Assembly (NCBI GenBank): GCA_025150425.1
Contig: CP102281.1
Coordinates: forward strand, 310,001 to 374,000
DNA length: 64,000 nucleotides
Origin: [Eubacterium] siraeum
GTDB lineage: Bacteria > Bacillota > Clostridia > Oscillospirales > Ruminococcaceae
Direction: 5' to 3'
Under the pieces are notes generated by a model. It did no database searches, was not told the DNA's origin, and saw nothing but the letters and a program-made list of their open reading frames with translations. This document shows positions 1 to 64,000 of the stretch, one piece after another. Position numbers and translations under genes: made by a program. Positions within the stretch are counted from its first letter, which is position 1; each line of letters begins with the position of its first letter.

Positions 1-1
1 T

Positions 2-2890
2 ATAAACACTACCGTAAAGGACTATATTGCTTCTTTCCCGAAGGAGCGTGCGCCGCAGGACAGAAGTGCGGAAAAGCAGGTAAAGGCCCACAGGGAAGCC
101 GTAAAGAGTATATTTGAGAAATATTTTATAAAGACCTGCGATAAGATAACCTCATTTGGAAGCGACATGGCGAAAAGCCTGCCTGCCGTAACTGCGCTTA
201 AAAATCTTGTACTGTGCTTTGACAAGGCATACAGTGCCGAAAAGCAGAGGCGTAACTGCGCCGACTTTTCCGATGCGGAAAGAGGAGTATATCGTATGCT
301 CTGCGAAAACGGCGAAAAGGTCCGTGAAAGAGCGGACTTCAGCCTTATCATTGTTGACGAGTTTCAGGACAGCAACAAGTTGCAGTACGAAATATTCAAA
401 ATGCTGACCGAAAACAAGCAGGGGCTGTATTTTGTCGGAGATATAAAGCAGTCGATATACGGCTTCAGAGGGGCACAGCCTTCTGTATTCTCGGCTATCT
501 GCAAATCGGACGATTTCGACAAGCTGCCGCTGAACGAAAATTTCCGCAGTAACAGGTGCGTTATCGACGGAATAAACACGCTGTTTGACAGAATGATGAC
601 AGAGGAGAACGGCGGTGTTGATTATGCGGAAAACGGCAGACTTATCTGCGGACTTGAAAAGGACAGCGACAGCCCGATTTCCGATGAGGACAAGACGGAG
701 GTCTGCATTGTTTCGGAGAAAGACAGAAAGAACGCAGTCGTTACTGAGGCGGCATATATTGCGGCAAGAATAAAGCAGATGATAGCACAGGGCTATAAGG
801 TCGGCAGTGACAAGCGTCCCTGTACCGAGGACGATTTTGCAATCATCATGCGTTCGCCTAAAAACCGCATTGCCGACTATGTCAATGTTCTCACCGCCAA
901 CGGACTGAATGTAACGTATAATCAGAGGGCGGTTCTGCTTGACCGACCTGAAATAAGACTTATGCTGTCGCTTCTCAAGGTCATAAACGACCCGTATAAC
1001 GACACCGAACTTGCAAAGGTGCTTATGTCACCGCTTTATTGCTTTACAGCCGATGATATGGCACGGCTCAGGACAGGAACATTCGGCTTTGACATAAGCA
1101 AAATCAGGGCGGAGTGTGCCGATGAACTTGAAAAATATTGTCTTGGTACAAAGGAAATTGTCGGAATGAAGAGAAAACCTCTTTACAGCTGTGTTATGCA
1201 GGCGGTGAGAGGCTACGATACATCGGAATACGAAAAACTCCATGAACTTACAAAGGATATAAAGCCCGATGCTAAATGTGCCGTATTTGTAAACGACCTT
1301 GACAGCTTCAGAAATGCCGCAACCGCTTCTTCACCTCAGGAACTTATCCGCAATATATATGACCGTATTTCAGCCGATGAACTGCTCAGTGTCGGTGACG
1401 ATCCGGCAACACGTCAGGCAAACCTTGAACTGCTCGTTTCATACGCCCGTGAGTATTCGGACTATAAGGACGGCGGTACGCTCGGCGACCTTATTTTCAA
1501 CCTCGAAAATATGAGCAGTCTTACTGCGGCACAGACGGCAGGCGGACACGGAGTAAAGATAATGTCAACGCATATGTCAAAGGGACTTCAGTTCCCCGTT
1601 GTATTTGTCGCAAACTGTGCATCGTCATTCAACGATGACGACTACACGGGCGATGTTGTGATAAGCGAGGAATATGCGGTAGCGTCAAAGAGTGTTGATA
1701 TTTCCACTATGAGCAAGATCCAGTCGCCTGCATATCATGCGGCGGCGCAGGAGGTAAAAAAACAGCTTGAGAGCGAGGAAATGCGACTGCTGTACGTTGC
1801 GGCGACAAGAGCCGAAAACAAGCTGATATTCACCGCCAATATTTCAAAGGCGTGTGATGAATATATGTCTGTGCTTGACGTAAACAGGGCAGGAAAAAAG
1901 GTCGGAAAGTGCAGCGGAAGCAGTTATCTTTCGTGGCTTATCGAGGTGCTGTCAGCCGAGTGCGATAAGGTAAACGATATGCAAAGCGGTATAATCGACT
2001 ACGGCGATGTAAGATATATCTTTTATCCGCTTGCATACGAAGGCGATGAACACAGCCTCACAATTCCTGCACTTAATACGGGGGCGGAAAATGCCGATGA
2101 ATATACAGATGATAAAAATAACGACAGCACTGACATTGCCGTTGACGAACAGTTCAGAAGCGAGCTTGAGAAAAAGCTCAATGCGGCATACGCATATGAG
2201 CCGCTGACGAAAATTTCCGCAAAATTTACAGCTACCGAACTTGCGGCTAATCTCAGAGAAAAAAACGGCGAGGAAAACTACGGCCTGTTTATAGGAAAGC
2301 CTTCATTCCTAACCGAAAACAATACGGGCAAACTCAGCGGAAAGCGCCGTGGTGACGCATATCATAAGTTGATGGAGCATATACCTTTTGAGAAAATACT
2401 CAGCGAGGACGAAATCAGTGACTATATCAAAAACAGTACCGCAGGTTTTCTTGACAAGGCAGAGCAAAACAGCATAGACGCAGGCAATATAGCGGGATTC
2501 TACGGAAATGACGTTGCGAAGCGTATTGTGCAGGCAAGTAAGAACGGAAAGCTGTACAGGGAGTATCCTATTTTCCACAGGCTTGACACGCAGTGCTACG
2601 ATCCTGCGATATTCGGGGCGGACAGCCGTGAAATGCTTGAGGGCGCAGAGCCTTATGTACAGGGTATAGCCGATATGTTCTTTATCGAAGATGACGGTAT
2701 AGTGCTGGTCGATTACAAGACTGACAAAACGGACGATGAGCAGAAATACAAGGACGATTATAAGTTACAGCTTGATATATATAAAGAGGCACTGGAGAAG
2801 GAATTTTCCGTGCCGGTAAAGCAGATGATAATATACTCGTTTACGCTCGGACGTTTCATTGATCTTGAAAAACCGGAGGAAAACAAATAA
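2..2890 (+). CDS. addA: AddA helicase-nuclease subunit, 5' partial
   Basis: This is the C-terminal part of the ATP-dependent helicase/exonuclease subunit A, which with AddB resects double-strand breaks and degrades linear foreign DNA. The frame is open from base 2, so the start and the Walker A motif lie outside the window; about 960 residues are visible, against roughly 1200 for the family. Visible superfamily 1 motifs are DEFQD (motif II, about 356-370), LNENFRSN (about 532-555), STHMSKGLQFP (motif V, about 1565) and LLYVAATRAENK (motif VI, about 1786). The C-terminal RecB-type nuclease motif VDYKTDK lies near 2708-2728. All catalytic motifs in the visible part look intact. The stop codon overlaps the next start (TAATG), so the downstream Abi gene is translationally coupled. 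The upstream neighbour is probably addB (inference). Confidence 0.96.
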   Translation: MNTTVKDYIASFPKERAPQDRSAEKQVKAHREAVKSIFEKYFIKTCDKITSFGSDMAKSLPAVTALKNLVLCFDKAYSAEKQRRNCADFSDAERGVYRMLCENGEKVRERADFSLIIVDEFQDSNKLQYEIFKMLTENKQGLYFVGDIKQSIYGFRGAQPSVFSAICKSDDFDKLPLNENFRSNRCVIDGINTLFDRMMTEENGGVDYAENGRLICGLEKDSDSPISDEDKTEVCIVSEKDRKNAVVTEAAYIAARIKQMIAQGYKVGSDKRPCTEDDFAIIMRSPKNRIADYVNVLTANGLNVTYNQRAVLLDRPEIRLMLSLLKVINDPYNDTELAKVLMSPLYCFTADDMARLRTGTFGFDISKIRAECADELEKYCLGTKEIVGMKRKPLYSCVMQAVRGYDTSEYEKLHELTKDIKPDAKCAVFVNDLDSFRNAATASSPQELIRNIYDRISADELLSVGDDPATRQANLELLVSYAREYSDYKDGGTLGDLIFNLENMSSLTAAQTAGGHGVKIMSTHMSKGLQFPVVFVANCASSFNDDDYTGDVVISEEYAVASKSVDISTMSKIQSPAYHAAAQEVKKQLESEEMRLLYVAATRAENKLIFTANISKACDEYMSVLDVNRAGKKVGKCSGSSYLSWLIEVLSAECDKVNDMQSGIIDYGDVRYIFYPLAYEGDEHSLTIPALNTGAENADEYTDDKNNDSTDIAVDEQFRSELEKKLNAAYAYEPLTKISAKFTATELAANLREKNGEENYGLFIGKPSFLTENNTGKLSGKRRGDAYHKLMEHIPFEKILSEDEISDYIKNSTAGFLDKAEQNSIDAGNIAGFYGNDVAKRIVQASKNGKLYREYPIFHRLDTQCYDPAIFGADSREMLEGAEPYVQGIADMFFIEDDGIVLVDYKTDKTDDEQKYKDDYKLQLDIYKEALEKEFSVPVKQMIIYSFTLGRFIDLEKPEENK

Positions 2891-3738
2891 TGCAGTTCAA
2901 CAAAACGCCTGCTACCATAAAACAGCAGATCGAGATACTGAGGCAGAGAGGCTGTATAATAGATGATGAGGAGTATGCAAGAAAGTGCCTTACAAATATC
3001 AACTATTACCGGCTTGCCTATTACTTTGCGCCGTTTCTGGAGCGTAAGGGCAAGTACAGGGACGGTACGACCTTTGAGCAGATAATGAAGGTCTATGATT
3101 TTGACAGGGTACTGCGCCGTATGCTGATGACATATCTTGAGGAAATCGAGATCTCAATGAGGGCGATAATCTCAAATTATCACGCTATGAAGTACGGGGC
3201 ACTGGGCTATCTCAATGCTTCGGGATTTGATCCGCATCATAACCATCAGGCGTTTTTGTCGAAGATAGAGCGGCTTATCGAGGCAAACGAGAACGAGGAA
3301 TTCGTAAAGCACCACAAGAAAAAGTACGGCGGTATAATGCCGGTGTGGGCGGCTGTAGAGCTGTTCAGCTTCGGAACGCTGACATATTTTCTGATAGATA
3401 TGAAATCTGCGGATAAGAAGGATATGGTTTCACAGCATTTTGATCTTAACTACAGAACGGTAGAGGACAGGATGCTGTGCCTGTCAGATCTCAGGAACGT
3501 GTGTGCTCATTATACGAGATTATATGAGAATCCGTTCCCGAATGCGCCGAAAAGCTCGGATGGACTTGGCTTTGAGCCTGACAATACGCTTAAATCCTAT
3601 ATGGCGGTGGCAAGGTCGCTCTATCCCGATAAATATAAGTGGGAGAATGAGTTTATACCTGCTGTTGCCAATCTTATTGACGAGTACGGGATGATAGATT
3701 ATATGAGCGGATACGGGTTTAAAAAGAAAACAACGTAA
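2890..3738 (+). CDS. Abi (AbiD/AbiF-type) HEPN abortive-infection protein
   Basis: This 282-residue protein matches the Abi_2/AbiD-AbiF family of abortive infection proteins, which carry a HEPN-type RNase fold. The N-terminus has the typical INYYRLAYY segment (about residues 37-45). The C-terminal part holds LRNVCAHYTRLYEN, giving the HEPN motif R-x4-H (R202, N203, H207), so the presumed RNase centre is intact. No transmembrane segment is seen. The ATG overlaps the addA stop by one base (TAATG), with GGAGG at about 2876-2880 inside addA. Abi toxins are usually solitary or paired with an antitoxin; here no protein antitoxin follows, but a highly structured RNA-like region lies directly downstream. 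Family assignment is from motif recognition. The role as a phage-triggered guard linked to AddAB is inference. Confidence 0.88.
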   Translation: MQFNKTPATIKQQIEILRQRGCIIDDEEYARKCLTNINYYRLAYYFAPFLERKGKYRDGTTFEQIMKVYDFDRVLRRMLMTYLEEIEISMRAIISNYHAMKYGALGYLNASGFDPHHNHQAFLSKIERLIEANENEEFVKHHKKKYGGIMPVWAAVELFSFGTLTYFLIDMKSADKKDMVSQHFDLNYRTVEDRMLCLSDLRNVCAHYTRLYENPFPNAPKSSDGLGFEPDNTLKSYMAVARSLYPDKYKWENEFIPAVANLIDEYGMIDYMSGYGFKKKTT

Positions 3739-3747
3739 TGATAAAAA

Positions 3748-3780
3748 GAAGCGGAGCGTGGGTTTCACGCTCCGCTTTTT
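3748..3780 (+). terminator. Terminator of the addA-abi operon
   Basis: A 10-bp GC-rich stem (3751-3760 with 3766-3775) with a GGTTT loop is followed by TTTTT. The 31 bases at 3749-3779 recur exactly at 4287-4317. Confidence 0.9.
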
Positions 3781-3802
3781 GCAGAAATGTCTTTTATTTG
3801 AT

Positions 3803-4151
3803 GTGCTGTGCTTCTGCTATATTGTTCAGTTCTGACTATGATAGCAAGCTACCGATAGTGCTATTTGTCGGACAGCACTTCTCGGGTTCGCTATTCGAGT
3901 GGGTACACCTGTCAATATGAAAGAGGGAGACAACCAAAGGGATCAGGACAAGGGACTTGACAGCCCCTCTCCCTGTCCCTTAGGTTTTCTCCCTCTTGGC
4001 TCCCTCTTTCCTTACCCATACCCACACCCCGTCGGGGTGTTGGAGGAACTCGAATAGCCACCTGAACATTGTACATCCTGTCAATGCAGGGACGCTTAAC
4101 GCTACACGTCCGCAGGTTAGTACATATATCTCAGGTTAGTAGCGTTTTTTT
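3803..4151 (+). ncRNA. Candidate structured RNA downstream of abi
   Basis: This ORF-less stretch contains a dense set of complementary segments: 3803-3809 with 3872-3878, enclosing 3841-3846 with 3859-3864; 3890-3900 with 4048-4058 (11 bp); 3899-3905 with 4019-4025; a long arm 3921-3942 with 3976-3997 (about 20 of 22 paired; 3919-3928 can alternatively pair with 4001-4010); and the perfect 7-bp hairpin 4024-4030/4034-4040. It ends with 4098-4105 paired to 4139-4146, running into seven T (4145-4151), which looks like a Rho-independent end. A direct repeat CAGGTTAGTA occurs at 4113 and 4132. A weak promoter-like pair TTGATG-16-TATTGT lies at 3798-3825. It could be a free RNA, a partner of the Abi protein, or a non-coding mobile element. 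I cannot assign it to a known RNA family. Confidence 0.5.
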
Positions 4152-4286
4152 GAAAGGTCAATGTCAGTGCAGTTGCAATGATAATGTCACGAAAATATTA
4201 ACTCCTTGTCGGTACGGGAAGCGTTTTCGGTGGTGTTGGCGATATATTTCGCTGTACAGCTTTAATAATCTGGTTTTAGATAGATA

Positions 4287-4317
4287 AAGCGGAGCGTGGG
4301 TTTCACGCTCCGCTTTT
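4287..4317. terminator. Bidirectional terminator copy, ends galU
   Basis: This is an exact copy of the 31-bp hairpin at 3749-3779. It has A-rich and T-rich flanks, so it can work in both directions, and it lies just past the galU stop codon on the minus strand. Confidence 0.85.
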
Positions 4318-4327
4318 GTTGTTATAT

Positions 4328-5197
4328 TTATATATCCAGCGTCTTAAGATATGCCCTGAAATCCTCGCCTATCTCGGGGTGATTCAGTGCAACCTCAACA
4401 CAGGCCTTCATTATGCCGAGCTTGTTGCCCATATCATAACGTGTGCCGGTGAAGTCAACGCCCACCATACCCTCGCTCTTTGCAAGCTGTTTCATAGCAT
4501 CGGTAAGCTGATATTCGCCGCCTGCGCCTGTCGGGAGGGTTGCGAGAATATCGAATATCTTAGCAGGAAGAACGCATCTGCCGAGTATGGCGAAGTTTGA
4601 GATCACTTCCTCGGGCTTGGGCTTTTCGATCATATCCGAAATGCTGTAGAGGTTGTCTTCAAGTGGCTTTACGTCAAGCGTGCAATATTTCAGCACAAGC
4701 TCAAACGGAACTTCCTTCATACTTACGACAGCCTTGCCGTACTTCTCGTACGCTCTGCAGCACTGTGCCGTGCAGGGATCGTCACCGATTATAACATCGT
4801 CGCCGTAGATAACTACGAAGGGATCGTTTCCGACAAACTGCTTTGCATACATAACAGCGCCGCCTGTGCCGTTCTGCATCTGCTGACGGACGTAGGTGAT
4901 GTTCTTGCCCATTTCGGCAATGTCGCATACTACCTTGTAGAATTCTGTCTTTCCGCCTGCAAGGAGCTGAGCCTCAAGATCGGGCTTGCGGTCGAAGTGA
5001 TCCTCGACCTCCTGCTTGCCTCTCGACAGAACTATCAGTATCTCTGTTATGCCTGAGTTTATGACTTCCTCAACGATATACTGTATAGCGGGCTTGTCGA
5101 CAATATTCAGCATTTCCTTCGGAATAGCCTTACTTGCAGGGAGAACTCGTGTTCCGAAGCCTGCGGCGAGTATTACTGCCTTTTTAACTTTTTCCAT
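4328..5197 (-). CDS. galU: UTP-glucose-1-phosphate uridylyltransferase
   Basis: This 289-residue protein makes UDP-glucose from UTP and glucose 1-phosphate, feeding cell-surface glycan and glycolipid synthesis in the cytoplasm. The nucleotidyltransferase signature is at the N-terminus: AAGFGTRVLPASKAIPKEM (about residues 11-29), with the GxGTR loop at 13-17 and Lys27 in the PK pair. Further family blocks are DKPAIQYIVEE, VIYGDD (metal/nucleotide region) and GEYQLTDA. Length is typical of bacterial GalU. An AAGGACAGG ribosome site precedes the ATG. The gene is about 140 bases downstream of the SCP2-like gene on the same strand, with a hairpin between them. No clear promoter was found in that gap, so expression may partly come from read-through. 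Confidence 0.96.
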   Translation of the reverse strand: MEKVKKAVILAAGFGTRVLPASKAIPKEMLNIVDKPAIQYIVEEVINSGITEILIVLSRGKQEVEDHFDRKPDLEAQLLAGGKTEFYKVVCDIAEMGKNITYVRQQMQNGTGGAVMYAKQFVGNDPFVVIYGDDVIIGDDPCTAQCCRAYEKYGKAVVSMKEVPFELVLKYCTLDVKPLEDNLYSISDMIEKPKPEEVISNFAILGRCVLPAKIFDILATLPTGAGGEYQLTDAMKQLAKSEGMVGVDFTGTRYDMGNKLGIMKACVEVALNHPEIGEDFRAYLKTLDI

Positions 5198-5264
5198 TAT
5201 TGGTACCTGTCCTTGTTCTGATGTATTCCCTACCGTTTTTCTTCATATCCACATATAATATAAT

Positions 5265-5294
5265 TTGCAGACGTAATGGAAATTACGCCTGCAA
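5265..5294 (-). terminator. Hairpin between SCP2-like gene and galU
   Basis: A 13-bp stem with one mismatch (5265-5277 with 5282-5294, loop 5278-5281) is followed on the minus strand by an AT-rich tail rather than a pure T-run. It is a possible partial terminator of the upstream gene. Confidence 0.5.
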
Positions 5295-5336
5295 TTATTA
5301 TTTTAAGCGTCAACGCTTATATTCTGTTTTGCAAAA

Positions 5337-5963
5337 TTACTTGATAAGTGCTTCGTAAGCCTTGAGCAGCTTTGTAAAGCAACCGATAGCGTAGAAGTCA
5401 CCGCTTATAGCCTTTGCAACGAAATCGTACTTGCCGTTTACAACAGCAACAACGTCAGCGATGGGCATATCTATATGTACATCGTTGTCGATGTAGCCCC
5501 AAGGCTCTACTGTTACCTTACCGTCATCAATAAGAATATAAATGTAGAATTCCTTCTCGCCGTAAGCCTTGATCTCTATAGCAATCTTTTCGTTTACCTT
5601 TGAAACGTCCTTCTTTGCGAACTTTTCTCTTACCATATCTGCAAGAGCAAACTTGTCGGGTTCTGCGGGAGCAGCCTTCTTAGCTTCTTTCTTAGCGGGC
5701 TTAGCGGGAGCTTCCTTCTTAGCAGCGGGAGCGGGCTTCTTAGCAGCGGGAGCGGCCTTCTTAGCGGCGGGCTTCTTTGCAGGTGCCTTTTCAGCAACCT
5801 TTTCAGTAGCCTTTTCAACTGCCTTTTCAGCAACCTTCTCAACAGCCTTTACGGCCTTTACGGCATCTGCCTTTACCTCAGCGGCAGCCTTTACAGCTTC
5901 AGTCTTTACAGCTTCAGCTACGGGAGTCTTGGTTCCTGTCGTATTTGTCTTCTTAGTAGCCAT
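5337..5963 (-). CDS. Ala/Lys-rich tail fused to SCP2-like domain
   Basis: This 208-residue protein has two parts. Residues 1 to about 105 are low complexity, dominated by Ala, Lys, Pro and Glu with AAKK/KKAAP repeats that resemble histone H1-like or membrane-anchor tails. Residues about 106-208 resemble an SCP2-type lipid-binding fold, with GEKEFYIYILIDDGKVTVEP, a DNDVHIDM segment and VNGKYD...ISGDFYAIG near the end. SCP2 domains bind lipids in a cytoplasmic cavity; the ligand here is unknown. I place the start at MATKK because AAAGGA lies at proper spacing; a longer reading frame starting 42 bases upstream lacks that support. There are no signal peptide and no membrane segments. A strong promoter lies at 6036-6064. 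The fusion function is unknown; DNA or polyanion binding by the basic tail is inference. Confidence 0.75.
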   Translation of the reverse strand: MATKKTNTTGTKTPVAEAVKTEAVKAAAEVKADAVKAVKAVEKVAEKAVEKATEKVAEKAPAKKPAAKKAAPAAKKPAPAAKKEAPAKPAKKEAKKAAPAEPDKFALADMVREKFAKKDVSKVNEKIAIEIKAYGEKEFYIYILIDDGKVTVEPWGYIDNDVHIDMPIADVVAVVNGKYDFVAKAISGDFYAIGCFTKLLKAYEALIK

Positions 5964-6035
5964 TTCACTTAGATCCTTTCTGTATTTGCTGCCTGTCGGC
6001 AACAAGTGTACGGGGATTGTTCCCCTCTATTGCAT

Positions 6036-6064
6036 ATAATACCATATACATTTGGAAAAAACAA
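6036..6064 (-). promoter_or_regulatory. SigA-type promoter of SCP2-like gene
   Basis: On the minus strand this reads TTGTTT (6059-6064), a 17-base spacer, then TATTAT (6036-6041). It lies about 70 bases upstream of the start codon. Confidence 0.75.
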
Positions 6065-6268
6065 GGGCTTTTATTGTCTTTTCGCTTTTCTTCACAAAAA
6101 ACAGTGCAAAATCATACAATATGATAGCAAAAATGTAGCGGATAACAGCGTAATATGCGTTTTAAGGTGATTTATCGGTGTTTTCTAAAGGTTATACACG
6201 ATATTCATAAAGCATACATACGTCATACGGCGCAGATATAAATTTCTGAGAAAGCGTGGTAAACGAAT

Positions 6269-7144
6269 ATGAAACTTATTATACTCGGCGGAGATGTCCG
6301 CTTACGTTACACAGCCGACAGGCTGAGCAGAAAGCACGAGGTGTATACCTACGGGCAAAGCGATCGTGATATGCTTCCCGACGGGAAGTGCGACGCCGCT
6401 GTGCTTGGTATCCCTGCAAGCCGTGACGGCATAAACATAAACGCTCCGCTATGCGATGAGCCGATACCTCTTTCACTGCTGACGGCATTACTAAAGCCGC
6501 ACGGCATAGTTATCGGCGGTATGATAACTCCTGCGGTGAAAAATTTCTGTGCAAAAAACGAGTTTTTCTGCGAGGATCATTATGCCGATGAGGCGGTGAT
6601 GCTGAGAAATGCGGTGCCGTCAGCCGAGGGTGCGCTTGCTGTCGGGATAAACGCAACGCCTATACAGATGCTCGGTCAGAAGGTGCTTATACTGGGCTTT
6701 GGCAGAATCGCGTCACAGCTTGCGCTGTATCTTACGGCGATGGGCTGTGAGGTTACAGTAGCGGCAAGAAGCCGTGAAAAACGTGCAAAAGCCAGAATGT
6801 CGGGCTGTCACGCTGTCGGCTTTGACGCACTGTGTAACACGTTGCCTGAGGTAACGCTGATATATAATACAGTGCCGTGCGCCGTGATAGGTGAAAGCGA
6901 GCTTTCGGCACTTGACAGCGAGGCTGTATATATCGAGCTTGCGTCTGAGTGGGGTATTGATAAGACGGCAATGAAAAACTATGACGGCAAGGCAAGGATA
7001 ATAAGGGCAGGCGGTCTGCCGTCACGGACAGCGCCTGTGACCGCAGGAGAGATAATAGCCGACTGCGTGGAGGAAATACTTGAAACTTATATTGACAAGA
7101 TAAGCAACTGCGATAAAGAAAGGGGCGGTAACCGTGAGCCGTGA
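6269..7144 (+). CDS. dpaA: Dipicolinate synthase subunit A
   Basis: This 291-residue subunit is one half of dipicolinate synthase, which oxidises dihydrodipicolinate to dipicolinic acid in the mother cell during sporulation; the product is loaded into the spore core. It starts with MKLIILGGDVR. A Rossmann-type nucleotide fold lies in the second half (QKVLILGFGRIASQLA, about residues 132-147) followed by VAARSREKRAKA. Length matches SpoVFA. It overlaps dpaB by 11 bases, so the two are co-translated. In Bacillus the pair is followed by asd-dapG-dapA; here it stands alone before a repair operon. A sporulation sigma-G or sigma-K promoter could not be defined in the preceding 260 bases with any confidence. 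Confidence 0.93.
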   Translation: MKLIILGGDVRLRYTADRLSRKHEVYTYGQSDRDMLPDGKCDAAVLGIPASRDGININAPLCDEPIPLSLLTALLKPHGIVIGGMITPAVKNFCAKNEFFCEDHYADEAVMLRNAVPSAEGALAVGINATPIQMLGQKVLILGFGRIASQLALYLTAMGCEVTVAARSREKRAKARMSGCHAVGFDALCNTLPEVTLIYNTVPCAVIGESELSALDSEAVYIELASEWGIDKTAMKNYDGKARIIRAGGLPSRTAPVTAGEIIADCVEEILETYIDKISNCDKERGGNREP

Positions 7145-7730
7145 GCTTGACAGTTTACTTTGCGGAGTAAAGGTCGGATTCTGTATGACGGGTTCGTTCT
7201 GCACATTCTCTAAGGCATTTTCGGCGATGGAGGCATTGCGTGACGCAGGCTGTGATATTCTTCCGGTAATGTCGCTGAGCGCAGGAACTGTCGATACACG
7301 TTTCGGCACTGCACAGGAGCATATAAAAAGAGCGGAGAATATCTGCGGAAAGCGTGTCATAATGTCTGTTGCGGACGCAGAGCCGATAGGTCCTAAAAGG
7401 CTGACGGATATAATGATTGTCGCTCCGTGTACGGGAAACACGATGGCAAAGCTCGCAAGAAGCATAACCGATACTCCTGTCACTATGGCGGTAAAAAGCC
7501 ACCTCAGAGGAGCAAGACCTGTGCTTATCGCCTGTGCGACAAATGATGCGCTTGCAGGGTCGCTTAAGAATATCGGATTTCTTATGAACTGCAGAAACTA
7601 TTACTTCGTTCCGCTCGGACAGGACGATCCGCTGAAGAAGCCTTGCTCATTGGTGGCGGATTTTTCGCTGATACCGCAGGCGGTTGGTGCGGCACTGGAG
7701 AATAAACAGCTTCAGCCTGTGCTTATATAG
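7134..7730 (+). CDS. dpaB: Dipicolinate synthase subunit B (flavoprotein)
   Basis: This 198-residue flavoprotein-fold subunit is required with DpaA for dipicolinate formation in sporulation. The N-terminus reads CGVKVGFCMTGSFCTF, the phosphate-binding loop of the flavoprotein family. The central blocks IVAPCTGNTMAKLA (about residues 99-112) and LIACATNDALAG are characteristic of SpoVFB. The start is GTG at 7134, set by AGGGGCGG at 7121-7128 and by the overlap with dpaA; an ATG start would cut off the flavin loop. No terminator is evident before the next promoter, which lies immediately after the stop. Confidence 0.93.
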   Translation: MSRELDSLLCGVKVGFCMTGSFCTFSKAFSAMEALRDAGCDILPVMSLSAGTVDTRFGTAQEHIKRAENICGKRVIMSVADAEPIGPKRLTDIMIVAPCTGNTMAKLARSITDTPVTMAVKSHLRGARPVLIACATNDALAGSLKNIGFLMNCRNYYFVPLGQDDPLKKPCSLVADFSLIPQAVGAALENKQLQPVLI

Positions 7731-7733
7731 CGG

Positions 7734-7762
7734 TTGACACGTTTCTTTTCTTGTCGTATAAT
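7734..7762 (+). promoter_or_regulatory. Consensus SigA promoter of nim-ogt-alkD operon
   Basis: TTGACA (7734-7739), 17 bases, TATAAT (7757-7762): both boxes are perfect consensus. It sits directly after the dpaB stop and about 28 bases before the start codon. Confidence 0.92.
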
Positions 7763-7789
7763 TGTTTTAATAAAAGCGGAGGTTTACAA

Positions 7790-8251
7790 ATGAGAAGAAA
7801 AGACCGTGAAATAACCGACAAGAATGAGATAATGGATATTATCGACCGTTCAAAAGTAATACGCATTGCTTTTACGGGAGAGGAGTATCCTTATGTACTG
7901 CCGTTCAACTTCGGATATGAAGAAAAGGACGGCAGAATGTACTTTTATATACACACTGCCACCGAAGGCAAAAAGAACCGACTTTTAGACGAGAACAACA
8001 AAGTCGCTTTTGAACTTGACAACTGCCGTGATTATGTCGAAGGCAGTATAACAAGTCTTTATGAAAGCGTTGCAGGCTGTGGTGTAATGACGGAAATAGC
8101 CGATATGTCCGAAAAGCTGTCCGCACTTGGCTTGATACTTAAGCAGTACGGAGAGAAAACCTATAAGCCCGACAGCTCATGCGCATCAAGGACGAGGGTA
8201 TACCGCCTTGAAGCAAAAGAGGTCAGCGGAAAGGCAAACAGGGGCAAATGA
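7790..8251 (+). CDS. NimA-like flavin-binding PNPOx-family protein
   Basis: This 153-residue protein belongs to the pyridoxamine 5'-phosphate oxidase-like split-barrel family. It is closest to the NimA-type group that starts MRRKDREI and binds FMN. Relatives reduce nitroimidazoles or act as general flavin reductases; the substrate here is not known. Visible blocks are RIAFTGEEYPYVLPFNFGY, FYIHTATEGKKNRLL (His then Lys in the FMN contact region) and YESVAGCG. The start is the ATG preceded by GCGGAGG at 7777-7783; a longer in-frame reading from 7751 would overlap the -10 box and is rejected. It heads a three-gene operon with two alkylation-repair genes (ATGA overlap with the next), suggesting a chemical-stress context. 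Confidence 0.85.
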   Translation: MRRKDREITDKNEIMDIIDRSKVIRIAFTGEEYPYVLPFNFGYEEKDGRMYFYIHTATEGKKNRLLDENNKVAFELDNCRDYVEGSITSLYESVAGCGVMTEIADMSEKLSALGLILKQYGEKTYKPDSSCASRTRVYRLEAKEVSGKANRGK

Positions 8252-8709
8252 GCAACATAACCTTTGATATGCCTATAGACCGCACTGTAACGGTGATAAC
8301 GGACGGCAGGAATATAACGAATATCGTTTTCGATATGAATATACCCGACCGCCCCGACCCGATATGCGAAAAGGCTAAGGAACAGTTCCTTGCGTATTTT
8401 GACGGAGGGCTGAGGGAATTCTCCTTGCCGTATGACATAAGCGGCATAGGCACGCCGTTTTTCAGGAGCATACTCACTGCCGTGCAGAAGATACCCTACG
8501 GCGAGCGTGTAACATATATGCAGGCGGCTGAAATGGCAGGGAGCAAGGCTGTCCGTGCGTGCGGTTCGGCGCTGAAAAGAAATCCGCTTCCGATTCTTAT
8601 ACCGTGTCACAGGATAGTCCCTGCAAGCGGCGGCATAGGCTGTTATATGGGTACGCAGGGTATAGATATTAAGAAGTTTTTACTTGAAACAGAGGAGAAG
8701 TATAAATGA
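8248..8709 (+). CDS. ogt: Methylated-DNA-protein cysteine methyltransferase
   Basis: This 153-residue suicide repair enzyme transfers alkyl groups from O6-alkylguanine (or O4-alkylthymine) to its own cysteine. The active-site motif IPCHRIV is present near residues 112-118, and the preceding helix-turn-helix block (PYGERVTYMQAAEMAGSKAVRACGSALKRNP, nt about 8496-8586) contains the arginine finger region. The N-terminal half is short and divergent, as in Ogt/AtaseC proteins rather than Ada fusions. It starts four bases before the end of the preceding gene (ATGA) and its own stop overlaps the alkD start in the same way, so all three are translationally coupled. Confidence 0.92.
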   Translation: MSNITFDMPIDRTVTVITDGRNITNIVFDMNIPDRPDPICEKAKEQFLAYFDGGLREFSLPYDISGIGTPFFRSILTAVQKIPYGERVTYMQAAEMAGSKAVRACGSALKRNPLPILIPCHRIVPASGGIGCYMGTQGIDIKKFLLETEEKYK

Positions 8710-9398
8710 TCGAGCGTGAAAAACTGCTTGTTGAGCTTGAAAGCCTTTCGGAAGAAAAGTTCCGTATATTCAACGAAAAAATAGTGCATACGAGCAAATA
8801 CAGAGTGATTGGCGTGCGTATGCCCGACCTTAAGGCTATCGCAAAGGAGCATAGGGCGGATTATAAGGAGATTTTCGAACTGCCGTATGACAGTTTTGAA
8901 GAAATAATCATAAAGGGTGTGGCTGTCGGTTTTGCCGACGCTCCGCTGTGCGAAAAAGAGCCGTATATTATACGCTATGCCGAGATGATAGACAACTGGG
9001 CTGAGTGCGATTGCTTCTGCTCCTGCATCAAGGTGAAAAAGAGTGAAGAGGACGATCTGCTCCGTCTTGCCGAAGGGCTGATGTACAGGAAAGAAGAATT
9101 CGTTTCCCGTGTCGGAACAGTTCTTATGTTCTCGAAATTTTCCGATGAGCCGACCGTAAGAAAAGCTCTCGCAATATATGACAGGCTTCCGAGCGGAGAA
9201 TATTATCGGGATATGGCGGTGGCGTGGGGTATATCGGTGTACTGCGTAAGGTATCCTCAGCTTATCGTGAAATACCTTGAACACAGCCCGATAAGCATTG
9301 CTGTCAAGCTGGCGGCGGCACAGAAGATAAGGGACAGCAGAAGAATAAGCGATGAAGTAAAACGCAGAGTGACCGATACGGTAAACCTTCAGAGATGA
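8706..9398 (+). CDS. AlkD-like DNA alkylation repair glycosylase
   Basis: This 230-residue all-helical protein matches the HEAT-repeat DNA glycosylases of the AlkC/AlkD family, which remove bulky or cationic N3- and N7-alkyl purines without base flipping. The family block IDNWAECDCFCS (about residues 96-107) contains the Asp-x-Trp surrounded by Cys typical of the group, and VSRVGTVLMFSKF follows. Motif RVIGVRMPDLKAIAKE occurs near the N-terminus. It is the last gene of the NimA-like/ogt/alkD operon and is followed by a strong hairpin at 9405-9448. Active-site residues could not be fully mapped without an alignment. Confidence 0.88.
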   Translation: MIEREKLLVELESLSEEKFRIFNEKIVHTSKYRVIGVRMPDLKAIAKEHRADYKEIFELPYDSFEEIIIKGVAVGFADAPLCEKEPYIIRYAEMIDNWAECDCFCSCIKVKKSEEDDLLRLAEGLMYRKEEFVSRVGTVLMFSKFSDEPTVRKALAIYDRLPSGEYYRDMAVAWGISVYCVRYPQLIVKYLEHSPISIAVKLAAAQKIRDSRRISDEVKRRVTDTVNLQR

Positions 9399-9404
9399 AT
9401 AACT

Positions 9405-9448
9405 CCCCGTGCAGTTATGCCAAAGCGTAAAAATGCACGGGGATTTTT
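9405..9448 (+). terminator. Terminator after alkD
   Basis: A 9-bp stem CCCCGTGCA/TGCACGGGG (9405-9413 with 9434-9442) with a 20-base loop is followed by ATTTTT. Confidence 0.88.
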
Positions 9449-9503
9449 GTTGTCCGTATATAACACGGCATAGCGCAGGGCTGTATCTTCCTGTGAATTT
9501 TTG

Positions 9504-9532
9504 TTGTAAAGCTGCCGGTTTTATGCTATTAT
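9504..9532 (+). promoter_or_regulatory. Promoter of the two-component operon
   Basis: TTGTAA (9504-9509), 17 bases, TATTAT (9527-9532), 35 bases before the response regulator start. Confidence 0.75.
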
Positions 9533-9566
9533 TAATATGGGTCAAAATATGGGAGGATGTGTTTTT

Positions 9567-10277
9567 ATGAGGCTAGCGGCAGTTGATAATGATGCGCCTG
9601 AAGCAGAAAAGCTGACAGACGGCATACGCAAAAGTGCGGAGGATATAGAGATATACCGCTATAAAAGCGGCGATGAGTTTATCGGTGTATGGGAAAAGGA
9701 CAAGTTCGACATAGTAATACTTGATATACCGGTCGGAGATAAAAACGGTATGGATATTGCAAGGGCCGTAAGGCAAAGCGACAAGGACGTGCGTATCGTG
9801 CTTGCTTCGCACAGCAGTGAATTCGCCTGTGAAAGCTATGAGGTGGACGCAAGCTATTATCTTCGCAAGCCCTACTGCGAGGAGCAGATAAATATTATGC
9901 TCGAAAGGCTGGAGCTTGACCGGTACCGCAGCAGGCTTATCACATTGCCGCAGGGCGAGGAGATAAAGCTCAGCAATATTCTTTATGCAAAAAACTGCGG
10001 TCAGACGGTCAGGTTTCATCTTAAGGGTAATGCTGTCAGGGAGGCTCAGATAGGGTTTGATAAAGTGAACGGGCTTCTTGACGGCAAGTTCGGGTTCTGC
10101 CGTCTTTCGGATAATATAACGGTCAATTTTGCAGGGGTCGCTTCCTGTAAGGACGATATTATAGCATTTACGGACAAAACAACGCTTGCCGTGCCTAAAC
10201 GCAGAGCAAAGGAAATCTCTGCGGCATATACGGCGTACTGCTTTGAAAAGCTGAGGAAGGACGGTAGTGGTTTATGA
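9567..10277 (+). CDS. LytTR-family response regulator
   Basis: This 236-residue cytoplasmic transcription regulator has an N-terminal receiver domain and a C-terminal LytTR DNA-binding domain, as in AgrA/LytR. Receiver residues visible are the acidic pair D7/D9, phosphoacceptor D53 in IVILDIP, and K101 in YYLRKPY, so it should be phosphorylatable. The LytTR part begins near residue 130 (LPQGEEIKLSNILYAKNCGQ). The start used is the ATG with GGGAGGA upstream; a longer frame from 9537 begins at the -10 region and is unlikely. The stop overlaps the histidine kinase start (ATGA), a typical cognate pair. No peptide pheromone gene was found beside it, so the signal is unknown. Confidence 0.9.
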   Translation: MRLAAVDNDAPEAEKLTDGIRKSAEDIEIYRYKSGDEFIGVWEKDKFDIVILDIPVGDKNGMDIARAVRQSDKDVRIVLASHSSEFACESYEVDASYYLRKPYCEEQINIMLERLELDRYRSRLITLPQGEEIKLSNILYAKNCGQTVRFHLKGNAVREAQIGFDKVNGLLDGKFGFCRLSDNITVNFAGVASCKDDIIAFTDKTTLAVPKRRAKEISAAYTAYCFEKLRKDGSGL

Positions 10278-11605
10278 TCCCTTTATACAGAATTATCGAG
10301 ATATGCGTTTATTCGCTGCTGAATTTCCTGCCGTTTATGGCGCTTGCACTTTATCCTTTCCGTTCAAGGCTTCGCTTTTCTGTGAAAATCACGGTCTGCA
10401 TTATTGTTGTTATATCGTTTATCCAGATGGGGCTTGGGCTGTGGGCGGCCTTCTTTTCGGGAGGGAAGGCGGCGCTTGCAAGTGCGGTAAGCACTGCGGT
10501 GTATGTCGTTTTCTATTTTATTGCGGTAAAAGTAAATTTCGGCAAGGCACTGTTCACCTTGCTTATGATCTCAAACACGGCGAATTTTGTCGTGGCGGCA
10601 TCAAAGTGTATAGAAGGAAAGATTTTTCCCGAACTGGCAGTACAGTCGTACCGCTGGTCGTTCTCGCTTATAATGCTGGTTGTGCTGGCGGTGGTGTGGA
10701 TACCGCTTTTCATCTACACAAAAAAGGTGTATACTCCCGCAGTCGAAAAAGAGCCTACAGGTATCGAGTGGCGGTATCTGTGGCTGATACCTGCGACATT
10801 CTATCTGATATGGTACTATATGCTCTATAACAACAACGGCAAATCCAGCCTTGAAACTGCGCTTGACGCAGGCAACGCTGTGTTCCTGCTGTTTATAAAC
10901 GTGGGAGCCGGCATAGTGTATTATGTTATAGCGATGCTGATAAACGAGCAGGAGAAGAACATAAGGCTCAGCGACAACAACCACCGCCTTGCGATGCAGA
11001 ACCTGCAGTACGAAAATCTGCAGGAGAAGATAGCGGACGCAAGACGAGCAAAGCATGATGTGCGTCACCACATCTCGCTTATGCAGGAATACGTCAGAAA
11101 CAAGCAATACGAGGAGCTTGAAAAATATCTTAACAGCTATCAGCAGAGCCTGCCCGATGATACGCTTATCAGCTTCTGCGAGAACAAGACGGTGAATGCC
11201 GTGATGCTGTATTTTGCACAGGTGGCGAAAAACGAGGATATTGATTATGATGTAAAGGCGGTCATCCCCGAAAATATCTCTGTTGACGAAACGGATCTGT
11301 CGGTGCTGTTCGGAAATCTTATCGAAAATGCAACAGATGCCTGCAAGGAGGAAAAGGGAGATAACAGAAGAATAGTAATAAGGGCAATGACGGACGAATA
11401 TACTCTTTGCCTCGGCATAGACAATACTTTTACGGGTACGCTTAAAAAAGACCTGAGCGGAGTGCTGTTTTCGTCGAAGCACAAGGGCTTCGGCATAGGT
11501 GTGGAATCGGTAAAGAGCATTGCGGAAAAGTACGGTGGTACATATTGCGCAGAGGTAAAGGACGAGATGTTCATGTCATCGGTACTGCTTAATCTGAGGA
11601 CATAA
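10274..11605 (+). CDS. GHKL-family sensor histidine kinase (AgrC-like)
   Basis: This 443-residue membrane kinase is partner of the upstream LytTR regulator. About six hydrophobic segments span residues 8-225. A dimerisation segment follows with RRAKHDVRHHISLM (HDVRHH, about residues 259-264), which places the phosphorylated histidine. The C-terminal ATPase of the GHKL_5 type shows the N box GNLIENATDAC, then a degenerate D box (GIDNTF) and the G box HKGFGIGVESVKSI. This architecture fits quorum or peptide sensors of the AgrC/ComD type, but also many orphan sensors, so the stimulus is open. A bidirectional terminator follows. Confidence 0.9.
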   Translation: MIPLYRIIEICVYSLLNFLPFMALALYPFRSRLRFSVKITVCIIVVISFIQMGLGLWAAFFSGGKAALASAVSTAVYVVFYFIAVKVNFGKALFTLLMISNTANFVVAASKCIEGKIFPELAVQSYRWSFSLIMLVVLAVVWIPLFIYTKKVYTPAVEKEPTGIEWRYLWLIPATFYLIWYYMLYNNNGKSSLETALDAGNAVFLLFINVGAGIVYYVIAMLINEQEKNIRLSDNNHRLAMQNLQYENLQEKIADARRAKHDVRHHISLMQEYVRNKQYEELEKYLNSYQQSLPDDTLISFCENKTVNAVMLYFAQVAKNEDIDYDVKAVIPENISVDETDLSVLFGNLIENATDACKEEKGDNRRIVIRAMTDEYTLCLGIDNTFTGTLKKDLSGVLFSSKHKGFGIGVESVKSIAEKYGGTYCAEVKDEMFMSSVLLNLRT

Positions 11606-11610
11606 AAATA

Positions 11611-11644
11611 CGGCTGTGATGAAACGTGAAGTTCATCACAGCCG
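11611..11644. terminator. Bidirectional terminator between kinase and htrA
   Basis: A 13-bp perfect stem (11611-11623 with 11632-11644) lies between two convergent genes, with T-rich tails on both strands (TTATTCTT on plus, TATTTTTAT on minus). Confidence 0.88.
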
Positions 11645-11663
11645 TTATTCTTATGCTTATTTA

Positions 11664-13169
11664 TCAGCTAAGCTCAATCTCGGCAAGCTCGACGTTGATA
11701 GTCTTTGTGGTGTATCTGCCTGTTGCACCTGCTCTGTAAACCGTAAGCTCAACAGTGTCGCCTATGTTAAGCTCCGCAATGATATTCTGTATATCTGTTA
11801 CGGAGGTGACCGCTGTGCCGTTTACCTTTGAGATTATATCGCCGACCTTAAGACCGCTCTTTGCTACCGGCATATCTTCCGAGATATATGTTACATATAC
11901 GCCGCCGCTTTCAAGTCCCTGCATATATGCGCTGTATTCGCTTATTTCCTCGCCGTTTATGCCAAGACCGGGACGGTTCGTAACATAGCCCTTTGTCATA
12001 AGGTCATTTATTACAGGCTTAGCCTCGTTTATGGTAATGGCGAAGCCGATGTTATCTATAGACGCTGATGTGTTGGATACCAGCTTGTAGTCGATTATAC
12101 CGATAACGTTGCCGTACATATCGAAAAGTCCGCCGCCGCTGTTACCGCTGTTGATAGCCGCATCTATCTGTATTGTGCTTGTGCCGTATGCGCTGTTTGA
12201 AGCGGAGGCTCTGCCAAGACCGGATACGATACCCTTAGTAAGAGAGTTGAGTAACTGCTTGGGGTTGCCGAGTACGCATACATCCTGACCTACTCTTACA
12301 GTGTCCGAGTCACCGAGCGTTGCATATTCAAACGGATCGTCACGGCTGATCTTCAGCACTGCAAGGTCTGAATAGGTATCACTGCCGACTACTGTAGCCT
12401 CATATTCCTTTGTGGTATCGGGGTCCTTGTAATCGGGAGCGACTACTGTCATTTTATCTGCACCCTCTACAACGTGTGCGTTTGTGATGACATAGCCGTC
12501 AGAAGTAAATACAACGCCGCTGCCGCTGCCGTATTTTACAGGCTCGGCATAGCCTGTCTGGCGCTGATAGTTATATACCAGCACAACAGTGTTCTTTACC
12601 TTTTCGTAAAGTTCCTCTGCATTCAGAAGCGTGCTGTTTGAGCTGTCGTTTATCTTGCTTTCGTCAAGGGGAGCGGCTGTTGTCGTGTTTGAGGTGTTGA
12701 GTGTTGTTGACGGTGCGGCGATGGTGCTTTCTGAGCCGCTGTCATCCGATTCTCCCTGAGATGTACCGTCAGACGAGCTTGCAAAGGGAATGGTGGCATT
12801 TATACTGTTGCCGAGTACCGTTCCTGCAAATCCTGCGCCGCCGCCGACTACCAGAGCCGCCGCTATGATACCTGCGACCAGTGCGCCCTTGCCGTTCTTC
12901 TTAGGCGGCTTGTTTGCGCCGGGGGCAACGTGTATGTTGTTTGCGCCCATATTGTTTGCACCGTTTGCGTAGTTGTAATATGAGTTGTACGCATTCTGCT
13001 GTGCGTCATAGGAACTTGTGTAGGAAGAGCCTGCGTTATAACCGTTTGCATTTGCAGATGTGTCTGTCTGCGAATTGCCGGCGGTCGAGAAGCTGTTCTG
13101 CACCTGCTCGTTTTCGTTGTTCATATTGTTCGTGTTGTTCATATCATTGCGTTCAAATCCGTCTGTCAT
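11664..13169 (-). CDS. HtrA/DegP-like membrane serine protease
   Basis: This 501-residue extracytoplasmic quality-control protease has an Asn/Ser/Tyr/Gly-rich cytoplasmic N-terminus (1-90), a single membrane anchor at about 95-119 (KGALVAGIIAAALVVGGGAG), a Ser/Thr-rich linker (130-180), a trypsin-like domain (about 185-385) and one PDZ domain (about 400-495). The catalytic triad is visible: H232 in TNAHVV, D268 in YSDLAVL and S344 in GNSGG. Length and order match clostridial HtrA/YyxA. The unusually long N-terminal low-complexity segment is cytoplasmic by the positive-inside rule. An AAAGGACG ribosome site supports the ATG. Substrates and regulation are not visible. Confidence 0.93.
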   Translation of the reverse strand: MTDGFERNDMNNTNNMNNENEQVQNSFSTAGNSQTDTSANANGYNAGSSYTSSYDAQQNAYNSYYNYANGANNMGANNIHVAPGANKPPKKNGKGALVAGIIAAALVVGGGAGFAGTVLGNSINATIPFASSSDGTSQGESDDSGSESTIAAPSTTLNTSNTTTAAPLDESKINDSSNSTLLNAEELYEKVKNTVVLVYNYQRQTGYAEPVKYGSGSGVVFTSDGYVITNAHVVEGADKMTVVAPDYKDPDTTKEYEATVVGSDTYSDLAVLKISRDDPFEYATLGDSDTVRVGQDVCVLGNPKQLLNSLTKGIVSGLGRASASNSAYGTSTIQIDAAINSGNSGGGLFDMYGNVIGIIDYKLVSNTSASIDNIGFAITINEAKPVINDLMTKGYVTNRPGLGINGEEISEYSAYMQGLESGGVYVTYISEDMPVAKSGLKVGDIISKVNGTAVTSVTDIQNIIAELNIGDTVELTVYRAGATGRYTTKTINVELAEIELS

Positions 13170-13324
13170 ATCTATCGTCCTTTCACGCCCGTAGGCTTTA
13201 TTGTTTTTTGACTATGGCTAAAGTATACTGTTCATATGTGAAAAAGTTGTGATACAGCCTTGAAGTTTGACAGATAATTGATTTAATTGTATTTTTATTT
13301 CAAGTGAAAAAATGCACAGTTATA

Positions 13325-13353
13325 TGGACAAAGTGTTTAAAGTGTGATAGAAT
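13325..13353 (+). promoter_or_regulatory. Promoter of the 120-residue gene
   Basis: TGGACA (13325-13330), 17 bases, TAGAAT (13348-13353), 46 bases before the start. A second, weaker match (TTGTTT-17-TATACT) lies at 13201-13229. Confidence 0.7.
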
Positions 13354-13399
13354 AGCATCGGAATGCAAATTATATTGCTTATAAAAAGGGGGAGCATAT

Positions 13400-13762
13400 A
13401 TGTTTTTCTTCAAAAAGAAAACCGCCGGCAATGACACCGCAGACACGCCGCTTAAAAGAAAAGCGAAAGCTATGCCTATGACAAAGAAGGTGCAGTTCTG
13501 CTATATAAAGCCCGATGAGCTGAATATGCTTTTAAACGGTGATATAAACTCGGTGCTGACGCTTGAACCTGTGAATTATTATGCGGAGAAAAACCGCTAC
13601 TGGCTGTGCGTTTTTTATTACACTGAGGACTACAGCGAGATAATTATGCGTTTTGAGCTTTATGAAAACGACAGAAAGACAACGGCTACCGATTATTATG
13701 AGATAAATAAGGAGCTGTATTCAAGGATATTGCTTAAGTTCGGGCAGAGGGTTGAATTTTGA
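13400..13762 (+). CDS. Uncharacterised 120-residue protein, 3' end duplicated
   Basis: I do not recognise this protein. It is basic at the N-terminus (FFFKKK...LKRKAK), then has an alternating hydrophobic/aromatic region (VQFCYIKPDELNMLL, YWLCVFYYTEDYSEIIMRFELYEND) that suggests a small beta-rich cytoplasmic domain; there is no signal peptide. GGGGGAG precedes the ATG. The last 92 bases common to both copies (13661-13752) recur at 15637-15728 with one difference. In the distal copy the frame ends two residues earlier (GQRV then TAG) and runs into a good terminator. The natural 3' end is therefore probably the distal one, and the present last residues (E, F) come from inserted DNA. Confidence 0.7.
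   Translation: MFFFKKKTAGNDTADTPLKRKAKAMPMTKKVQFCYIKPDELNMLLNGDINSVLTLEPVNYYAEKNRYWLCVFYYTEDYSEIIMRFELYENDRKTTATDYYEINKELYSRILLKFGQRVEF
13661..13752 (+). repeat. Left copy of 92-bp direct repeat
   Basis: The last 92 bases before the junction in the 120-residue gene match 15637-15728 at 91 of 92 positions (T at 13730, C at 15706). The two copies bracket the DUF262 gene, like a duplicated attachment or recombination site. Confidence 0.93.
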
Positions 13763-13790
13763 AAATTGTATTAAATAATAGGAGAGATAT

Positions 13791-15569
13791 ATGCAGACAA
13801 ATGACAGACTTATAACAGAGTTGATGACGGCAATTAGCAACGGTCGTATACAGTTACCTGACTTTCAGAGAGGTTGGGTATGGGAAGATGGAAGAATAAA
13901 AGCGTTGATAGCAAGTATTATAAATAACTATCCTGTTGGTGCGGCAATGTTCTTGGAGTACGGCAATGAAAATGTGCGTTTTAAGTATAGAACAATAGAG
14001 GGCGCAGAACAGGCAGGGGATACAGTTCCTGCTGAGCTTATTCTTGACGGACAGCAAAGATTGACATCTATTTATTCTTCTTTGTATTCAAAACAACCTG
14101 TACACACCCGCACTGATAAAGGAAAAGAAATTTATCGCTATTATTATATTGATATACAGAAAGCTCTGGACGAATCATGTGACAGACTTGATGCTATTTT
14201 TTCGGTTCCGGAAAATAAAATAGTTACATCAGAATTCGGACGCAAGGAAGATATAAATCTTTCAAAACAAGAGTATGAGTTTGAAAATAAAGTTTTTCCT
14301 CTCAACAGAATACTTGATTATGCTTCTGCACAGGAATGGCAAAATAAATATTACGCATATTACAGCTATAATCAAGATATCACCAAACAATTTTCTGAGT
14401 TTTACACAAAAATAGCTATGCCGACCTTCCAATACAAAATCCCTGTTATTTTGCTAAGCAAGGAAACACCCAAAGAGGCAGTGTGTCAGGTCTTTGAGAA
14501 TGTGAATACAGGCGGAGTTTCACTCACGGTGTTTGAACTGGTGACCGCCATTTTTGCAATGGATGATTTTGAACTCAGAAAAGATTGGGAAGCACGAAAA
14601 GAAAAGTACTTTTCGGGAGATTTATTATCAGTAATTACATCTACAGATTTTCTTGTAGCGTGTACACTGCTATCCTCTTATAAAAAAGGCGGTACAGTCA
14701 GTTGCAAAAAGAAAGATGTACTGGAACTTAAATTAGAAGAATACACCGGATATGCTGATGCACTTACGAGAGGGTTTATTGAAGCGGAAAAGCTACTTGA
14801 AGAAGAACGTATTTTTTCTAGCAAGGACTTGCCATATTCAACACAACTTATTCCGCTTGCTGTTATTTGTACTTTACTTGAAGACAATAACAGAATCAAG
14901 ATAGCAAACAATAAAAACAAAATAAAGCAATGGTATTGGTGTGGCGTTTTCGGTGAGCTTTATGGCGGAGCGAATGAAACAAGGTTTGTTTATGATGTTG
15001 TTGGTGTAATGAACTGGATTGAAAAAGATGGTGAGTTGCCACGTACTGTTAAAGAATCATATTTTAATCCGACTAGATTGCTGACATTACAGTCAAGGCT
15101 TTCAGCGGCTTATAAAGGTGTTATGGCATTAATACTTAAAAATCATTGTAAAGATTTCATAAGTGGTCGTGAGATGGACTTTGCAGTTTATAAATCTGAA
15201 AACCCTGACATACATCACATTTTCCCAAAAGATTATTGTGAGAAGCAATGTTATTCAAAAGAAAAATGGAATTCAGTAATCAACAAAACACCTATAACAT
15301 ATTCGACTAACCGTGAAATCGGCGGAGTTGCTCCTAGCAAATATCTTGCCAGAATTGAAACGAAAGGACAGGTTGAATCGGAAGAGTTGAACACATATCT
15401 GAAATCACATTGGATTGATGTTGAGAGTTGCAGAAATGACGATTTTAATTCTCATATAGTTCACAGAGCGAAGATGCTGTTAAACGCAATTGAAAATGCT
15501 ACAGGCAAGAGTATTTCAGGAAAAGACAGCGACGAAGTAGTAAAATTATTCGGCGTGGAATTGATTTAA
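13791..15569 (+). CDS. DUF262/DUF1524 HNH protein, GmrSD-like
   Basis: This 592-residue protein has the DUF262 plus C-terminal HNH architecture found in GmrSD-type IV restriction enzymes and related phage-defence nucleases (BrxU and SspE share it). The N-terminal ParB/Srx-like part has QLPDFQRGWVW (about residues 21-31) and DGQQRLT (about 84-90), the NTPase motif of the family; FENVNTGGVSLTVFEL follows. The nuclease part has HHIFPKD (H475, H476) and the family's N-x-TPIT...TNREIGG...PS block. All key motifs look intact. The gene is clearly AT-richer than its neighbours, has its own AGGAGAG site and terminator, and lies between the two copies of the 92-bp repeat. Transfer as a single-gene defence unit is inference. 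Confidence 0.87.
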   Translation: MQTNDRLITELMTAISNGRIQLPDFQRGWVWEDGRIKALIASIINNYPVGAAMFLEYGNENVRFKYRTIEGAEQAGDTVPAELILDGQQRLTSIYSSLYSKQPVHTRTDKGKEIYRYYYIDIQKALDESCDRLDAIFSVPENKIVTSEFGRKEDINLSKQEYEFENKVFPLNRILDYASAQEWQNKYYAYYSYNQDITKQFSEFYTKIAMPTFQYKIPVILLSKETPKEAVCQVFENVNTGGVSLTVFELVTAIFAMDDFELRKDWEARKEKYFSGDLLSVITSTDFLVACTLLSSYKKGGTVSCKKKDVLELKLEEYTGYADALTRGFIEAEKLLEEERIFSSKDLPYSTQLIPLAVICTLLEDNNRIKIANNKNKIKQWYWCGVFGELYGGANETRFVYDVVGVMNWIEKDGELPRTVKESYFNPTRLLTLQSRLSAAYKGVMALILKNHCKDFISGREMDFAVYKSENPDIHHIFPKDYCEKQCYSKEKWNSVINKTPITYSTNREIGGVAPSKYLARIETKGQVESEELNTYLKSHWIDVESCRNDDFNSHIVHRAKMLLNAIENATGKSISGKDSDEVVKLFGVELI

Positions 15570-15576
15570 AAAAATG

Positions 15577-15610
15577 ACGTGTTCGGTAACTAAAAATCCG
15601 AACACGTTTT
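15577..15610 (+). terminator. Terminator after the DUF262 gene
   Basis: A 10-bp stem ACGTGTTCGG/CCGAACACGT (15577-15586 with 15598-15607) is followed by TTTT. Confidence 0.85.
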
Positions 15611-15611
15611 A

Positions 15612-15636
15612 ATAGGCTCTTTGTCAATAGTTGGGG
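15612..15636. other. Possible solo insertion-sequence end
   Basis: The bases GGCTCTTTGTCAATAG (from about 15615) resemble, from memory, terminal repeats seen in ISL3-type elements. They lie exactly between the DUF262 terminator and the distal 92-bp repeat. No second end or transposase was found, so this is tentative. Confidence 0.25.
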
Positions 15637-15728
15637 TATGAAAACGACAGAAAGACAACGGCTACCGATTATTATGAGATAAATAAGGAGCTGTATTCAA
15701 GGATACTGCTTAAGTTCGGGCAGAGGGT
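15637..15728 (+). repeat. Right copy of 92-bp direct repeat
   Basis: This is a displaced 3' end of the 120-residue gene, in frame up to a TAG at 15729-15731 region and followed after a few bases by a terminator. It forms a broken gene fragment with no start of its own. Confidence 0.92.
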
Positions 15729-15734
15729 ATAGGT

Positions 15735-15770
15735 AACGGGTGCGGATTGTCATAATCCGCACCCGTTTTA
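15735..15770 (+). terminator. Original terminator of the 120-residue gene
   Basis: A 14-bp perfect stem (15735-15748 with 15754-15767) has a 5-base loop and a TTTTATATT tail. It abuts the end of the convergent YeiH-type gene. Confidence 0.88.
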
Positions 15771-15775
15771 TATTA

Positions 15776-16861
15776 TCAGAGATTGCTTGTGAAAAGCCCT
15801 GTAATGCTTTGTACACCGAGCGAAACGGCGGTGATGGATACCCAACAGCACAGTCCGAGAAGTATCGGCTTTCCGCCGTTGCGTATCAGCTTTACTATAT
15901 TTGTGTTAAGTCCTATAGCGCTCATAGCCATTGCTATAAAGAATTTAGCCAGCCATTTTGCAAACGGCACAAACTGCGATGAGTAGAACAGCGTGACGCT
16001 GTTTTCGGGCAGTAATCCGCAGACCGTTGTTATAAGTGACGCACCGACAAAGAAAAGGATAAACCACGGGAATATCTTCTTAATCGAGAAATCAGTTTTA
16101 CTGCCGCCGCTTTTTTTGGCTTTTGCTGTGCGGTAGAGTGCAAGCACGAGCGTTATCGGGATAATGGCAAGCGTTCTTGTCAGCTTTACCGTTACGGCGG
16201 CTGAAAGTATTCCGCTGTATCCGTAAATGCCCTCCGCTGTCGATGCTGCCGCAGTGACCGACGAGGTGTCGTTGACCGCAGTTCCGGCAAATACCGCAAA
16301 CCCTTCCGTGCCAAGTCCTATAGCGTGTCCGAGCGTCGGGAATATAAGTGCGGCAAGCACATTGAACAGGAATATTACCGATATTGAACGTGCAATGTCT
16401 TCATCATCCGCTTCGATAACGGGCGCTGTAGCCGCAATAGCCGAGCCGCCGCAGATAGACGAGCCTACGCCTATAAGGCAGGCGGTCTTAGGGTCCACCT
16501 TCATTAGCTTCATCATTATAAACGCAACTATCAGCGATATTGAGATAGTGCCGACTATAACGGGCAGGCTCTTTGCGCCGACCTGTGCTATTGTGCTTAA
16601 ATTCAGCGAAAAGCCGAGAATTACCACTGCCCACTGCAGAATCTTCTTTGATGTGAACTTTATTCCGCCCGACAGCGATGTAAGGCTTGCAAGCTTCGGA
16701 AATACAAGCGTCAGTATCATACCGAGAAGTATAGCTATTACAGGCGCTCCGATAAGCTCAAAGGAAAAGCCGCCTATGCTTATCCCGCCTGTCAGCGTTG
16801 CCGCAGCGGCAATGACGGCACATACGGCTGTTCCCGGTATTATTGATTTCAGTTTTTTCAT
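15776..16861 (-). CDS. YeiH-family putative anion/sulfate exporter
   Basis: This 361-residue integral membrane protein has about ten hydrophobic segments and matches the UPF0324/YeiH family (Cons_hypoth698). Family blocks seen are FTSKKILQWAVVILGFSLN, LIGVGSSICGGSAIAATAPVIEADDEDIARSI (nt about 16398-16493) and GTAVNDTSSVTAAA. Members are annotated as putative sulfate or other anion exporters, but biochemical proof is thin. GGAG precedes the ATG by 7 bases. It lies just downstream of the ispH/rpsA terminator hairpin and has no obvious promoter of its own, so read-through is possible. Confidence 0.88.
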   Translation of the reverse strand: MKKLKSIIPGTAVCAVIAAAATLTGGISIGGFSFELIGAPVIAILLGMILTLVFPKLASLTSLSGGIKFTSKKILQWAVVILGFSLNLSTIAQVGAKSLPVIVGTISISLIVAFIMMKLMKVDPKTACLIGVGSSICGGSAIAATAPVIEADDEDIARSISVIFLFNVLAALIFPTLGHAIGLGTEGFAVFAGTAVNDTSSVTAAASTAEGIYGYSGILSAAVTVKLTRTLAIIPITLVLALYRTAKAKKSGGSKTDFSIKKIFPWFILFFVGASLITTVCGLLPENSVTLFYSSQFVPFAKWLAKFFIAMAMSAIGLNTNIVKLIRNGGKPILLGLCCWVSITAVSLGVQSITGLFTSNL

Positions 16862-16883
16862 TTTTTCTCCGTTTTTTACATAA

Positions 16884-16911
16884 ATTGAGCCACCGTGACC
16901 GGTGGCTCAAT
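16884..16911 (-). terminator. Hairpin after ispH/rpsA
   Basis: A 12-bp perfect stem (16884-16895 with 16900-16911) has a 4-base loop. The minus-strand tail is only TTTATG, so termination may be partial and allow expression of the YeiH-type gene. Confidence 0.7.
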
Positions 16912-16928
16912 ATTTTCTTTATTGACGA

Positions 16929-18905
16929 TTATTCAGCGTCTTCAGCTTCTTCTTCCTCGTCCTCAGGCATTTCTTCCTTGAGTGCACGGATAGAGAGGCT
17001 TACTCTGTTCTGTTCCTCGTTGATTTCGATGATCTTTGCCTTAACTTCATCGCCGATGGAAAGAACCTGAGCTACATTGTTGATACGCTCTGTAGAGATC
17101 TGGCTGATGTGAATAAGACCGTCAACGCCGGGGATAATCTGTGCGAATGCGCCGAAGGGTGTGATGCTTACGATGGTAACATCAACAACATCGCCTTCGC
17201 TGTACTCTGCAACGAACTTGTTCCAGGGGTTGTCCTCTTCCTTCTTGCAGCCGAGTGATACTCTCTTCTTCTCGGGGTCGAAGCTCTTTACATATACATC
17301 AAGCTTGTCGCCGATCTTAACGATCTCTCTGGGGTGCTTGATTCTGTTCCAGGTAAGCTCGCTTGAGTGAACCATACCGTCAACTCCGCCGAGATCAACG
17401 AATACGCCGTAGCTTTCGATAGACTTAACTTCACCTGTGAACTTCTGACCTACCTCAATGTTCTCCCAGAACTTAGCCTTAGCGGCATCGTTTGCTTCCT
17501 TCTTAGCCTGACGGATAGAACCAACAACTCTGCCTCTTGCCTCTGTTACTTCGATAACCTTGAAGGGAACTGTCTTCTTGAGAAGCTCTTCAAGCTTGCC
17601 GTCCTTGGGAACGCCTGTCTGGGAAGCCGGGATGAATACTCTTGTACCGTTGGAGATAATGATAACGCCGCCCTTAACTACCGATGATACTTCACCTTCT
17701 AGCGTTTCATTATTTTCCATAGCGGCTGCGAGCTTTTCTACGCCGAGAACGCTGTCAACCTTCTTCTTGGAAAGTGTAACTGTACCTTCTGCGTCATTTA
17801 CAGCTGTAACGATGGCTTCGATCTCATCGCCAACCTTGACAACATCTGAGGGAGCTGCATTGGGATCCTGCGAAAGTTCGCTTGCAGGAATGTAGCCCGA
17901 GTGCTTTGTGCCTAAGTCTACAACAGCTTCGTTCTTGTTTACAGCTACTACTAAAGCCTTGACCCTGTTCCCTATATATACTTTTTTGAAGGTCTTGTCA
18001 ACCTCCGCCATGAAGTCGAATCCTTCTTCATTGTTGAGAATTTCGCTCATAATTCTATGAACCTCCTTTATTATATAGGCAGGTGTCGAAGCTCCTGCCG
18101 TTATACCGACCGTACCGCCCTGCAAAGGGAGCAGTTCCGATACTGCGGCTTTATCAATATCACTGCCGTCCTGCGTAAATATTACGGGGCAGTGTTTTTG
18201 ACTTATCTGTGCCAGCTTTGCGGTGTTGCTGGAATTTTTTCCGCCGACCGTGACCATAAGCGCCGAGCGCCGTGCAAGCTCCTCGGTTTCCTTTTGTCTT
18301 TCAGCCGTCGCACTACATATTGTATCAAAAATCGTGATATTTGTATAGTGTTTTTTTGCAACTTGAATGCAAGATTGCCATTTTGACGAATTAAACGTCG
18401 TCTGAGCAACCATGATTAGTGCATTTTGACGAGGAAATTTCTGCAATTCTGCCATTTTTTCCAGCTCGTCCGAGTCACGCACCACTGATACTTCATCCGG
18501 ATTTCTGCAATGCCCGACTATCCCGATGACCTCAGGGTGATCGGGGTCGCCCGCTATGATAACGGGGCATTCCGACTTTGAAACAATGTTGTGTATCTTT
18601 GCGACAAACGGGCAGGTAGCATCAATACAGCTTATGCCCTTGTCGTGTATATAATCCGTGACCGATTTTGCAACGCCGTGAGAGCGGATTATAAGCGTCC
18701 TGCCCTGCGGCAGATCGTCAGGTGAATCTATGGGGTATACTCCAAGCTTCTGAAGTCTTGCTATCTCACTGCCGTTGTGTATCAGTTCTCCGAGCGTATA
18801 GCAGCTGCCGTTTTCTTCTGCGGTTTTTTCCGCAATTTCTACAGCACGCTTGACACCGAAACAGAAGCCTGCGCTCTTTGCCGTTTCAATATTGTAACGG
18901 CTCAC
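16929..18905 (-). CDS. ispH/rpsA: IspH fused to S1 ribosomal-protein-like domains
   Basis: This 658-residue fusion has HMBPP reductase (IspH, last step of the MEP isoprenoid pathway, 4Fe-4S enzyme) at residues 1-290. The three cluster cysteines C15 (AGFCFGV), C98 (DATCPF) and C197 (TICSAT) are present. Four S1 RNA-binding domains follow, at about 308-375, 390-455, 475-545 and 560-630, and an acidic tail ends the protein. The S1 part resembles clostridial RpsA. Such fusions are established in Clostridia. The start is GTG, overlapping the plsC stop (GTGA). Whether the protein is processed into two is unknown. The order cmk-plsC-ispH/rpsA indicates one operon. Confidence 0.94.
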   Translation of the reverse strand: MSRYNIETAKSAGFCFGVKRAVEIAEKTAEENGSCYTLGELIHNGSEIARLQKLGVYPIDSPDDLPQGRTLIIRSHGVAKSVTDYIHDKGISCIDATCPFVAKIHNIVSKSECPVIIAGDPDHPEVIGIVGHCRNPDEVSVVRDSDELEKMAELQKFPRQNALIMVAQTTFNSSKWQSCIQVAKKHYTNITIFDTICSATAERQKETEELARRSALMVTVGGKNSSNTAKLAQISQKHCPVIFTQDGSDIDKAAVSELLPLQGGTVGITAGASTPAYIIKEVHRIMSEILNNEEGFDFMAEVDKTFKKVYIGNRVKALVVAVNKNEAVVDLGTKHSGYIPASELSQDPNAAPSDVVKVGDEIEAIVTAVNDAEGTVTLSKKKVDSVLGVEKLAAAMENNETLEGEVSSVVKGGVIIISNGTRVFIPASQTGVPKDGKLEELLKKTVPFKVIEVTEARGRVVGSIRQAKKEANDAAKAKFWENIEVGQKFTGEVKSIESYGVFVDLGGVDGMVHSSELTWNRIKHPREIVKIGDKLDVYVKSFDPEKKRVSLGCKKEEDNPWNKFVAEYSEGDVVDVTIVSITPFGAFAQIIPGVDGLIHISQISTERINNVAQVLSIGDEVKAKIIEINEEQNRVSLSIRALKEEMPEDEEEEAEDAE

Positions 18906-19573
18906 TTGCTTTCCTCTTCCGCCTGCTTTTCGGGCTTCGGGTTATACTGCTTGGGGAGCGGATCGCCGTATTCGCTCATACCGTCCATCAGCATCTTTAT
19001 GTTATCCATAATAAGATTTGAAACACGTCTTAGCTCTGTTCTGTCATCGCTGTTCAGTGCGATATGCTCCGCAGGAATCATCTCGCCTACCGAGATCCAT
19101 ACTTTTCTGCGGAAGCCCTTTTTCCCGTACTTTATGCACATCGGAAGAACGGGGGCATTTGTCTTGCCTGCGATAACCGCAATACCCGATTTTGCTCTGC
19201 CGATATTGCCGTCCTTAGAACGTGTACCTTCGGGAAATATTACGAAAGCCCTGTTCTTCTCAAGGTCGGCTATGGCGTGGTCAATGGCACTGCCGTCACC
19301 TGCGCCTCTTACAACGGGGAACGCTCCGCACTTGGTAATAAGCCAGGCGAAGAATTTATTTTTCTCGAACAGCTCAATCTTCGCCATAAACGAAAAATGC
19401 GCCTTGTTCACAGCCGCTATCAGCGGAGGATCGCCGTAATCCTGGTGATTGCAGGCGATTATATAGCCGCCCTTTATGCCGTTCTTATACGGTCTGTTGT
19501 CACCGCCGATTACCTTGATCCTGTATTTTATGTGCATTGAAAGACATACTATCTTCCTGAAAAATTCATACAT
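18902..19573 (-). CDS. plsC: 1-acyl-glycerol-3-phosphate acyltransferase
   Basis: This 223-residue membrane-associated acyltransferase makes phosphatidic acid. The catalytic HX4D motif is visible in NHQDYGDP (about residues 42-49) and the glycerol-phosphate-binding motif in FPEGTRSKDG (about 112-121); GKTNAPVLPM is the fourth block. There is one weak hydrophobic segment near the N-terminus. The start is the ATG overlapping the cmk stop (TAATG); a longer frame extending into cmk is possible on paper but has no separate ribosome site. The acidic, charged C-terminus (PEKQAEEESK) is typical of clostridial members. Confidence 0.93.
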   Translation of the reverse strand: MYEFFRKIVCLSMHIKYRIKVIGGDNRPYKNGIKGGYIIACNHQDYGDPPLIAAVNKAHFSFMAKIELFEKNKFFAWLITKCGAFPVVRGAGDGSAIDHAIADLEKNRAFVIFPEGTRSKDGNIGRAKSGIAVIAGKTNAPVLPMCIKYGKKGFRRKVWISVGEMIPAEHIALNSDDRTELRRVSNLIMDNIKMLMDGMSEYGDPLPKQYNPKPEKQAEEESK

Positions 19574-20247
19574 TATCTGATTTCTGCCTTTTCTTTGATT
19601 ATTCTGACAAGCAGGTCGCACGAGCCTTCAAAATCAAGCTCTGTCGTATCCGCAAGCACTGCGTCATCGGCCTGCTTCAGCGGTGCAATTTCTCTTGTCA
19701 TATCGTTGTGGTCACGCTGTTTAAGATCCATAAGCACGCTCTCGTAAGATACAGCCGTACCCTTTGCGATAAGCTCGTCATAACGGCGCTTTGCACGCAC
19801 CTCGGCATCTGCTGTAAGATATATCTTCACTGTTGCGTTAGGAAGTACGACAGTTCCTATATCCCTGCCGTCCATTATCACGTCACGGCTTTCTGCCATA
19901 TCACGCTGAAGCTGAAGGAGGAATGCTCTTACAGCCGGGATAGCGGAAACCTTGGATGCCGCCATGCTTATTTCGGGTAAGCGTATCTCATCGGAAACGT
20001 CATAGCCGTTAAGATATATGTGCTGTGTGCCGTCCTTTATCTTTACGTCAAGAGAAATATGCGAAAGTGCCGCACTTACTCTCACGGGGTCATCCATATC
20101 AACGCCGTTGCGGTCGCAGAAAAGACCTATGCAACGGTACATAGCGCCCGTGTCAACGTATATAAAGCCTAAACGCTTTGCGCATTCTTTGGCGATGGAG
20201 CTTTTGCCCGCTCCTACAGGGCCGTCAATAGCTACTGCAATACTCAT
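19573..20247 (-). CDS. cmk: Cytidylate kinase
   Basis: This 224-residue enzyme phosphorylates CMP and dCMP with ATP. The P-loop GPVGAGKSS (about residues 9-17) follows the start, then YVDTGAMYRC, the NMP-binding RDIGTVVLP and a DxxDMTRE-like block (RDHNDMTREIAPL). The ATG chosen has GGAGAA upstream; the reading frame continues 38 codons further but through the promoter. It is first gene of the cmk-plsC-ispH/rpsA operon. Confidence 0.95.
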   Translation of the reverse strand: MSIAVAIDGPVGAGKSSIAKECAKRLGFIYVDTGAMYRCIGLFCDRNGVDMDDPVRVSAALSHISLDVKIKDGTQHIYLNGYDVSDEIRLPEISMAASKVSAIPAVRAFLLQLQRDMAESRDVIMDGRDIGTVVLPNATVKIYLTADAEVRAKRRYDELIAKGTAVSYESVLMDLKQRDHNDMTREIAPLKQADDAVLADTTELDFEGSCDLLVRIIKEKAEIR

Positions 20248-20278
20248 ATCTTTTCTTCTCCAATTTACATATACACTA

Positions 20279-20307
20279 ATTATAACACGGTTTTTATCCG
20301 ATTGCAA
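20279..20307 (-). promoter_or_regulatory. Promoter of the cmk operon
   Basis: On the minus strand: TTGCAA (20302-20307), 17 bases, TATAAT (20279-20284), 32 bases before the cmk start. Confidence 0.88.
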
Positions 20308-20367
20308 CAGGGAAAATGTGAAAATTAAGCGAAATAAACGGTTTTTAAGCCTGTAAAGCAAAGAAAA

Positions 20368-20399
20368 TTCCCCGAAAAACGAAAATGCTTTTCGGGGAA
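20368..20399 (-). terminator. Terminator after the GT2 gene
   Basis: An 11-bp stem TTCCCCGAAAA/TTTTCGGGGAA (20368-20378 with 20389-20399) has a T-rich tail (TTTTCTTT) on the minus strand. Confidence 0.82.
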
Positions 20400-20404
20400 A
20401 TATG

Positions 20405-21382
20405 TCAGTTTGTTTTTGAAAGCTGTTTTTTCTGCGCTCTTTTAAGATACGCAGGAGAAAGCAGACGCAGTTGTTTTTTTACGGTGTTTCTCACCTCACG
20501 GCAGTCGGAAATATAGCTGCCGCCGTTTCCTTTGCCGGCCATATACTGTCTTGCTATCATTCCGTACAGCGTTATAAGCACCTTTAAGGTCATAACGGAA
20601 ATCCTTGTGCGACAGCTGTAATAGATGCCGTTTTCCGCAAGATATTCCGACAAGATGAGATATGCCTCAAGATAGCTGTCTACCATTTTTCTTCCTGCAA
20701 GACCCGTTATGCTGTCGGGACGGTGGGCATAGCTGTAAAGCACCTTTCGTGTAAAGGCGACATTTTCCGCACAGGCAAACAGGCGGGGTGTTGTAATTAC
20801 GTCCTCAAAGCACTTTCCGACAGGGTAGGATATATTGTTGTCAGAGAAGAGCGAACGTCTGTACATCTTGTTCCATGCGTAATTTCTTACCGAAACGTCG
20901 GAAATCAGCTTTTCAAACGCCTTTTTTCCGCCGATTACACCGTTACGGTGGGAAAGAAGCACATTTATACTGCGGTCGGATTTTTCAAAGTAATTGCAGT
21001 ATCTGCACTGTACTATGTCTGCGTTGTTTTTTACGGCGAGCGTGTACATTTCGGAAATGTAAAATGGCGATACAAAGTCGTCGCTGTCAACAAAGGCGAT
21101 ATATTCGCCTCTTGCGTTTGCAAGACCTGTGTTTCTTGCGGCTGAAAGGCCTGCGTTTTGCTGAGTGATTATTCTTATGAAATCATACTTGCTTGCAAAC
21201 CTGTCCGCTATCGTCATGGAATTATCTTTCGTTCCGTCATTCACAATGATTATTTCGTATTTATATCCGAAATTCTGACGGACAAGCGAATCAAGACAAC
21301 GTTCAATATATTTTTCAACGTTGTATACGGGAACGACCACACTCACGGCAACTGCACGCTCTCGCATATTATCTGTGTTCAT
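20405..21382 (-). CDS. GT2 family glycosyltransferase
   Basis: This 325-residue protein has a GT-A fold. The N-terminal block VSVVVPVYNVEKYIERCLDS, then IIIVNDGTKDNS and RNTGLANARGEYIAFVDSDDF (DSDD as the metal-binding DxD) are diagnostic of GT2 enzymes. The last third (LKVLITLYGMIARQ... KKQLRLLSPAYLKR) is helical and basic, as in polysaccharide and teichoic-acid side-chain transferases. There is no signal peptide; likely cytoplasmic face of the membrane. The start is set by AGGAGAGG at proper spacing; upstream in-frame codons overlap the leader. Donor and acceptor sugars cannot be told. A divergent polysaccharide deacetylase gene lies upstream. Confidence 0.9.
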   Translation of the reverse strand: MNTDNMRERAVAVSVVVPVYNVEKYIERCLDSLVRQNFGYKYEIIIVNDGTKDNSMTIADRFASKYDFIRIITQQNAGLSAARNTGLANARGEYIAFVDSDDFVSPFYISEMYTLAVKNNADIVQCRYCNYFEKSDRSINVLLSHRNGVIGGKKAFEKLISDVSVRNYAWNKMYRRSLFSDNNISYPVGKCFEDVITTPRLFACAENVAFTRKVLYSYAHRPDSITGLAGRKMVDSYLEAYLILSEYLAENGIYYSCRTRISVMTLKVLITLYGMIARQYMAGKGNGGSYISDCREVRNTVKKQLRLLSPAYLKRAQKKQLSKTN

Positions 21383-21468
21383 ATAAACCTCTCCTGAATA
21401 GAAAATAATTGCAGATAGAAAACTCGGACTATGGTATATCGGGGATATAAACAAATTTTACTACGCAA

Positions 21469-21497
21469 ATTATACAACTAAAAAAAATAGCAGTCAA
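21469..21497 (-). promoter_or_regulatory. Promoter of the GT2 gene
   Basis: On the minus strand: TTGACT (21492-21497), 17 bases, TATAAT (21469-21474). Confidence 0.87.
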
Positions 21498-21606
21498 TCG
21501 GAAAAACGTGTAAAAGTTTGTAAAACAAAAAAATACGGCAGTTTAACTAATAATCATATGCTTAAAGGCTGATAATTTAACAAAAAGAACAAACGGAGAT
21601 GATAGC

Positions 21607-22464
21607 TTGAAAAGCATAAAAATATGCGTTGCGGCAATCACGGCAGGCGTGGTGTGTATTGCGACGATGATAGGGATACTGAGTGCCGCAATATATGCCG
21701 AAAACGAAAGCGGCAACAGCTTTATAGGGCTGATGTATCATCAGGTGTTAAAGGATGAAAGCAGAGCCGGAAAATATATAATTACTCCAAACGAGCTGGA
21801 GAGCGACCTTGCGTATCTGTCCGAAAACGGTTATGTTTCCGTTCTTCCGTCTCAGCTTGTGAAAATTCGTGAGCAGGGCGGCATACTGCCGGAAAAAACG
21901 GTTGTGATCACGTTTGATGACGGGTATGAAACGGGACTTTATTATGTGCTGCCGCTGCTGAAAAAATACGGAATGAAGGCGGTCATAAATGTTGTCGGCA
22001 GTTATACGGACGAATATTCCCGTATCAACGAAGAGGGAAAGCACTTGTCTTATGCTTACCTGACATGGAATGAAATAAAGACGCTGTCGGACAGCGGTTA
22101 TGTCGAAATAGGGAATCACACCTACGATATGCACTCGAACAACGGGGATAGAAACGGCTGTGCGAGAAAAGAAAACGAGAGCGATGAGCAGTACCGCACG
22201 GTGCTGTATGAGGATGTGGATAGGCTGTCGGACAAATTACAGCAGGTCACAGGGAAAAGGCCGGTCGCTTTTGCGTATCCCTTCGGGTCGCTGAGTGAGG
22301 GAAGTGCGGAGATAATCGGCAGTGCGGGCATAAGCGTGTTTATGACCTGCTGTGAACAGCCGTGCAGTATGAACAGAAACGGCAGGATAGTGATAAACCG
22401 CTATAACAGAGAAAGCGGAAGAACGGCACAGCAGATATGCGAGGAATTCAACAACGCATTTTAG
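21607..22464 (+). CDS. Exported polysaccharide deacetylase (NodB homology)
   Basis: This 285-residue protein has an N-terminal signal/anchor segment (about residues 6-31, ICVAAITAGVVCIATMIGILSAAIYA). A carbohydrate esterase 4 domain follows, with TFDDGYET (catalytic Asp pair, about 99-106) and GNHTYDMH (metal-binding H-x4-H, about 174-181). It likely deacetylates peptidoglycan or another wall glycan outside the cell. The start is TTG with CGGAG 8 bases upstream; the ATG seven bases before it hits a stop after three codons. FIGLMYHQV is the family's first block. It is divergent from a GT2 gene and ends at a bidirectional terminator. Confidence 0.9.
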   Translation: MKSIKICVAAITAGVVCIATMIGILSAAIYAENESGNSFIGLMYHQVLKDESRAGKYIITPNELESDLAYLSENGYVSVLPSQLVKIREQGGILPEKTVVITFDDGYETGLYYVLPLLKKYGMKAVINVVGSYTDEYSRINEEGKHLSYAYLTWNEIKTLSDSGYVEIGNHTYDMHSNNGDRNGCARKENESDEQYRTVLYEDVDRLSDKLQQVTGKRPVAFAYPFGSLSEGSAEIIGSAGISVFMTCCEQPCSMNRNGRIVINRYNRESGRTAQQICEEFNNAF

Positions 22465-22491
22465 CCTGAGTGCAGAAAATATAAAGAAAAA

Positions 22492-22527
22492 ACCGGGAGT
22501 CCGTAAAAACGAACTCCCGGTATTTTT
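22492..22527. terminator. Bidirectional terminator, deacetylase and lipoprotein
   Basis: A 9-bp stem ACCGGGAGT/ACTCCCGGT (22492-22500 with 22513-22521) has ATTTTT on plus and TTTTTTCTTT on minus. Confidence 0.9.
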
Positions 22528-22539
22528 CGTTATTTCTGA

Positions 22540-22662
22540 TTACTTAGACTCAGAAACGCTTGTTGAGCTACCAACGCTTGATGATGTTGTGTTGTTGCCG
22601 CAAGCTGTTGCCATAGCTGCTACCATAGCTACTACTGCTACTAAAGCTAAAATCTTTTTCAT
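22540..22662 (-). CDS. Small predicted lipoprotein, 40 residues
   Basis: This short gene encodes MKKILALVAVVAMVAAMATAC followed by GNNTTSSS and a Ser/Thr/Val-rich tail ending SESK. It has a classic lipoprotein signal: two lysines, a hydrophobic core of about 15 residues, and a lipobox-like ATAC with Cys21. The mature part would be only 20 residues of small polar amino acids. GGAG lies 10 bases before the ATG, a near-consensus promoter lies at 22731-22759, and a strong terminator follows, so it is a complete single-gene unit. Function is unknown: it could be a surface peptide, a pheromone-type lipoprotein, or a degenerate solute-binding-protein start. Confidence 0.72.
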   Translation of the reverse strand: MKKILALVAVVAMVAAMATACGNNTTSSSVGSSTSVSESK

Positions 22663-22730
22663 GTCTTTAATCTCCTTACAGTAAGTTTGTATCGATCTAT
22701 AACACCAAGTCTTTTGCTTGGCTGAAATGA

Positions 22731-22759
22731 ATTATACATAAATTTTACGTTACGGTCAA
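22731..22759 (-). promoter_or_regulatory. Promoter of the small lipoprotein gene
   Basis: On the minus strand: TTGACC (22754-22759), 17 bases, TATAAT (22731-22736). The leader also holds a small hairpin CCAAG/CTTGG (22705-22721). Confidence 0.88.
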
Positions 22760-22839
22760 GTAGGTTTTACCTTAATTTGTTTAATCGGCTTAATTTTCGT
22801 TCAGATTGACAAAAAAGAATGTAATCGTTTAAATGAAAC

Positions 22840-22868
22840 TGGACATTTTTTTCGTTATGGTGTATAAT
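22840..22868 (+). promoter_or_regulatory. Promoter upstream of deoD
   Basis: TGGACA (22840-22845), 17 bases, TATAAT (22863-22868). The implied leader to deoD is about 190 bases and holds a small hairpin GTTACA/TGTAAC near 22900 and a 14-codon ORF near 22979. Confidence 0.8.
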
Positions 22869-23065
22869 ATGTGAACAAAGCACACGCAAAGACCCGAATT
22901 TGTTACACTGCTGTAACTTTAAATACAGAATATGGATATTATTATCCGATTCGCAATATGAAAAATGCAATAATATGTATGTTCTGGATGAAAATTCTTG
23001 CCGTGTGCCGAAAAAAGAAGTAAAATCAGCATAATTCAAATGGTTTCAGAAAGGAAAATGATAGT

Positions 23066-23773
23066 ATGGCAAATGTACCTACACCGCACATAAAGGCAAA
23101 AATGGGAGAAATTGCAGAGAAAATTCTTATGCCGGGAGATCCGTTAAGGGCAAAATTCATAGCCGAAAATTATCTTTCGGACGCAGTCTGCGTTAACGAC
23201 ACAAGAAATATGCTCGGCTTCACGGGCAATTACAAAGGCTCAAAGGTAACGGTAATGGGAAGCGGAATGGGAGTTTCATCCATAGGCATATACAGCTATG
23301 AGCTGTTCAATTTCTATGAAGCCGAAACGATTATAAGAATCGGAACGGCAGGTGCGCTTGTACCGCAGGTTCAGCCCAGAGATGTGATAATAGCGCAGGG
23401 TGCTTGCCACGATACTAATGTTGACAGGCAGTACGGCTTGCCCGGAACGTATGCGCCCATAGCCGACTTCGGACTTGTGAAAAGGGCATATGAGCTTGCG
23501 ACAGAGAAAAATATCAAGGCTCACGTCGGAAATGTATTGACGGGAGAGGTGTATTACGATGCGTCGAACAGCCTTTCGGCGTGGTCGAAAATGGGTGTTC
23601 TTGCCGTAGAAATGGAAGCGGCGGCACTTTATATGAATGCGGCGGCGGCAGGCAAGAAGGCACTGTGCATCTGCACCGTTACGAACAACCCTCTGACAGG
23701 AACGGAGGACATCACACCCGAAGAACGTGAAAAGACCCTTACCGATATGATTACTATCGCACTTGATGCGTAA
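23066..23773 (+). CDS. deoD: Purine-nucleoside phosphorylase, DeoD type
   Basis: This 235-residue hexameric-type enzyme splits purine (deoxy)nucleosides with phosphate for base salvage. Family blocks are TPHIKAKMGEIAEKILMPGDPLRAKFIAE (nt about 23081-23167), GSGMGVSSIGIYSYEL, IRIGTAGAL, and AVEMEAAALY near residue 180, which holds the ribose-contacting Met-Glu pair; SLSAWSKMGV and a C-terminal helix complete it. Length equals E. coli DeoD closely. AAAGGAAAA precedes the ATG. It is monocistronic here. Confidence 0.96.
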   Translation: MANVPTPHIKAKMGEIAEKILMPGDPLRAKFIAENYLSDAVCVNDTRNMLGFTGNYKGSKVTVMGSGMGVSSIGIYSYELFNFYEAETIIRIGTAGALVPQVQPRDVIIAQGACHDTNVDRQYGLPGTYAPIADFGLVKRAYELATEKNIKAHVGNVLTGEVYYDASNSLSAWSKMGVLAVEMEAAALYMNAAAAGKKALCICTVTNNPLTGTEDITPEEREKTLTDMITIALDA

Positions 23774-23967
23774 CCGCTGTTTTCTATATTTATATTTAAA
23801 TAGTATAAAGCCATATCGTCAGAATATGCCTCGAATGGCTGTATGTATATGTCAAAACTAAAAAACAATGAAAAAATGCCTTAAATCAACGAAAACCAAG
23901 AATGCTTTTAGGCAATTTTCCATAAAATTTCGCTTTGAAAATTGTTTGATATGTCATCAAAGTTTTC

Positions 23968-23996
23968 TTGCTATTCGCTTAAACTTATGGTATAAT
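23968..23996 (+). promoter_or_regulatory. Promoter of the type IV pilus operon
   Basis: TTGCTA (23968-23973), 17 bases, TATAAT (23991-23996), 70 bases before pilC. Confidence 0.82.
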
Positions 23997-24065
23997 TTTG
24001 TTATATAATAATTTCCATTTAATATGGAGGTTGTTTATTCTGTTATGATGAATGGGGGATAACCA

Positions 24066-25265
24066 GTGACAACTTTTACTTACGTTGCTACCGACGTTAA
24101 CGGTAAAAAGGTAAAAGGCACCGAAATGGCGGAAGATTCCGTTGAACTTATTGATAAGCTCCGACAAAAAGGCTTGTTCTGTACATCCTATAAAGATGCG
24201 ACAAAGAACAAGGCGGCAGATGTCAAATATAAGTTCAAGACGAAGGATCTGTCGTTCTTCTGCCGACAGCTTGCGGCAATGCTTACATCGGGTGTAAGTC
24301 TTGTAAAGGCGCTTCAGATATTGCAGGCGCAAAGTGAAAACAAAAAGCAAAAGCAGGTGCTTCTCGATATATACGAGGAGGTACAGAAGGGTCGCAGCTT
24401 CTCTGAGGCCATAGCGACAAAGCCCGGCGTATTTCCGTCACTTTTTGTCAGCATGGTAAGTGCAGGTGAAGCGTCCGGTAGCCTTGATACAATCATGAAC
24501 CGTGTATCAGAGCATTACGCAAAGGACAGTAAGACGCAGAACAAGATAAAGGGCGCTATGATATACCCTATAGTACTGCTTGTGCTTCTGTTAGTTATCA
24601 TGATAGCGATGTTCACAATGATCATGCCTATGTTCCGTGACCTTGCGGGCGACACCGAAATGCCTCCGTTGTCTGCGGCTATTTTCGGAATAAGTGACTT
24701 TATGATAAACCAGTGGTACATACTTGTTATAGTTGCAATAGCTATAGTAATTACCTTGAGAATTATTTTGAAAACCCCGTCAACAAAGCTGAAATGGGAC
24801 GAGATGCTGCTAAAGCTCCCAACGGTCGGAAAACTGTTGCGCACTATTTATACGGCTCGTTTTGCCCGTACAATGTCTAACCTTTTCTCATCCGGTCTTC
24901 AGATGGTAGACTGTATCGAAAAGTCGGTAAGTACGCTCGGCAATACATATATCATAAAGCAGTTTGAAGATGTTGTCGAGAATGTTAAGCGAGGCGAGGC
25001 ACTTTCCGTAGCGATGGGCAGAATAAACGTATTTGACGGTATGTTCGTTTCTATCGTTTATGTCGGTGAGGAATCAGGTACTCTGGATACCATTCTTGCT
25101 AAGTCGTCCGATTATTACGATGATGAAGCTGATTCAGCCGTTTCAAGACTGGTAGGACTTATGGAGCCTGTTATGATCATACTTATGGGTATTATGGTAG
25201 GATGTCTGCTTGCGGGCGTATTCCCGATCCTCTATTCAGGTATGGACGGCATAGGAAATTCATAA
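24066..25265 (+). CDS. pilC: Type IV pilus inner-membrane platform protein PilC
   Basis: This 399-residue platform protein of the pilus machine sits in the membrane and couples the PilB/PilT motors to the growing fibre. Two T2SSF domains are visible, at about residues 60-190 (LSFFCRQLAAMLTSGVSL, MVSAGEASGSLD) and 265-395 (ARTMSNLFSSGLQM, VYVGEESGTLDTIL). There are three membrane segments at about 165-190, 215-240 and 365-390. The start is GTG with GGGGGA 6 bases upstream. It is first gene of an operon containing pilMN, pilO and pilin-like genes. Confidence 0.95.
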   Translation: MTTFTYVATDVNGKKVKGTEMAEDSVELIDKLRQKGLFCTSYKDATKNKAADVKYKFKTKDLSFFCRQLAAMLTSGVSLVKALQILQAQSENKKQKQVLLDIYEEVQKGRSFSEAIATKPGVFPSLFVSMVSAGEASGSLDTIMNRVSEHYAKDSKTQNKIKGAMIYPIVLLVLLLVIMIAMFTMIMPMFRDLAGDTEMPPLSAAIFGISDFMINQWYILVIVAIAIVITLRIILKTPSTKLKWDEMLLKLPTVGKLLRTIYTARFARTMSNLFSSGLQMVDCIEKSVSTLGNTYIIKQFEDVVENVKRGEALSVAMGRINVFDGMFVSIVYVGEESGTLDTILAKSSDYYDDEADSAVSRLVGLMEPVMIILMGIMVGCLLAGVFPILYSGMDGIGNS

Positions 25266-25316
25266 TAATCAATTTGAAAACCTCAACTTAAATAAGCAGG
25301 AAGGAAATTTAGAGAT

Positions 25317-26978
25317 ATGTTATCTATTGATATTACCGACAGACAAATCAAACTCGTGCGTGGTACCTCACAGGGTTCGAAAATCAAAATCGACGAGGTT
25401 GATTTCAGAGAGATCGAGAAGGGTCTTGTTTCAAACGGCTACATAGCAGATGTTCCGCTGGTTGCGGCTGAAATAATTGATATAATCAATACAAGAGCAA
25501 TCAAGGAAAAGGATACTATCGTATCAATCAGTTCAAGTTCGATACTCTATAAGGAGCTTATGCTCCCCAAGCCCAAGAAGATTTCCAACACCGCCGCTAT
25601 CGAGGCAATGATAGGAAGTAATATGGGTATTTCCAACGATTACAATATTTCGTATACAATCGTTGGTGAAACCGTAGACGAGAACAAGAATCCTCTTATC
25701 AAGGTTCTTGCCACAGCCTGCCCCCAGCGTCTTGTTGACGGCTATGTAAAGCTGTTCACACATATGGGTCTTTCACTTAAGGCTGTAAACATTTCAAACA
25801 ACGCTATTTCACGTCTTATCCAGAACACTCCCAAGATGTCGGGCTATATGCCGCTCCTGCTTGTTCAGATAGACAAGGAGTTCCTGAATATCAACCTTTA
25901 CGAAGACAACGTTCTTTCGTTCTCAAGATATTTCAAGATCGACCCCGCAGATTATAACAATGCGGAGGACTATGTAAATCAGGCTATTTACGACAACCTG
26001 TTCAGAATGTTCCAGTTCTTCCAGTCAAGGAAGGATATGAAGCCTATCAAGGAAATGATGTTCTACGGTGAGATAGGCGACTTTATAGCACTTACGAATA
26101 CCGTATCGGGCTTCAATGTTTCGTGTCATATCCTGAGCGCTCCCACGACTATAGCATCAAGAGCGGACTTTGAGTTTACCGTATACGCAAACGCTATCGG
26201 CGCACTCTACAAGGTAAACAAGGAGCTTGAGCATATCAACCTTCTTGATACCACAGCGGCTAAGGAAAGCAAGGGTCTTAACACCTTCTTCATCGGACTT
26301 GGTGCAGCGGCACTTATCAGCGTGGTTTCTGTAATCGGTGCGAATGTTGTTGTTGACATAATCAATAACAATATCAAGGGTGAAATAAAGCAGGTTCAGG
26401 CACAGATAAATGATACAGAGCTTCAGACAAGGCTCACAACCTTACAGCAGAAGGAAGGCGTTCTTGCAAACTTCCAGAGCTATAAATCGTCAATCGCAAA
26501 CGCTGAGATAATGTACAATTATATGCCTAAGGGAACGACCGATGTGTACAAAATGCTCAGAGAGCCGTTCACGGCAAAGCAGGACGGCATCGAAAGCGTT
26601 ACTAAAGACGACATCCGCAAGAAGCTGAACGGAATGAAGCTGACCGATAAAGTCAGCATCAACGGATACACGGTTACGGCATCATTCAGCTGTACCGACC
26701 AGTCACAGCCTTCACAGTATGTCAGAGCACTTATCGATCAGGGCTATTTCGAAAACATAAACTATACAGGTTACAGTGTTGAAAAAGCAACAGGCGAAAA
26801 TGCCGATAAGAAGGAAAGCATTACTTTCAAGCTCACTATGCTCCTCAAGGCCGGCAACGACTTGAAACTGGATAAGGACGAAGCAAACAGTGCAATTGAA
26901 AACCTGAATAACCAGGGAAGCGAATCAGATGCGTCAGCAGGTGAAAACGGATCTGATACTTCTTCGAGTGCAGAATAA
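25317..26978 (+). CDS. pilM: PilM-PilN fusion of the pilus assembly complex
   Basis: This 553-residue protein joins two pilus alignment-complex parts. Residues 1 to about 315 are PilM-like, an actin-fold cytoplasmic protein starting LSIDITDRQIKLVRG, with SISSSSILYKELMLPKPK and LLLVQIDKEFLNINLYEDN. Residues about 325-350 form one membrane segment (FFIGLGAAALISVVSVIGANV) and are followed by a coiled coil and a PilN-like periplasmic-side domain. The C-terminus is an acidic Ser-rich tail (about 525-553). In Proteobacteria PilM and PilN are separate and interact through a short PilN peptide; here they are covalently joined. AGGAAGGAAA precedes the ATG. Confidence 0.87.
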   Translation: MLSIDITDRQIKLVRGTSQGSKIKIDEVDFREIEKGLVSNGYIADVPLVAAEIIDIINTRAIKEKDTIVSISSSSILYKELMLPKPKKISNTAAIEAMIGSNMGISNDYNISYTIVGETVDENKNPLIKVLATACPQRLVDGYVKLFTHMGLSLKAVNISNNAISRLIQNTPKMSGYMPLLLVQIDKEFLNINLYEDNVLSFSRYFKIDPADYNNAEDYVNQAIYDNLFRMFQFFQSRKDMKPIKEMMFYGEIGDFIALTNTVSGFNVSCHILSAPTTIASRADFEFTVYANAIGALYKVNKELEHINLLDTTAAKESKGLNTFFIGLGAAALISVVSVIGANVVVDIINNNIKGEIKQVQAQINDTELQTRLTTLQQKEGVLANFQSYKSSIANAEIMYNYMPKGTTDVYKMLREPFTAKQDGIESVTKDDIRKKLNGMKLTDKVSINGYTVTASFSCTDQSQPSQYVRALIDQGYFENINYTGYSVEKATGENADKKESITFKLTMLLKAGNDLKLDKDEANSAIENLNNQGSESDASAGENGSDTSSSAE

Positions 26979-26999
26979 AGGGGAAAGGACATACAGAAT

Positions 27000-27815
27000 A
27001 TGAAGATCAGTAAACAGGAACGTATCCTTATTGTAGTATTTTTAGTTGCCGCAATTATCGGTGTTGGCGTGTTTATTTTCGTGTTGCCCAATTTCAACAT
27101 GATTGACACAAACAATAAGCAGCTTGCGACAGTAAAGAAAGAGTATTCGGATATACTTACTCAGCTTGAACACGAGAGTACAATCGACACCGAGATCAGT
27201 CAGGCTTATGAGGACGGTAAGAACCTCGCCGAAACATTCTACAACGATCTTACCGAATACGAAGCAGATGAAATTATGCGTCAGTTTATTGCTAAAGGCA
27301 AGAACATAACAGTTGACGGACTGACAATATCCAACTTCACAACACAGGCACTTTCCGTATCGGTATTTACACCTACAGAGGTTACATATCCGCTTAAGGA
27401 CTTCGCCAATACTGTTGTTGAGCAGGAAAGCGAGCAGAAGGATATATCATCTATGAGCACAAGAGAGCTTGTAATGTACGCTAAGCAGGTAACCGCTACG
27501 TTACTTGCGGCTTCTGACCAGGTAACTGTCGGTTCAATCACGGTTTCATTTACAGCACACTCCGACAAGCTCCAGAATCTGCACGATTTCGTTGATCTTC
27601 TCTATGACGGAATTTACAACGATAAAATCAAAGGTGCAGACGGAAAACCGCTCTCAAAGGCAACCTATTTATCATCTGTAGATTATCAGATGGAAGAGAA
27701 GACCGCAAGCACGGACGAATCGGCAGCTGCAACAAAAGGCTTCGAAATGGATCTTTCGGTAAGCTTCTTATGTATTCAGCCCGTTGCGGATCCCTTTGCG
27801 GTAAAGGCGGAATAA
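27000..27815 (+). CDS. pilO: PilO-like pilus assembly protein
   Basis: This 271-residue bitopic protein has a short basic cytoplasmic start, one membrane segment at about residues 10-30 (ILIVVFLVAAIIGVGVFIFV), a coiled-coil stretch (NNKQLATVKKEYSDILTQLEHE) and an extracytoplasmic alpha/beta region with repeated KDFANTV and LQNLHDFVDLLYDG segments. Position after the PilM-PilN fusion and architecture fit PilO; sequence similarity to proteobacterial PilO cannot be judged by eye. It would dimerise with PilN to align the machine. Confidence 0.78.
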   Translation: MKISKQERILIVVFLVAAIIGVGVFIFVLPNFNMIDTNNKQLATVKKEYSDILTQLEHESTIDTEISQAYEDGKNLAETFYNDLTEYEADEIMRQFIAKGKNITVDGLTISNFTTQALSVSVFTPTEVTYPLKDFANTVVEQESEQKDISSMSTRELVMYAKQVTATLLAASDQVTVGSITVSFTAHSDKLQNLHDFVDLLYDGIYNDKIKGADGKPLSKATYLSSVDYQMEEKTASTDESAAATKGFEMDLSVSFLCIQPVADPFAVKAE

Positions 27816-27860
27816 ATTAACCTTAATTTTGCTCAGTAAGGAATGAAAGGATGAAACGCT

Positions 27861-30263
27861 ATGAACAAACATAACAGAAAAGCGTTAATGATGAAAAGGG
27901 CGTTACTGCGGCTGAAATGCGGCAGAGGAAGCGTTTTATTCTTCATTGTCGCAATAATGTCGGTTATGATAGTGCTGGCATCGGCGGTATATTATTCGGC
28001 TGTTTCGGCAAGAAAACAGGTCGAGATAAGATATGGCGACGAGCAGTCATATCAGAGTGCCGTATCGTTAAACGACCTCGTAACCGAATATCTTAACACA
28101 AAGACGGAAGATGCATTTGTCGATGCTATTCTGGCTCTTGCACCCGGAAGCTCTCTTACTACACAGGGAACAGGTACAGACAGCTTCGCAAAGCTTGCCG
28201 AGGGTCTTGGCGACTATAAGGTAACGGTAACAAAGATTTCAGGCGACAGCAGCGATGAAAAGCATACCGTAAAAATCGAAACGGAAGTAATAGTAGACGG
28301 CGAGTCATCAACAGTTACATCTGTAGGTGAGTTCACGCTTGTTTCAAAACCGTACTCATTTGACAGATTCTTCACGTCAACGGGATATGCGCCTAATGAC
28401 GTTGTAATGTCCGGTATGACGATAACTTCCACAATGTATCTTGATAATGAGTACAGCCAGATAGGTTCATTACAGTCAGGAAACTCCGGAATAAATATCA
28501 AGGCTGAGGTTATCAGTGCGGGAACATTGGCAATTAACAATGCTCCTATCAACGCAGACGGTGACAAGACGTTTGATATAACAGTCGGCAACAATCTTAT
28601 TATGACCTTTAACGGCGGTCAGGGTGCAATGAACCTGAAAGGCGGTAAGATAAGAGTCGGCGGCAATCTCATACAGGGTACATCGTTCAACTATGAGAAC
28701 GATACCGATGTTTATGTTGTCGGTGATTTCATAAGCGGACGACCCAGTAATGACAGCAACTGTGAGATTTATGTAAACGGCGATGCCGCTTTCTTCGGAA
28801 ATGAACCATATAAGGGCAAGGTTTATGTAAACGGTGATGTTTACATTGACAAAGAAGTAAACACGGGCGATAAGTTTCCCGGCGGAATAACAATCGGCGG
28901 TAATGTCTACCTCTGCTCAGGTTCAAGCTATTTCGGCGCACAGACGACATGGATAAAGTCGCACGGCATTGACGACAGCAGAATAAAGAATTATTCCGAT
29001 GCTTCAATACGTTTTGAAGCGAAAAACGGCGAGAACGACAGCGCATACAATGCACTGCGTGCAAATATGGATAAGGCACGTTCACTTGCAGGCGGTACGT
29101 CGGCATACAACTATGTATGGCCCTCGGATAGTTACCTTTGTGAATCTCTGACCAATGTCAAGGCGAAGATAAACGAAAAGATCGGCAATCCCGAGTACAC
29201 CAACTGGAATATGACAAAGAAGTTTATCAATGACGACGGTACATATAAATACGATCCGATAAACTACAACTTCGGCAATCCTAGTGCTTCCGAGCTCGAA
29301 AGATTTGCAGGCACAGGAAGCAATGAAAATCAGCTTATCGTAAGCGCAGAGAAGTTCGGTTCGTATGTTATAATGGGTGATATGCGCATTACGGCAGAAC
29401 CGTGGAACGGTTACAATATCGTGTTCGATACCACAATGCCCGACGGCAATGACAAGGATATGTATGTATATCTCCCCGCAAACTGCTATATGCAGGAAAC
29501 ACCTCCTGCCAACGAATGGAGCGCTCCGACATATAAGTTCTCCAACAAATCGGAGGACAAAAACAAGTTCAACTGCTTCCGCTGGAATAATGAACCCACA
29601 GGTAGTTTTGCCGGTTGGTTCAGTGTTCTGACAAAGGGTAAAGGCAGTGTAATATTCGTTGTAGGTGATGGCGTTACATATTTTGCACAGCAACGTCTTT
29701 TTATGGGTCACTACAACCTGCTCAAAGAGATTCTGCCGAATTCAATATCGGCTGACGGAAAGGTTGCGAATACGGATAACTTCAGTCAGTCTGCAATAGA
29801 GAAAATAATGCGCACAACAGATGCGAATGCGAAGCTACATACAGTATTTAAACAGGATGTCGTTGATAAGTATAACGGAAGCGGAGGACTTCATAACAAC
29901 CTGTTCGTGGTTGCGATAAATAAGAACAGCGATGTCAATTTTGATATGCCATATAATACATTCTGTGGATTTATATATGCACCTTATATGACGTTCGGTG
30001 CAGGTAAGTCAACAGAAGGACATTTTGCGATGCTCGGCGGTCTTATCGTATCCGACTATGAGATGCCGAATACATCAAGAGTATATATGGCTACTATCCC
30101 CTATGACTACTACGACAGATTTGTCGACAGCACGCTGAGCGATGATGAAAAGGACGATGCACGCTTTGACTATATGGAAAAGCTGATATCAAATTCCGGC
30201 GGCGAGATCGGTACGCTTGGCTCGTCAGCCTCAAGGTCATGGAGAAAGTACGGTTATAACTGA
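27861..30263 (+). CDS. PilX/minor-pilin-like 800-residue surface protein
   Basis: This large exported protein lies inside the pilus operon. The N-terminus has a basic stretch and then GRGSVLFFIVAIMSVMIV, a hydrophobic helix reminiscent of PilX-type prepilins but without the FTLIE box and without Glu at +5. Residues about 190-400 contain repeated short strands such as YVNGDAAFFGN, YVNGDVYIDKE and TIGGNVYLCSG that suggest a beta-solenoid. The last 200 residues include DMPYNTFCGFIYAPYMTFGAG and AMLGGLIVSDYE, resembling the C-terminal module of PilX-like/DUF7305 proteins. I infer a tip-located minor pilin or adhesin. Few cysteines are present. Function is not established. Confidence 0.65.
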   Translation: MNKHNRKALMMKRALLRLKCGRGSVLFFIVAIMSVMIVLASAVYYSAVSARKQVEIRYGDEQSYQSAVSLNDLVTEYLNTKTEDAFVDAILALAPGSSLTTQGTGTDSFAKLAEGLGDYKVTVTKISGDSSDEKHTVKIETEVIVDGESSTVTSVGEFTLVSKPYSFDRFFTSTGYAPNDVVMSGMTITSTMYLDNEYSQIGSLQSGNSGINIKAEVISAGTLAINNAPINADGDKTFDITVGNNLIMTFNGGQGAMNLKGGKIRVGGNLIQGTSFNYENDTDVYVVGDFISGRPSNDSNCEIYVNGDAAFFGNEPYKGKVYVNGDVYIDKEVNTGDKFPGGITIGGNVYLCSGSSYFGAQTTWIKSHGIDDSRIKNYSDASIRFEAKNGENDSAYNALRANMDKARSLAGGTSAYNYVWPSDSYLCESLTNVKAKINEKIGNPEYTNWNMTKKFINDDGTYKYDPINYNFGNPSASELERFAGTGSNENQLIVSAEKFGSYVIMGDMRITAEPWNGYNIVFDTTMPDGNDKDMYVYLPANCYMQETPPANEWSAPTYKFSNKSEDKNKFNCFRWNNEPTGSFAGWFSVLTKGKGSVIFVVGDGVTYFAQQRLFMGHYNLLKEILPNSISADGKVANTDNFSQSAIEKIMRTTDANAKLHTVFKQDVVDKYNGSGGLHNNLFVVAINKNSDVNFDMPYNTFCGFIYAPYMTFGAGKSTEGHFAMLGGLIVSDYEMPNTSRVYMATIPYDYYDRFVDSTLSDDEKDDARFDYMEKLISNSGGEIGTLGSSASRSWRKYGYN

Positions 30264-30280
30264 TGAAAGGAGCGGATAGT

Positions 30281-31147
30281 ATGAAGCTGATAAAACGGCT
30301 GAAACGCAAAAAAGGCTTTACGCTTACAGAATGTCTTATATCTATACTTATTTTCGCTCTTATGGCATCTATCGTTATGCAGATACTTGCTATCGCTATA
30401 GCACAGTATAGAAGTAATGACAGCATTGACAAGGACATGGACACGCAGATAAGCGATCTTGTGCAGGAAAATGCTCTTGTCGAAAGGGAAACGACAAATC
30501 TTGTTATGAAGTTTGTAAGCGGTACCGGCGGCACTAATAATATCACGATAAATGATATGAAGATTAAAAACGGATCGTCGGAAAGTGTCGATGGCGCATT
30601 GCAGATAAACAAGATTGATGCCACTATAAAAAATAACGGCGGAAACAGTAACAAGGACAAAAACAGCGGCGGTATGGTTACCGATGACATTCATATTTAC
30701 GGCACTAAGAATATCGACAGCGTATACGTTGCAGAAAACAGCGCCGTACTAAACGGTGATGTTTATTCGATGCGAATTGACTTTAAAGTTTCCACTAATG
30801 ACAGCGTACTCAACGGTTCGGAAAGCAAGTCGCTGAAAGTTGCGCTTCCGACATCGGCAAAAAATATTGTTGTAACTCCCGATGATAAAATGATATACAA
30901 CATGGTTTCGGGAACGAATGTAAGATTTTCCGCAAAAAACAAAGACGATAAGGATACATCATATGTAATGCATATTGTGTTCACGCTCGGAGCGGAAGAA
31001 TTTGAAAAAGAATACAAGAGCTTTGCTAAATATTTCATTGACCCTGACAGCGAGCTTGAAGACAAGAGCAAGACTTTCGATGACAAGGCAATGCCGGGCA
31101 TCTATAATCACCCCGCAGGTACTCCGATAAAGGAGGATAATCCGTGA
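30281..31147 (+). CDS. Type IV prepilin-like protein 1
   Basis: This 288-residue pseudopilin or pilin starts MKLIKRLKRKKGFTLTECLIS. This is a class III signal with cleavage expected after Gly12, Phe at +1 and Glu at +5, followed by a hydrophobic helix (about residues 13-35). The mature part is 276 residues, long for a major pilin, and ends in a charged region (DPDSELEDKSKTFDDK). I start it at the ATG with AAAGGAGCG upstream; another in-frame ATG 18 bases earlier overlaps the previous stop but has worse spacing. Processing by the prepilin peptidase encoded nearby is expected. Confidence 0.85.
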   Translation: MKLIKRLKRKKGFTLTECLISILIFALMASIVMQILAIAIAQYRSNDSIDKDMDTQISDLVQENALVERETTNLVMKFVSGTGGTNNITINDMKIKNGSSESVDGALQINKIDATIKNNGGNSNKDKNSGGMVTDDIHIYGTKNIDSVYVAENSAVLNGDVYSMRIDFKVSTNDSVLNGSESKSLKVALPTSAKNIVVTPDDKMIYNMVSGTNVRFSAKNKDDKDTSYVMHIVFTLGAEEFEKEYKSFAKYFIDPDSELEDKSKTFDDKAMPGIYNHPAGTPIKEDNP

Positions 31148-31860
31148 TGAAGATTAAAAGATTGCTTAAGAAAAAAGCATTCACCCTTATTGAGATGATT
31201 GTATCAATGAGTATTATGGTAATACTTGTGGCGGCTGCAATGGCGGTATTTAATCCGGTCAAGAGCGTTATCGGCTCATTGGATGAGGATATTGTTACAA
31301 ACAATGTTACCGATACATTGACAAATTACGTTTCAAATAAGCTAAAAACGGCAACAACGTATAATATCTCAGGCTATACGACCGATAATCTGAAGAAAAA
31401 TTCGGATGACAGCGACGGTGTCGCAATGCGGGTTAATCTGATGAAGGGCGATATGGATACAGGCGAAAATATGTACTGTATGATGCTCCGCACGACGTCA
31501 AAGGGCTATAAGCTATACGACTTCGGCAAGATTAATAATGTCAGCGATTATCTGACAAAGGTAAATAGTGCTATCAGCAACTCGAAATATGCGGTTTTTG
31601 AAGATGAGTTCTACAATAATTCACATTACAAATTTGCTTTTGAAACCACATCGTCGGATAAAGGCTCGTGGTGCAGAATGGGTGTAAATACCTATGATGA
31701 AAAAGGCGAAATTAAGGTAAGTGAGCGTGTGCAGATGTTCAAACTGCTTAATATGTCGCTTTTGAAGATAACACCGTCAAGTGCGGCAGAGCTTACCGAC
31801 TACAACTACTCAGATGATTTGAACATAGTTATTCTTTACAGAATAAAGGTTTTCGGATAA
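31144..31860 (+). CDS. Type IV prepilin-like protein 2
   Basis: This 238-residue prepilin has N-terminus KIKRLLKKKAFTLIEMIVSM with a class III signal. The residue before the cleavage site is Ala rather than Gly, Phe is at +1 and Glu at +5, and a hydrophobic helix follows to about residue 35. The start is GTG at 31144 (overlapping the previous stop) with AAGGAGG seven bases upstream; the adjacent ATG at 31147 is also possible. The mature domain shows no recognisable motif. It ends just before a bidirectional hairpin. Confidence 0.85.
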   Translation: MMKIKRLLKKKAFTLIEMIVSMSIMVILVAAAMAVFNPVKSVIGSLDEDIVTNNVTDTLTNYVSNKLKTATTYNISGYTTDNLKKNSDDSDGVAMRVNLMKGDMDTGENMYCMMLRTTSKGYKLYDFGKINNVSDYLTKVNSAISNSKYAVFEDEFYNNSHYKFAFETTSSDKGSWCRMGVNTYDEKGEIKVSERVQMFKLLNMSLLKITPSSAAELTDYNYSDDLNIVILYRIKVFG

Positions 31861-31868
31861 ATAAATAT

Positions 31869-31888
31869 CCCCCGCCGTAAGGCGGGGG
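31869..31888. terminator. Bidirectional hairpin between pilin operon and pilD
   Basis: An 8-bp all-GC stem CCCCCGCC/GGCGGGGG has a GTAA loop; the minus-strand tail is ATATTTATTT and the plus tail is A/T-rich. Confidence 0.78.
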
Positions 31889-31904
31889 AAATATAACGCT
31901 TATT

Positions 31905-32951
31905 TTACAGCATTGAAAGATAAGCCTTGATAATGGTTTCACCGCAAAGCATACCGACTGCAAGTCCTACGCTCAGTGCAGGACCGAAAGCAATACGGCG
32001 GCGCAGCTTTATCTTTGTTATCTTGCCGTTTTCCACGTTCGCACGGAATACATATTCCTTGCTGTCGGGAAGCTCGCCCATTGCTTCGTTCAGTTCGCTG
32101 CTGAGCGACTCTGTTGCGGCTTTAAGCTCATCGCCCGAAATATTCCACGCTTTTTCTTCAAAAAGCTCAGGGTCGATTTTGCACTTTCCGTGTTCAAATT
32201 CACCTATGATAACATCCTTCGAGTTGTCGACAGCCTTGCCCTCGCACCAATCTGTGAGTTTTTCGCTGATTTTTGCGGATTGCTCCTTAGTGAACCGTGA
32301 CGATACGCAAAGCACGATAAGCCCGTAGACAGCGCCCACCACAACACCTATAACGGCTGAGGGAACTATCTTCCAGCCAAGCACAAAACCCGATGCCGCC
32401 ATAAGCTGAACATCGCCGCCGCCCATACCGCCGAATAAAGCGAGTATAGCAAACGGAACTGCGATAACAGCCGCACCTGCAAAATGCTCCCACCAGGGCA
32501 TATTAGGCTCGGTGAAGAATGTGGCGATACCGAGTACGGCAATCGAAATCGTACACCAGTACGGGATTTCCATGTGGTCAATGTCAATACAGCTGAGGAC
32601 TATCAGAAGTGAGAAGAATACGATTGCGACCACCATCGGCAGACTTGCCGAAAATCTTATGTAGGCGAGCAGGAACATTATTCCCGTCAGAGCCTCGACA
32701 ACAGTGTAACGTGCCGAGATAGGAGCCTTACACTTGCGGCACTTGCCGCCTAAGAATATCCAGCTGAATATCGGCACAAGGTCATACGGCTTTATACGTT
32801 CACCGCAAGAAAAGCAGTGAGAAGGGCCGTTTACGATCGACATGTGCAGGGGAGTGCGGTAGATTACCACATTCAGAAAACTGCCAATGACCGAGCCGAA
32901 GATAAACACAAGCACGCAAATTACGGTATCATACCATAGTATACCTGTCAT
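31905..32951 (-). CDS. pilD: Prepilin peptidase with long cytoplasmic insert
   Basis: This 348-residue membrane aspartic protease and N-methylase cleaves and methylates prepilins. The N-terminal zinc-binding domain has four cysteines (C46, C49, C71, C74) after GSFLNVVIYRTP. The two catalytic aspartates are visible in CIDIDHMEIP (D123 or D125 region) and GMGGGD (D180). About eight membrane segments are present. An insert of about 100 residues (roughly 218-318), charged and presumably cytoplasmic, separates the last two segments before RRIAFGPALSVG; most family members have a short loop there. The start is the ATG with AAAGGATGG at good spacing. It is transcribed against the rest of the cluster from its own promoter. 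Confidence 0.93.
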   Translation of the reverse strand: MTGILWYDTVICVLVFIFGSVIGSFLNVVIYRTPLHMSIVNGPSHCFSCGERIKPYDLVPIFSWIFLGGKCRKCKAPISARYTVVEALTGIMFLLAYIRFSASLPMVVAIVFFSLLIVLSCIDIDHMEIPYWCTISIAVLGIATFFTEPNMPWWEHFAGAAVIAVPFAILALFGGMGGGDVQLMAASGFVLGWKIVPSAVIGVVVGAVYGLIVLCVSSRFTKEQSAKISEKLTDWCEGKAVDNSKDVIIGEFEHGKCKIDPELFEEKAWNISGDELKAATESLSSELNEAMGELPDSKEYVFRANVENGKITKIKLRRRIAFGPALSVGLAVGMLCGETIIKAYLSML

Positions 32952-33001
32952 ATATATAACCATCCTTTCCTTTTTGGAACGCTGTAAAACAGCGTATGGA
33001 T

Positions 33002-33030
33002 ATTTTACCACATATCGCCGCCTTTTTCAA
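33002..33030 (-). promoter_or_regulatory. Promoter of pilD
   Basis: On the minus strand: TTGAAA (33025-33030), 17 bases, TAAAAT (33002-33007). A small hairpin GCCGCCT/AGGCGGC lies over the -35 region (about 33016-33040). Confidence 0.75.
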
Positions 33031-33074
33031 GTACAGGCGGCAAGTATACCACTAATCACAGGGGGAACAGTTTA

Positions 33075-34766
33075 ATGAAGAACATACCGATAGGACAGAT
33101 TCTTGTTGAGAACGGATTTCTGAAAGAGGATCAGCTTGAAGAAGCCCTCGAAAAACAGCGCAGTGAGCCGGGTAAAAAGCTCGGCGACGTATTGCTCGAG
33201 CTGGGCTATGTTTCGGAAACACAGCTTGCACAGGCGCTGTCTATCCGTCTTAAAGTGCCGTTCATCGACCTCACAACCACAAAGATTGATATAGAGGCGG
33301 TCAAGAAGATACCTGAGGCTATAGCAAAGAAGAACTGCTGTGTAGCGTTCCAGATGACCGACTCACGTCTTACTGTTGCTACAGACGATCCTATCAACTT
33401 CTACATATTCGAGGAACTGAAGGTTATCTCCGGTATGGAGATACACGCAATGATAGCTACCCGTACAGCTATCAACGAAACTATCAGCAAGGCATATTCA
33501 CAGCAGACCGTAAGCAACGTTATGGATAACCTTAATAAAGAGTATACGGGTAATACCGACTCTGTTATCCAGGACGACCCCGAATCAGGCGAGCGTGTTG
33601 ATAACGCACCTATCGTTAAGCTGGTAAATACAATAGTCGAAACCTCATTCAGAATGAATGCATCGGATATTCATATAGAGCCTTTCAAGGACAGAACAAG
33701 AATAAGGCTCAGAGTAGACGGCGAGCTTATCGAGCAGATGAAGGTAAAGCCTGCCGCACATAACTCGCTTATAACCCGTATAAAGATACTCGGCGGTATG
33801 AACATCGCCGAAAAGAGAATACCTCTTGACGGCCGTTTCGGTATGACCATCGACGGCGTAAACCTTGACGTCCGTGTATCTACCATACCTACCGTTTACG
33901 GTGAGAAGTGCGTTATCCGTCTGCTTTCAACGGCAGATGAAAAGACAAGAAAGATAACCGACCTCGGTATGACGCTGTACAACTACGAAATGTTCAAGCA
34001 GATCATACGTTGCCCGCACGGAGTTATGCTGGTTACGGGACCTACAGGTTCGGGTAAATCTACAACACTGTATGCAACGCTCGGTGAGCTTTCAAAGCCC
34101 AACGTTAACATAGTTACCGTTGAGGACCCTTGCGAAAAGAAGATAGACGGTGTAAACCAGGTACAGATAAACGCAAAGGCAGGACTTACATTCGCGGCGG
34201 CTCTGCGTTCTATTCTCCGTCAGGACCCTGATATAGTAATGGTCGGTGAGATTCGTGACGGTGAAACGGCAGACATCGCTATCCGTGCCGCTATCACAGG
34301 TCACTTGGTTCTTTCGACACTTCATACAAACGATGCCGCAAGTACAATCCTCCGTCTTGTTGATATGGGTGTTGCACCTTACATGGTTGCGTCATCTCTT
34401 GTCGGAGTTATCGCCCAGCGACTTGTAAAGCTGCTTTGCCCGGAGTGCAAGGAGAAGGTAATGCTTACCGATCCTGCCGACTTAAGACTTGTCGGAAAGA
34501 CAGAGCCGGTCGAAATATGCAAGGCTCATTACGGCGGATGCCGCTCATGCCATAATACAGGCTATAAGGGCAGAACCGCTATCCACGAGATAATAGTAAG
34601 CTCGAACGATATAAAGGAGCTTATCTCAAGCGGCGCAACAGCCGAGCAGATAGGCGCACAGGCCGAAAAGAACGGAACAAAGCTGCTGAGAAGCAACGTT
34701 ACCGATATGGTGCTTGCAGGCACTACAACGCTTGACGAACTGGTAAAAGCCACCTACTCCGTATAA
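33075..34766 (+). CDS. pilB: Pilus extension ATPase PilB
   Basis: This 563-residue hexameric motor drives pilus assembly. The N-terminal MshEN-type domains are seen twice: GQILVENGFLKEDQLEEAL and LGDVLLELGYVSETQLAQAL. This fold is known to bind c-di-GMP in several PilB/MshE proteins, but the first repeat lacks the leading RLG. The core ATPase has Walker A GPTGSGKSTTLY (about residue 319-330), Asp box, Walker B DIVMVGEIRDGETA, and the His box LSTLHTNDA. A Cys4 zinc site is formed by CPECK and CRSCH. AGGGGGAAC precedes the ATG. It is followed by pilT with about 50 bases between. Confidence 0.95.
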   Translation: MKNIPIGQILVENGFLKEDQLEEALEKQRSEPGKKLGDVLLELGYVSETQLAQALSIRLKVPFIDLTTTKIDIEAVKKIPEAIAKKNCCVAFQMTDSRLTVATDDPINFYIFEELKVISGMEIHAMIATRTAINETISKAYSQQTVSNVMDNLNKEYTGNTDSVIQDDPESGERVDNAPIVKLVNTIVETSFRMNASDIHIEPFKDRTRIRLRVDGELIEQMKVKPAAHNSLITRIKILGGMNIAEKRIPLDGRFGMTIDGVNLDVRVSTIPTVYGEKCVIRLLSTADEKTRKITDLGMTLYNYEMFKQIIRCPHGVMLVTGPTGSGKSTTLYATLGELSKPNVNIVTVEDPCEKKIDGVNQVQINAKAGLTFAAALRSILRQDPDIVMVGEIRDGETADIAIRAAITGHLVLSTLHTNDAASTILRLVDMGVAPYMVASSLVGVIAQRLVKLLCPECKEKVMLTDPADLRLVGKTEPVEICKAHYGGCRSCHNTGYKGRTAIHEIIVSSNDIKELISSGATAEQIGAQAEKNGTKLLRSNVTDMVLAGTTTLDELVKATYSV

Positions 34767-34814
34767 TACGGATGCGGTGTTAGCAATATGTCTTTTTAAA
34801 AGGAGAATAAAAAG

Positions 34815-35876
34815 GTGGATATTAACAAAATACTTGACGAAGCAAGAAGGCTCGGATGTTCGGACTTACACTTTACTGCGGGACTTCCTCCCGTTGTACG
34901 TCTGCACGGCAGTATCAAAAAGCTCAGCGGTTATCCCGACTGCACAGAGCCTATCATAGTCAATATCATAAATCAGATAACCTCAATGAAGCACAAGGCT
35001 TCTATCCAGAAGGGCCTTGACACCGACTTCTCGTATGTATCCGCATCCGGACACAGACACAGAGTAAACGTGTACAGACAGAGGGGCTATCACGCAATAG
35101 CAATGCGACTTCTGCGTAACGATATTCCTACACTGCAGGATCTTATGCTTCCCGGACTTATGGGCGAGTTTGCGCTACGTCCGAGAGGTCTTGTGCTGGT
35201 AACAGGCCCTACCGGTTCAGGTAAGTCAACGACTCTTGCGGCTATGATTGACCATATCAACCGCAACAAGAACTGTCATATTATTACAGTCGAAGACCCT
35301 ATCGAGTATCTTCACACACATAAGCAGTCAATGGTAAACCAGCGTGAGATCGGCGCCGATGTAGACAGCTTCGCAGGCTCACTGCGTGCCGCACTCCGTG
35401 AGGACCCTGATGTTATACTCGTCGGAGAAATGCGTGACTTTGAAACTATCAATGCCGCAGTAACCGCCGCAGAAACAGGTCACCTTGTGCTTTCAACACT
35501 GCATACGACAGGTGCCGCAGAAACCATCGACCGTATCATAGACGTTTATCCGCCTCACTCACAGGGTCAGATCAGAGCGCAGCTTGCAAACTCCCTCGTA
35601 GCCGTTATTTCACAGACGCTCGTTCCTACGGCTGACGGGAAGGGTCGTATCGCCGCTCTTGAGCTTATGAGCTGTACAGACGCTATCAGCTCACTTATCC
35701 GCGAAGGTAAGATATTCCAGATTCCGAACTCCATCCAGACCTCTAAGGCTCTCGGTATGTTTTCGCTCGACCAGGATCTTGCAAGACTTGTCCGCACAGG
35801 CAAAATTACGGAAGAAGTTGCAAGAAGCCGCTGCCAGAACCCCGACGATCTCAAGAGATATATCGGAGCTTATTAA
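34815..35876 (+). CDS. pilT: Pilus retraction ATPase PilT
   Basis: This 353-residue motor powers pilus disassembly and retraction, hence twitching and DNA uptake. It begins DINKILDEARRLGCSDLHFTAGLPP, typical of PilT. Walker A is GPTGSGKSTTLA, Walker B DPDVILVGEMRDFETI, and the His box STLHTTGAAETIDRI. The C-terminal retraction motif region (AIxxLIREGKxxQI type) is seen as AISSLIREGKIFQIPNSIQT. The start is GTG with AGGAG 9 bases upstream. A terminator follows at 35904-35930. Presence of PilT argues for dynamic pili rather than a secretion-only pseudopilus. Confidence 0.95.
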   Translation: MDINKILDEARRLGCSDLHFTAGLPPVVRLHGSIKKLSGYPDCTEPIIVNIINQITSMKHKASIQKGLDTDFSYVSASGHRHRVNVYRQRGYHAIAMRLLRNDIPTLQDLMLPGLMGEFALRPRGLVLVTGPTGSGKSTTLAAMIDHINRNKNCHIITVEDPIEYLHTHKQSMVNQREIGADVDSFAGSLRAALREDPDVILVGEMRDFETINAAVTAAETGHLVLSTLHTTGAAETIDRIIDVYPPHSQGQIRAQLANSLVAVISQTLVPTADGKGRIAALELMSCTDAISSLIREGKIFQIPNSIQTSKALGMFSLDQDLARLVRTGKITEEVARSRCQNPDDLKRYIGAY

Positions 35877-35903
35877 TCAGCATAAATCATCAAGTGATGC
35901 TAC

Positions 35904-35934
35904 AATGCCGCCTGTTTATACGGCGGCATTATTT
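35904..35934 (+). terminator. Terminator after pilT
   Basis: A 9-bp stem AATGCCGCC/GGCGGCATT (35904-35912 with 35922-35930) is followed by ATTTA. Confidence 0.75.
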
Positions 35935-35958
35935 ATGCGCTTCTGAAAGGATTTTTTA

Positions 35959-36414
35959 ATGAAATTTGTTATTCAAAGAGTGACAGGTGCGAGTGTAACC
36001 GTAGATAACGAAATAATAGGGAAAATCGGAAAGGGATTTCTGGTGCTTATCGGCATCTCGCAGACCGATACAAAGGAAATCGCAGACAAGCTGATACGCA
36101 AGATGACGGGGCTTCGCATCTTTGACGATGAGAACGGAAAGACAAACCTTGCCCCTGCCGATGTCGGCGGAAGCCTGCTTCTTATCTCACAGTTCACGCT
36201 GTACGCAGATTGCCGCAAGGGCTACCGTCCCTCCTTTACAAGCGCCGGCTCACCCGATATGGCAAACGAACTGTACGAGTATATCGTCGAGCAATGCCGT
36301 AAGTGCGAAAGCATAGCCGACGTGCAGACAGGAAGGTTCGGTGCGGATATGAAGGTAGAGCTTCTGAACGACGGACCGTTCACGGTCATCCTTGACAGCA
36401 ACGAGCTGATGTGA
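35959..36414 (+). CDS. dtd: D-aminoacyl-tRNA deacylase
   Basis: This 151-residue cytoplasmic enzyme hydrolyses D-aminoacyl-tRNA (and Gly-tRNA-Ala). It begins [16 protein letters not shown], and has [12 protein letters not shown] (the SQFTL active-site motif, about residues 77-88) and [11 protein letters not shown] at the end (the GP cross-subunit motif, with Phe where Val is usual). Length is typical. AAAGGA precedes the ATG. The last 40 bases including the stop lie in a perfect 43-bp tandem duplication, the second copy of which follows the gene. Confidence 0.95.
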
Positions 36415-36460
36415 AACACCGTTCACGGTCATCCTTGACAGCAACGAGCTGATGTGAAAC
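36375..36460 (+). repeat. 43-bp tandem duplication of the dtd 3' end
   Basis: 36375-36417 and 36418-36460 are identical 43-base units, each containing the dtd stop codon. A third copy begins but stops after four bases (ACCG). Confidence 0.97.
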
Positions 36461-36473
36461 ACCGTGTAACGGC

Positions 36474-36660
36474 TTCAGTTTGTTGAAATGGGGTTGAGGG
36501 GCGTAGCCCCCAACAGGGACTAGGGGCGGTAGCCCCAGTAAAATAGCCCCTTTCCAAGGGAAAGGGGTTTGGGGATAGGGATAGAGAATCTGCTCTATTT
36601 TTATAAAACAGACTTTTTCTACAGGTTGAAGTTGTGTAACGGCGTGCAAAGCTTTTTACA
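36474..36660. repeat. G-rich palindromic intergenic region
   Basis: This gene-free stretch holds three successive short hairpins: GTTG-A-GGGGC/GCCCC-C-CAAC near 36495, GGGGC/GCCCC near 36523, and CCCCTTTCC/GGAAAGGGG near 36547-36568. An ATAGAG/CTCTAT hairpin with TTTT at 36581-36602 follows and may be a terminator. The 10-mer GTGTAACGGC flanks the block at 36464 and 36634. It looks like a dispersed intergenic repeat; nothing coding is seen. Confidence 0.6.
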
Positions 36661-36792
36661 GTGCGCTTACAGCGCCTTTTCATTATAAGTATGGTGAAAA
36701 ATTACTGTAAATTAACTCATTACAATTTTCGTCAAAATGCACAACTGGGAAAAATATTTTGTTGCATTTTTGTTAAATTTCCAATCAAACTA

Positions 36793-36821
36793 TAGACAAA
36801 CGGGCGAAAAAGTGTTATAAT
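36793..36821 (+). promoter_or_regulatory. Promoter of the kinase-fold gene
   Basis: TAGACA (36793-36798), 17 bases, TATAAT (36816-36821), 63 bases before the start codon. Confidence 0.82.
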
Positions 36822-36883
36822 CAAGTCACATTAAAAGGAAACGCCGCAGCATAAAGCACAGCGCTCCCGGAAAGGACTTAAGT

Positions 36884-37648
36884 ATGAATGAAATAAAATT
36901 AGGTAAAAAAATCTCCGAAGGTAAAACCGTTGACGTATATGAGAGCGGCGACCTTGCAGTAAAGGTATTCAAACCCGATGCACCCAAAACAGTAGTTTTC
37001 TACGAGGCTTTCATGGATTCAAAGGTTGAAGAAACAGGACTTAACGTTCCTAAGATAAAGGAAGTTGAGCTTATCGACGGCAAGTGGGCAATTGCTACAG
37101 AACTTATCAAGGGCAAGACGCTTGCACAGATCATGCAGGAAGAGCCTGAGAACTGCGACGGCTATCTTGACGATATGGTTGAGCTTCAGCTCAGCATCCA
37201 CGCTAAGAAGGTTACAGGTATTTCAAAGCTGAAGGATAAACTGAGAGAAGAAATCGAGAGCCTTGACGTAATCGACCACATCAAGAGATACGATCTTCTG
37301 ACAAGACTTGACAGCACACCCAAGCACGTTAAGCTGTGCCACGGTAACTTCGGTCCTGAGAACATAGTTGTAACAGACGACAACAAGGTTTATATAGTTG
37401 ACTGGATAGGCGCTTCGGCAGGTAATGCCAGTGCAGATGTTGCCAAGACATATCTGAAGCTCGCACTTACATCTACAGAAACAGCTGAGAAGTATCTCAA
37501 CCTGTTCTGCAAGAAGACAAATACAGCAAAGACATATGTTCAGGAATGGCTTCCCATTATGGCGGCATCAACGCTCGCAAAGGGTGTTACAAGCAAGGAG
37601 GAGAAGGATCTTCTCTTTACATGGCTTGACGTTGTGGACTATTCTTGA
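36884..37648 (+). CDS. Aminoglycoside-phosphotransferase-fold protein, altered catalytic Asp
   Basis: This 254-residue cytoplasmic protein has the APH/choline-kinase fold. The N-lobe contains a glycine-poor loop (KKISEGKTVDVYESGD) and K27 in AVKVFKP. The hinge region reads ATELIKGKTLAQIM. The catalytic loop is CHGNFGPENIVV: the usual HGD is HGN, with Asn at 155 where the catalytic Asp is expected. The metal-binding Asp is kept in IVDWIG (D173). It may be a pseudokinase or a kinase with altered chemistry. Its substrate is unknown; it is a single-gene unit with strong promoter, AAAGGA site and terminator, and codon use resembling well-expressed genes. Confidence 0.8.
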   Translation: MNEIKLGKKISEGKTVDVYESGDLAVKVFKPDAPKTVVFYEAFMDSKVEETGLNVPKIKEVELIDGKWAIATELIKGKTLAQIMQEEPENCDGYLDDMVELQLSIHAKKVTGISKLKDKLREEIESLDVIDHIKRYDLLTRLDSTPKHVKLCHGNFGPENIVVTDDNKVYIVDWIGASAGNASADVAKTYLKLALTSTETAEKYLNLFCKKTNTAKTYVQEWLPIMAASTLAKGVTSKEEKDLLFTWLDVVDYS

Positions 37649-37670
37649 TGACAGCTTAATAACGATAATG

Positions 37671-37697
37671 ACGCCCCGCTTTTGCGGGGCGTTTTTG
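37671..37697 (+). terminator. Terminator after the kinase-fold gene
   Basis: A 9-bp stem ACGCCCCGC/GCGGGGCGT (37671-37679 with 37684-37692) is followed by TTTTT. Confidence 0.92.
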
Positions 37698-37801
37698 TGT
37701 GCTTTTTGTGTATACGGCACAGGGAATATATCGGAAACGTCGAAAAAACGGTGTGAGCGGCATCATTTTTGAATATTTTCTGAAAATTCGCCGTAAAAGG
37801 C

Positions 37802-37830
37802 TTAACATTTGCGCCGATTTGTGCTATACT
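37802..37830 (+). promoter_or_regulatory. Promoter of the PBP gene
   Basis: TTAACA (37802-37807), 17 bases, TATACT (37825-37830), about 90 bases before the start. Confidence 0.75.
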
Positions 37831-37920
37831 TACAACGTGGTATACTCTGCTTCGGAAGAATATATCCTTGCCGACAGCGGCAATAATATTGTAAACAACA
37901 CACCTTAAAAGGACGTAAAT

Positions 37921-40299
37921 ATGAGTCAGAAAAAAACCAATTATCTTAATGCAGACGTTGAGCTTGAGGAAAGTACGCCTGCGGTAAAGAAAAAATCAAA
38001 GAAAAAGCAGAACAAGACATTGAATACGGTAAAGCACGTTTTAGGAGTTATCGGAACAACGTTTCTCAGCCTGTTCATGATAGTAATCATTACCTGCTGT
38101 ATAGTAGCGGTAACGCTTACTGTATATATAATGCAGTTTGCCGACAGTGCGTTTGACGTTGATCTCAAGAACGTCGATCTTAGCTATACCAGCTTTATTT
38201 ATGCGAAGAACAGCGCAGGAGAGCAGGTGGAGATAAAGCGTCTGTCAGGTGACGAGAATCGTATCTGGGTAAATATGGAGCAGATACCGAAGCACACTCA
38301 GGACGCATTCACGGCGGTCGAGGACAAGCGTTTCTACGAGCATGAAGGCGTTGACTGGAAAAGAACGGTTCGTGTAACAATATCGACTCTGTTCAACGGT
38401 TACGGCGAGGGCGGCTCGACCATAACACAGCAGCTTGTAAAGAATATCACGGGTGACGACAGAGTAACTCCCGAACGTAAGATTCGAGAGATATTCAGAG
38501 CGTTGAACCTTGAAAAGCAGTATACCAAGATAGATATACTTGAAGCGTATCTCAACCGTGTTCCTCTCGGAGGTACGGTTTACGGAGTAGGCTCGGCGGC
38601 TTACTATTATTTCGGAAAGACGGTCGATCAGCTGACAATTGCCGAAAGTGCGATACTTGCAGGTATGACACGTTCTCCGAGCGTGCTTAACCCTTATGCG
38701 AATCTTGAACGCTCGAAGGAAAGACAGCTTTACGCACTGAAATGTATGTATGAGCAGGGTCTTATTACGACCGATGAATATGAAGCCGCAAAGACAGAGC
38801 AGGTCAAATTCAGACTTATCGTTGAGGGCGACGCTTACGGCTATAAGGATCCCAGATATGATGAGTATTACGGAAACAACGCAAACAAGGACGAGAACAG
38901 CGACGGATATGACGATGAGGATACTTATGAGGCATATCGCTGGAACGAGTATGAAATAACTCAGAACTGGTATGTAGACGCTGCCATACAGCAGGTTATC
39001 GAGGATCTGAGTAAGGCAAAAGGCATGACCTATGCAGAGGCGAAGGCGGATCTTTATAAGGGCGGCTACAAGATATATCTCAATATGGATATGGATATAC
39101 AGGAGAAGCTGGAAACCTTCTTCAAGGATCCGAACAACTTCTTCTACAGCTATGATAAGACTGCAATAGAAGAAAACTGCGCTCAGGCGGCATTTGTTCT
39201 TACCGACTACAGAGGTAACGTAGTGGCTCTTGCAGGCGGTATCGGTGATAAGCCCGGTGACGGCTGCTTCAACAGAGCAACACAGGCTATACTGCCTATC
39301 GGTTCGACAATGAAGCCTATCTCGGTTTACGGTCAGGCTGTAGATAAGGATATAATCAACTATTCTTCGATGATACTGGATAAATGTATCACGCTTCCCG
39401 AAGGCACAAGCTGGCCGAGTAACTTTGAGGGCGATTACGGCTCGGGCGGATATATACCGGCGTGGTATGCGGTACAGCAGTCAAAGAACACGACCGCTGT
39501 CCGTATGGCACAGGTACTCGGAATAGACACCTGCTTCAACTTCCTTACGGATAAGCTGAACGTGACAACGCTTGACTACACCTATGACAAGGCATATTCG
39601 CCCATTGCTCTGGGTCAGCTTACGCAGGGTATGACGCTTATGGAGCTTGCCGGTGCATATCAGATATTCGGCTCGGGCGGTGTATATTACGAGCCTAAGC
39701 TGTACAACCTTATCACCGACTACAACGATAAGACGGTTATCGAGCAGGAGCCTCTCGGCGACAGAGTAATGGAAAGCGACAGCGCATATATAACAAACAG
39801 ACTGCTCAAGGCGGTTACGGATACTACAAACGGCTCGGGCAGATATGCGAAAATCGACGGTATAGAGGTAGTCGGCAAGACAGGTACTTCAAACGATGAG
39901 CGTGTTCTTGCGTTTGCGGGACTTACTGCGGATTACTGCGGTGTTATAAGACTGGGATTTGACGATAACAAGAACATCGGCACAACAAACTATATTTATC
40001 TTGCGCAGGTATGGCACAACTTTATGGTGAATGTTGTGAACGAGGATTCCACAAAGACCTTTGCAAAGGATTCAAACGTAGTCGAAAAGAAATACTGTAC
40101 CGAAACAGGACTTCTTGCAACGTCAAAATGCAAGAATACCGCTGTGGGTTATTACAAGGCGGATAATCTGCCAAAGACGTGCGATTCCACGCATAAAGAC
40201 GGCGAGTATGTAAAGAAGCACGGCGGTGAAACATTGCTTGTACCCGACTGGGGTACGCAGAAAGCGGAAGAAGATACGAGCAGTACAAGCTCGAACTGA
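37921..40299 (+). CDS. Class A penicillin-binding protein (PBP1a-like)
   Basis: This 792-residue bifunctional peptidoglycan synthase has a basic cytoplasmic tail (1-38), one membrane segment (about 43-75), a GT51 glycosyltransferase domain and a transpeptidase domain. GT51 motifs are VEDKRFYEHEGVD (catalytic Glu), GGSTITQQLVKN and RKIREIFRALNLEKQYTK. Transpeptidase motifs are GSTMKP (SxxK nucleophile), SKNTT (SxN) and VGKTGTS (KTG). An Asp/Asn/Glu-rich insert (about residues 320-345) lies between the domains. AAAAGGACG precedes the ATG. It should act at the outer face of the membrane. Confidence 0.94.
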   Translation: MSQKKTNYLNADVELEESTPAVKKKSKKKQNKTLNTVKHVLGVIGTTFLSLFMIVIITCCIVAVTLTVYIMQFADSAFDVDLKNVDLSYTSFIYAKNSAGEQVEIKRLSGDENRIWVNMEQIPKHTQDAFTAVEDKRFYEHEGVDWKRTVRVTISTLFNGYGEGGSTITQQLVKNITGDDRVTPERKIREIFRALNLEKQYTKIDILEAYLNRVPLGGTVYGVGSAAYYYFGKTVDQLTIAESAILAGMTRSPSVLNPYANLERSKERQLYALKCMYEQGLITTDEYEAAKTEQVKFRLIVEGDAYGYKDPRYDEYYGNNANKDENSDGYDDEDTYEAYRWNEYEITQNWYVDAAIQQVIEDLSKAKGMTYAEAKADLYKGGYKIYLNMDMDIQEKLETFFKDPNNFFYSYDKTAIEENCAQAAFVLTDYRGNVVALAGGIGDKPGDGCFNRATQAILPIGSTMKPISVYGQAVDKDIINYSSMILDKCITLPEGTSWPSNFEGDYGSGGYIPAWYAVQQSKNTTAVRMAQVLGIDTCFNFLTDKLNVTTLDYTYDKAYSPIALGQLTQGMTLMELAGAYQIFGSGGVYYEPKLYNLITDYNDKTVIEQEPLGDRVMESDSAYITNRLLKAVTDTTNGSGRYAKIDGIEVVGKTGTSNDERVLAFAGLTADYCGVIRLGFDDNKNIGTTNYIYLAQVWHNFMVNVVNEDSTKTFAKDSNVVEKKYCTETGLLATSKCKNTAVGYYKADNLPKTCDSTHKDGEYVKKHGGETLLVPDWGTQKAEEDTSSTSSN

Positions 40300-40314
40300 G
40301 AAAATTCAACAATG

Positions 40315-40342
40315 ACAGCGGCTTACATCAGCCGCTGTTTTC
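40315..40342 (+). terminator. Terminator after the PBP gene
   Basis: A 9-bp stem ACAGCGGCT/AGCCGCTGT (40315-40323 with 40330-40338) is followed by TTTTC. Confidence 0.85.
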
Positions 40343-40361
40343 GTGAAAGGATCATTGATAT

Positions 40362-41492
40362 ATGACATTCAGACTTACAGCACCTTGTCACTTCGGACTT
40401 GAAAAGACGCTTTCCTTCGAGGTACGCAGGATTGGCGGAGAGGATATAGCCGTGTCGGACGGACGGGTGACGTTCACCGGTGACGAGCGTGTGCTTATAA
40501 GGGCGAATATGTGCCTGTCGACCGCAGAGCGTGTGGGAATACTTCTCTCGGAGTTCAGGGCAAGAACATTTGAGGAGCTTTTTCAGGGGGTAAAGGCAAT
40601 CCCTATTGAAAAATATGTCGGAAAGTTCGACAGATTTCCTATCAAGGGCTTCAGCCTTAATTCAAAGCTGACAAGCGTTCCTGCCTGCCAGAAGATAATC
40701 AAGAAGGCTATGGTCGAGCGAATGAAAAGCGTTTATAAAATCGGCTATTTTCAGGAAACCGAAGCATTGTTCCAGTTCCGCTTTTCAATAATGAAGGATA
40801 ACGTCACAATGACGCTCGATACATCGGGCGATGGGCTTCACAAGAGAGGTTACCGCCGTTTTTCCAATGCCGCACCTATAAAGGAAACGCTTGCGGCGGG
40901 AATTGCCGACCTTGCAAGGATAAGGGACAACGATATTGTCTGCGACCCGTTCTGCGGAAGCGGAACACTGCTTATCGAGAGCGCACTCAAGGCGCTTAAC
41001 ATACCGCCGTGTCTTGACAGGGAATTTACCGCTATGCAGTGGGAATTTTTGCCTAAGGAAATGTGGGACGAGGAAAGAGAAGCACTCAGAGCAAATATCA
41101 GAAAGCCCGAAAACTTTAAGCTGTACGGCTTTGATATAGACCCCGAAGCCGTAAGACTTACCCGTGACAACGCAGTAAAGGCGGGCGTGGGTGAATATAT
41201 TGAGGTTAAGCAGCGTGATGTTGCGGATTTTACATATCCGGAGGGCTGTACCGTTGTACTTTGCAATCCACCTTATGGTGAGCGTATGCTTGACGAGGAG
41301 CAGGCTCATGAGCTGTATAAAGTTATGGGCAAAAGATTGCTCCCGACAGAAAACAGGAGATTATTTGTTATCACTCCGGACGGGGAGTTTGAGGAACTGT
41401 TCGGTAAGAAAGCGGACAAGAACAGAAAGCTGTATAACGGTATGCTTATGTGTAGGCTGTACAGCTACTTTAAGGCAACACCGCACAATTAA
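40362..41492 (+). CDS. THUMP-domain 23S rRNA (guanine-N2) methyltransferase-like
   Basis: This 376-residue enzyme is of the RlmL/YpsC type. The N-terminal THUMP RNA-binding region (about 45-155) is followed by a Rossmann methyltransferase domain. The SAM-binding motif is DPFCGSGTLLIE, the acidic loop FDIDPEAV, and the N6/N2-methyltransferase motif IV NPPYGER. It lacks the second methyltransferase domain of E. coli RlmL, as usual in Firmicutes. It likely modifies 23S rRNA. The last codons (TTT AAG GCA ACA CCG CAC AAT TAA) lie in the left inverted repeat of a MITE-like element, so the natural C-terminus may have been replaced. Confidence 0.92.
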   Translation: MTFRLTAPCHFGLEKTLSFEVRRIGGEDIAVSDGRVTFTGDERVLIRANMCLSTAERVGILLSEFRARTFEELFQGVKAIPIEKYVGKFDRFPIKGFSLNSKLTSVPACQKIIKKAMVERMKSVYKIGYFQETEALFQFRFSIMKDNVTMTLDTSGDGLHKRGYRRFSNAAPIKETLAAGIADLARIRDNDIVCDPFCGSGTLLIESALKALNIPPCLDREFTAMQWEFLPKEMWDEEREALRANIRKPENFKLYGFDIDPEAVRLTRDNAVKAGVGEYIEVKQRDVADFTYPEGCTVVLCNPPYGERMLDEEQAHELYKVMGKRLLPTENRRLFVITPDGEFEELFGKKADKNRKLYNGMLMCRLYSYFKATPHN

Positions 41493-41650
41493 CGGCTATC
41501 GCCTTTGCCGCACGCTTGCTTGCATATTTCCCGTCATCTTGCACAAATTTCGCTTGACAGGCGCAAGCCTGCCTGCACTCAATTTATACAATCTGACGAA
41601 AAATCTGACTGCGCAATCGCACGACAATAATTATGTGGTATTGCCTTAAA
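41469..41650. mobile_element. MITE-like element with 23-bp inverted ends
   Basis: The left end 41469-41491 and the reverse complement of the right end 41628-41650 agree at 20 of 23 positions (consensus TTTAAGGCAAYACCRCAYAA, then TTA). The 182-bp element has no plausible coding capacity and contains internal short palindromes. The outermost TTTAA/TTAAA may be the target duplication. It sits between the methyltransferase stop and that gene's terminator. Confidence 0.7.
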
Positions 41651-41672
41651 AGCTGATAACGCAATTATTATC

Positions 41673-41708
41673 AAGCGGTATGCCTTTGAAAAGGTGTGCC
41701 GCTTTTCT
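41673..41708 (+). terminator. Terminator of the methyltransferase gene
   Basis: A 14-bp RNA stem including G-U pairs (41673-41686 with 41691-41704) has a 4-base loop and a TT tail. It lies directly right of the MITE-like element. Confidence 0.7.
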
Positions 41709-41758
41709 GCACTGTGAATATTACTAAACCGTTATAGTTTTTTTGTGGAATATGTCAA

Positions 41759-41787
41759 TTGCGGATATAGCCGAGTGTTGATATACT
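41759..41787 (+). promoter_or_regulatory. Candidate promoter of the small membrane protein gene
   Basis: TTGCGG (41759-41764), 17 bases, TATACT (41782-41787). An overlapping TATAAT at 41788 lacks a partner box. Confidence 0.5.
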
Positions 41788-41872
41788 TATAATAGATAAG
41801 GTAACTATACTTTGTCAAATTATCAAGATGTGAACAAAAATTATTTTGCACAATATTGCAGGAGGTACCGCT

Positions 41873-42271
41873 ATGAAAATTCTCAGAACAGTCGTTTCGG
41901 CAATAGTTGCCGCCGCAGGAGTATGGCTTTGCGTGGCACAGGACACTACGCTCGACAGACTTGACTTCTATATTTATTCGGTCTGCTCATCGCTACTGAT
42001 TACATTGGCTGTAGCTTTCGGCATATTTACATTTATAAAGCACAGCTTCGGACGGTTTATCGGCATTACTGTTGCCGTGAATGCCGCTATTTGCATATTC
42101 CACGCATATAAGTATCCGTACAACGTAATGAATGTCGGCGGTTTTGCGTCGCATTTTGAATGGTTCGCTTCGGCTCTGCCGTTCAATCTTCTTATTGCCG
42201 CAGTGGTGAGCGCAGTTTGCATACTGGGATACAAGCTCATCAACACTAAGCAAAGTAAAACGACAGTGTAA
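41873..42271 (+). CDS. Small four-helix membrane protein, unknown function
   Basis: I do not recognise this 132-residue protein. Four hydrophobic segments are seen, at about residues 5-22, 33-55, 60-80 and 98-120, with short loops; the third loop contains AYKYPYNVMNVGGFASHFEW. The C-terminus is basic (KLINTKQSKTTV), placing it inside. AGGAGG lies 9 bases before the ATG; an earlier in-frame ATG at 41846 overlaps that site. It has its own terminator, so it is monocistronic. Confidence 0.75.
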   Translation: MKILRTVVSAIVAAAGVWLCVAQDTTLDRLDFYIYSVCSSLLITLAVAFGIFTFIKHSFGRFIGITVAVNAAICIFHAYKYPYNVMNVGGFASHFEWFASALPFNLLIAAVVSAVCILGYKLINTKQSKTTV

Positions 42272-42285
42272 GTAAATATATTCCG

Positions 42286-42314
42286 ACAGCCGCAAATCTG
42301 CGGCTGTTATTTTT
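42286..42314 (+). terminator. Terminator after the small membrane protein gene
   Basis: A 9-bp stem ACAGCCGCA/TGCGGCTGT (42286-42294 with 42299-42307) is followed by TATTTTTT. Confidence 0.88.
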
Positions 42315-42435
42315 TGCAAAGTAATTTAATGAAAAAGCGGAAAAAGCTGTAAGCTGAAACGTGTGAAATATTTCATATTTTTTTGTATAAAGTTACAAAA
42401 AACTCTGTATTAAAGACGAAAATTAGGTATTATTG

Positions 42436-42464
42436 TTGACTTTATGCGTGAAATAATGTAAAAT
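42436..42464 (+). promoter_or_regulatory. Promoter of the EAL-HDOD/GGDEF pair
   Basis: TTGACT (42436-42441), 17 bases, TAAAAT (42459-42464), 36 bases before the GTG start. Confidence 0.8.
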
Positions 42465-42499
42465 TACTAAATAAGGATTAAAGCGAAGGAGAGATCTCT

Positions 42500-43720
42500 G
42501 TGGAGAACGTATTTTTTGCACGTCAACCGATACTGGATGTGAATAATAATACATACGGCTATGAACTGCTTTACAGAAATCAGCCCGGAGTAAACGCATA
42601 TACAGGAAACAACGGAGATGTAAGCACAGCAGATGTAATCAACAACGCATTTTTTGTCGACAATATAACAAGCGTTCTAGGCGGTAAAAAAGCATTCGTC
42701 AATTTTACGGGCAACCTCATAAAAAGAGGAGTGCCGAAGATGATCTCAAGCGATATACTCGTAGTCGAACTGCTTGAGAGCGTAATGGCAGACGCAGAAA
42801 TAATAAGGCGCTGTATAGAGCTTAAGAAGCTGGGATATATAATCGCTCTTGACGATTATGAATACGGCGAGAATACAAAGGCTCTGTTTGAGCTTGCCGA
42901 TATAATAAAGCTCGACTTCCACACCTCCCGTGAGGCAGTGGAACGCACAGCGGAAAAGTGTATAACATATAATAAGATAATGCTTGCCGAAAAGGTGGAA
43001 ACTCAGCTTGAGGTGGAATATGCCAAAAGGCTCGGCTGTACATATATGCAGGGCTATTTCTTCGCAAAGCCCCTGCTTATGACGCACAGGACAAATACGC
43101 CTATGGCAAAGACGTTCCTTCATATACTCGGTCTTGTATATTCGCCTGAGCCTGACTATGAAGAAATAGCGGCGGTCATTTCGACGGACGTTGTGCTGAC
43201 AATAAGACTGCTGAGGCTTATAAACGTAATGTACGGCAGTACGGGGAACAAGATTTCAACCATTCATCAGGCGCTTGTTCTGCTCGGCTTTGAAAAGCTG
43301 AAGGAATGGATATATCTTGTAGGTCTGCAAAGGCTGCAGAAGGATACCCCAGACGAGCTTATAAGGCTTGCGCTGTTCAGAGCGAAATTCTGTGAGAGCA
43401 TCTCAAAGGTAATGCCCGGACAGTTTATACACAGAAAAGAAATGTATCTTATGGGACTTATGTCGGTAGTGGCAGGTACGACCGATGAACGTGATATAGG
43501 AAACGTTATGAAGGAACTTCCGGTAACGGACGAAATAAAGAACGGTCTGCTGGGAGCGGACGGACTTTTCGGAGATGTGTTCAGGCTGGTAGTCGATTAC
43601 GAACACGCAAACTGGGACAAAGTGGAGGAGTTTGTCAAAAAATACAACGTTGACGCACAACAGCTTGCAAACGAATATGTACAGTGCGTCAGATTCATGC
43701 AACAATTTTATATAGGGTGA
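42500..43720 (+). CDS. EAL-HDOD domain signalling protein
   Basis: This 406-residue protein has a degenerate EAL domain (about 1-200) followed by an HDOD domain (about 205-400), the YuxH/CdgJ arrangement. In the EAL part the signature reads YELLYR, the metal-binding DDFG is replaced by DDYEYG, and LAEKVET and QGYFFAKP are kept, so c-di-GMP hydrolysis is doubtful and a binding or scaffold role more likely. In Vibrio such a protein (CdgJ) affects motility; that is family knowledge, not shown here. The start is GTG with GAAGGAGAG upstream. A GGDEF protein gene follows by 56 bases. Confidence 0.9.
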   Translation: MENVFFARQPILDVNNNTYGYELLYRNQPGVNAYTGNNGDVSTADVINNAFFVDNITSVLGGKKAFVNFTGNLIKRGVPKMISSDILVVELLESVMADAEIIRRCIELKKLGYIIALDDYEYGENTKALFELADIIKLDFHTSREAVERTAEKCITYNKIMLAEKVETQLEVEYAKRLGCTYMQGYFFAKPLLMTHRTNTPMAKTFLHILGLVYSPEPDYEEIAAVISTDVVLTIRLLRLINVMYGSTGNKISTIHQALVLLGFEKLKEWIYLVGLQRLQKDTPDELIRLALFRAKFCESISKVMPGQFIHRKEMYLMGLMSVVAGTTDERDIGNVMKELPVTDEIKNGLLGADGLFGDVFRLVVDYEHANWDKVEEFVKKYNVDAQQLANEYVQCVRFMQQFYIG

Positions 43721-43776
43721 AACGCAGATTATCTATTTTTACAATACAAAAAACTTTTCTATAACGGAGTGATAAC

Positions 43777-45135
43777 ATGGCTGAAAATAAATGCGCCGCA
43801 AGACTTGAGCCTTCGAACAGGGATATGAGCGAGCTTAAAAACCGCTTCAAGCCGGGATATGACTGGGAAACTATATGCTCTACAATGCTCGAACATCTTA
43901 TGTGCGGAGTTGCTATATATGAGCTTTGCCCAGACAGAGTAAGGTCGCTTTATTTCAACAAGAAATATTACGAGATGGTGGGCTACACAAAAGAGCAGTA
44001 TGAACAGTATGCAGACAGCGTTACCTCGACGCTTTACGGAGATTCGGCAGAGATAATCTTTGAAAAAGCCGGACGTTCGGTAAAGACCGGAGAAACATTC
44101 TATGCCGAATGCAAAGGCAGACGCTATGACGGCAGTGATATATGGGTGCTTGTCAAGGCAAAGCTGGTTGATTTTATAGAAAGCGAACACCCTGTATTTC
44201 TTGCAATTGTGCAGGATATGACCAACAGAAAACTGGCGGAATATGAGAATGCGGTAAATCTTGAGCGTTACCGTATACTTGAGGCGACTTCGAATGCAGT
44301 CACATTTGAATATGATATTCCCGATGATATTATGACTTTTTCGTACAGCGGAGGTAGGGCGGATTCGGCAAACCGCTCCATAAGCAACTATGCGGAGGTT
44401 TCAAAACGCACAAAGATTGTATATCCGGATGATGCGGCAAAGTTCTATGCGGCGCTGAAAAAGGCAAGCAAAAAGCCTGTAAGCTGTATGACGCTCGATT
44501 ACAGATCCACGATAATAGATCAGAACAGCTACCGCTGGGTAAGGACGTGTTATTCAAGCGTAGCGGATGCCAGCGGAAAGGTAATAAAAGTTCTCGGAAG
44601 AACACAGGATATAGACGATGAAAAGCGTGAGCAGCAGAGAATGATACAGCTGGTCGAGCTTGACAGCACAACGGGACTGCTGAACAAGCTGGCAACAACA
44701 AACCACATTCAGCGGCTCATCGGCGAAAAGACGAACGCAAAGAGCTTTTTCGCTATGCTTGATATAGACGATTTCAAGGCGTTCAACGATACCTACGGGC
44801 ACAGCTTCGGTGACGAGGTGCTGAGAACGGTAGGAAAACTGCTTTCGAGAAAGTTTCCGAATGCGGTTGTCGGAAGGTTCGGCGGAGATGAATTTATCGT
44901 GTTCACCAGAGGCACGAGTGAATCTACCGTTGTGGACGAGTTCGAAGATTTCCTTGAGGTGTCGGGAAAGGCTGAGATAGGCGGCAAGAGGTATACGATA
45001 AAGTGCAGTGTAGGTATAGCGTGGAGCGAATCGGACGATGTTGACTATGCACAATATTTCGATGAGGCGGACGAACAGCTTTACAGGGCTAAAAAGGAAG
45101 GAAAACACCGCATCTGCCGCAAGAAAATCGTTTAA
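43777..45135 (+). CDS. PAS-GGDEF diguanylate cyclase
   Basis: This 452-residue soluble protein has two PAS-like sensor domains (about residues 30-145 and 155-280; MVGYTKEQYEQY in the first and SYRWVRTCYSSV in the second) and a GGDEF domain (about 285-450). The catalytic motif is intact in GRFGGDEFIVF, and DIDDFKAFNDTYGH provides the substrate-binding residues. No RxxD inhibitory site precedes GGDEF, so product feedback of the usual type is not expected. No membrane segments are present. It should make c-di-GMP. It is probably co-transcribed with the EAL-HDOD gene. No terminator was recognised after it. Confidence 0.92.
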   Translation: MAENKCAARLEPSNRDMSELKNRFKPGYDWETICSTMLEHLMCGVAIYELCPDRVRSLYFNKKYYEMVGYTKEQYEQYADSVTSTLYGDSAEIIFEKAGRSVKTGETFYAECKGRRYDGSDIWVLVKAKLVDFIESEHPVFLAIVQDMTNRKLAEYENAVNLERYRILEATSNAVTFEYDIPDDIMTFSYSGGRADSANRSISNYAEVSKRTKIVYPDDAAKFYAALKKASKKPVSCMTLDYRSTIIDQNSYRWVRTCYSSVADASGKVIKVLGRTQDIDDEKREQQRMIQLVELDSTTGLLNKLATTNHIQRLIGEKTNAKSFFAMLDIDDFKAFNDTYGHSFGDEVLRTVGKLLSRKFPNAVVGRFGGDEFIVFTRGTSESTVVDEFEDFLEVSGKAEIGGKRYTIKCSVGIAWSESDDVDYAQYFDEADEQLYRAKKEGKHRICRKKIV

Positions 45136-45190
45136 AATTACCGAAAACTTTGAAAAACGGCTTGTTTACGGCAAAATAACGTAATTTTGC

Positions 45191-45219
45191 TTGACAACGG
45201 GCATAATATGTGATATACT
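45191..45219 (+). promoter_or_regulatory. Promoter of the rimP-nusA-infB operon
   Basis: TTGACA (45191-45196), 17 bases, TATACT (45214-45219). The leader is about 95 bases. Confidence 0.9.
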
Positions 45220-45241
45220 TACTTAAAGTAGAATATGGTAG

Positions 45242-45272
45242 GCTAAAGACTGAGTTCATCTCGGTCTTTAGC
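45242..45272 (+). promoter_or_regulatory. Leader hairpin before rimP
   Basis: A 13-bp stem with one G-U pair (45242-45254 with 45260-45272) and a 5-base loop, without a clean T-run, lies in the leader of the rimP-nusA operon. Similar leader hairpins occur in other bacteria; a role in NusA feedback or attenuation is inference. Confidence 0.6.
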
Positions 45273-45320
45273 TTATATATAGGGCTTTTTACGGCTCTTG
45301 TCTGAAAGGAGGCTTTCAAA

Positions 45321-45812
45321 GTGCCGAAGGAAAAAGGCGGCAAGAAGAATCAGGCGGAAACGGTCGAGAGAATTACCGAGCAGAAGGTTCTGCCGATAAT
45401 CGAGAGATACGGCTATGAGCTGTGGGACGTTATCTTTGAAAAAGAGGGTGCCATGTGGTATCTGAAGGTGCTTTTCGACAAAGCGGACGGAGGAATAGAC
45501 GACGTTGAATGCGAGGAAATAACAGAACCGCTGAACAAGGCTGTCGATACGCTGTCGTGCATTGACCTTGTGGACGTTTTCGAGGTGGGCTCGCCGGGGC
45601 TTGACAGACAGCTCAGAAAGCCTTTCCACTTTGTGAAGATGAAGGGCGAAAAGATAAAGGTGACCGTGCGTGACGAAAACGGAAAGACGGCGTATTATTC
45701 GGGCGTTCTCGGAGATTACGATGAAAATTCGGGCGAATTCACTGTACAGACAGATGACGGCGAAATGAAGTTCAATGCCGCTAAGTGCAGAAGAATTGCC
45801 CTTGACGCATAA
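45321..45812 (+). CDS. rimP: Ribosome maturation factor RimP
   Basis: This 163-residue protein assists 30S subunit maturation. The N-terminal alpha/beta domain contains YGYELWDVIFEKEGAMWYLKVLFDK (nt about 45408-45482) and the conserved VDVFEVGSPGLDRQLRKPFHF block (nt about 45571-45633); the C-terminal SH3-like barrel includes KIKVTVRDE. The start is GTG with a strong AAAGGAGG. It is the first gene of the operon, as in B. subtilis (ylxS). Confidence 0.95.
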   Translation: MPKEKGGKKNQAETVERITEQKVLPIIERYGYELWDVIFEKEGAMWYLKVLFDKADGGIDDVECEEITEPLNKAVDTLSCIDLVDVFEVGSPGLDRQLRKPFHFVKMKGEKIKVTVRDENGKTAYYSGVLGDYDENSGEFTVQTDDGEMKFNAAKCRRIALDA

Positions 45813-45840
45813 AAAATAATTAACGGAGGAATTATTAAAA

Positions 45841-46953
45841 ATGGCTAACAGCAACACAACGGAGCTTTTTGAGGCTCTGACATTGCTTGCAAAGGAGAAG
45901 GGGATTGACCCCGCTGTGCTGATAGAGAAGATACAGACAGCACTTGTTATCGCTATCAAGAAGGAATATCCCAGAAGCGAGAATATCAAGTTTGATATTG
46001 ATATTGCTAAGGGCAAGTTTGATGTGGCTATCCAGAAGGAAGTTGCCGCAGAGGTCGAGGACGATGCAAACCAGATCTCTATGGAGGAGGCAAAGACCCA
46101 CACCCGCAGAAAGCTGGAATACGGCGATATTGTAGCGATAAAGCTGGATACACAGCATTTCGGCAGAATTGCCGCACAGACGGCAAAGCAGGTCATCAAG
46201 CAGGGTCTTAAGGAGATAGAGCGTGAACAGCTCGTTGCTCAGTGGGGCGGTCTTCAGGACGAGGCGGTAACTGTTACCGTACTCAAGACAGAGCCGAGAA
46301 CAGGCAACGCTACCGTAAACCTCAACGGAAACGAAGTACCGCTGTTCAGAAGCGAGCAGATACCCGGCGAGGTACTAAGGCCCGGCGATATGGTCAAGGT
46401 TTATGTTTCCGGTGTTTCCGCAACAGACCACAGACCCATGCTCAAGATTTCAAGAGTGAACAAGGAGCTTGTAAAGCGTCTGTTTGAGAGCGAAGTACCC
46501 GAAATATATGACGGTACCGTTGAGATTAAGGCTATCAGCCGTGAGGCAGGCTCACGCTCAAAGGTTGCGGTTATAAGCAACAACCCCGATGTTGACGCAC
46601 TCGGTGCGTGCATAGGCCCCGGCAGACAGCGTATCAGCAAGGTATGTGCCGAGCTTGGCGGAGAGAAGATGGACGTTGTATTCTACAGCGAAAAGCCTGA
46701 GGAATTCATCGCACAGGCGCTCAAGCCCAGCGATGTTATCAGAGTAGAGATACCCGACCCCGAGGTAAAGGCTTGTACGGCTATCGTTCCCGACAACCAG
46801 CTTTCACTTGCTATAGGCAACAAGGGTCAGAATGCGAAGCTCGCCGCAAAGCTCACAGGCTTCAAGATAGACATACGCCCCGAAAGCGGCTTCTATGAAG
46901 GAATAGAGAGCAAGCAGGAAAAGGCCGAGGAAGAAGCTCAGGCTGAGGAATAA
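45841..46953 (+). CDS. nusA: Transcription termination/antitermination factor NusA
   Basis: This 370-residue protein binds RNA polymerase through its N-terminal domain (1-125), then has an S1 domain (about 135-200, RPGDMVKVYVSGVS) and two KH domains (VDALGACIGPGRQRISKV and QLSLAIGNKGQNAKLAAKLTG). The C-terminal acidic repeats of E. coli NusA are absent, typical for Firmicutes; an acidic tail of about 20 residues ends it. It modulates pausing and termination. CGGAGG precedes the ATG. Confidence 0.97.
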   Translation: MANSNTTELFEALTLLAKEKGIDPAVLIEKIQTALVIAIKKEYPRSENIKFDIDIAKGKFDVAIQKEVAAEVEDDANQISMEEAKTHTRRKLEYGDIVAIKLDTQHFGRIAAQTAKQVIKQGLKEIEREQLVAQWGGLQDEAVTVTVLKTEPRTGNATVNLNGNEVPLFRSEQIPGEVLRPGDMVKVYVSGVSATDHRPMLKISRVNKELVKRLFESEVPEIYDGTVEIKAISREAGSRSKVAVISNNPDVDALGACIGPGRQRISKVCAELGGEKMDVVFYSEKPEEFIAQALKPSDVIRVEIPDPEVKACTAIVPDNQLSLAIGNKGQNAKLAAKLTGFKIDIRPESGFYEGIESKQEKAEEEAQAEE

Positions 46954-46980
46954 AAACCCTTTACGAAAGGATGGATCGCT

Positions 46981-47256
46981 TTGGCAGTTAAAAAGATACC
47001 GATGAGAAAATGTGCGGGCTGTGAGGAAATGAAAGAGAAAAAACAGCTTGTAAGAGTTGTCCGTACTCCCGAGGGAGAGTTTGTACTCGACTTCACGGGT
47101 AAGAAATCCGGACGGGGAGTGTATGTCTGCAAGAGCCGCAGCTGTCTTGAGGCAGCACAGAAAAAACATGGGCTTGAACGCTCTCTGAAATGTGCGGTAC
47201 CGCAGGAGATATATCTTGAACTGCTGAAAAGCATCGGAGAAAGCGACGGTGAGTAA
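46981..47256 (+). CDS. ylxR: YlxR-family RNase P modulator/nucleoid protein
   Basis: This 91-residue basic protein has RKCAGCEEMKEKKQLVRVVR near the start, GKKSGRGVYVCKSRSCLEAA in the middle, and conserved Cys pairs. YlxR proteins have been linked to RNase P and to gene regulation. The start is TTG preceded by AAAGGATGG; the first in-frame ATG would remove the first seven residues. It sits between nusA and ylxQ as in B. subtilis. Confidence 0.93.
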   Translation: MAVKKIPMRKCAGCEEMKEKKQLVRVVRTPEGEFVLDFTGKKSGRGVYVCKSRSCLEAAQKKHGLERSLKCAVPQEIYLELLKSIGESDGE

Positions 47257-47261
47257 CGGCA

Positions 47262-47567
47262 ATGAATTTTTTAAGTACGCTCGGTCTTTGCAGAAAGTCC
47301 GGACGTCTGATACACGGGTTTGATCCTGTTTGTGAGGAGCTTAAAAACCCGAAATCGAAAATTGCGGGAGTTATTCTCGCAAGCGACGTATCGGAGAAAA
47401 CACAGAAGGAAATGCGTTTTTTCTGCGATAAATACAGTGCCCTGCTGTCGCAGTGCGATTGTACGATGGACGAAATCAAGTCGGTCCTCGGAAAACGCAC
47501 GGGAGTGCTTGCCGTTCTCAATGAAGGCTTATACGCAAGCCTTACGGGCGAGCATAAAGGGAAATAA
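47262..47567 (+). CDS. ylxQ: L7Ae-family RNA-binding protein YlxQ
   Basis: This 101-residue protein belongs to the L7Ae/L30e/S12e family and begins MNFLSTLGLCRKSGRLIHGFD. The RNA-contact block is GVILASDVSEKTQKE, and GVLAVLNEGLYASL ends the fold. It likely binds kink-turn RNA. It follows ylxR by five bases. Confidence 0.9.
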   Translation: MNFLSTLGLCRKSGRLIHGFDPVCEELKNPKSKIAGVILASDVSEKTQKEMRFFCDKYSALLSQCDCTMDEIKSVLGKRTGVLAVLNEGLYASLTGEHKGK

Positions 47568-47626
47568 GCGGTACACCCGATTTATATATACAATACTAAA
47601 TCTGACATAAAAAAGGGGATCAGTGA

Positions 47627-50443
47627 ATGGATAAAAAATATCGTGTAAACGAGTTGGCAAAGGATCTTAATATTCCTGTAAGTGAAATTACGGATGTGGT
47701 ACAGGAGTATTTCGGAGTACAGAAGAAATCGCAGGCTTCGCTTTCTGAGGATGAGCTGTCTGTTGTTCTCGAAAAGTATTCTCAGAGCAACCAGGTGAAG
47801 AATTTCAATTCATATTTCGCTTCGGCAAGCAAGCCCAAGACGGAAAAGAAGGAAGAAAAGCCGGCAGAAAAGCCTGCAAAGAAGGCTGAGAAGAAGCTCG
47901 AACCCAACAAGGAAGCCGACAAGGCTGAAAAGGTACAGGCAAAGCCCGAAACAAAAACAGAGGCTAAGCCCGAAGCAAAGCCTGAAATAAAGACAGAAAC
48001 AAAGTCTGAAGCAAAGTCCGAGATAAAGGCAGAATCAAAGCCCGAAGCAAAGAGCGACAAGCCTGCAGACAGAAAGCCTATGGGCGACCGTAACGACAGA
48101 AAGTCTTACGGCGACAGACAGCAGGGCGACAGAAAGCCCTACGGCGACAGACAGCAGGGCGACAGAAAGCCCTACGGTGACAGACAGCAGGGTGACAGAA
48201 AGCCTTACGGTGACAAACAGCAGGGCGACAGAAAGCCTTACGGCGACAGACAGCAGGGTGACAGAAAGCCTTACGGCGACAGACAGCAGGGTGACAGAAA
48301 GCCCTACGGCGACAGAAGAAACGATACCAGAAATGACCGCAGGGATACTAAGCCTGCACAGCAGACAGCTCCGGCACAGCCTGTTATCGACCTTGCAAAT
48401 ATCAAGACAAACGCACCTCCCACAAAGCACGTCAAGGGTGAGGCTGTACAGAGAGGCGAGCAGGTCACAAAGCACGTTGACACAAGGGGCAGTTATGTAA
48501 ACCTTGATAAGTACAACGAGAAGTATGAAACCATAGCTTCGACCGAGAGCGGCAACAGACGTCAGAATGACGCTTATACAAAGAAGCAGAAGATAAGCCA
48601 GAAGTCGCAGAAGGGCAAGCAGCAGTTCAGCAAGAAGAAGGAAACCGAGGCTCAGAAGCTGAAGCGTCTTGAGCTTGAAAAGGCAAGAAAGAAACAGCTC
48701 GAGATACAGGTTCCCGATGAGATAGTCGTATCGGAGCTTGCGTCACGTCTTAAGGTCACAGCCGCAGACGTTATAAAGAAGCTGTTCAGTCTGGGCGTAA
48801 TGGTTACTATCAACCAGTCGGTCGATTATGATACGGCTTGTATCGTAGCGGAAGAATTCGGTGCAAAGGTTACCAAGGAAGTTGTAGTTTCCATCGAAGA
48901 ACGTCTGTTTGAAGAGGTAGAGGATACAGAGGAGAACTTACAGCCCCGTTCACCCGTTGTTGTTGTTATGGGACACGTTGATCACGGTAAGACATCGCTC
49001 CTCGACAGAATCAGACACGCTAACGTTACGTCCGGCGAAGCAGGCGGTATCACACAGCATATCGGTGCTTACAGGGTAAAGGCAGGCGGCAGGGATATTA
49101 CATTCCTTGACACACCCGGACACGAGGCGTTCACCGCTATGCGTGCAAGAGGTGCGCTGGCTACGGATATAGCGATACTCGTTGTTGCCGCAGACGACGG
49201 CATTATGCCTCAGACGGTAGAAGCGATAAATCACGCAAAGGCTGCAAACCTTTCGATAATAGTTGCGATAAACAAGATGGATAAGCCTACGGCAAATCCC
49301 GACAAGGTAAAGCAGGAGCTTACCGAGCATGGTCTTGTATGCGAAGAATGGGGCGGCGATGTAATCTGCGTTCCCGTATCGGCAAAGACAGGCGAGGGCA
49401 TTGACGAGCTTCTCGAAATGGTAAACCTCACGGCAGATGTCCTTGAGCTTAAGGCTAACCCCGACAGACTTGCAAAGGGCGTTGTTATTGAGGCAAGAAT
49501 CGACAAGGGCAGAGGTCCTATCGCAACCGTTCTTGTACAGTCGGGTACTCTTCACACAGGCGATACAATAATCGCAGGTACTGCTGTAGGCCGTGTGCGT
49601 GTAATGCGTGACGACAAGGGCAAAGCGGTAAAGGAAGCAGGTCCTTCTGTTCCCGTTGAGATAATGGGTCTTGCGGAAGTACCGAGCGCAGGCGACGATT
49701 TTGCGGCTGTTGAAGACGAAAAGCTCGCAAGAGAGCTTGTTGAAAAGAGAAAGTTTGACGCTAAGGAAGAACAGTTCAAACTCTATAAGAAGGTCAGCCT
49801 TGATAATCTGTTCTCACAGATCGAAGAAGGTTCAATGAAGAAGCTCCCCATCATAGTAAAGGCAGACGTACAGGGTTCTGTAGAAGCTGTTTCACAGTCA
49901 CTGTCAAAGCTGTCAAACGAGGAAGTAAAGGTAGAAGTAATTCACGGTGCGGTAGGTGCCGTAACAGAAAGCGACGTTATGCTTGCAAAGGCATCGGGCG
50001 CTATCATAGTAGGCTTTAACGTAAGACCTAACCCTGCGGCTGCAGACAACGCAAAGCGTGACGGTGTCGATATAAGACTCTACAGAGTAATATATGACGC
50101 AATAGAAGAAATCGAAACAGCCATGAAGGGTATGCTTGCGCCCAAGTACAGAGAAGTTGATACAGGACGTGTTGAGGTAAGACAGGTAATGAAGCTGTCG
50201 AGCGTCGGCGTGGTAGCAGGCTCTTATGTACTTGACGGTAAGGTACAGAGAAACGGCGAGGTAAGAGTTGTCCGTGACGGCATAATCGTTGCTGTTGACA
50301 AGATAGCAGGCTTACGTCGTTTCAAGGACGATGTGAAGGAAGTAGCCGCAGGCTACGAGTGCGGTATCACGCTTGAAAAGTTCACCGACATAAAGGACGG
50401 CGATATATTCGAGGCGTTTGTTACCGAGGAGTACAGAGATTAA
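47627..50443 (+). CDS. infB: Translation initiation factor IF-2
   Basis: This 938-residue GTPase delivers initiator tRNA to the ribosome. The N-terminal IF2_N module ([16 protein letters not shown]) is followed by a Lys/Glu/Ala/Pro-rich linker, then six tandem copies of an 11-residue unit ([11 protein letters not shown]) encoded at 48107-48304. A second IF2_N module comes next ([20 protein letters not shown]). The G domain shows [12 protein letters not shown] (G1), [10 protein letters not shown] (G2), DTPGHEAF (G3), NKMD (G4) and SAKTGEG (G5). Domains II to IV follow. The linker is longer than in B. subtilis IF-2. The stop overlaps the rbfA start (TAATG). Confidence 0.97.
48107..48304 (+). 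repeat. Six 33-bp tandem repeats inside infB
   Basis: Six in-frame 33-base units encode [11 protein letters not shown] (one unit has K for R). A partial seventh follows. Third-base differences between units show some age. Confidence 0.97.
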
Positions 50444-50823
50444 TGGCAAATTTCAATACAGCAAGACTTGCGGAGGATATAAAACGTGAGATCTCCACAG
50501 CTATGCGTGATATAAAGGACGGCGCTGTAGTAAAGGCGATGGTCGGTGTGTCACGCTGTGAGCTGACAAGCGATCTGTCCTACTGCAAGGTTTATATCAC
50601 AACGCTTGAGGGCGGCGACACCACGAAAAATGTCGCCGAGCATCTCAAGAAGGCAGAGGGCTTCTTTAAAAGAAGAATCAACGAGCGTGTGAAGATGCGC
50701 AAGCTGCCTCAGCTGATATTTGTGCCGGATAATTCGATGGATTATTACGAGCATATCAGCGAGGTGATAAGCAAACTGCCGAAACCTGCCGAACCCGATG
50801 ATAACGGCGATGACGAAAGGTAA
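50443..50823 (+). CDS. rbfA: Ribosome-binding factor A
   Basis: This 126-residue KH-fold protein needed for late 30S maturation has LAEDIKREISTAMRDIKD near the start, SRCELTSDLSYCKVYITTL and RKLPQLIFVPDNSMDYYEHI. It overlaps the infB stop by one base. The C-terminus is acidic (PDDNGDDER). Confidence 0.95.
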   Translation: MANFNTARLAEDIKREISTAMRDIKDGAVVKAMVGVSRCELTSDLSYCKVYITTLEGGDTTKNVAEHLKKAEGFFKRRINERVKMRKLPQLIFVPDNSMDYYEHISEVISKLPKPAEPDDNGDDER

Positions 50824-50829
50824 ACAATA

Positions 50830-51792
50830 ATGATAACAGACGTTAAAAAAGCGGCAGAACTACTGAAAAGCAACGATGATTTTCTGATACTGTCACATGC
50901 CAACCCCGACGGAGATACACTGGGCTGTGCTTACGGCCTTTGCGGTATGCTTCAGAAGATGGGTAAACGGGCAAAGGTTATGTGTGCGGATGAAATAGCG
51001 CCCCGTATGGAGTTTCTGCGTGATACGGTGATACAGCAGAACTTTGAGGAAAAGACCATAGTGAGCGTTGACGTTGCCGACAGAAAACTGCTCGGCGACC
51101 TTGACGCAGTATACGGCGGCAGGATATTCCTTGCGATAGACCACCACGAGAGCAGACAGGAGTTTGCAAAATATACTCTTGTAGATTCCGATGCGGCTGC
51201 GGCTTGCGAACTTATTTTTCAGATAGCGGAGGAAATGAATGCACAGCTTGACGGTGAGATTGCGTCCTGCCTTTACACAGGACTTGCAACCGACACGGGC
51301 TGCTTCAAGTATTCCAACACGACAAGCAGAACGCACATAATAGCCGCTAAGCTGATGGCTTATGAGTTTGATGTTTCCGGCATCAATTACAAGCTGTTTG
51401 ATATGAAGTCAAAGGGCAGGCTGGAGCTTGAACAGGCGATAACGCAGGGAATGGAATTCTTCTGTGACGACAGGGTTGCGGTAGTATGGCTGACAACGGA
51501 GCTTATGGATCGCTTTAATGGCAGAGTTGACAGCGAGGACTTCAATGGTCTTGCAAGCCTTCCCCGTCAGGTAGAGGGCGTAATTATCGGCGCTACCGTA
51601 AAGCAGAAGGGTCCTGCTACGTTCAAGATCTCTGTCAGAACGGCAGAGCCGATAAACGCAGGAAGCGTGTGCGCCCTGTTCGGCGGCGGCGGTCACGCCA
51701 GAGCCGCAGGCTGTACCATAGAGGGCAGTATAGAGTTTGTGAAAGCAAAGCTGCTGCCTGTATTTGAAAAGGCGCTGAAAGCAAATGAATGA
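50830..51792 (+). CDS. nrnA: DHH/DHHA1 phosphoesterase, NrnA-like
   Basis: This 320-residue cytoplasmic phosphoesterase degrades short oligonucleotides (nanoRNA) and often pAp; some relatives cleave c-di-AMP or pGpG. The DHH domain has SHANPDGDTLG, SVDVADR and AIDHHES; the DHHA1 domain has GGGGHARAAG near residue 285. Metal ligands all appear present. It is located between rbfA and truB as in many Firmicutes. Its stop overlaps the truB start. Confidence 0.93.
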   Translation: MITDVKKAAELLKSNDDFLILSHANPDGDTLGCAYGLCGMLQKMGKRAKVMCADEIAPRMEFLRDTVIQQNFEEKTIVSVDVADRKLLGDLDAVYGGRIFLAIDHHESRQEFAKYTLVDSDAAAACELIFQIAEEMNAQLDGEIASCLYTGLATDTGCFKYSNTTSRTHIIAAKLMAYEFDVSGINYKLFDMKSKGRLELEQAITQGMEFFCDDRVAVVWLTTELMDRFNGRVDSEDFNGLASLPRQVEGVIIGATVKQKGPATFKISVRTAEPINAGSVCALFGGGGHARAAGCTIEGSIEFVKAKLLPVFEKALKANE

Positions 51793-52684
51793 AATAAACG
51801 GCGTAATCTGTATCAATAAGCCGCAGGATTTCACCTCGTTTGATGTTGTGGCGATAATGCGAAGGGCGGCAGGAACGAGAAAAATCGGTCACGGCGGTAC
51901 GCTTGACCCTATGGCGACAGGCGTTTTGCCGATATATATCGGCAGAGCGGCAAAGACAGCCGACCTGAATCCTGTCAGCGACAAGAGATACCGTGCAACC
52001 TTCAGGCTCGGTGTGACTACCGATACCGAGGACGTATGGGGCAAGGTGCTGACAAAGAGCGAAAAGCCTGTTACGCTTGCGGAAATTACCGATGCGGTAA
52101 AGACTATGCAGGGCAATATAATGCAGATACCGCCGATGTATTCTGCGGTGAAGATAAACGGCAAACGGCTTTATGACCTTGCAAGGCAGGGCATTGAGGT
52201 TGAACGTGCCGCCCGTCCGGTCACGGTATATTCGATAGAACTGTCCGACTATGACGGGGAAAAGCGCACAGGTACGCTTGATATTTATTGCTCAAAAGGA
52301 ACCTATATCCGAACGATCATAAGCGATATAGGAAAAAAGCTCGGCACAGGAGCGATAATGACCTCGCTTTGCCGCACGATGGCGGCAGGCTTTACGCTTT
52401 CGGACTGCCACGATATTGAAACGCTTCGTAATATGCCGCCTGAGGATACCGCAAGGCTGGTACTGCCGACAGAGCGTGTTTTCTCGTGCTATGACGAGAT
52501 AACCCTTGACGGTACACAAAAGAAGCTGTTCATGAACGGCATGATACTTGACTGCGGAAGAATGGATATTTCATACCCGGAAGGCACCTGCCTGCGTCTT
52601 AAGCACGATGGTGATTTTTTAGGCGTGGCAAGGGTGAACGGGGAGAACGGGCTTAAAAGCGTATACCTGAATATATTATCTTGA
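51785..52684 (+). CDS. truB: tRNA pseudouridine-55 synthase
   Basis: This 299-residue enzyme makes pseudouridine 55 in the T-loop of tRNAs. It begins NGVICINKPQDFTSFDVV and has the catalytic block GHGGTLDPMATGVLPI with the nucleophilic Asp. IPPMYSAVKINGKRLYDLAR and CSKGTYIRTIISDIG are further family blocks. The start overlaps the nrnA end by eight bases. Confidence 0.96.
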   Translation: MNEINGVICINKPQDFTSFDVVAIMRRAAGTRKIGHGGTLDPMATGVLPIYIGRAAKTADLNPVSDKRYRATFRLGVTTDTEDVWGKVLTKSEKPVTLAEITDAVKTMQGNIMQIPPMYSAVKINGKRLYDLARQGIEVERAARPVTVYSIELSDYDGEKRTGTLDIYCSKGTYIRTIISDIGKKLGTGAIMTSLCRTMAAGFTLSDCHDIETLRNMPPEDTARLVLPTERVFSCYDEITLDGTQKKLFMNGMILDCGRMDISYPEGTCLRLKHDGDFLGVARVNGENGLKSVYLNILS

Positions 52685-52719
52685 TTTTCCCATTTAATGC
52701 GGGACACGGAGGTTTATTC

Positions 52720-53610
52720 TTGATTGACATTACCGAAAATATAATACCCATCCCGCCGACAGCAACGGCACTCGGCTTTTTTGACGGCTTGCATTTAGGT
52801 CATATGAAGGTCGTGGAGGAATGCTTCAGACACGGCGGACTTTGCCCTGCAATGTTCACGTTCCACAGCGACACGGCATTGCCTAAAAGGGAAAGGATAG
52901 AGAACCTGCTCACAAACGATATGAAGCTGGAGAAGCTCGCAGAAGCGGGAGTACAATATATTTATTCTCCGGACTTCAATTCGGTGTGCGACTACACGGC
53001 AAGGGATTTCATCGAAAAAGTTCTCGTGAAGATAATGAACGCAAAGGTCGTTGTGTGCGGATTTGATTTCAGGCTCGGAGCAGGCGGAGGAAGCGATGCC
53101 GAAGAGCTTAAATGTATATGCCGTGAGTACGGCATAAAGGTCGTTATAATACCGCCGTTCAGTCTGGACGGATGTGTGGTACATTCAACGGCCATCAAAA
53201 ATCTGATAAAATCGGGTGAAATAGCAAAGGCAAACAAACTGCTCGGATATGATTTTTCGATAGAGGGCAGAGTAATAGAGGGCAACCGCATAGGCAGAAC
53301 CATAGGAAGCCCGACCATAAACCAGCGTTTCCCCGAAAACATAGTAATGCCACGCTTCGGAGTATATAAGAGCGTGACATATCTTGACGGCAGGGTCATG
53401 CCGTCTGTTACAAACATAGGCGTAAAGCCTACTGTTGACTATAAGGACAGTCCTCTTGCGGAAACGCATATAATGGATTTTGACGGTGATCTTTACGGCA
53501 GGACACTGCGTGTTTCGCTGCTTGATTTTATACGTCCCGAAAGACGTTTTGACAGCGTAGGCGAGCTTAAAGCTCAGCTTGACAAAGATAAAATCACCGC
53601 CAAGCAATAA
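52720..53610 (+). CDS. ribF: Bifunctional riboflavin kinase/FAD synthetase
   Basis: This 296-residue enzyme converts riboflavin to FMN and FAD. The N-terminal nucleotidyltransferase has GFFDGLHLGHMKV (HxGH motif) and VVVCGFDFRLGAGG; the C-terminal kinase has GRVIEGNRIGRTIGSPTINQ and YKSVTYLDGRVMPSVTNIG. I use TTG at 52720 because GGAGG lies seven bases upstream; the frame could extend 13 codons to a TTG overlapping the truB stop, without ribosome-site support. Last gene of the nusA-infB operon. Confidence 0.93.
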   Translation: MIDITENIIPIPPTATALGFFDGLHLGHMKVVEECFRHGGLCPAMFTFHSDTALPKRERIENLLTNDMKLEKLAEAGVQYIYSPDFNSVCDYTARDFIEKVLVKIMNAKVVVCGFDFRLGAGGGSDAEELKCICREYGIKVVIIPPFSLDGCVVHSTAIKNLIKSGEIAKANKLLGYDFSIEGRVIEGNRIGRTIGSPTINQRFPENIVMPRFGVYKSVTYLDGRVMPSVTNIGVKPTVDYKDSPLAETHIMDFDGDLYGRTLRVSLLDFIRPERRFDSVGELKAQLDKDKITAKQ

Positions 53611-53667
53611 ATACACTGTTTTATCACACAGGTTTCACCTGTGCAGGATAGAATATAGCAGATGTGC

Positions 53668-53700
53668 GCAGAGGGGTACGGCTATGTACCGACGCTCTGC
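53668..53700 (+). promoter_or_regulatory. Structured leader before the ABC export operon
   Basis: GCAGAG (53668-53673) pairs with CTCTGC (53695-53700), enclosing GTAC/GTAC. A second hairpin CACAGGT/ACCTGTG lies at 53627-53643. Neither has a T-run, so these are leader structures rather than clear terminators. No certain promoter was found. Confidence 0.4.
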
Positions 53701-53727
53701 CGGATACTTCGTTTTAAGGAGCAAAAA

Positions 53728-54711
53728 ATGATAGAAGTAAAGAATCTGACTAAGCGTTACGGCTCTAAAACAGCAGTCAGCAATGTTTCCTTTACCGCAG
53801 AAGAAAGCGAGATACTTGGTTTTCTCGGTCCTAACGGTGCAGGAAAATCAACTACAATGAATATCCTTACGGGTTATCTTTCCTCAACAGAGGGTGAGGC
53901 AAAGATAAACGGTATAGATATTCTTGAAGAGCCTGTAAAAGCTAAGCAAATGATAGGCTACCTTCCCGAGCAGCCTCCGTTATATCTTGATATGACGGTA
54001 ATGGAATACCTTAAGTTCGTATACGGGCTGAAAAAGTGCAAGCTGCCGATCAACTCGCATTTAAAGGAGATTTGCAACCTTGTAAAGATAACCGATGTCA
54101 AGGATCGTGTTATCAAGAATCTTTCAAAGGGTTACAAACAGCGTGTGGGTCTTGCACAGGCGCTTGTGGGAAATCCGCCGGTGCTTATTCTTGACGAGCC
54201 TACGGTCGGACTTGACCCCAAGCAGATAATCGAGATAAGAGCGCTTATAAAGAAGCTCGGCAAGAACCATACCGTAATACTTTCAAGCCACATACTCCCC
54301 GAGATACAGGCGGTATGCGACAAGATAGTTATCATCAACAGAGGTAGGGTCGTAGCAAACGACAGCGCAGACCATCTTGCAAAGAATATGTCCGCAGATC
54401 ACAAGCTGGTGATACGCTGTGAGGGAAACCCCGCAGACGTGAAGAAGCTGCTTTCGGCTATTCCCGGTATGGACGAGGTGTTCGTCAACAGGGAGAATGT
54501 CGAGGAGGGTGTCAGCGAATACTTCTTAAATGCAAAGCCGGGTACGGATATTCGCCGTGAAGTTTCAAAGCGTCTTGCGTCAAGAAATTACACTCTGCTT
54601 ATGATGAAGTCCAGTGAGCTTACTCTTGAAGAAGTGTTCCTCAAGATCACAACGGGCGATATATACGGTAATGTCGGCGACAGCGTTGATAAGCTGAAGC
54701 TGTCAAAGTAA
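53728..54711 (+). CDS. ABC transporter ATPase, GldA/NatA-like
   Basis: This 327-residue ATPase of an ABC-2 type exporter begins MIEVKNLTKRYGSKTAV. Walker A is GPNGAGKSTT, Q-loop YLPEQPPLY, signature LSKGYKQRVGLAQ, and Walker B LILDEPTVGLDP followed by the H-loop SSHILPEI. A C-terminal extension of about 90 residues fits the GldA group. The ATG chosen has AAGGAG upstream; an in-frame ATG 66 bases earlier lies in the structured leader. First gene of a four-gene cluster resembling gldA-gldF-gldG. Confidence 0.92.
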   Translation: MIEVKNLTKRYGSKTAVSNVSFTAEESEILGFLGPNGAGKSTTMNILTGYLSSTEGEAKINGIDILEEPVKAKQMIGYLPEQPPLYLDMTVMEYLKFVYGLKKCKLPINSHLKEICNLVKITDVKDRVIKNLSKGYKQRVGLAQALVGNPPVLILDEPTVGLDPKQIIEIRALIKKLGKNHTVILSSHILPEIQAVCDKIVIINRGRVVANDSADHLAKNMSADHKLVIRCEGNPADVKKLLSAIPGMDEVFVNRENVEEGVSEYFLNAKPGTDIRREVSKRLASRNYTLLMMKSSELTLEEVFLKITTGDIYGNVGDSVDKLKLSK

Positions 54712-54730
54712 GCGGAAAGGCGGAATAAAA

Positions 54731-55435
54731 ATGTTTGCAATATTTAAAAGAGAACTGAAGGCATATTTCACATCGCCGCTCGGCTATGTGTTCCTTGCTA
54801 TTTTTTACGCATTTTCGGGATTGTTCTTTTATATCTTCTCCCTGTCTGTAGGCTCGACCGATATATCAAGCGTATTCCTGATGATGTTCATAGTGCTTAT
54901 GGTTTTCGTGCCTCTGCTTACTATGCGACTGCTTTCAGAGGACAAGAAGCAGAAGACGGATCAGCTTATTCTGACTGCTCCCGTAAGCCTTTTGTCTATA
55001 GTAATGGGCAAGTTCCTTGCGGCTTATGCAATATTTGCGATAGGCGTTGCGGTCATGCCCGTATACGGCTTTGTAATGTCGACCTTTGCGACGGTTTCGT
55101 GGCTCCCGATATGGGGCAACACCGTAGGTCTTTTACTTCTCGGCGGTATATTCGTTTCTATAGGTCTTTTCATATCATCACTTACGGAAAACCAGATGAT
55201 AGCGGCAATAGGCGGTTTCTTTATCAATCTTATGATACTGCTTATGAATACGCTGAAAAGCGCACTCCCCAACGGATTTTTACAGGATGTGCTTTCAAGC
55301 ATCTCGGTATATTCGAGATACTCTGAGATAACAAACGGAATATTCAGCCTGTCAAGTCTGATATTCTTTGTGAGCGTTATCTTTATTTTCCTGTTCCTTA
55401 CGGTAAGAGTACTTGAAAAACGCCGCTGGGCATAA
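54731..55435 (+). CDS. ABC-2 permease, GldF-like
   Basis: This 234-residue integral membrane protein has six hydrophobic segments and begins MFAIFKRELKAYFTSPLGYVFL, the typical start of ABC-2/GldF permeases. RLLSEDKKQKTDQLILTAPVS is the cytoplasmic coupling block after the second segment. It should form the channel with the preceding ATPase. Confidence 0.9.
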   Translation: MFAIFKRELKAYFTSPLGYVFLAIFYAFSGLFFYIFSLSVGSTDISSVFLMMFIVLMVFVPLLTMRLLSEDKKQKTDQLILTAPVSLLSIVMGKFLAAYAIFAIGVAVMPVYGFVMSTFATVSWLPIWGNTVGLLLLGGIFVSIGLFISSLTENQMIAAIGGFFINLMILLMNTLKSALPNGFLQDVLSSISVYSRYSEITNGIFSLSSLIFFVSVIFIFLFLTVRVLEKRRWA

Positions 55436-55471
55436 GCGATGACTATGATAAAGGGATAAAGGAGAAAACGC

Positions 55472-57058
55472 ATGAGTAAAATAAACGAAGCGGCTGAAGT
55501 AAAAGAAACAGCAGCTGAGAATCAAACAGATACCGCTCCTGCAGAAAAGAGCAACGGCAGGAACGGCAAACCCCGCAAGAATCCGTTCAGGAACAAGAAG
55601 TTCAAGTACGGCGGTCTGTCGGTACTGTTCACGGTCATATTTATAGTGGCTGTGGTTCTGGTAAACGTAATAATCACACTGCTCGGTGACAGATTCATGC
55701 CGACGGCGGATCTTACCGATTCCGGACTTTACAGCATTGAGCAGTCAACGGTAGATTATCTCAAAACCGTGACCGATGAGGTTACGATAACGGTAACAAG
55801 CGAGGAAGCGGCTTTTACCGGAGGCAGCTCTTATTACTATCAGACAAACGAGATACTGAAGAAGATCGCGGCGGCGAATTCCAACATAAAATTACAGTAT
55901 ATTGATGTAGTTTCAAACCCCGGTTTTATAGCAAATTACACCGAAACCATAACCTCGAATGAAATTATGGTCGAGAGCAAGGCTACAAAGCGTGTAAAGG
56001 TGCTGACCTACGAGGACTTCCTCAGCATAACCTATAATGAACAGTACCTCAACTATTACGGCGTGAAGCGGCCCGAAAAGGTTGAAGCCAACGCAGAGCA
56101 GGCTGTAGTATCCGCTATTATGAACGTTACCGATACAGATCCTGTAAAGGTTGCGGTTTTAACGGGCTACGGAGAAAAAGAGAACACTGTTTTACAGAAT
56201 CTGCTCAAGACAAACAGCTACGTTATCGAATCGGTTAACATTACGCTTACCGACAAGATAAGCGAGGACTACGATTTTGTATTTATGTTCGGACCCGATA
56301 AGGATTATTCCGTTGCCGATATAAACAAGCTCGACACATGGCTTGACAACAGCGGTAAATTCGGCAAGAACCTTGTATATGTAGGCAACCCCAAGCTCGG
56401 TGAATCGCCGAACATTGACGGTCTGCTTGACCAGTGGGGTCTGAAGGTCGAAAAGGGTATCACCTACCAGACAGACGAAAACTACACCTACAGCGGTATG
56501 AACACATATCAGGTGCTTTCAGTACCCGATACAGACTTCAGCAAGTTTACAAACAGCTCGCCCGTTCACGGCTACAATATGAGCCCTGTGACATCAAAGT
56601 GGGCTGATCAGAACGGCAACGGCAACATTACCGTACAGTCTATACTAAACACCTATGCAGGTGCTGTTATAAAGCCGCAGGACAGCGGTGATAACTGGTC
56701 GCCCGAGAGCGATGCGGAAAGAAAGCAGTATTCTGTTATAATGCAGGCGGTAAAGACAAGATATGAGGGTACAAATCCCTTCTCCAGCCGTATAGTAGCA
56801 ATCGGCGGTATGGAATTCCTCAACACATCGTTCCTGCAGACAGCGTCCGTAAACAACTCCCAGCTTATTATGAATATCTTCAACGTAAGCTGTAACAAGG
56901 AGGAGGGCATTACGCTCACTCCCAAGTCCTACAACACCTCAACCTTTGAGATAACAGACGCACAGAAGAACGGCCTTGTTATAGGCTTCGTCATCGTACT
57001 GCCTCTGTTACTGATAATATCCGGTATTGTAATATGGGTAAAGCGTCTGCATAAGTAA
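55472..57058 (+). CDS. GldG-like ABC auxiliary protein
   Basis: This 528-residue protein has a cytoplasmic basic N-terminus (1-45), a membrane segment at about 47-72, a large extracytoplasmic part and a second membrane segment near the C-terminus (about 498-522). The external part has FMPTADLTDSGLYSIEQSTVDYL at its start (nt about 55696-55764), typical of GldG/ABC_transp_aux proteins, then VAVLTGYGEKE. The role in the exporter is unknown. Part of a cluster found in many non-gliding Firmicutes. Confidence 0.87.
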   Translation: MSKINEAAEVKETAAENQTDTAPAEKSNGRNGKPRKNPFRNKKFKYGGLSVLFTVIFIVAVVLVNVIITLLGDRFMPTADLTDSGLYSIEQSTVDYLKTVTDEVTITVTSEEAAFTGGSSYYYQTNEILKKIAAANSNIKLQYIDVVSNPGFIANYTETITSNEIMVESKATKRVKVLTYEDFLSITYNEQYLNYYGVKRPEKVEANAEQAVVSAIMNVTDTDPVKVAVLTGYGEKENTVLQNLLKTNSYVIESVNITLTDKISEDYDFVFMFGPDKDYSVADINKLDTWLDNSGKFGKNLVYVGNPKLGESPNIDGLLDQWGLKVEKGITYQTDENYTYSGMNTYQVLSVPDTDFSKFTNSSPVHGYNMSPVTSKWADQNGNGNITVQSILNTYAGAVIKPQDSGDNWSPESDAERKQYSVIMQAVKTRYEGTNPFSSRIVAIGGMEFLNTSFLQTASVNNSQLIMNIFNVSCNKEEGITLTPKSYNTSTFEITDAQKNGLVIGFVIVLPLLLIISGIVIWVKRLHK

Positions 57059-57072
57059 GCGAAAGGTCGGCA

Positions 57073-58551
57073 ATGAAGAAAAATACTAAAATAATACTCG
57101 GCTCGGTAATCGGCATTGCGGTACTCGGTGCGGCAACGCTCGCACTGGTGCTGACACAGCCGGAGAGCGACAACGCAGACTCAGGCACGTCAAGCAGCGA
57201 AACCGTCAGCGTGACCGATTATACGACCGATGATATTTCAACGCTCACGATAAGCAACGAGAGCGGCGAATATACGATAAACCGTTTAGGTAAGGAAAAG
57301 TGGGGCATAGATTCAATCCCCGAGGCACTTGCAAACAGCAGTGCATATTCAACCGCAATGAGCAGTGCCGGCGGCATCGGCGCAAAGCAGATCGTTGAGG
57401 AAAATGCGACAGATCTTGCAAAATACGGCTTTGACAAGCCGACCGCAACGGTTAAAATGACATTCAAGGATAACAAAGCTGAGGACATAACCTGCCTTAT
57501 CGGTATAAAGTACGAGGGCGAAAACTCGTGGTATGTTAAAACCGACAAGAGCGATACGGTATACCTTGTAGCAAATGCAGGCGTCAGCTTTGCAATGAAC
57601 AGCGAGCTGTCATACGTCAACAAGTCAACGCTTGTGGCGGCTTATGATTCCGAGAACGATAAGGTAAACAGGGTCCGCATTGAGCGAAAGGATCTTGATA
57701 AGGATATAGTTCTTGACAAGCTTCCCGAGGAAACCGAAAAGGAGTTTTCGTCAACATACGTTGCTTATGAAATGTCCAGCCACAACAATATCCTTGCAGA
57801 CGATGAGCTTGACAAGAAAGTGATTTACGGCCTGTTCGGAATATCGGCTTCGGATGTGTTTGCCGTATCTCCCACAGATGAGCAGAAAAAGCAGGCGGGT
57901 CTTGACGATCCGAACTGCACCGTTACTATGGTAAGCAACAAGGAAACCGTTACCAAGCTCACTTTAGGCTCTGCTGTCTACACTGTTACAAAGAACGATG
58001 AAACAGGCGAAGAGATAAAGACGATAACGGGCTACTACGGTATGCTCTCAGGCAAGGATGCAATATATGTATTCTCTCCCGACTCTCTGCCGTGGCTTAC
58101 CGCAACACCCGAAAATATGCTTTATAAGCTGTTCCTTACACCTTATATCTACTATCTTGACGGTGTAACAATCTATGACAGCGACAGAAAGGCATATGAT
58201 TTCACTATTACGGGCGACGCTGACAAGTCGAGCTTCACATACGAAGGCAAGAAGGTAGATTCAGCCAAGTTCAAGGCATTCTATCAGTATCTGCTTTCGG
58301 CATACGCAGAGCAGATTTACCTTGACGATCTTACAGGCGACAACAAGTTCATCGCAGGTGTCACCTACGATCATCGTGAAGAAGGCAAGGAAAACGACGT
58401 TGTCGAGTTCTATGCGAGCGAGAGCGACCGTACCTGCATTATCGTTGTAAACGGCGATGTCCGCTACAAGGTAAGGCAGATATATGCGACAAGACTTCTT
58501 GAAAATCTGAATGCGCTTCTCTCCGGCGGAGAGATAGTATCAGAGTTCTGA
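57073..58551 (+). CDS. DUF4340 exported protein of the Gld-like cluster
   Basis: This 492-residue protein has an N-terminal membrane anchor (about residues 6-27, ILGSVIGIAVLGAATLALVL) and a Ser/Thr/Asp-rich linker. DUF4340-type modules follow, each with a NRLGKEKWGID or TNxEYG-like strand pattern; LAKYGFDKPTATVKMTF is characteristic. It is the last member of the ABC cluster. Other clusters with GldG-like proteins commonly have a DUF4340 partner. Function unknown. Confidence 0.83.
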   Translation: MKKNTKIILGSVIGIAVLGAATLALVLTQPESDNADSGTSSSETVSVTDYTTDDISTLTISNESGEYTINRLGKEKWGIDSIPEALANSSAYSTAMSSAGGIGAKQIVEENATDLAKYGFDKPTATVKMTFKDNKAEDITCLIGIKYEGENSWYVKTDKSDTVYLVANAGVSFAMNSELSYVNKSTLVAAYDSENDKVNRVRIERKDLDKDIVLDKLPEETEKEFSSTYVAYEMSSHNNILADDELDKKVIYGLFGISASDVFAVSPTDEQKKQAGLDDPNCTVTMVSNKETVTKLTLGSAVYTVTKNDETGEEIKTITGYYGMLSGKDAIYVFSPDSLPWLTATPENMLYKLFLTPYIYYLDGVTIYDSDRKAYDFTITGDADKSSFTYEGKKVDSAKFKAFYQYLLSAYAEQIYLDDLTGDNKFIAGVTYDHREEGKENDVVEFYASESDRTCIIVVNGDVRYKVRQIYATRLLENLNALLSGGEIVSEF

Positions 58552-58573
58552 TGCCGCAGGGCATTATAATTGA

Positions 58574-58647
58574 TATGTGACGACAGGGGGCGGATCTTAA
58601 ATTTTGCACGGGATCTGTCCGTCACATACTGACCGTTAGTGCAACGG
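58574..58647 (+). promoter_or_regulatory. Structured leader before the 92-residue gene
   Basis: TATGTGACG (58574-58582) pairs with CGTCACATA (58620-58628), continuing into ACAG/CTGT. A second hairpin CCGTT/AACGG (58633-58647) ends next to the GGAGG ribosome site, so it could control access. No known riboswitch family was recognised. Confidence 0.45.
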
Positions 58648-58658
58648 TGGAGGTTATT

Positions 58659-58937
58659 ATGACAGAGCAGGAATTTTTCACCTACAAAGGTCTTCCTCTT
58701 GTAAGGAAAGACAACACTATCTATTATGGCAATATGTCAGACAAATACGTTGCCATGCTGACTGTATTATCCACCCACAAGGTCAAGGATCTTGAAATAG
58801 CCGACAAGACAAGGGTACAGCTTATGTCAACCGATCCGAAAACCCCGGCTACAGAGATAATCGCAAAGACGAGCGAAAGAGGCAGTCTTTATGAGGCTCT
58901 TGATGTGGCAAGTATATGGCTTTCAAAGAATAATTGA
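58659..58937 (+). CDS. Small uncharacterised cytoplasmic protein, 92 residues
   Basis: I do not recognise a named family. The protein begins MTEQEFFTYKGLPLVRKDNTIYYGN, has a beta-rich first half and a helical end (SLYEALDVASIWLSK), no signal peptide and no cysteines. GTGGAGG lies just before the ATG. It has a structured leader and a 15-bp terminator, so it is a tidy single-gene unit and probably well expressed. Confidence 0.8.
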   Translation: MTEQEFFTYKGLPLVRKDNTIYYGNMSDKYVAMLTVLSTHKVKDLEIADKTRVQLMSTDPKTPATEIIAKTSERGSLYEALDVASIWLSKNN

Positions 58938-58941
58938 TAAA

Positions 58942-58980
58942 AACCGCTCCGCCGTATTTTTTACGGCGGAGCGGTTTTAT
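58942..58980 (+). terminator. Terminator after the 92-residue gene
   Basis: A 15-bp perfect stem (58942-58956 with 58962-58976) has a TTTTT loop and a TTTAT tail. Confidence 0.92.
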
Positions 58981-59020
58981 GCCGTGTCCGGTTTTAACGA
59001 TGCCTATAAAAACAGATAAG

Positions 59021-59041
59021 CCCCCGTCAGAAAGACGGGGG
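59021..59041 (-). terminator. Terminator after the zinc-ribbon membrane protein gene
   Basis: An 8-bp stem CCCCCGTC/GACGGGGG; the minus-strand tail CTTATCTGTTTTT is only moderately T-rich. Confidence 0.7.
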
Positions 59042-59071
59042 CAACGCTGTTTATATGATATGTTATGCAAA

Positions 59072-59557
59072 TTACTTCAGCAGTGTGATCTTGCCGATAA
59101 GAGGAAGTTCCTTAGCCTGTCCCTGTGCGGCGTTGATGATACCCATAATCATAAGTACAAGAGTGAAGATACCGCCTACTGCGCTTAAAAGTCCGCCGAT
59201 TATAAGACCAGCTATAGGAATAATACCTAATATACCTGTTACAATACCTAATGCAAACTCTAACAGGAACAGTACAAGTCCCTGGTTTGTGTGATAGCGT
59301 GCAAACTTCGAGTTAGGGCAAGCAAGCAGGGGAACAAGGAACAGGAATCCTATATAAGCGAGTACGGACATACCCTTGTTATCGTTTATATCCTGCGGAT
59401 CAAACTGTGATGTTGTATCATTTGTGTTCATCATGTTGTTTACAAAGTTCTGTGCGTTCTGTGTGTTCTGCTGTGCGTTTCCTGCGGGAGCGCCGCAGTT
59501 AGGGCAGTTATTAGCTCCGTCGGGGAGCTGGTTTCCGCATTTGTTGCAAAAAGCCAT
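59072..59557 (-). CDS. Zinc-ribbon DUF4870-like membrane protein
   Basis: This 161-residue protein has a Cys4 zinc ribbon at the N-terminus (CNKCGNQLPDGANNCPNCG, residues 4-22), an Asn/Gln-rich linker (about 25-55), and a Tic20/DUF4870-like membrane domain with about three hydrophobic segments (SVLAYIGFLFLVPLL; LVLFLLEFALGIVTGILG; GGIFTLVLMIMGIIN). FARYHTNQGLVLF is the family block between the first two. The start is fixed by CGGAGG; a longer frame adds ten residues without site support. Function unknown. Confidence 0.87.
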   Translation of the reverse strand: MAFCNKCGNQLPDGANNCPNCGAPAGNAQQNTQNAQNFVNNMMNTNDTTSQFDPQDINDNKGMSVLAYIGFLFLVPLLACPNSKFARYHTNQGLVLFLLEFALGIVTGILGIIPIAGLIIGGLLSAVGGIFTLVLMIMGIINAAQGQAKELPLIGKITLLK

Positions 59558-59626
59558 TGTTGTTACCTCCGAATAGTATTTAAACATTCCGTTTTCTTAA
59601 ATTGCACGGCAAAAGCCGTTACTTAA

Positions 59627-59655
59627 ATTATAAAACGTTTTTTAATAAAAGTCAA
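59627..59655 (-). promoter_or_regulatory. Promoter of the zinc-ribbon membrane protein gene
   Basis: On the minus strand: TTGACT (59650-59655), 17 bases, TATAAT (59627-59632). Confidence 0.87.
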
Positions 59656-59747
59656 CATTTTTCGTTTGGAATTAAGCGATTGTTCCGTGAAAATCCGAAA
59701 TATATCCGTAACCTGCCGTGATTAAAAGCTGTTTGATGTAAAAATTG

Positions 59748-59776
59748 TTGCAATCCGCTTGAATATGTGATAAAAT
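59748..59776 (+). promoter_or_regulatory. Promoter of the aminotransferase gene
   Basis: TTGCAA (59748-59753), 17 bases, TAAAAT (59771-59776); leader of about 100 bases. Confidence 0.8.
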
Positions 59777-59790
59777 ATAGCTATTGTAAC

Positions 59791-59873
59791 AGCGGCAGAC
59801 CCAATATGCCGCTCACCCATTACAAAATAAATGCAAGGAGGAAAGGTCATACCGTTTATGCGGCGGTAAGACC
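59791..59873 (+). promoter_or_regulatory. Aminotransferase leader with displaced ribosome site and uORF
   Basis: Hairpin AGCGGCA/TGCCGCT (59791-59797 with 59807-59813) is followed by AAGGAGGAAAGG (59835-59846) and hairpin GGTCATACCG/CGGTAAGACC (59845-59854 with 59864-59873, one mismatch). The only strong ribosome site is about 40 bases before the gene start. A 12-codon in-frame upstream ORF (59831-59869, ending RR-stop) overlaps it. Confidence 0.5.
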
Positions 59874-59884
59874 GACATATAAAT

Positions 59885-61069
59885 ATGAACGCATTTTCAT
59901 ACAGAGTACAGACATTGCAGCCATCAGCAATAAGAGAGATACTTAAATTTACGGCAGATCCGGAGGTAATCAGCTTTGCGGCGGGCAATCCCGCTCCCGA
60001 GGCTTTCCCTACAGAAGAGATCGCCCGTATAACAAATGAAATACTTACAACCACGCCCATTGACGCACTTCAGTATTCTATCACGGAGGGCTATACGCCC
60101 CTTCGTAACTGGATAAAGGACGACCTTAAGAAAAAAGGTATGTTTGGCGAGAATGATGAAGATGTGGTTATCACATCGGGCGCACAGCAGGCTATTGAGG
60201 TAGTGACCAAGGAGATATGCAATGAGGGTGACACGATTATCTGCGAGGCTCCTACGTTTATCGGCTCGCTGAACGCATTCCGTTCCTATAATGCAAAGCT
60301 TGTAGGCGTTGAGATGGAAGATGACGGTATAAATATCGACAAGCTCGAAAAGGCTCTCATAGAGAATCCCAGAACGGCTTTCATCTATCTCATACCCAAC
60401 TTCCAGAACCCTACAGGCAAGACAATGAGCCTTGAAAAGCGTAAGGCTGTACTTGCGCTCGCTCAGAAGTACAACGTATATATCCTTGAAGACAATCCCT
60501 ACGGCGATCTTCGTTATATAGGCGAAAATGTGCCTACCATAAAGTCGCTCGACAAGAACGGTAACGTTCTTTATGCAGGAACATTCTCAAAGACGCTTGC
60601 CCCCGGTCTGCGTGTGGGATACCTCTGCGCCCCCAAGAACGTAATCGCTAAGGCTGTAGTTTGTATGCAGGTTTCAACCGTTCACACCTCTATCCTGCCG
60701 CAGATGATCACCTATAAGTTCGTTACCGAAAACGATTTTGAACAGCACCTTGAAAAGCTGAGAGAAATCTACAAGCGCAAGTCGGATCTTATGCTTACAA
60801 ACCTCAAGATGAAGATGCCCAAGTCCATAAAGTTCACAGAACCTGAGGGCGGTCTGTTTATCTGGGGTACGCTTCCTGACGGCGATATGCCTTACTTCTG
60901 CAAGAAGGCAGTAAAGAACAAGGTAGCTGTTGTTCCCGGCAATGCATTCTTAACCGATGAAAACGCTCCTTGTCTGTCATTCAGACTTAACTATTCCACT
61001 CCCACAGACGAACAGATTGAAAAGGGCGTGGACATTCTTGCCGAAGTGGCAAGCACAATGTACAGATAA
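59885..61069 (+). CDS. PLP-dependent class I/II aminotransferase
   Basis: This 394-residue fold-type I aminotransferase belongs to the MocR-related/2-aminoadipate (LysN, KAT-like) group. Blocks are ISFAAGNPAPEAFP, TSGAQQAIEV, NFQNPTGKTMSLEKR, and GTFSKTLAPGLRVGY with the PLP lysine in SKTL. The C-terminal Arg in SFRLNYS binds the substrate carboxylate. No N-terminal DNA-binding domain is present, so it is an enzyme rather than a MocR regulator. Substrate cannot be set by eye. No stop-free extension is possible upstream (in-frame TAA at 59867-59869), so the ATG is the first usable start. Confidence 0.93.
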   Translation: MNAFSYRVQTLQPSAIREILKFTADPEVISFAAGNPAPEAFPTEEIARITNEILTTTPIDALQYSITEGYTPLRNWIKDDLKKKGMFGENDEDVVITSGAQQAIEVVTKEICNEGDTIICEAPTFIGSLNAFRSYNAKLVGVEMEDDGINIDKLEKALIENPRTAFIYLIPNFQNPTGKTMSLEKRKAVLALAQKYNVYILEDNPYGDLRYIGENVPTIKSLDKNGNVLYAGTFSKTLAPGLRVGYLCAPKNVIAKAVVCMQVSTVHTSILPQMITYKFVTENDFEQHLEKLREIYKRKSDLMLTNLKMKMPKSIKFTEPEGGLFIWGTLPDGDMPYFCKKAVKNKVAVVPGNAFLTDENAPCLSFRLNYSTPTDEQIEKGVDILAEVASTMYR

Positions 61070-61089
61070 TAAGCATTGACCGACATACA

Positions 61090-61340
61090 AGGAAAACAGG
61101 AACGGAATTAATATAATATCCACATGGGCAAATCTGTAACAAGGGGATGCTATGCTCTTTTACAGATAAGCTGTCAGAAGAAAATTCTAAGAACGGAAGC
61201 CTGTAATGAGCCTTGTAGGACGGTCTGCATCTGTCAATCTGCCGGTTTATTGCGGCTGCCGTAACGTTTGAAATACATAAAAAGATATTGCACACGCACG
61301 GCAGACAAAAGGTAAATCGCTCTGATGCCATATCTTTTTG
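61090..61340 (+). promoter_or_regulatory. Long structured leader with terminator-like hairpin
   Basis: This 300-base gene-free stretch precedes the ABC exporter. CTGTAA/TTACAG pairs in the first third; GCCG/CGGC pairs in the middle; AAAAAGATAT (61279-61288) pairs with ATATCTTTTT (61330-61339), giving a stem followed by a T-run; GACCG/CGGTC (61351-61366) follows next to GGAAAG. This resembles a transcription attenuator or an unrecognised riboswitch. A T-box motif is absent. Confidence 0.4.
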
Positions 61341-61385
61341 TGTTTCGCAAGACCGCATTTACGGTCGGAAAGAAACGGTGAATGA

Positions 61386-63653
61386 ATGAAGTATTTTGAT
61401 AAGCTGTCTGCCGCTGTGCAGGCAGCTTTTTCTGTCAGGGCGGTCGATACGGATAAGCTGTTATACTGCGTAAAAGCAGATATGGACGGCGAGGGGTGTT
61501 ATTATGACACCTACATCACGTTTGATAACAAAACGCTTTATCTGTTATCGGGCTATGACAGACTTGTAAAGAATAAAAAGACGTTTGACACACAGTTCGA
61601 TTTCAAGGATTTCAGCGAATATCCTATGGAGGAAATCGAAAAGCTGTATGTTGACCGCTATCAGTTTACGGCAAGGCTGATGGCGAAGATGACGGACGGT
61701 ACGGAAAAACAGCTTGCGATGTTTTCGGGAGGGTTTTCCGAAAAATTCGAGCAGTTCTGCCGCCGTTATGAAACAATCAAAAAGGGCGAAACGCCCGACG
61801 ATTCCGCACTTGACGACAAGACACTGTATTGCCCGAAGTGCAACAGAAAATATCCCGACCCGAACAGAGCCTTCTGCCCGTACTGCACAAAGCGTACATG
61901 GGTGTTCAAGCGACTGCTCGGTATGTTCGGCGACTACAAAAAGCAGATAGCAGTGATACTTGCTCTGATAGCGGTATCGGTGGCGCTGGGACTTATCGCT
62001 CCCTATTTCGGCACAAAAATGCTGTACGATGACGTTCTGAGTGAAGGCGGAAGTCTGCACGGGCAGATACTGTTCGTGATACTCGTTATGGCGGCATTCT
62101 CACTGCTGTCTACGGGATTTTCAATGATTTACGGCGTTATTATAAGCAGGATAACACCGCAGGTAATACATAAGCTGAGGACAGATATTTTTGCTTCTAT
62201 GCAGAAGCTGTCGCTGTCATTCTTCACGACTAAGCAGACAGGCTCGCTTATGGGCAGGGTAGACCGTGACAGCTTTGACGTGTACGGATTTTTCGTGGAT
62301 ATAGTTCCGCAGTTTATTGCGAATATGATAAAGATAGCAGGACTTGTCGTGCTTATGCTTATGGTGAACCCGATAATATCGCTGTCGATGTTCCTTGCGG
62401 TGTTCTTTGTATTGCTGTGCGAGGTGCTTTGGCTGAGAGGTCAGAGAAGGCACTGGAGAAACCGAGATATTGCAAGACGAGGTGTTACGTCTACCTTGTC
62501 GGACGCACTGAACGGACACAGGGTAGTAAAGGCGTTTTCCCGTGAGGAACAGGAAATATCCCGTTTTGGCAGGAAGAACAATAATCTTTATTCGGCTGAA
62601 TACGCAAGGGATAAGAGGAGCGCTCATTTCTTCCCTGTACAGCACGGAATATATGCTGTTTTCAGCGGTGTTATATACTGTCTTGGCGTTGCTCTTGTGC
62701 TGATGGGTAACCTTCAGCTCGGCGGACTGACACTGCTCATAAACTATTTCGGTGTTATATGGGATCCGATATTCTTCTTTATGTATATGGGCAACGACTG
62801 GGCAAGGTGTACCGATGCCGCAGGCAGAATGTTCGAAATACTCGACAGCGAGCCTACAGTGAAGCCGCCCGCCGAGCCTGCCGTTATACCGGACGGTGTT
62901 CTGAAGGGCGATATTTGTTTCAGAGATGTAACGTTTGAATATGAAGCAGGCAGACCGGTACTTAAAAATATGTCCTTTGCTACCGAGGCAGGCAGATTTA
63001 CCGGCATTGTCGGCAAGACGGGTGCGGGAAAATCGACTATCATCAATCTCATATCAAGAATGTACGATGTAACATCGGGCGAGATAACGATAGACGGAAT
63101 ACCCGTGAAGAAGATACCGTTTGACGTTCTCAGAAAGAATATCGGTGTTGTGTCACAGGAAACATATCTGTTTATGGGAACTGTCGCAGACAATATCAGG
63201 TACGCAAGACCCGATGCGACAATGGAAGAAGTGATACAAGCGGCAAAAAGCGCAAACGCTCACGATTTTATAATGAAGCTCCCCGAAGGGTACGATACCG
63301 TAACGGGAAGCGGCGGTGTAAGCCTGTCGGGCGGCGAAAAACAGCGTATATCAATAGCCCGTGCGCTGATACAGAAGCCGAACATACTTATACTTGACGA
63401 GGCTACGGCGGCTATGGATACCGCAACAGAACGTAAGATACAGAGTGCGATAGATAATCTCAAGAGCGGCAGAACGATAATTGCGATAGCACACCGCCTC
63501 TCAACGCTCCGTGACGCAGACAAGCTGTATGTTATCGAACACGGCGAGGTAAAGGAGAGCGGAACTCACGATGAGTTGATACGCACAAACGGAAAATACT
63601 TTGAGCTGTATAAGCTGCAAAGCGAGTCGCTGAAATCTGTCGGACTTGACTGA
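61386..63653 (+). CDS. ABC exporter with N-terminal zinc-ribbon extension
   Basis: This 755-residue fused permease-ATPase has a soluble N-terminal domain (about residues 1-135, beta-rich, with DTYITFDNKTLYLLSGYD) and a zinc ribbon CPKCNRKYPD...CPYC (about 149-167). An exporter membrane domain of six segments follows (about 180-470), then the ATPase (about 500-750) with VGKTGAGKSTI (Walker A), LSGGEKQRISIARAL (signature) and LILDEATAAMD (Walker B). The group is the one that co-occurs with DUF1854 genes, as here. Substrate unknown. GGAAAG precedes the ATG; an ATG four bases earlier is out of frame. Confidence 0.9.
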   Translation: MKYFDKLSAAVQAAFSVRAVDTDKLLYCVKADMDGEGCYYDTYITFDNKTLYLLSGYDRLVKNKKTFDTQFDFKDFSEYPMEEIEKLYVDRYQFTARLMAKMTDGTEKQLAMFSGGFSEKFEQFCRRYETIKKGETPDDSALDDKTLYCPKCNRKYPDPNRAFCPYCTKRTWVFKRLLGMFGDYKKQIAVILALIAVSVALGLIAPYFGTKMLYDDVLSEGGSLHGQILFVILVMAAFSLLSTGFSMIYGVIISRITPQVIHKLRTDIFASMQKLSLSFFTTKQTGSLMGRVDRDSFDVYGFFVDIVPQFIANMIKIAGLVVLMLMVNPIISLSMFLAVFFVLLCEVLWLRGQRRHWRNRDIARRGVTSTLSDALNGHRVVKAFSREEQEISRFGRKNNNLYSAEYARDKRSAHFFPVQHGIYAVFSGVIYCLGVALVLMGNLQLGGLTLLINYFGVIWDPIFFFMYMGNDWARCTDAAGRMFEILDSEPTVKPPAEPAVIPDGVLKGDICFRDVTFEYEAGRPVLKNMSFATEAGRFTGIVGKTGAGKSTIINLISRMYDVTSGEITIDGIPVKKIPFDVLRKNIGVVSQETYLFMGTVADNIRYARPDATMEEVIQAAKSANAHDFIMKLPEGYDTVTGSGGVSLSGGEKQRISIARALIQKPNILILDEATAAMDTATERKIQSAIDNLKSGRTIIAIAHRLSTLRDADKLYVIEHGEVKESGTHDELIRTNGKYFELYKLQSESLKSVGLD

Positions 63654-63670
63654 TGCAGAAAGGAGCGCTT

Positions 63671-64000
63671 ATGAAACAGAATACAACTGCAATTTATGAT
63701 GTGGATACGCTTAACATTCTTTCACCCGATAAAATCGGGCTTACCGAAACCGAAAGCGGTTATCTTGAGTTTTCGTATGACGGCAGGGATTATGAAAAGG
63801 TTGACCTTACAAGGCTCGTACCGTTCAACGATGAAAACAGGTATATAAGCGTAAGCTATAAGAATGAGGAAGACGAGTGGAAAGAGATAGGCGTTATAAA
63901 GGATCTTGATGACCTGTCGGCTGATACTAAAAAGACAGCCGATGATTATCTCAAGCTCAAATACTACATTCCCGAGATAAAGAAGATCCACAGGATAACG
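63671..64000 (+). CDS. DUF1854-like protein, 3' partial
   Basis: The first 110 residues are visible and the frame is open at the window edge. It starts MKQNTTAIYDVDTLNILSPD and continues with YEKVDLTRLVPFNDENRYISV and WKEIGVIKDLDDL, the pattern of DUF1854 proteins that follow ABC exporters of this type. AAAGGAGCG precedes the ATG, 17 bases after the exporter stop. It is probably a regulatory or accessory part of the transporter. Confidence 0.75.
   Translation, partial: MKQNTTAIYDVDTLNILSPDKIGLTETESGYLEFSYDGRDYEKVDLTRLVPFNDENRYISVSYKNEEDEWKEIGVIKDLDDLSADTKKTADDYLKLKYYIPEIKKIHRIT

What the first reader, a model, noticed from the sequence alone, without database searches (positions are those of the whole stretch)
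3781..4151. Dense, terminator-ended RNA structure beside the Abi gene
At least seven complementary stems, including a 22-base near-perfect arm, are packed in about 350 bases with no ORF, and the region ends in a stem plus seven T. An RNA partner or antitoxin for the Abi HEPN nuclease is possible; I recall, without being able to check, reports that AbiF-type proteins pair with structured RNAs. A non-coding mobile RNA element is the main alternative.
Basis: partly seen in the sequence, partly recalled or inferred. Interest (0 to 1): 0.72.

Follow-up and report, generated by a model that had tools for sequence, protein, structure and literature searches.

The report
Mobile hairpin element inside duplicated terminator
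The dense folded sequence next to the Abi gene is one of about forty copies of a non-coding jumping element that appears to have landed in a transcription terminator and doubled it; it is very unlikely to be an RNA partner of the Abi protein, but it carries an unusual hairpin also found in related gut and rumen bacteria.

Summary
The structure is real, but very unlikely to be an Abi RNA. Window ~3781-4286 is one copy of a dispersed ~500-bp non-coding repeat (67 BLAST pieces in the 2.69-Mb genome; 40 places aligned). Its ends are short inverted repeats like those of an IS1182-family element with an open transposase frame in another genome of the order. It sits between two identical 31-nt terminator hairpins (3749-3779, 4287-4317). 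In 19 of 40 copies the flanks form a direct repeat (17 of the 19 a stable hairpin, specific to the site), against 6 of 1560 mismatched flank pairs. Best reading: an IS1182-type MITE that targets terminator-like hairpins and duplicates them. The element was found in none of 40 other genomes, though an abi relative is in 24 of 25 same-genus genomes. Its central hairpin belongs to a wider dispersed family, mostly in Oscillospiraceae/Ruminococcus records (66 of 80 titles shown), without Rfam match. Stem pairs covary, and a purine mirror repeat beside the stem tends to change with it, which fits a class I intrastrand DNA triplex on the minus strand. Function, transposase and triplex formation are untested.

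The parts
3749..3779 (.). First copy of the 31-nt terminator hairpin (AAGCGGAGCGTG-GGTTT-CACGCTCCGCTTTT) just after the abi stop codon
   Evidence: Exact 31-nt repeat, two copies in the window; terminator scan
3781..4286 (.). Dispersed ~500-bp non-coding element (MITE-like); edges good to a few bases, this copy's ends are somewhat decayed
   Evidence: Alignment of 40 copies; 67 BLAST pieces in own genome
3777..3795 (+). 5' terminal inverted repeat (consensus CAGTTTGTAGAAAAAGTC)
   Evidence: Left edge; decayed in this copy
4268..4286 (-). 3' terminal inverted repeat (consensus ...CGGTTTTTCGACAGACTGA)
   Evidence: Right edge; 55 matches of this end (up to 3 mismatches) in own genome, 0 for the reversed control pattern
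3919..4017 (-). Conserved hairpin motif; motif strand is the minus strand
   Evidence: Covariance model R1 and its hits in other genera; covariation
4000..4009 (-). Mirror arm AAAGAGGGAG, candidate third (reverse-Hoogsteen) strand
   Evidence: Perfect 10-nt mirror repeat with 3986-3995 (copy L001 = window copy)
3986..3995 (-). Mirror arm GAGGGAGAAA, purine strand of the outer stem
3919..3935 (-). Pyrimidine strand of the outer stem (GGTTGTCTCCCTCTTTC on the minus strand)
4098..4151 (+). Internal stem AACGCTAC...GTAGCGTT followed by T7, present in most of the copies printed
4287..4317 (.). Second, identical copy of the terminator hairpin, next to the 3' end of the convergent nucleotidyl-transferase gene (4328-5197, minus)
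2890..3738 (+). Abi_2/AbiD-family gene; neighbour, not part of the element
   Evidence: Pfam PF07751 E 5.1e-49; PADLOC AbiD E 1.1e-84

Best explanation
A non-autonomous transposon (MITE) of IS1182 type. [quoted passage not shown] The copy therefore lies between two terminators: it breaks no gene and should be shielded from read-through on both sides. Inside it rides a dispersed hairpin module whose minus strand could fold as hairpin plus mirrored purine third strand (class I intrastrand triplex); the exchange of arms and interiors among copies suggests recombination or gene conversion. Shown: copy number, ends, duplicated flanking hairpins, the same ends and duplication around one IS1182 element with an open frame, stem covariation, mirror symmetry in many but not all copies. 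Inferred: the transposase family acting here, the joining events, folding in the cell, any effect on the host.
For: Copies: 67 BLAST pieces, some of them inverted matches of hairpins to themselves; 40 places aligned. Flanks: 19 of 40 score >=15 as a direct repeat, control 6 of 1560 mismatched pairs, five of them involving copy L013, whose 3' flank holds a second element end. With regex-based end detection 13 of 40 copies qualified and 11 of the 13 had the repeat, against 0 of 156 mismatched pairs. Nested case: three copies of one hairpin separate a ~550-bp and a ~170-bp element, as after two insertions at one terminator. Other loci with the same 3' end: of 30 loci fetched out of 55 matches, 23 are not the 500-bp family, and 15 of these 23 show a repeat scoring >=18 (no shuffle control; one of the 15, L059, is not a hairpin). 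Sibling species: 7 of 14 fetched loci (all 7 from G024 and G018). A named relative, L246, also shows a near-identical hairpin on both sides (my reading). IS1182 element with open frame: L068 (512 aa) with ends CAGACTGTCGAAAAAC/CAGACTGTCGAAGAAC between two ~35-nt hairpin copies. Orientation: the gene on the element's right points at it in 22 of 25 cases, 2 more of the 27 undetermined (p 1.6e-4). Literature model: PMC5678879 draws whole-hairpin duplication as pathway b of structure-targeted transposition (passage). Mirror symmetry follows the stem: 77.9% identity at five unconstrained positions against 50.1% after re-pairing, 0 of 2000 as high.
Against: 21 of 40 copies gave no flanking repeat; some are truncated or abut other repeats, and one of the 21 (L009_1200) shows a 32-nt repeat. 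Two of the 19 repeats are weak or no hairpins (L020, L021). No intact IS1182 transposase was found in the own genome: NF033551 gives only weak, broken pieces, PF13751 none. Among the transposase loci examined, L069 and L070 (long open frames) have other ends and no hairpin repeat, and L071, L077, L086 show no hairpin repeat; L079 and L074/L080 have similar ends followed by a hairpin at each end, but the two hairpins differ. No empty site was recovered. IS1272, a studied family member, removes its target hairpin and makes no duplication.
Confidence: 0.77

Rival explanations
1. A functional structured RNA transcribed from the minus strand and carried by the MITE.
For: Stem covariation: 95.4% of cells paired and 171 both-side changes in 44 sequences, shuffle means 80.4% and 44, maxima 82.1% and 67. 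On the motif strand G.T mismatches exceed A.C: 159:74 in 88 hairpins; 104:40, 37:14 and 14:4 in 61, 20 and 9 cluster representatives; 36:0 in 14 own and 15:8 in 31 other-genus copies (read on the motif strand). The gene next to the element in the own genome usually points the same way as this strand.
Against: In the model-based alignment my own tally of its table gives motif-strand G.T 25, A.C 36 (14 of them at one position), so the asymmetry is not robust; single positions supply 29 of the 104 G.T and 21 of the 40 A.C. In other genomes the motif is not oriented to genes (26 co-directional, 26 opposite). One promoter-like site against 1.5 expected, and it lies outside the element. No Rfam match. 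Purine-motif triplexes cannot form in RNA (stated in PMC4666352), so the mirror repeat favours DNA. The alignment was fitted to the structure and its 44 rows were picked from 72 by a sense-strand filter.
Confidence: 0.13
2. A REP/BIME-like element whose hairpins are moved as single-stranded DNA by a Y1 (HUH) transposase.
For: Inverted doublets of the motif within 130 nt in 8 of 37 loci outside the own genome (my reading; L127 and L293 look like one region); AGGAAAG at the hairpin foot (where the search pattern fixes it; seen also in other copies); possible strand-specific wobble. Two of the seven Y1_Tnp genes of the own genome lie ~0.4 and ~1.0 kb from copies of the element.
Against: Y1_Tnp occurs in 3 of 10 motif carriers and 6 of 17 genomes taken as non-carriers. 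ORF clusters beside the motif, judged by eye without a library, showed no transposase (its largest cluster, 24 ORFs in 21 loci, was not identified). The window copy has inverted-repeat ends and hairpin duplication instead. Reverse transcriptase is no better linked (4 of 10, 6 of 17).
Confidence: 0.07
3. RNA antitoxin or RNA partner of the Abi HEPN protein, as first proposed.
For: Adjacency at this one site; AbiF-type proteins do pair with structured RNAs (PMC12373285, abstract and passages).
Against: Some 40 copies elsewhere, not found in relatives that keep an abi gene, separated from abi by a terminator hairpin, no RF03085 match. The second Abi_2-like gene of this genome lies ~5.5 kb from the nearest of 28 copies compared; an end of one of the shorter elements lies ~1.9 kb from it.
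Confidence: 0.02

Closest known systems
IS1272 / TnSha1 (IS1182 family, staphylococci)
   Same: DDE-type IS family that targets inverted repeats, several of them transcription terminators, without sequence specificity (PMC5678879: abstract, section 22, passages; PMC4923244: passages)
   Different: IS1272 removes the hairpin and makes no target duplication; here the whole hairpin is duplicated, the element is a non-coding MITE, and it contains a triplex-type hairpin
BoxC / PIT / TM intrastrand triplex repeats (PMC4666352: abstract, sections 3 part 1 and 15, passages)
   Same: Dispersed motif with purine mirror arm plus purine/pyrimidine hairpin; domain order as class I
   Different: That search used loops of 1-6 nt; here ~50 nt of further stem and loop lie between purine and pyrimidine strands, the motif occurs inside different larger elements, and a term search of that text found no Ruminococc-, Clostridi- or Faecalibacterium
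REP/BIME repeats
   Same: Intergenic hairpins, single or in inverted doublets (definition as in PMC4666352)
   Different: Much longer hairpin, no Y1 transposase link found
abiF RNA motif (RF03085) / RCd22
   Same: Structured sequence beside an Abi_2 gene
   Different: No Rfam match; not co-conserved with abi; dispersed; conserved motif on the other strand

Membership tests
IS1182-type MITE | Terminal inverted repeats shared with an IS1182 element | tested here: met
   Ends resemble those of L068; imperfect, and that element is from another genus of the order
IS1182-type MITE | No transposase gene, multi-copy | tested here: met
IS1182-type MITE | Palindromic/hairpin target | tested here: met
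   17 of 40 copies flanked by a stable repeated hairpin; 21 of 40 without a repeat in that call
IS1182-type MITE | Intact cognate transposase in the same genome | tested here: not met
   Only weak broken NF033551 pieces, no PF13751; not required of an old MITE
IS1272 mode of insertion | Target hairpin removed, no duplication | tested here: not met
   Whole hairpin present on both sides
Class I intrastrand triplex motif | Order: mirrored purine strand, purine strand, pyrimidine strand on one strand | tested here: met
   Window copy; family. Mixed across copies: at most 2 of 200 shuffles as good in 6 of 7 own and 6 of 23 other-genus strings
Class I intrastrand triplex motif | Loops of 1-6 nt (criteria of PMC4666352) | tested here: not met
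   Linker 4 nt, but purine and pyrimidine strands are ~50 nt apart, with stem and loop between
Class I intrastrand triplex motif | Triplex forms physically | not testable with these tools
   needs CD, NMR or DMS footprint
abiF RNA / RNA antitoxin | Match to RF03085 | tested here: not met
abiF RNA / RNA antitoxin | Co-conserved next to abi | tested here: not met
   (sequence comparison and reading; no structure search beyond 120 nt there)
abiF RNA / RNA antitoxin | Transcript binds the Abi protein | not testable with these tools
   no RNA or pull-down data
REP/BIME | Associated Y1 transposase (RAYT) | tested here: not met
   3 of 10 carriers against 6 of 17 taken as non-carriers

The most novel reading that the evidence does not exclude
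Two linked novelties: (a) mobile elements that target intrinsic terminators by shape and duplicate the entire hairpin, the hypothetical pathway b of PMC5678879 caught in nature; (b) a family of dispersed, strand-specific class I triplex hairpins across Oscillospiraceae/Ruminococcus whose mirror strand and stem co-evolve, so that a three-stranded fold, not just a hairpin, is under selection in the cell.
Probability: 0.3. Interest if true: 0.75.

Novelty: new variant of a known kind. Interest (0 to 1): 0.5.

Why it matters
If right, it gives natural evidence for shape-directed transposition with duplication of a whole terminator, a way for an element to spread without breaking genes or transcription units. 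Co-variation of a mirror strand with its stem would make the question whether intrastrand DNA triplexes matter in cells testable on many natural variants. It also warns against reading a dense fold next to a defence gene as an RNA antitoxin.

Tried and rejected
Rfam at permissive threshold gave 36 matches, none near its family's gathering score, mostly microRNA-type hairpins. GU/AC counts on own copies alone were few or flat (9:6; 2:2, 1:4, 0:1 and none in the domains). A pseudoknot between hairpin loop and upstream stretch looked striking in a few loci (12-16 nt in L197, L198, L286, L299, L249, G.T allowed) but is not general: 14 of 83 exceed the 95% shuffle level against 8% of 5882 mismatched pairs. 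A regular expression for inverted doublets was too strict and found none; doublets were then read. The gene-orientation bias holds in the own genome but not elsewhere. Viral contigs gave 7 pattern hits, none with the hairpin on reading. Elements carrying the motif in G103 and G132 have other edges, with no IS1182-type inverted repeats that I could see. The mirror test is mixed: at most 2 of 200 shuffles as good in 6 of 7 own and 6 of 23 other-genus strings; and a plain direct repeat explains part of it (mean matches of 7: mirror 5.89, direct 4.93). The pattern fixes part of the mirror, so only unconstrained positions were used for the re-pairing test; its 28 strings may include a few chance hits. 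Counts from whole-genome searches are lower bounds, since only part of the first-look candidates was scored. On recheck I lowered the probability of the most novel case from 0.35 to 0.3 because of the mixed mirror results. Literature searches; two returned no paper. Seen: PMC12373285 (abstract, passages), PMC5678879 (abstract, section 22, passages), PMC4923244, PMC3196728 and PMC10969869 (passages), PMC4666352 (abstract, sections 3 part 1 and 15, passages); the rest only as listings. Nothing seen there describes this element; most subscription papers are not held.

Full report
WHAT WAS SEEN. The region 3781-4151 does fold far better than shuffled sequence (z -7.65), but so does its complement (z -7.50), and the strongest part is one hairpin within 3919-4012. 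Upstream lies an Abi_2/AbiD-family gene, downstream on the other strand a nucleotidyl-transferase gene (UTP-glucose-1-phosphate uridylyltransferase is my inference). Rfam has no match in the window at gathering threshold.

IT IS A DISPERSED REPEAT. A search of the own genome (one 2.69-Mb contig) with 3740-4340 gave 67 matching pieces at 68-100% identity, the weakest of them inverted matches of hairpins to themselves (40 of 57 first-look candidates were scored, so this is a lower bound). I took stretches around the hits and aligned 40 places; after dropping 12 hybrid or truncated ones by eye, 28 were used for core comparisons. The common unit is ~3781-4286. Its ends are imperfect inverted repeats, consensus CAGTTTGTAGAAAAA on the left and CAGTCTGTCGAAAAA read inward from the right. 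The right end, with up to 3 mismatches, occurs 55 times in the genome and 0 times for the reversed control; some of these belong to other, shorter elements with the same ends. Of 27 copies examined none overlaps an ORF of 150 aa or more.

IT SITS IN A DUPLICATED TERMINATOR. In the window the same 31-nt hairpin, AAGCGGAGCGTGGGTTTCACGCTCCGCTTTT, stands on both sides (3749-3779, 4287-4317) and is reported by the terminator scan. The same arrangement holds elsewhere with a different hairpin at each site: 19 of 40 copies have a flanking direct repeat scoring 15 or more; 6 of 1560 mismatched flank pairs do, five of them involving copy L013, whose 3' flank holds a second element end. The repeats are 21-45 nt; 17 of the 19 fold at -14 kcal/mol or better, L020 is weak (-4.1) and L021 (-3.5) is not terminator-like. 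That the others are terminators is read from their stem and T-run, not tested one by one. The 45-nt case includes part of the neighbouring element. With a regex-based end search 13 copies qualified and 11 had the repeat, one of them (L009_1200) missed; control 0 of 156. The 21 copies without a repeat are counted as misses; some are truncated or abut other repeats. In L056/L013 three copies of one hairpin separate two different elements, as expected from two successive insertions. Of 14 stretches fetched from three species of the genus, 7 (in G024 and G018) show ~240-315-bp elements with related ends and the same repeat; five more of these two species run into contig ends and the two of G014 show none. 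In another, named assembly L246 shows a near-identical hairpin on both sides (my reading).

WHICH FAMILY. An IS1182-family transposase gene with an open 512-aa frame in a genome of the same order (L068) has ends CAGACTGTCGAAAAAC / CAGACTGTCGAAGAAC and is flanked by two near-identical ~35-nt hairpins. Other transposase loci are mixed: L069 and L070 (long open frames) have different ends and no hairpin repeat; L079 and L074/L080 have similar ends with a hairpin after each, but the two hairpins differ. In the own genome only weak, broken pieces of such a gene were found, so this is an old, orphaned MITE family or one moved by an unrecognised enzyme. Age is also suggested by L020 and L289: two species share flanking sequence at what looks like one insertion site (my reading). 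IS1272, of the same IS family, also targets hairpins, several of them terminators, but removes them and makes no duplication (PMC5678879, PMC4923244). [quoted passage not shown] the present copies look like that outcome.

NOT AN ABI RNA. The 505-bp element was found by DNA comparison in 1 of 41 genomes, the own one, while an abi relative is in 24 of the 25 same-genus genomes, own included. In 13 relatives' loci I read 330 nt after abi, five of them keeping the helicase-abi order: a simple hairpin or the next gene follows, nothing like the element; folding was done there on 120 nt only. The genome's other Abi_2-like gene is ~5.5 kb from the nearest of 28 copies compared, and ~1.9 kb from an end of one of the shorter elements.

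THE HAIRPIN INSIDE IS A WIDER FAMILY. Part of the element (query 146-250) matched 7 of 395 other genomes of the family, from three other genera; an eighth match, 27 nt elsewhere in the query, is probably chance (two candidates scored per genome). A covariance model of 3919-4017 (R1) hit 4 of 119 genomes (own plus three genera), with 2 to 31 matches each, those of the own genome including antisense ones. A pattern scan of named genomes returned 116 stretches; of the 80 titles shown 66 are Oscillospiraceae, Ruminococcus or other Clostridia-type assemblies, many from rumen, and 14 look like chance. 88 distinct hairpins remained after dropping 17 hits without a hairpin and 10 truncated. In 44 distinct sense sequences, picked from 72 aligned rows, the 24 stem pairs are paired in 95.4% of cells with 171 both-side changes; shuffles reach at most 82.1% and 67, slid structures at most 64.4% and 29 (the alignment was fitted to the structure). 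8 of 37 loci outside the own genome hold a second, inverted copy within 130 nt, two of them apparently the same region. The motif is carried by different larger elements in different genera and shows no preferred orientation to genes there (26:26), whereas in the own genome the gene on the element's right points at it in 22 of 25, so that bias belongs to the MITE's insertion, not to the motif.

WHAT THE HAIRPIN MAY BE. On the minus strand it reads AAAGAGGGAG-CCAA-GAGGGAGAAAACC ... GGTTGTCTCCCTC: a perfect 10-nt purine mirror repeat next to a purine/pyrimidine stem. That is the domain order of a class I intrastrand triplex as defined in PMC4666352. Across the family the mirror arm tends to change with the stem: 77.9% identity at five unconstrained positions against 50.1% when re-paired, 0 of 2000 as high (28 distinct strings). 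Against this, a plain direct repeat also matches part of the arm (mirror 5.89, direct 4.93 of 7), and string by string the mirror is strong (at most 2 of 200 shuffles as good) in 6 of 7 own but only 6 of 23 other-genus cases. Mismatches in the stem tend to be G.T rather than A.C on this strand, which would fit strand-specific folding as DNA or RNA, but my tally does not show it. I therefore rate the triplex as a candidate, not as shown.

CONCLUSION. Ordinary in kind (a MITE), unusual in two respects (whole-terminator duplication; mirror-plus-hairpin cargo), and, on this evidence, unrelated to the Abi gene beyond having landed in the terminator between it and its convergent neighbour.

Noticed in passing
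window 167-3738: The abi gene overlaps the stop of the upstream UvrD/PD-(D/E)XK helicase-nuclease gene, and helicase then abi is kept in five relatives (L097-L101). Abi carries RNVCAH, which fits the HEPN R-x4-H motif.
   Followed up: partly
L056 (reverse complement) 725-1547: Three copies of one terminator hairpin separated by two different elements: stacked insertions in one terminator.
   Followed up: yes
L068 1357 and 2914: The two hairpin copies around the IS1182 element differ at the loop centre (GA against TC), as if the loop were inverted; could be a trace of hairpin processing.
   Followed up: no
L009 1200-1682, L012 3910-4711, L030, L032, L034: A second subfamily keeps one or both outer regions of the element but has a different, repeat-rich interior: modular exchange between copies.
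   Followed up: no
L197, L198, L286, L299, L249: Hairpin loop perfectly or nearly complementary (12-16 nt, G.T allowed) to a stretch upstream of AGGAAAG: pseudoknot-like, only in some subfamilies.
   Followed up: partly
G000:C1:1294313-1294669 and 1336186-1336542: Two of the seven Y1_Tnp genes of the own genome lie about 1.0 and 0.4 kb from copies of the element.
   Followed up: no
L191, L249, L251: Three contigs share several ORFs next to the motif that look phage-like by eye; not checked with any library.
   Followed up: no
G024 contig ends: Many contigs of this sibling species begin or end at the same element end, suggesting a longer multi-copy element that breaks the assembly.
   Followed up: partly
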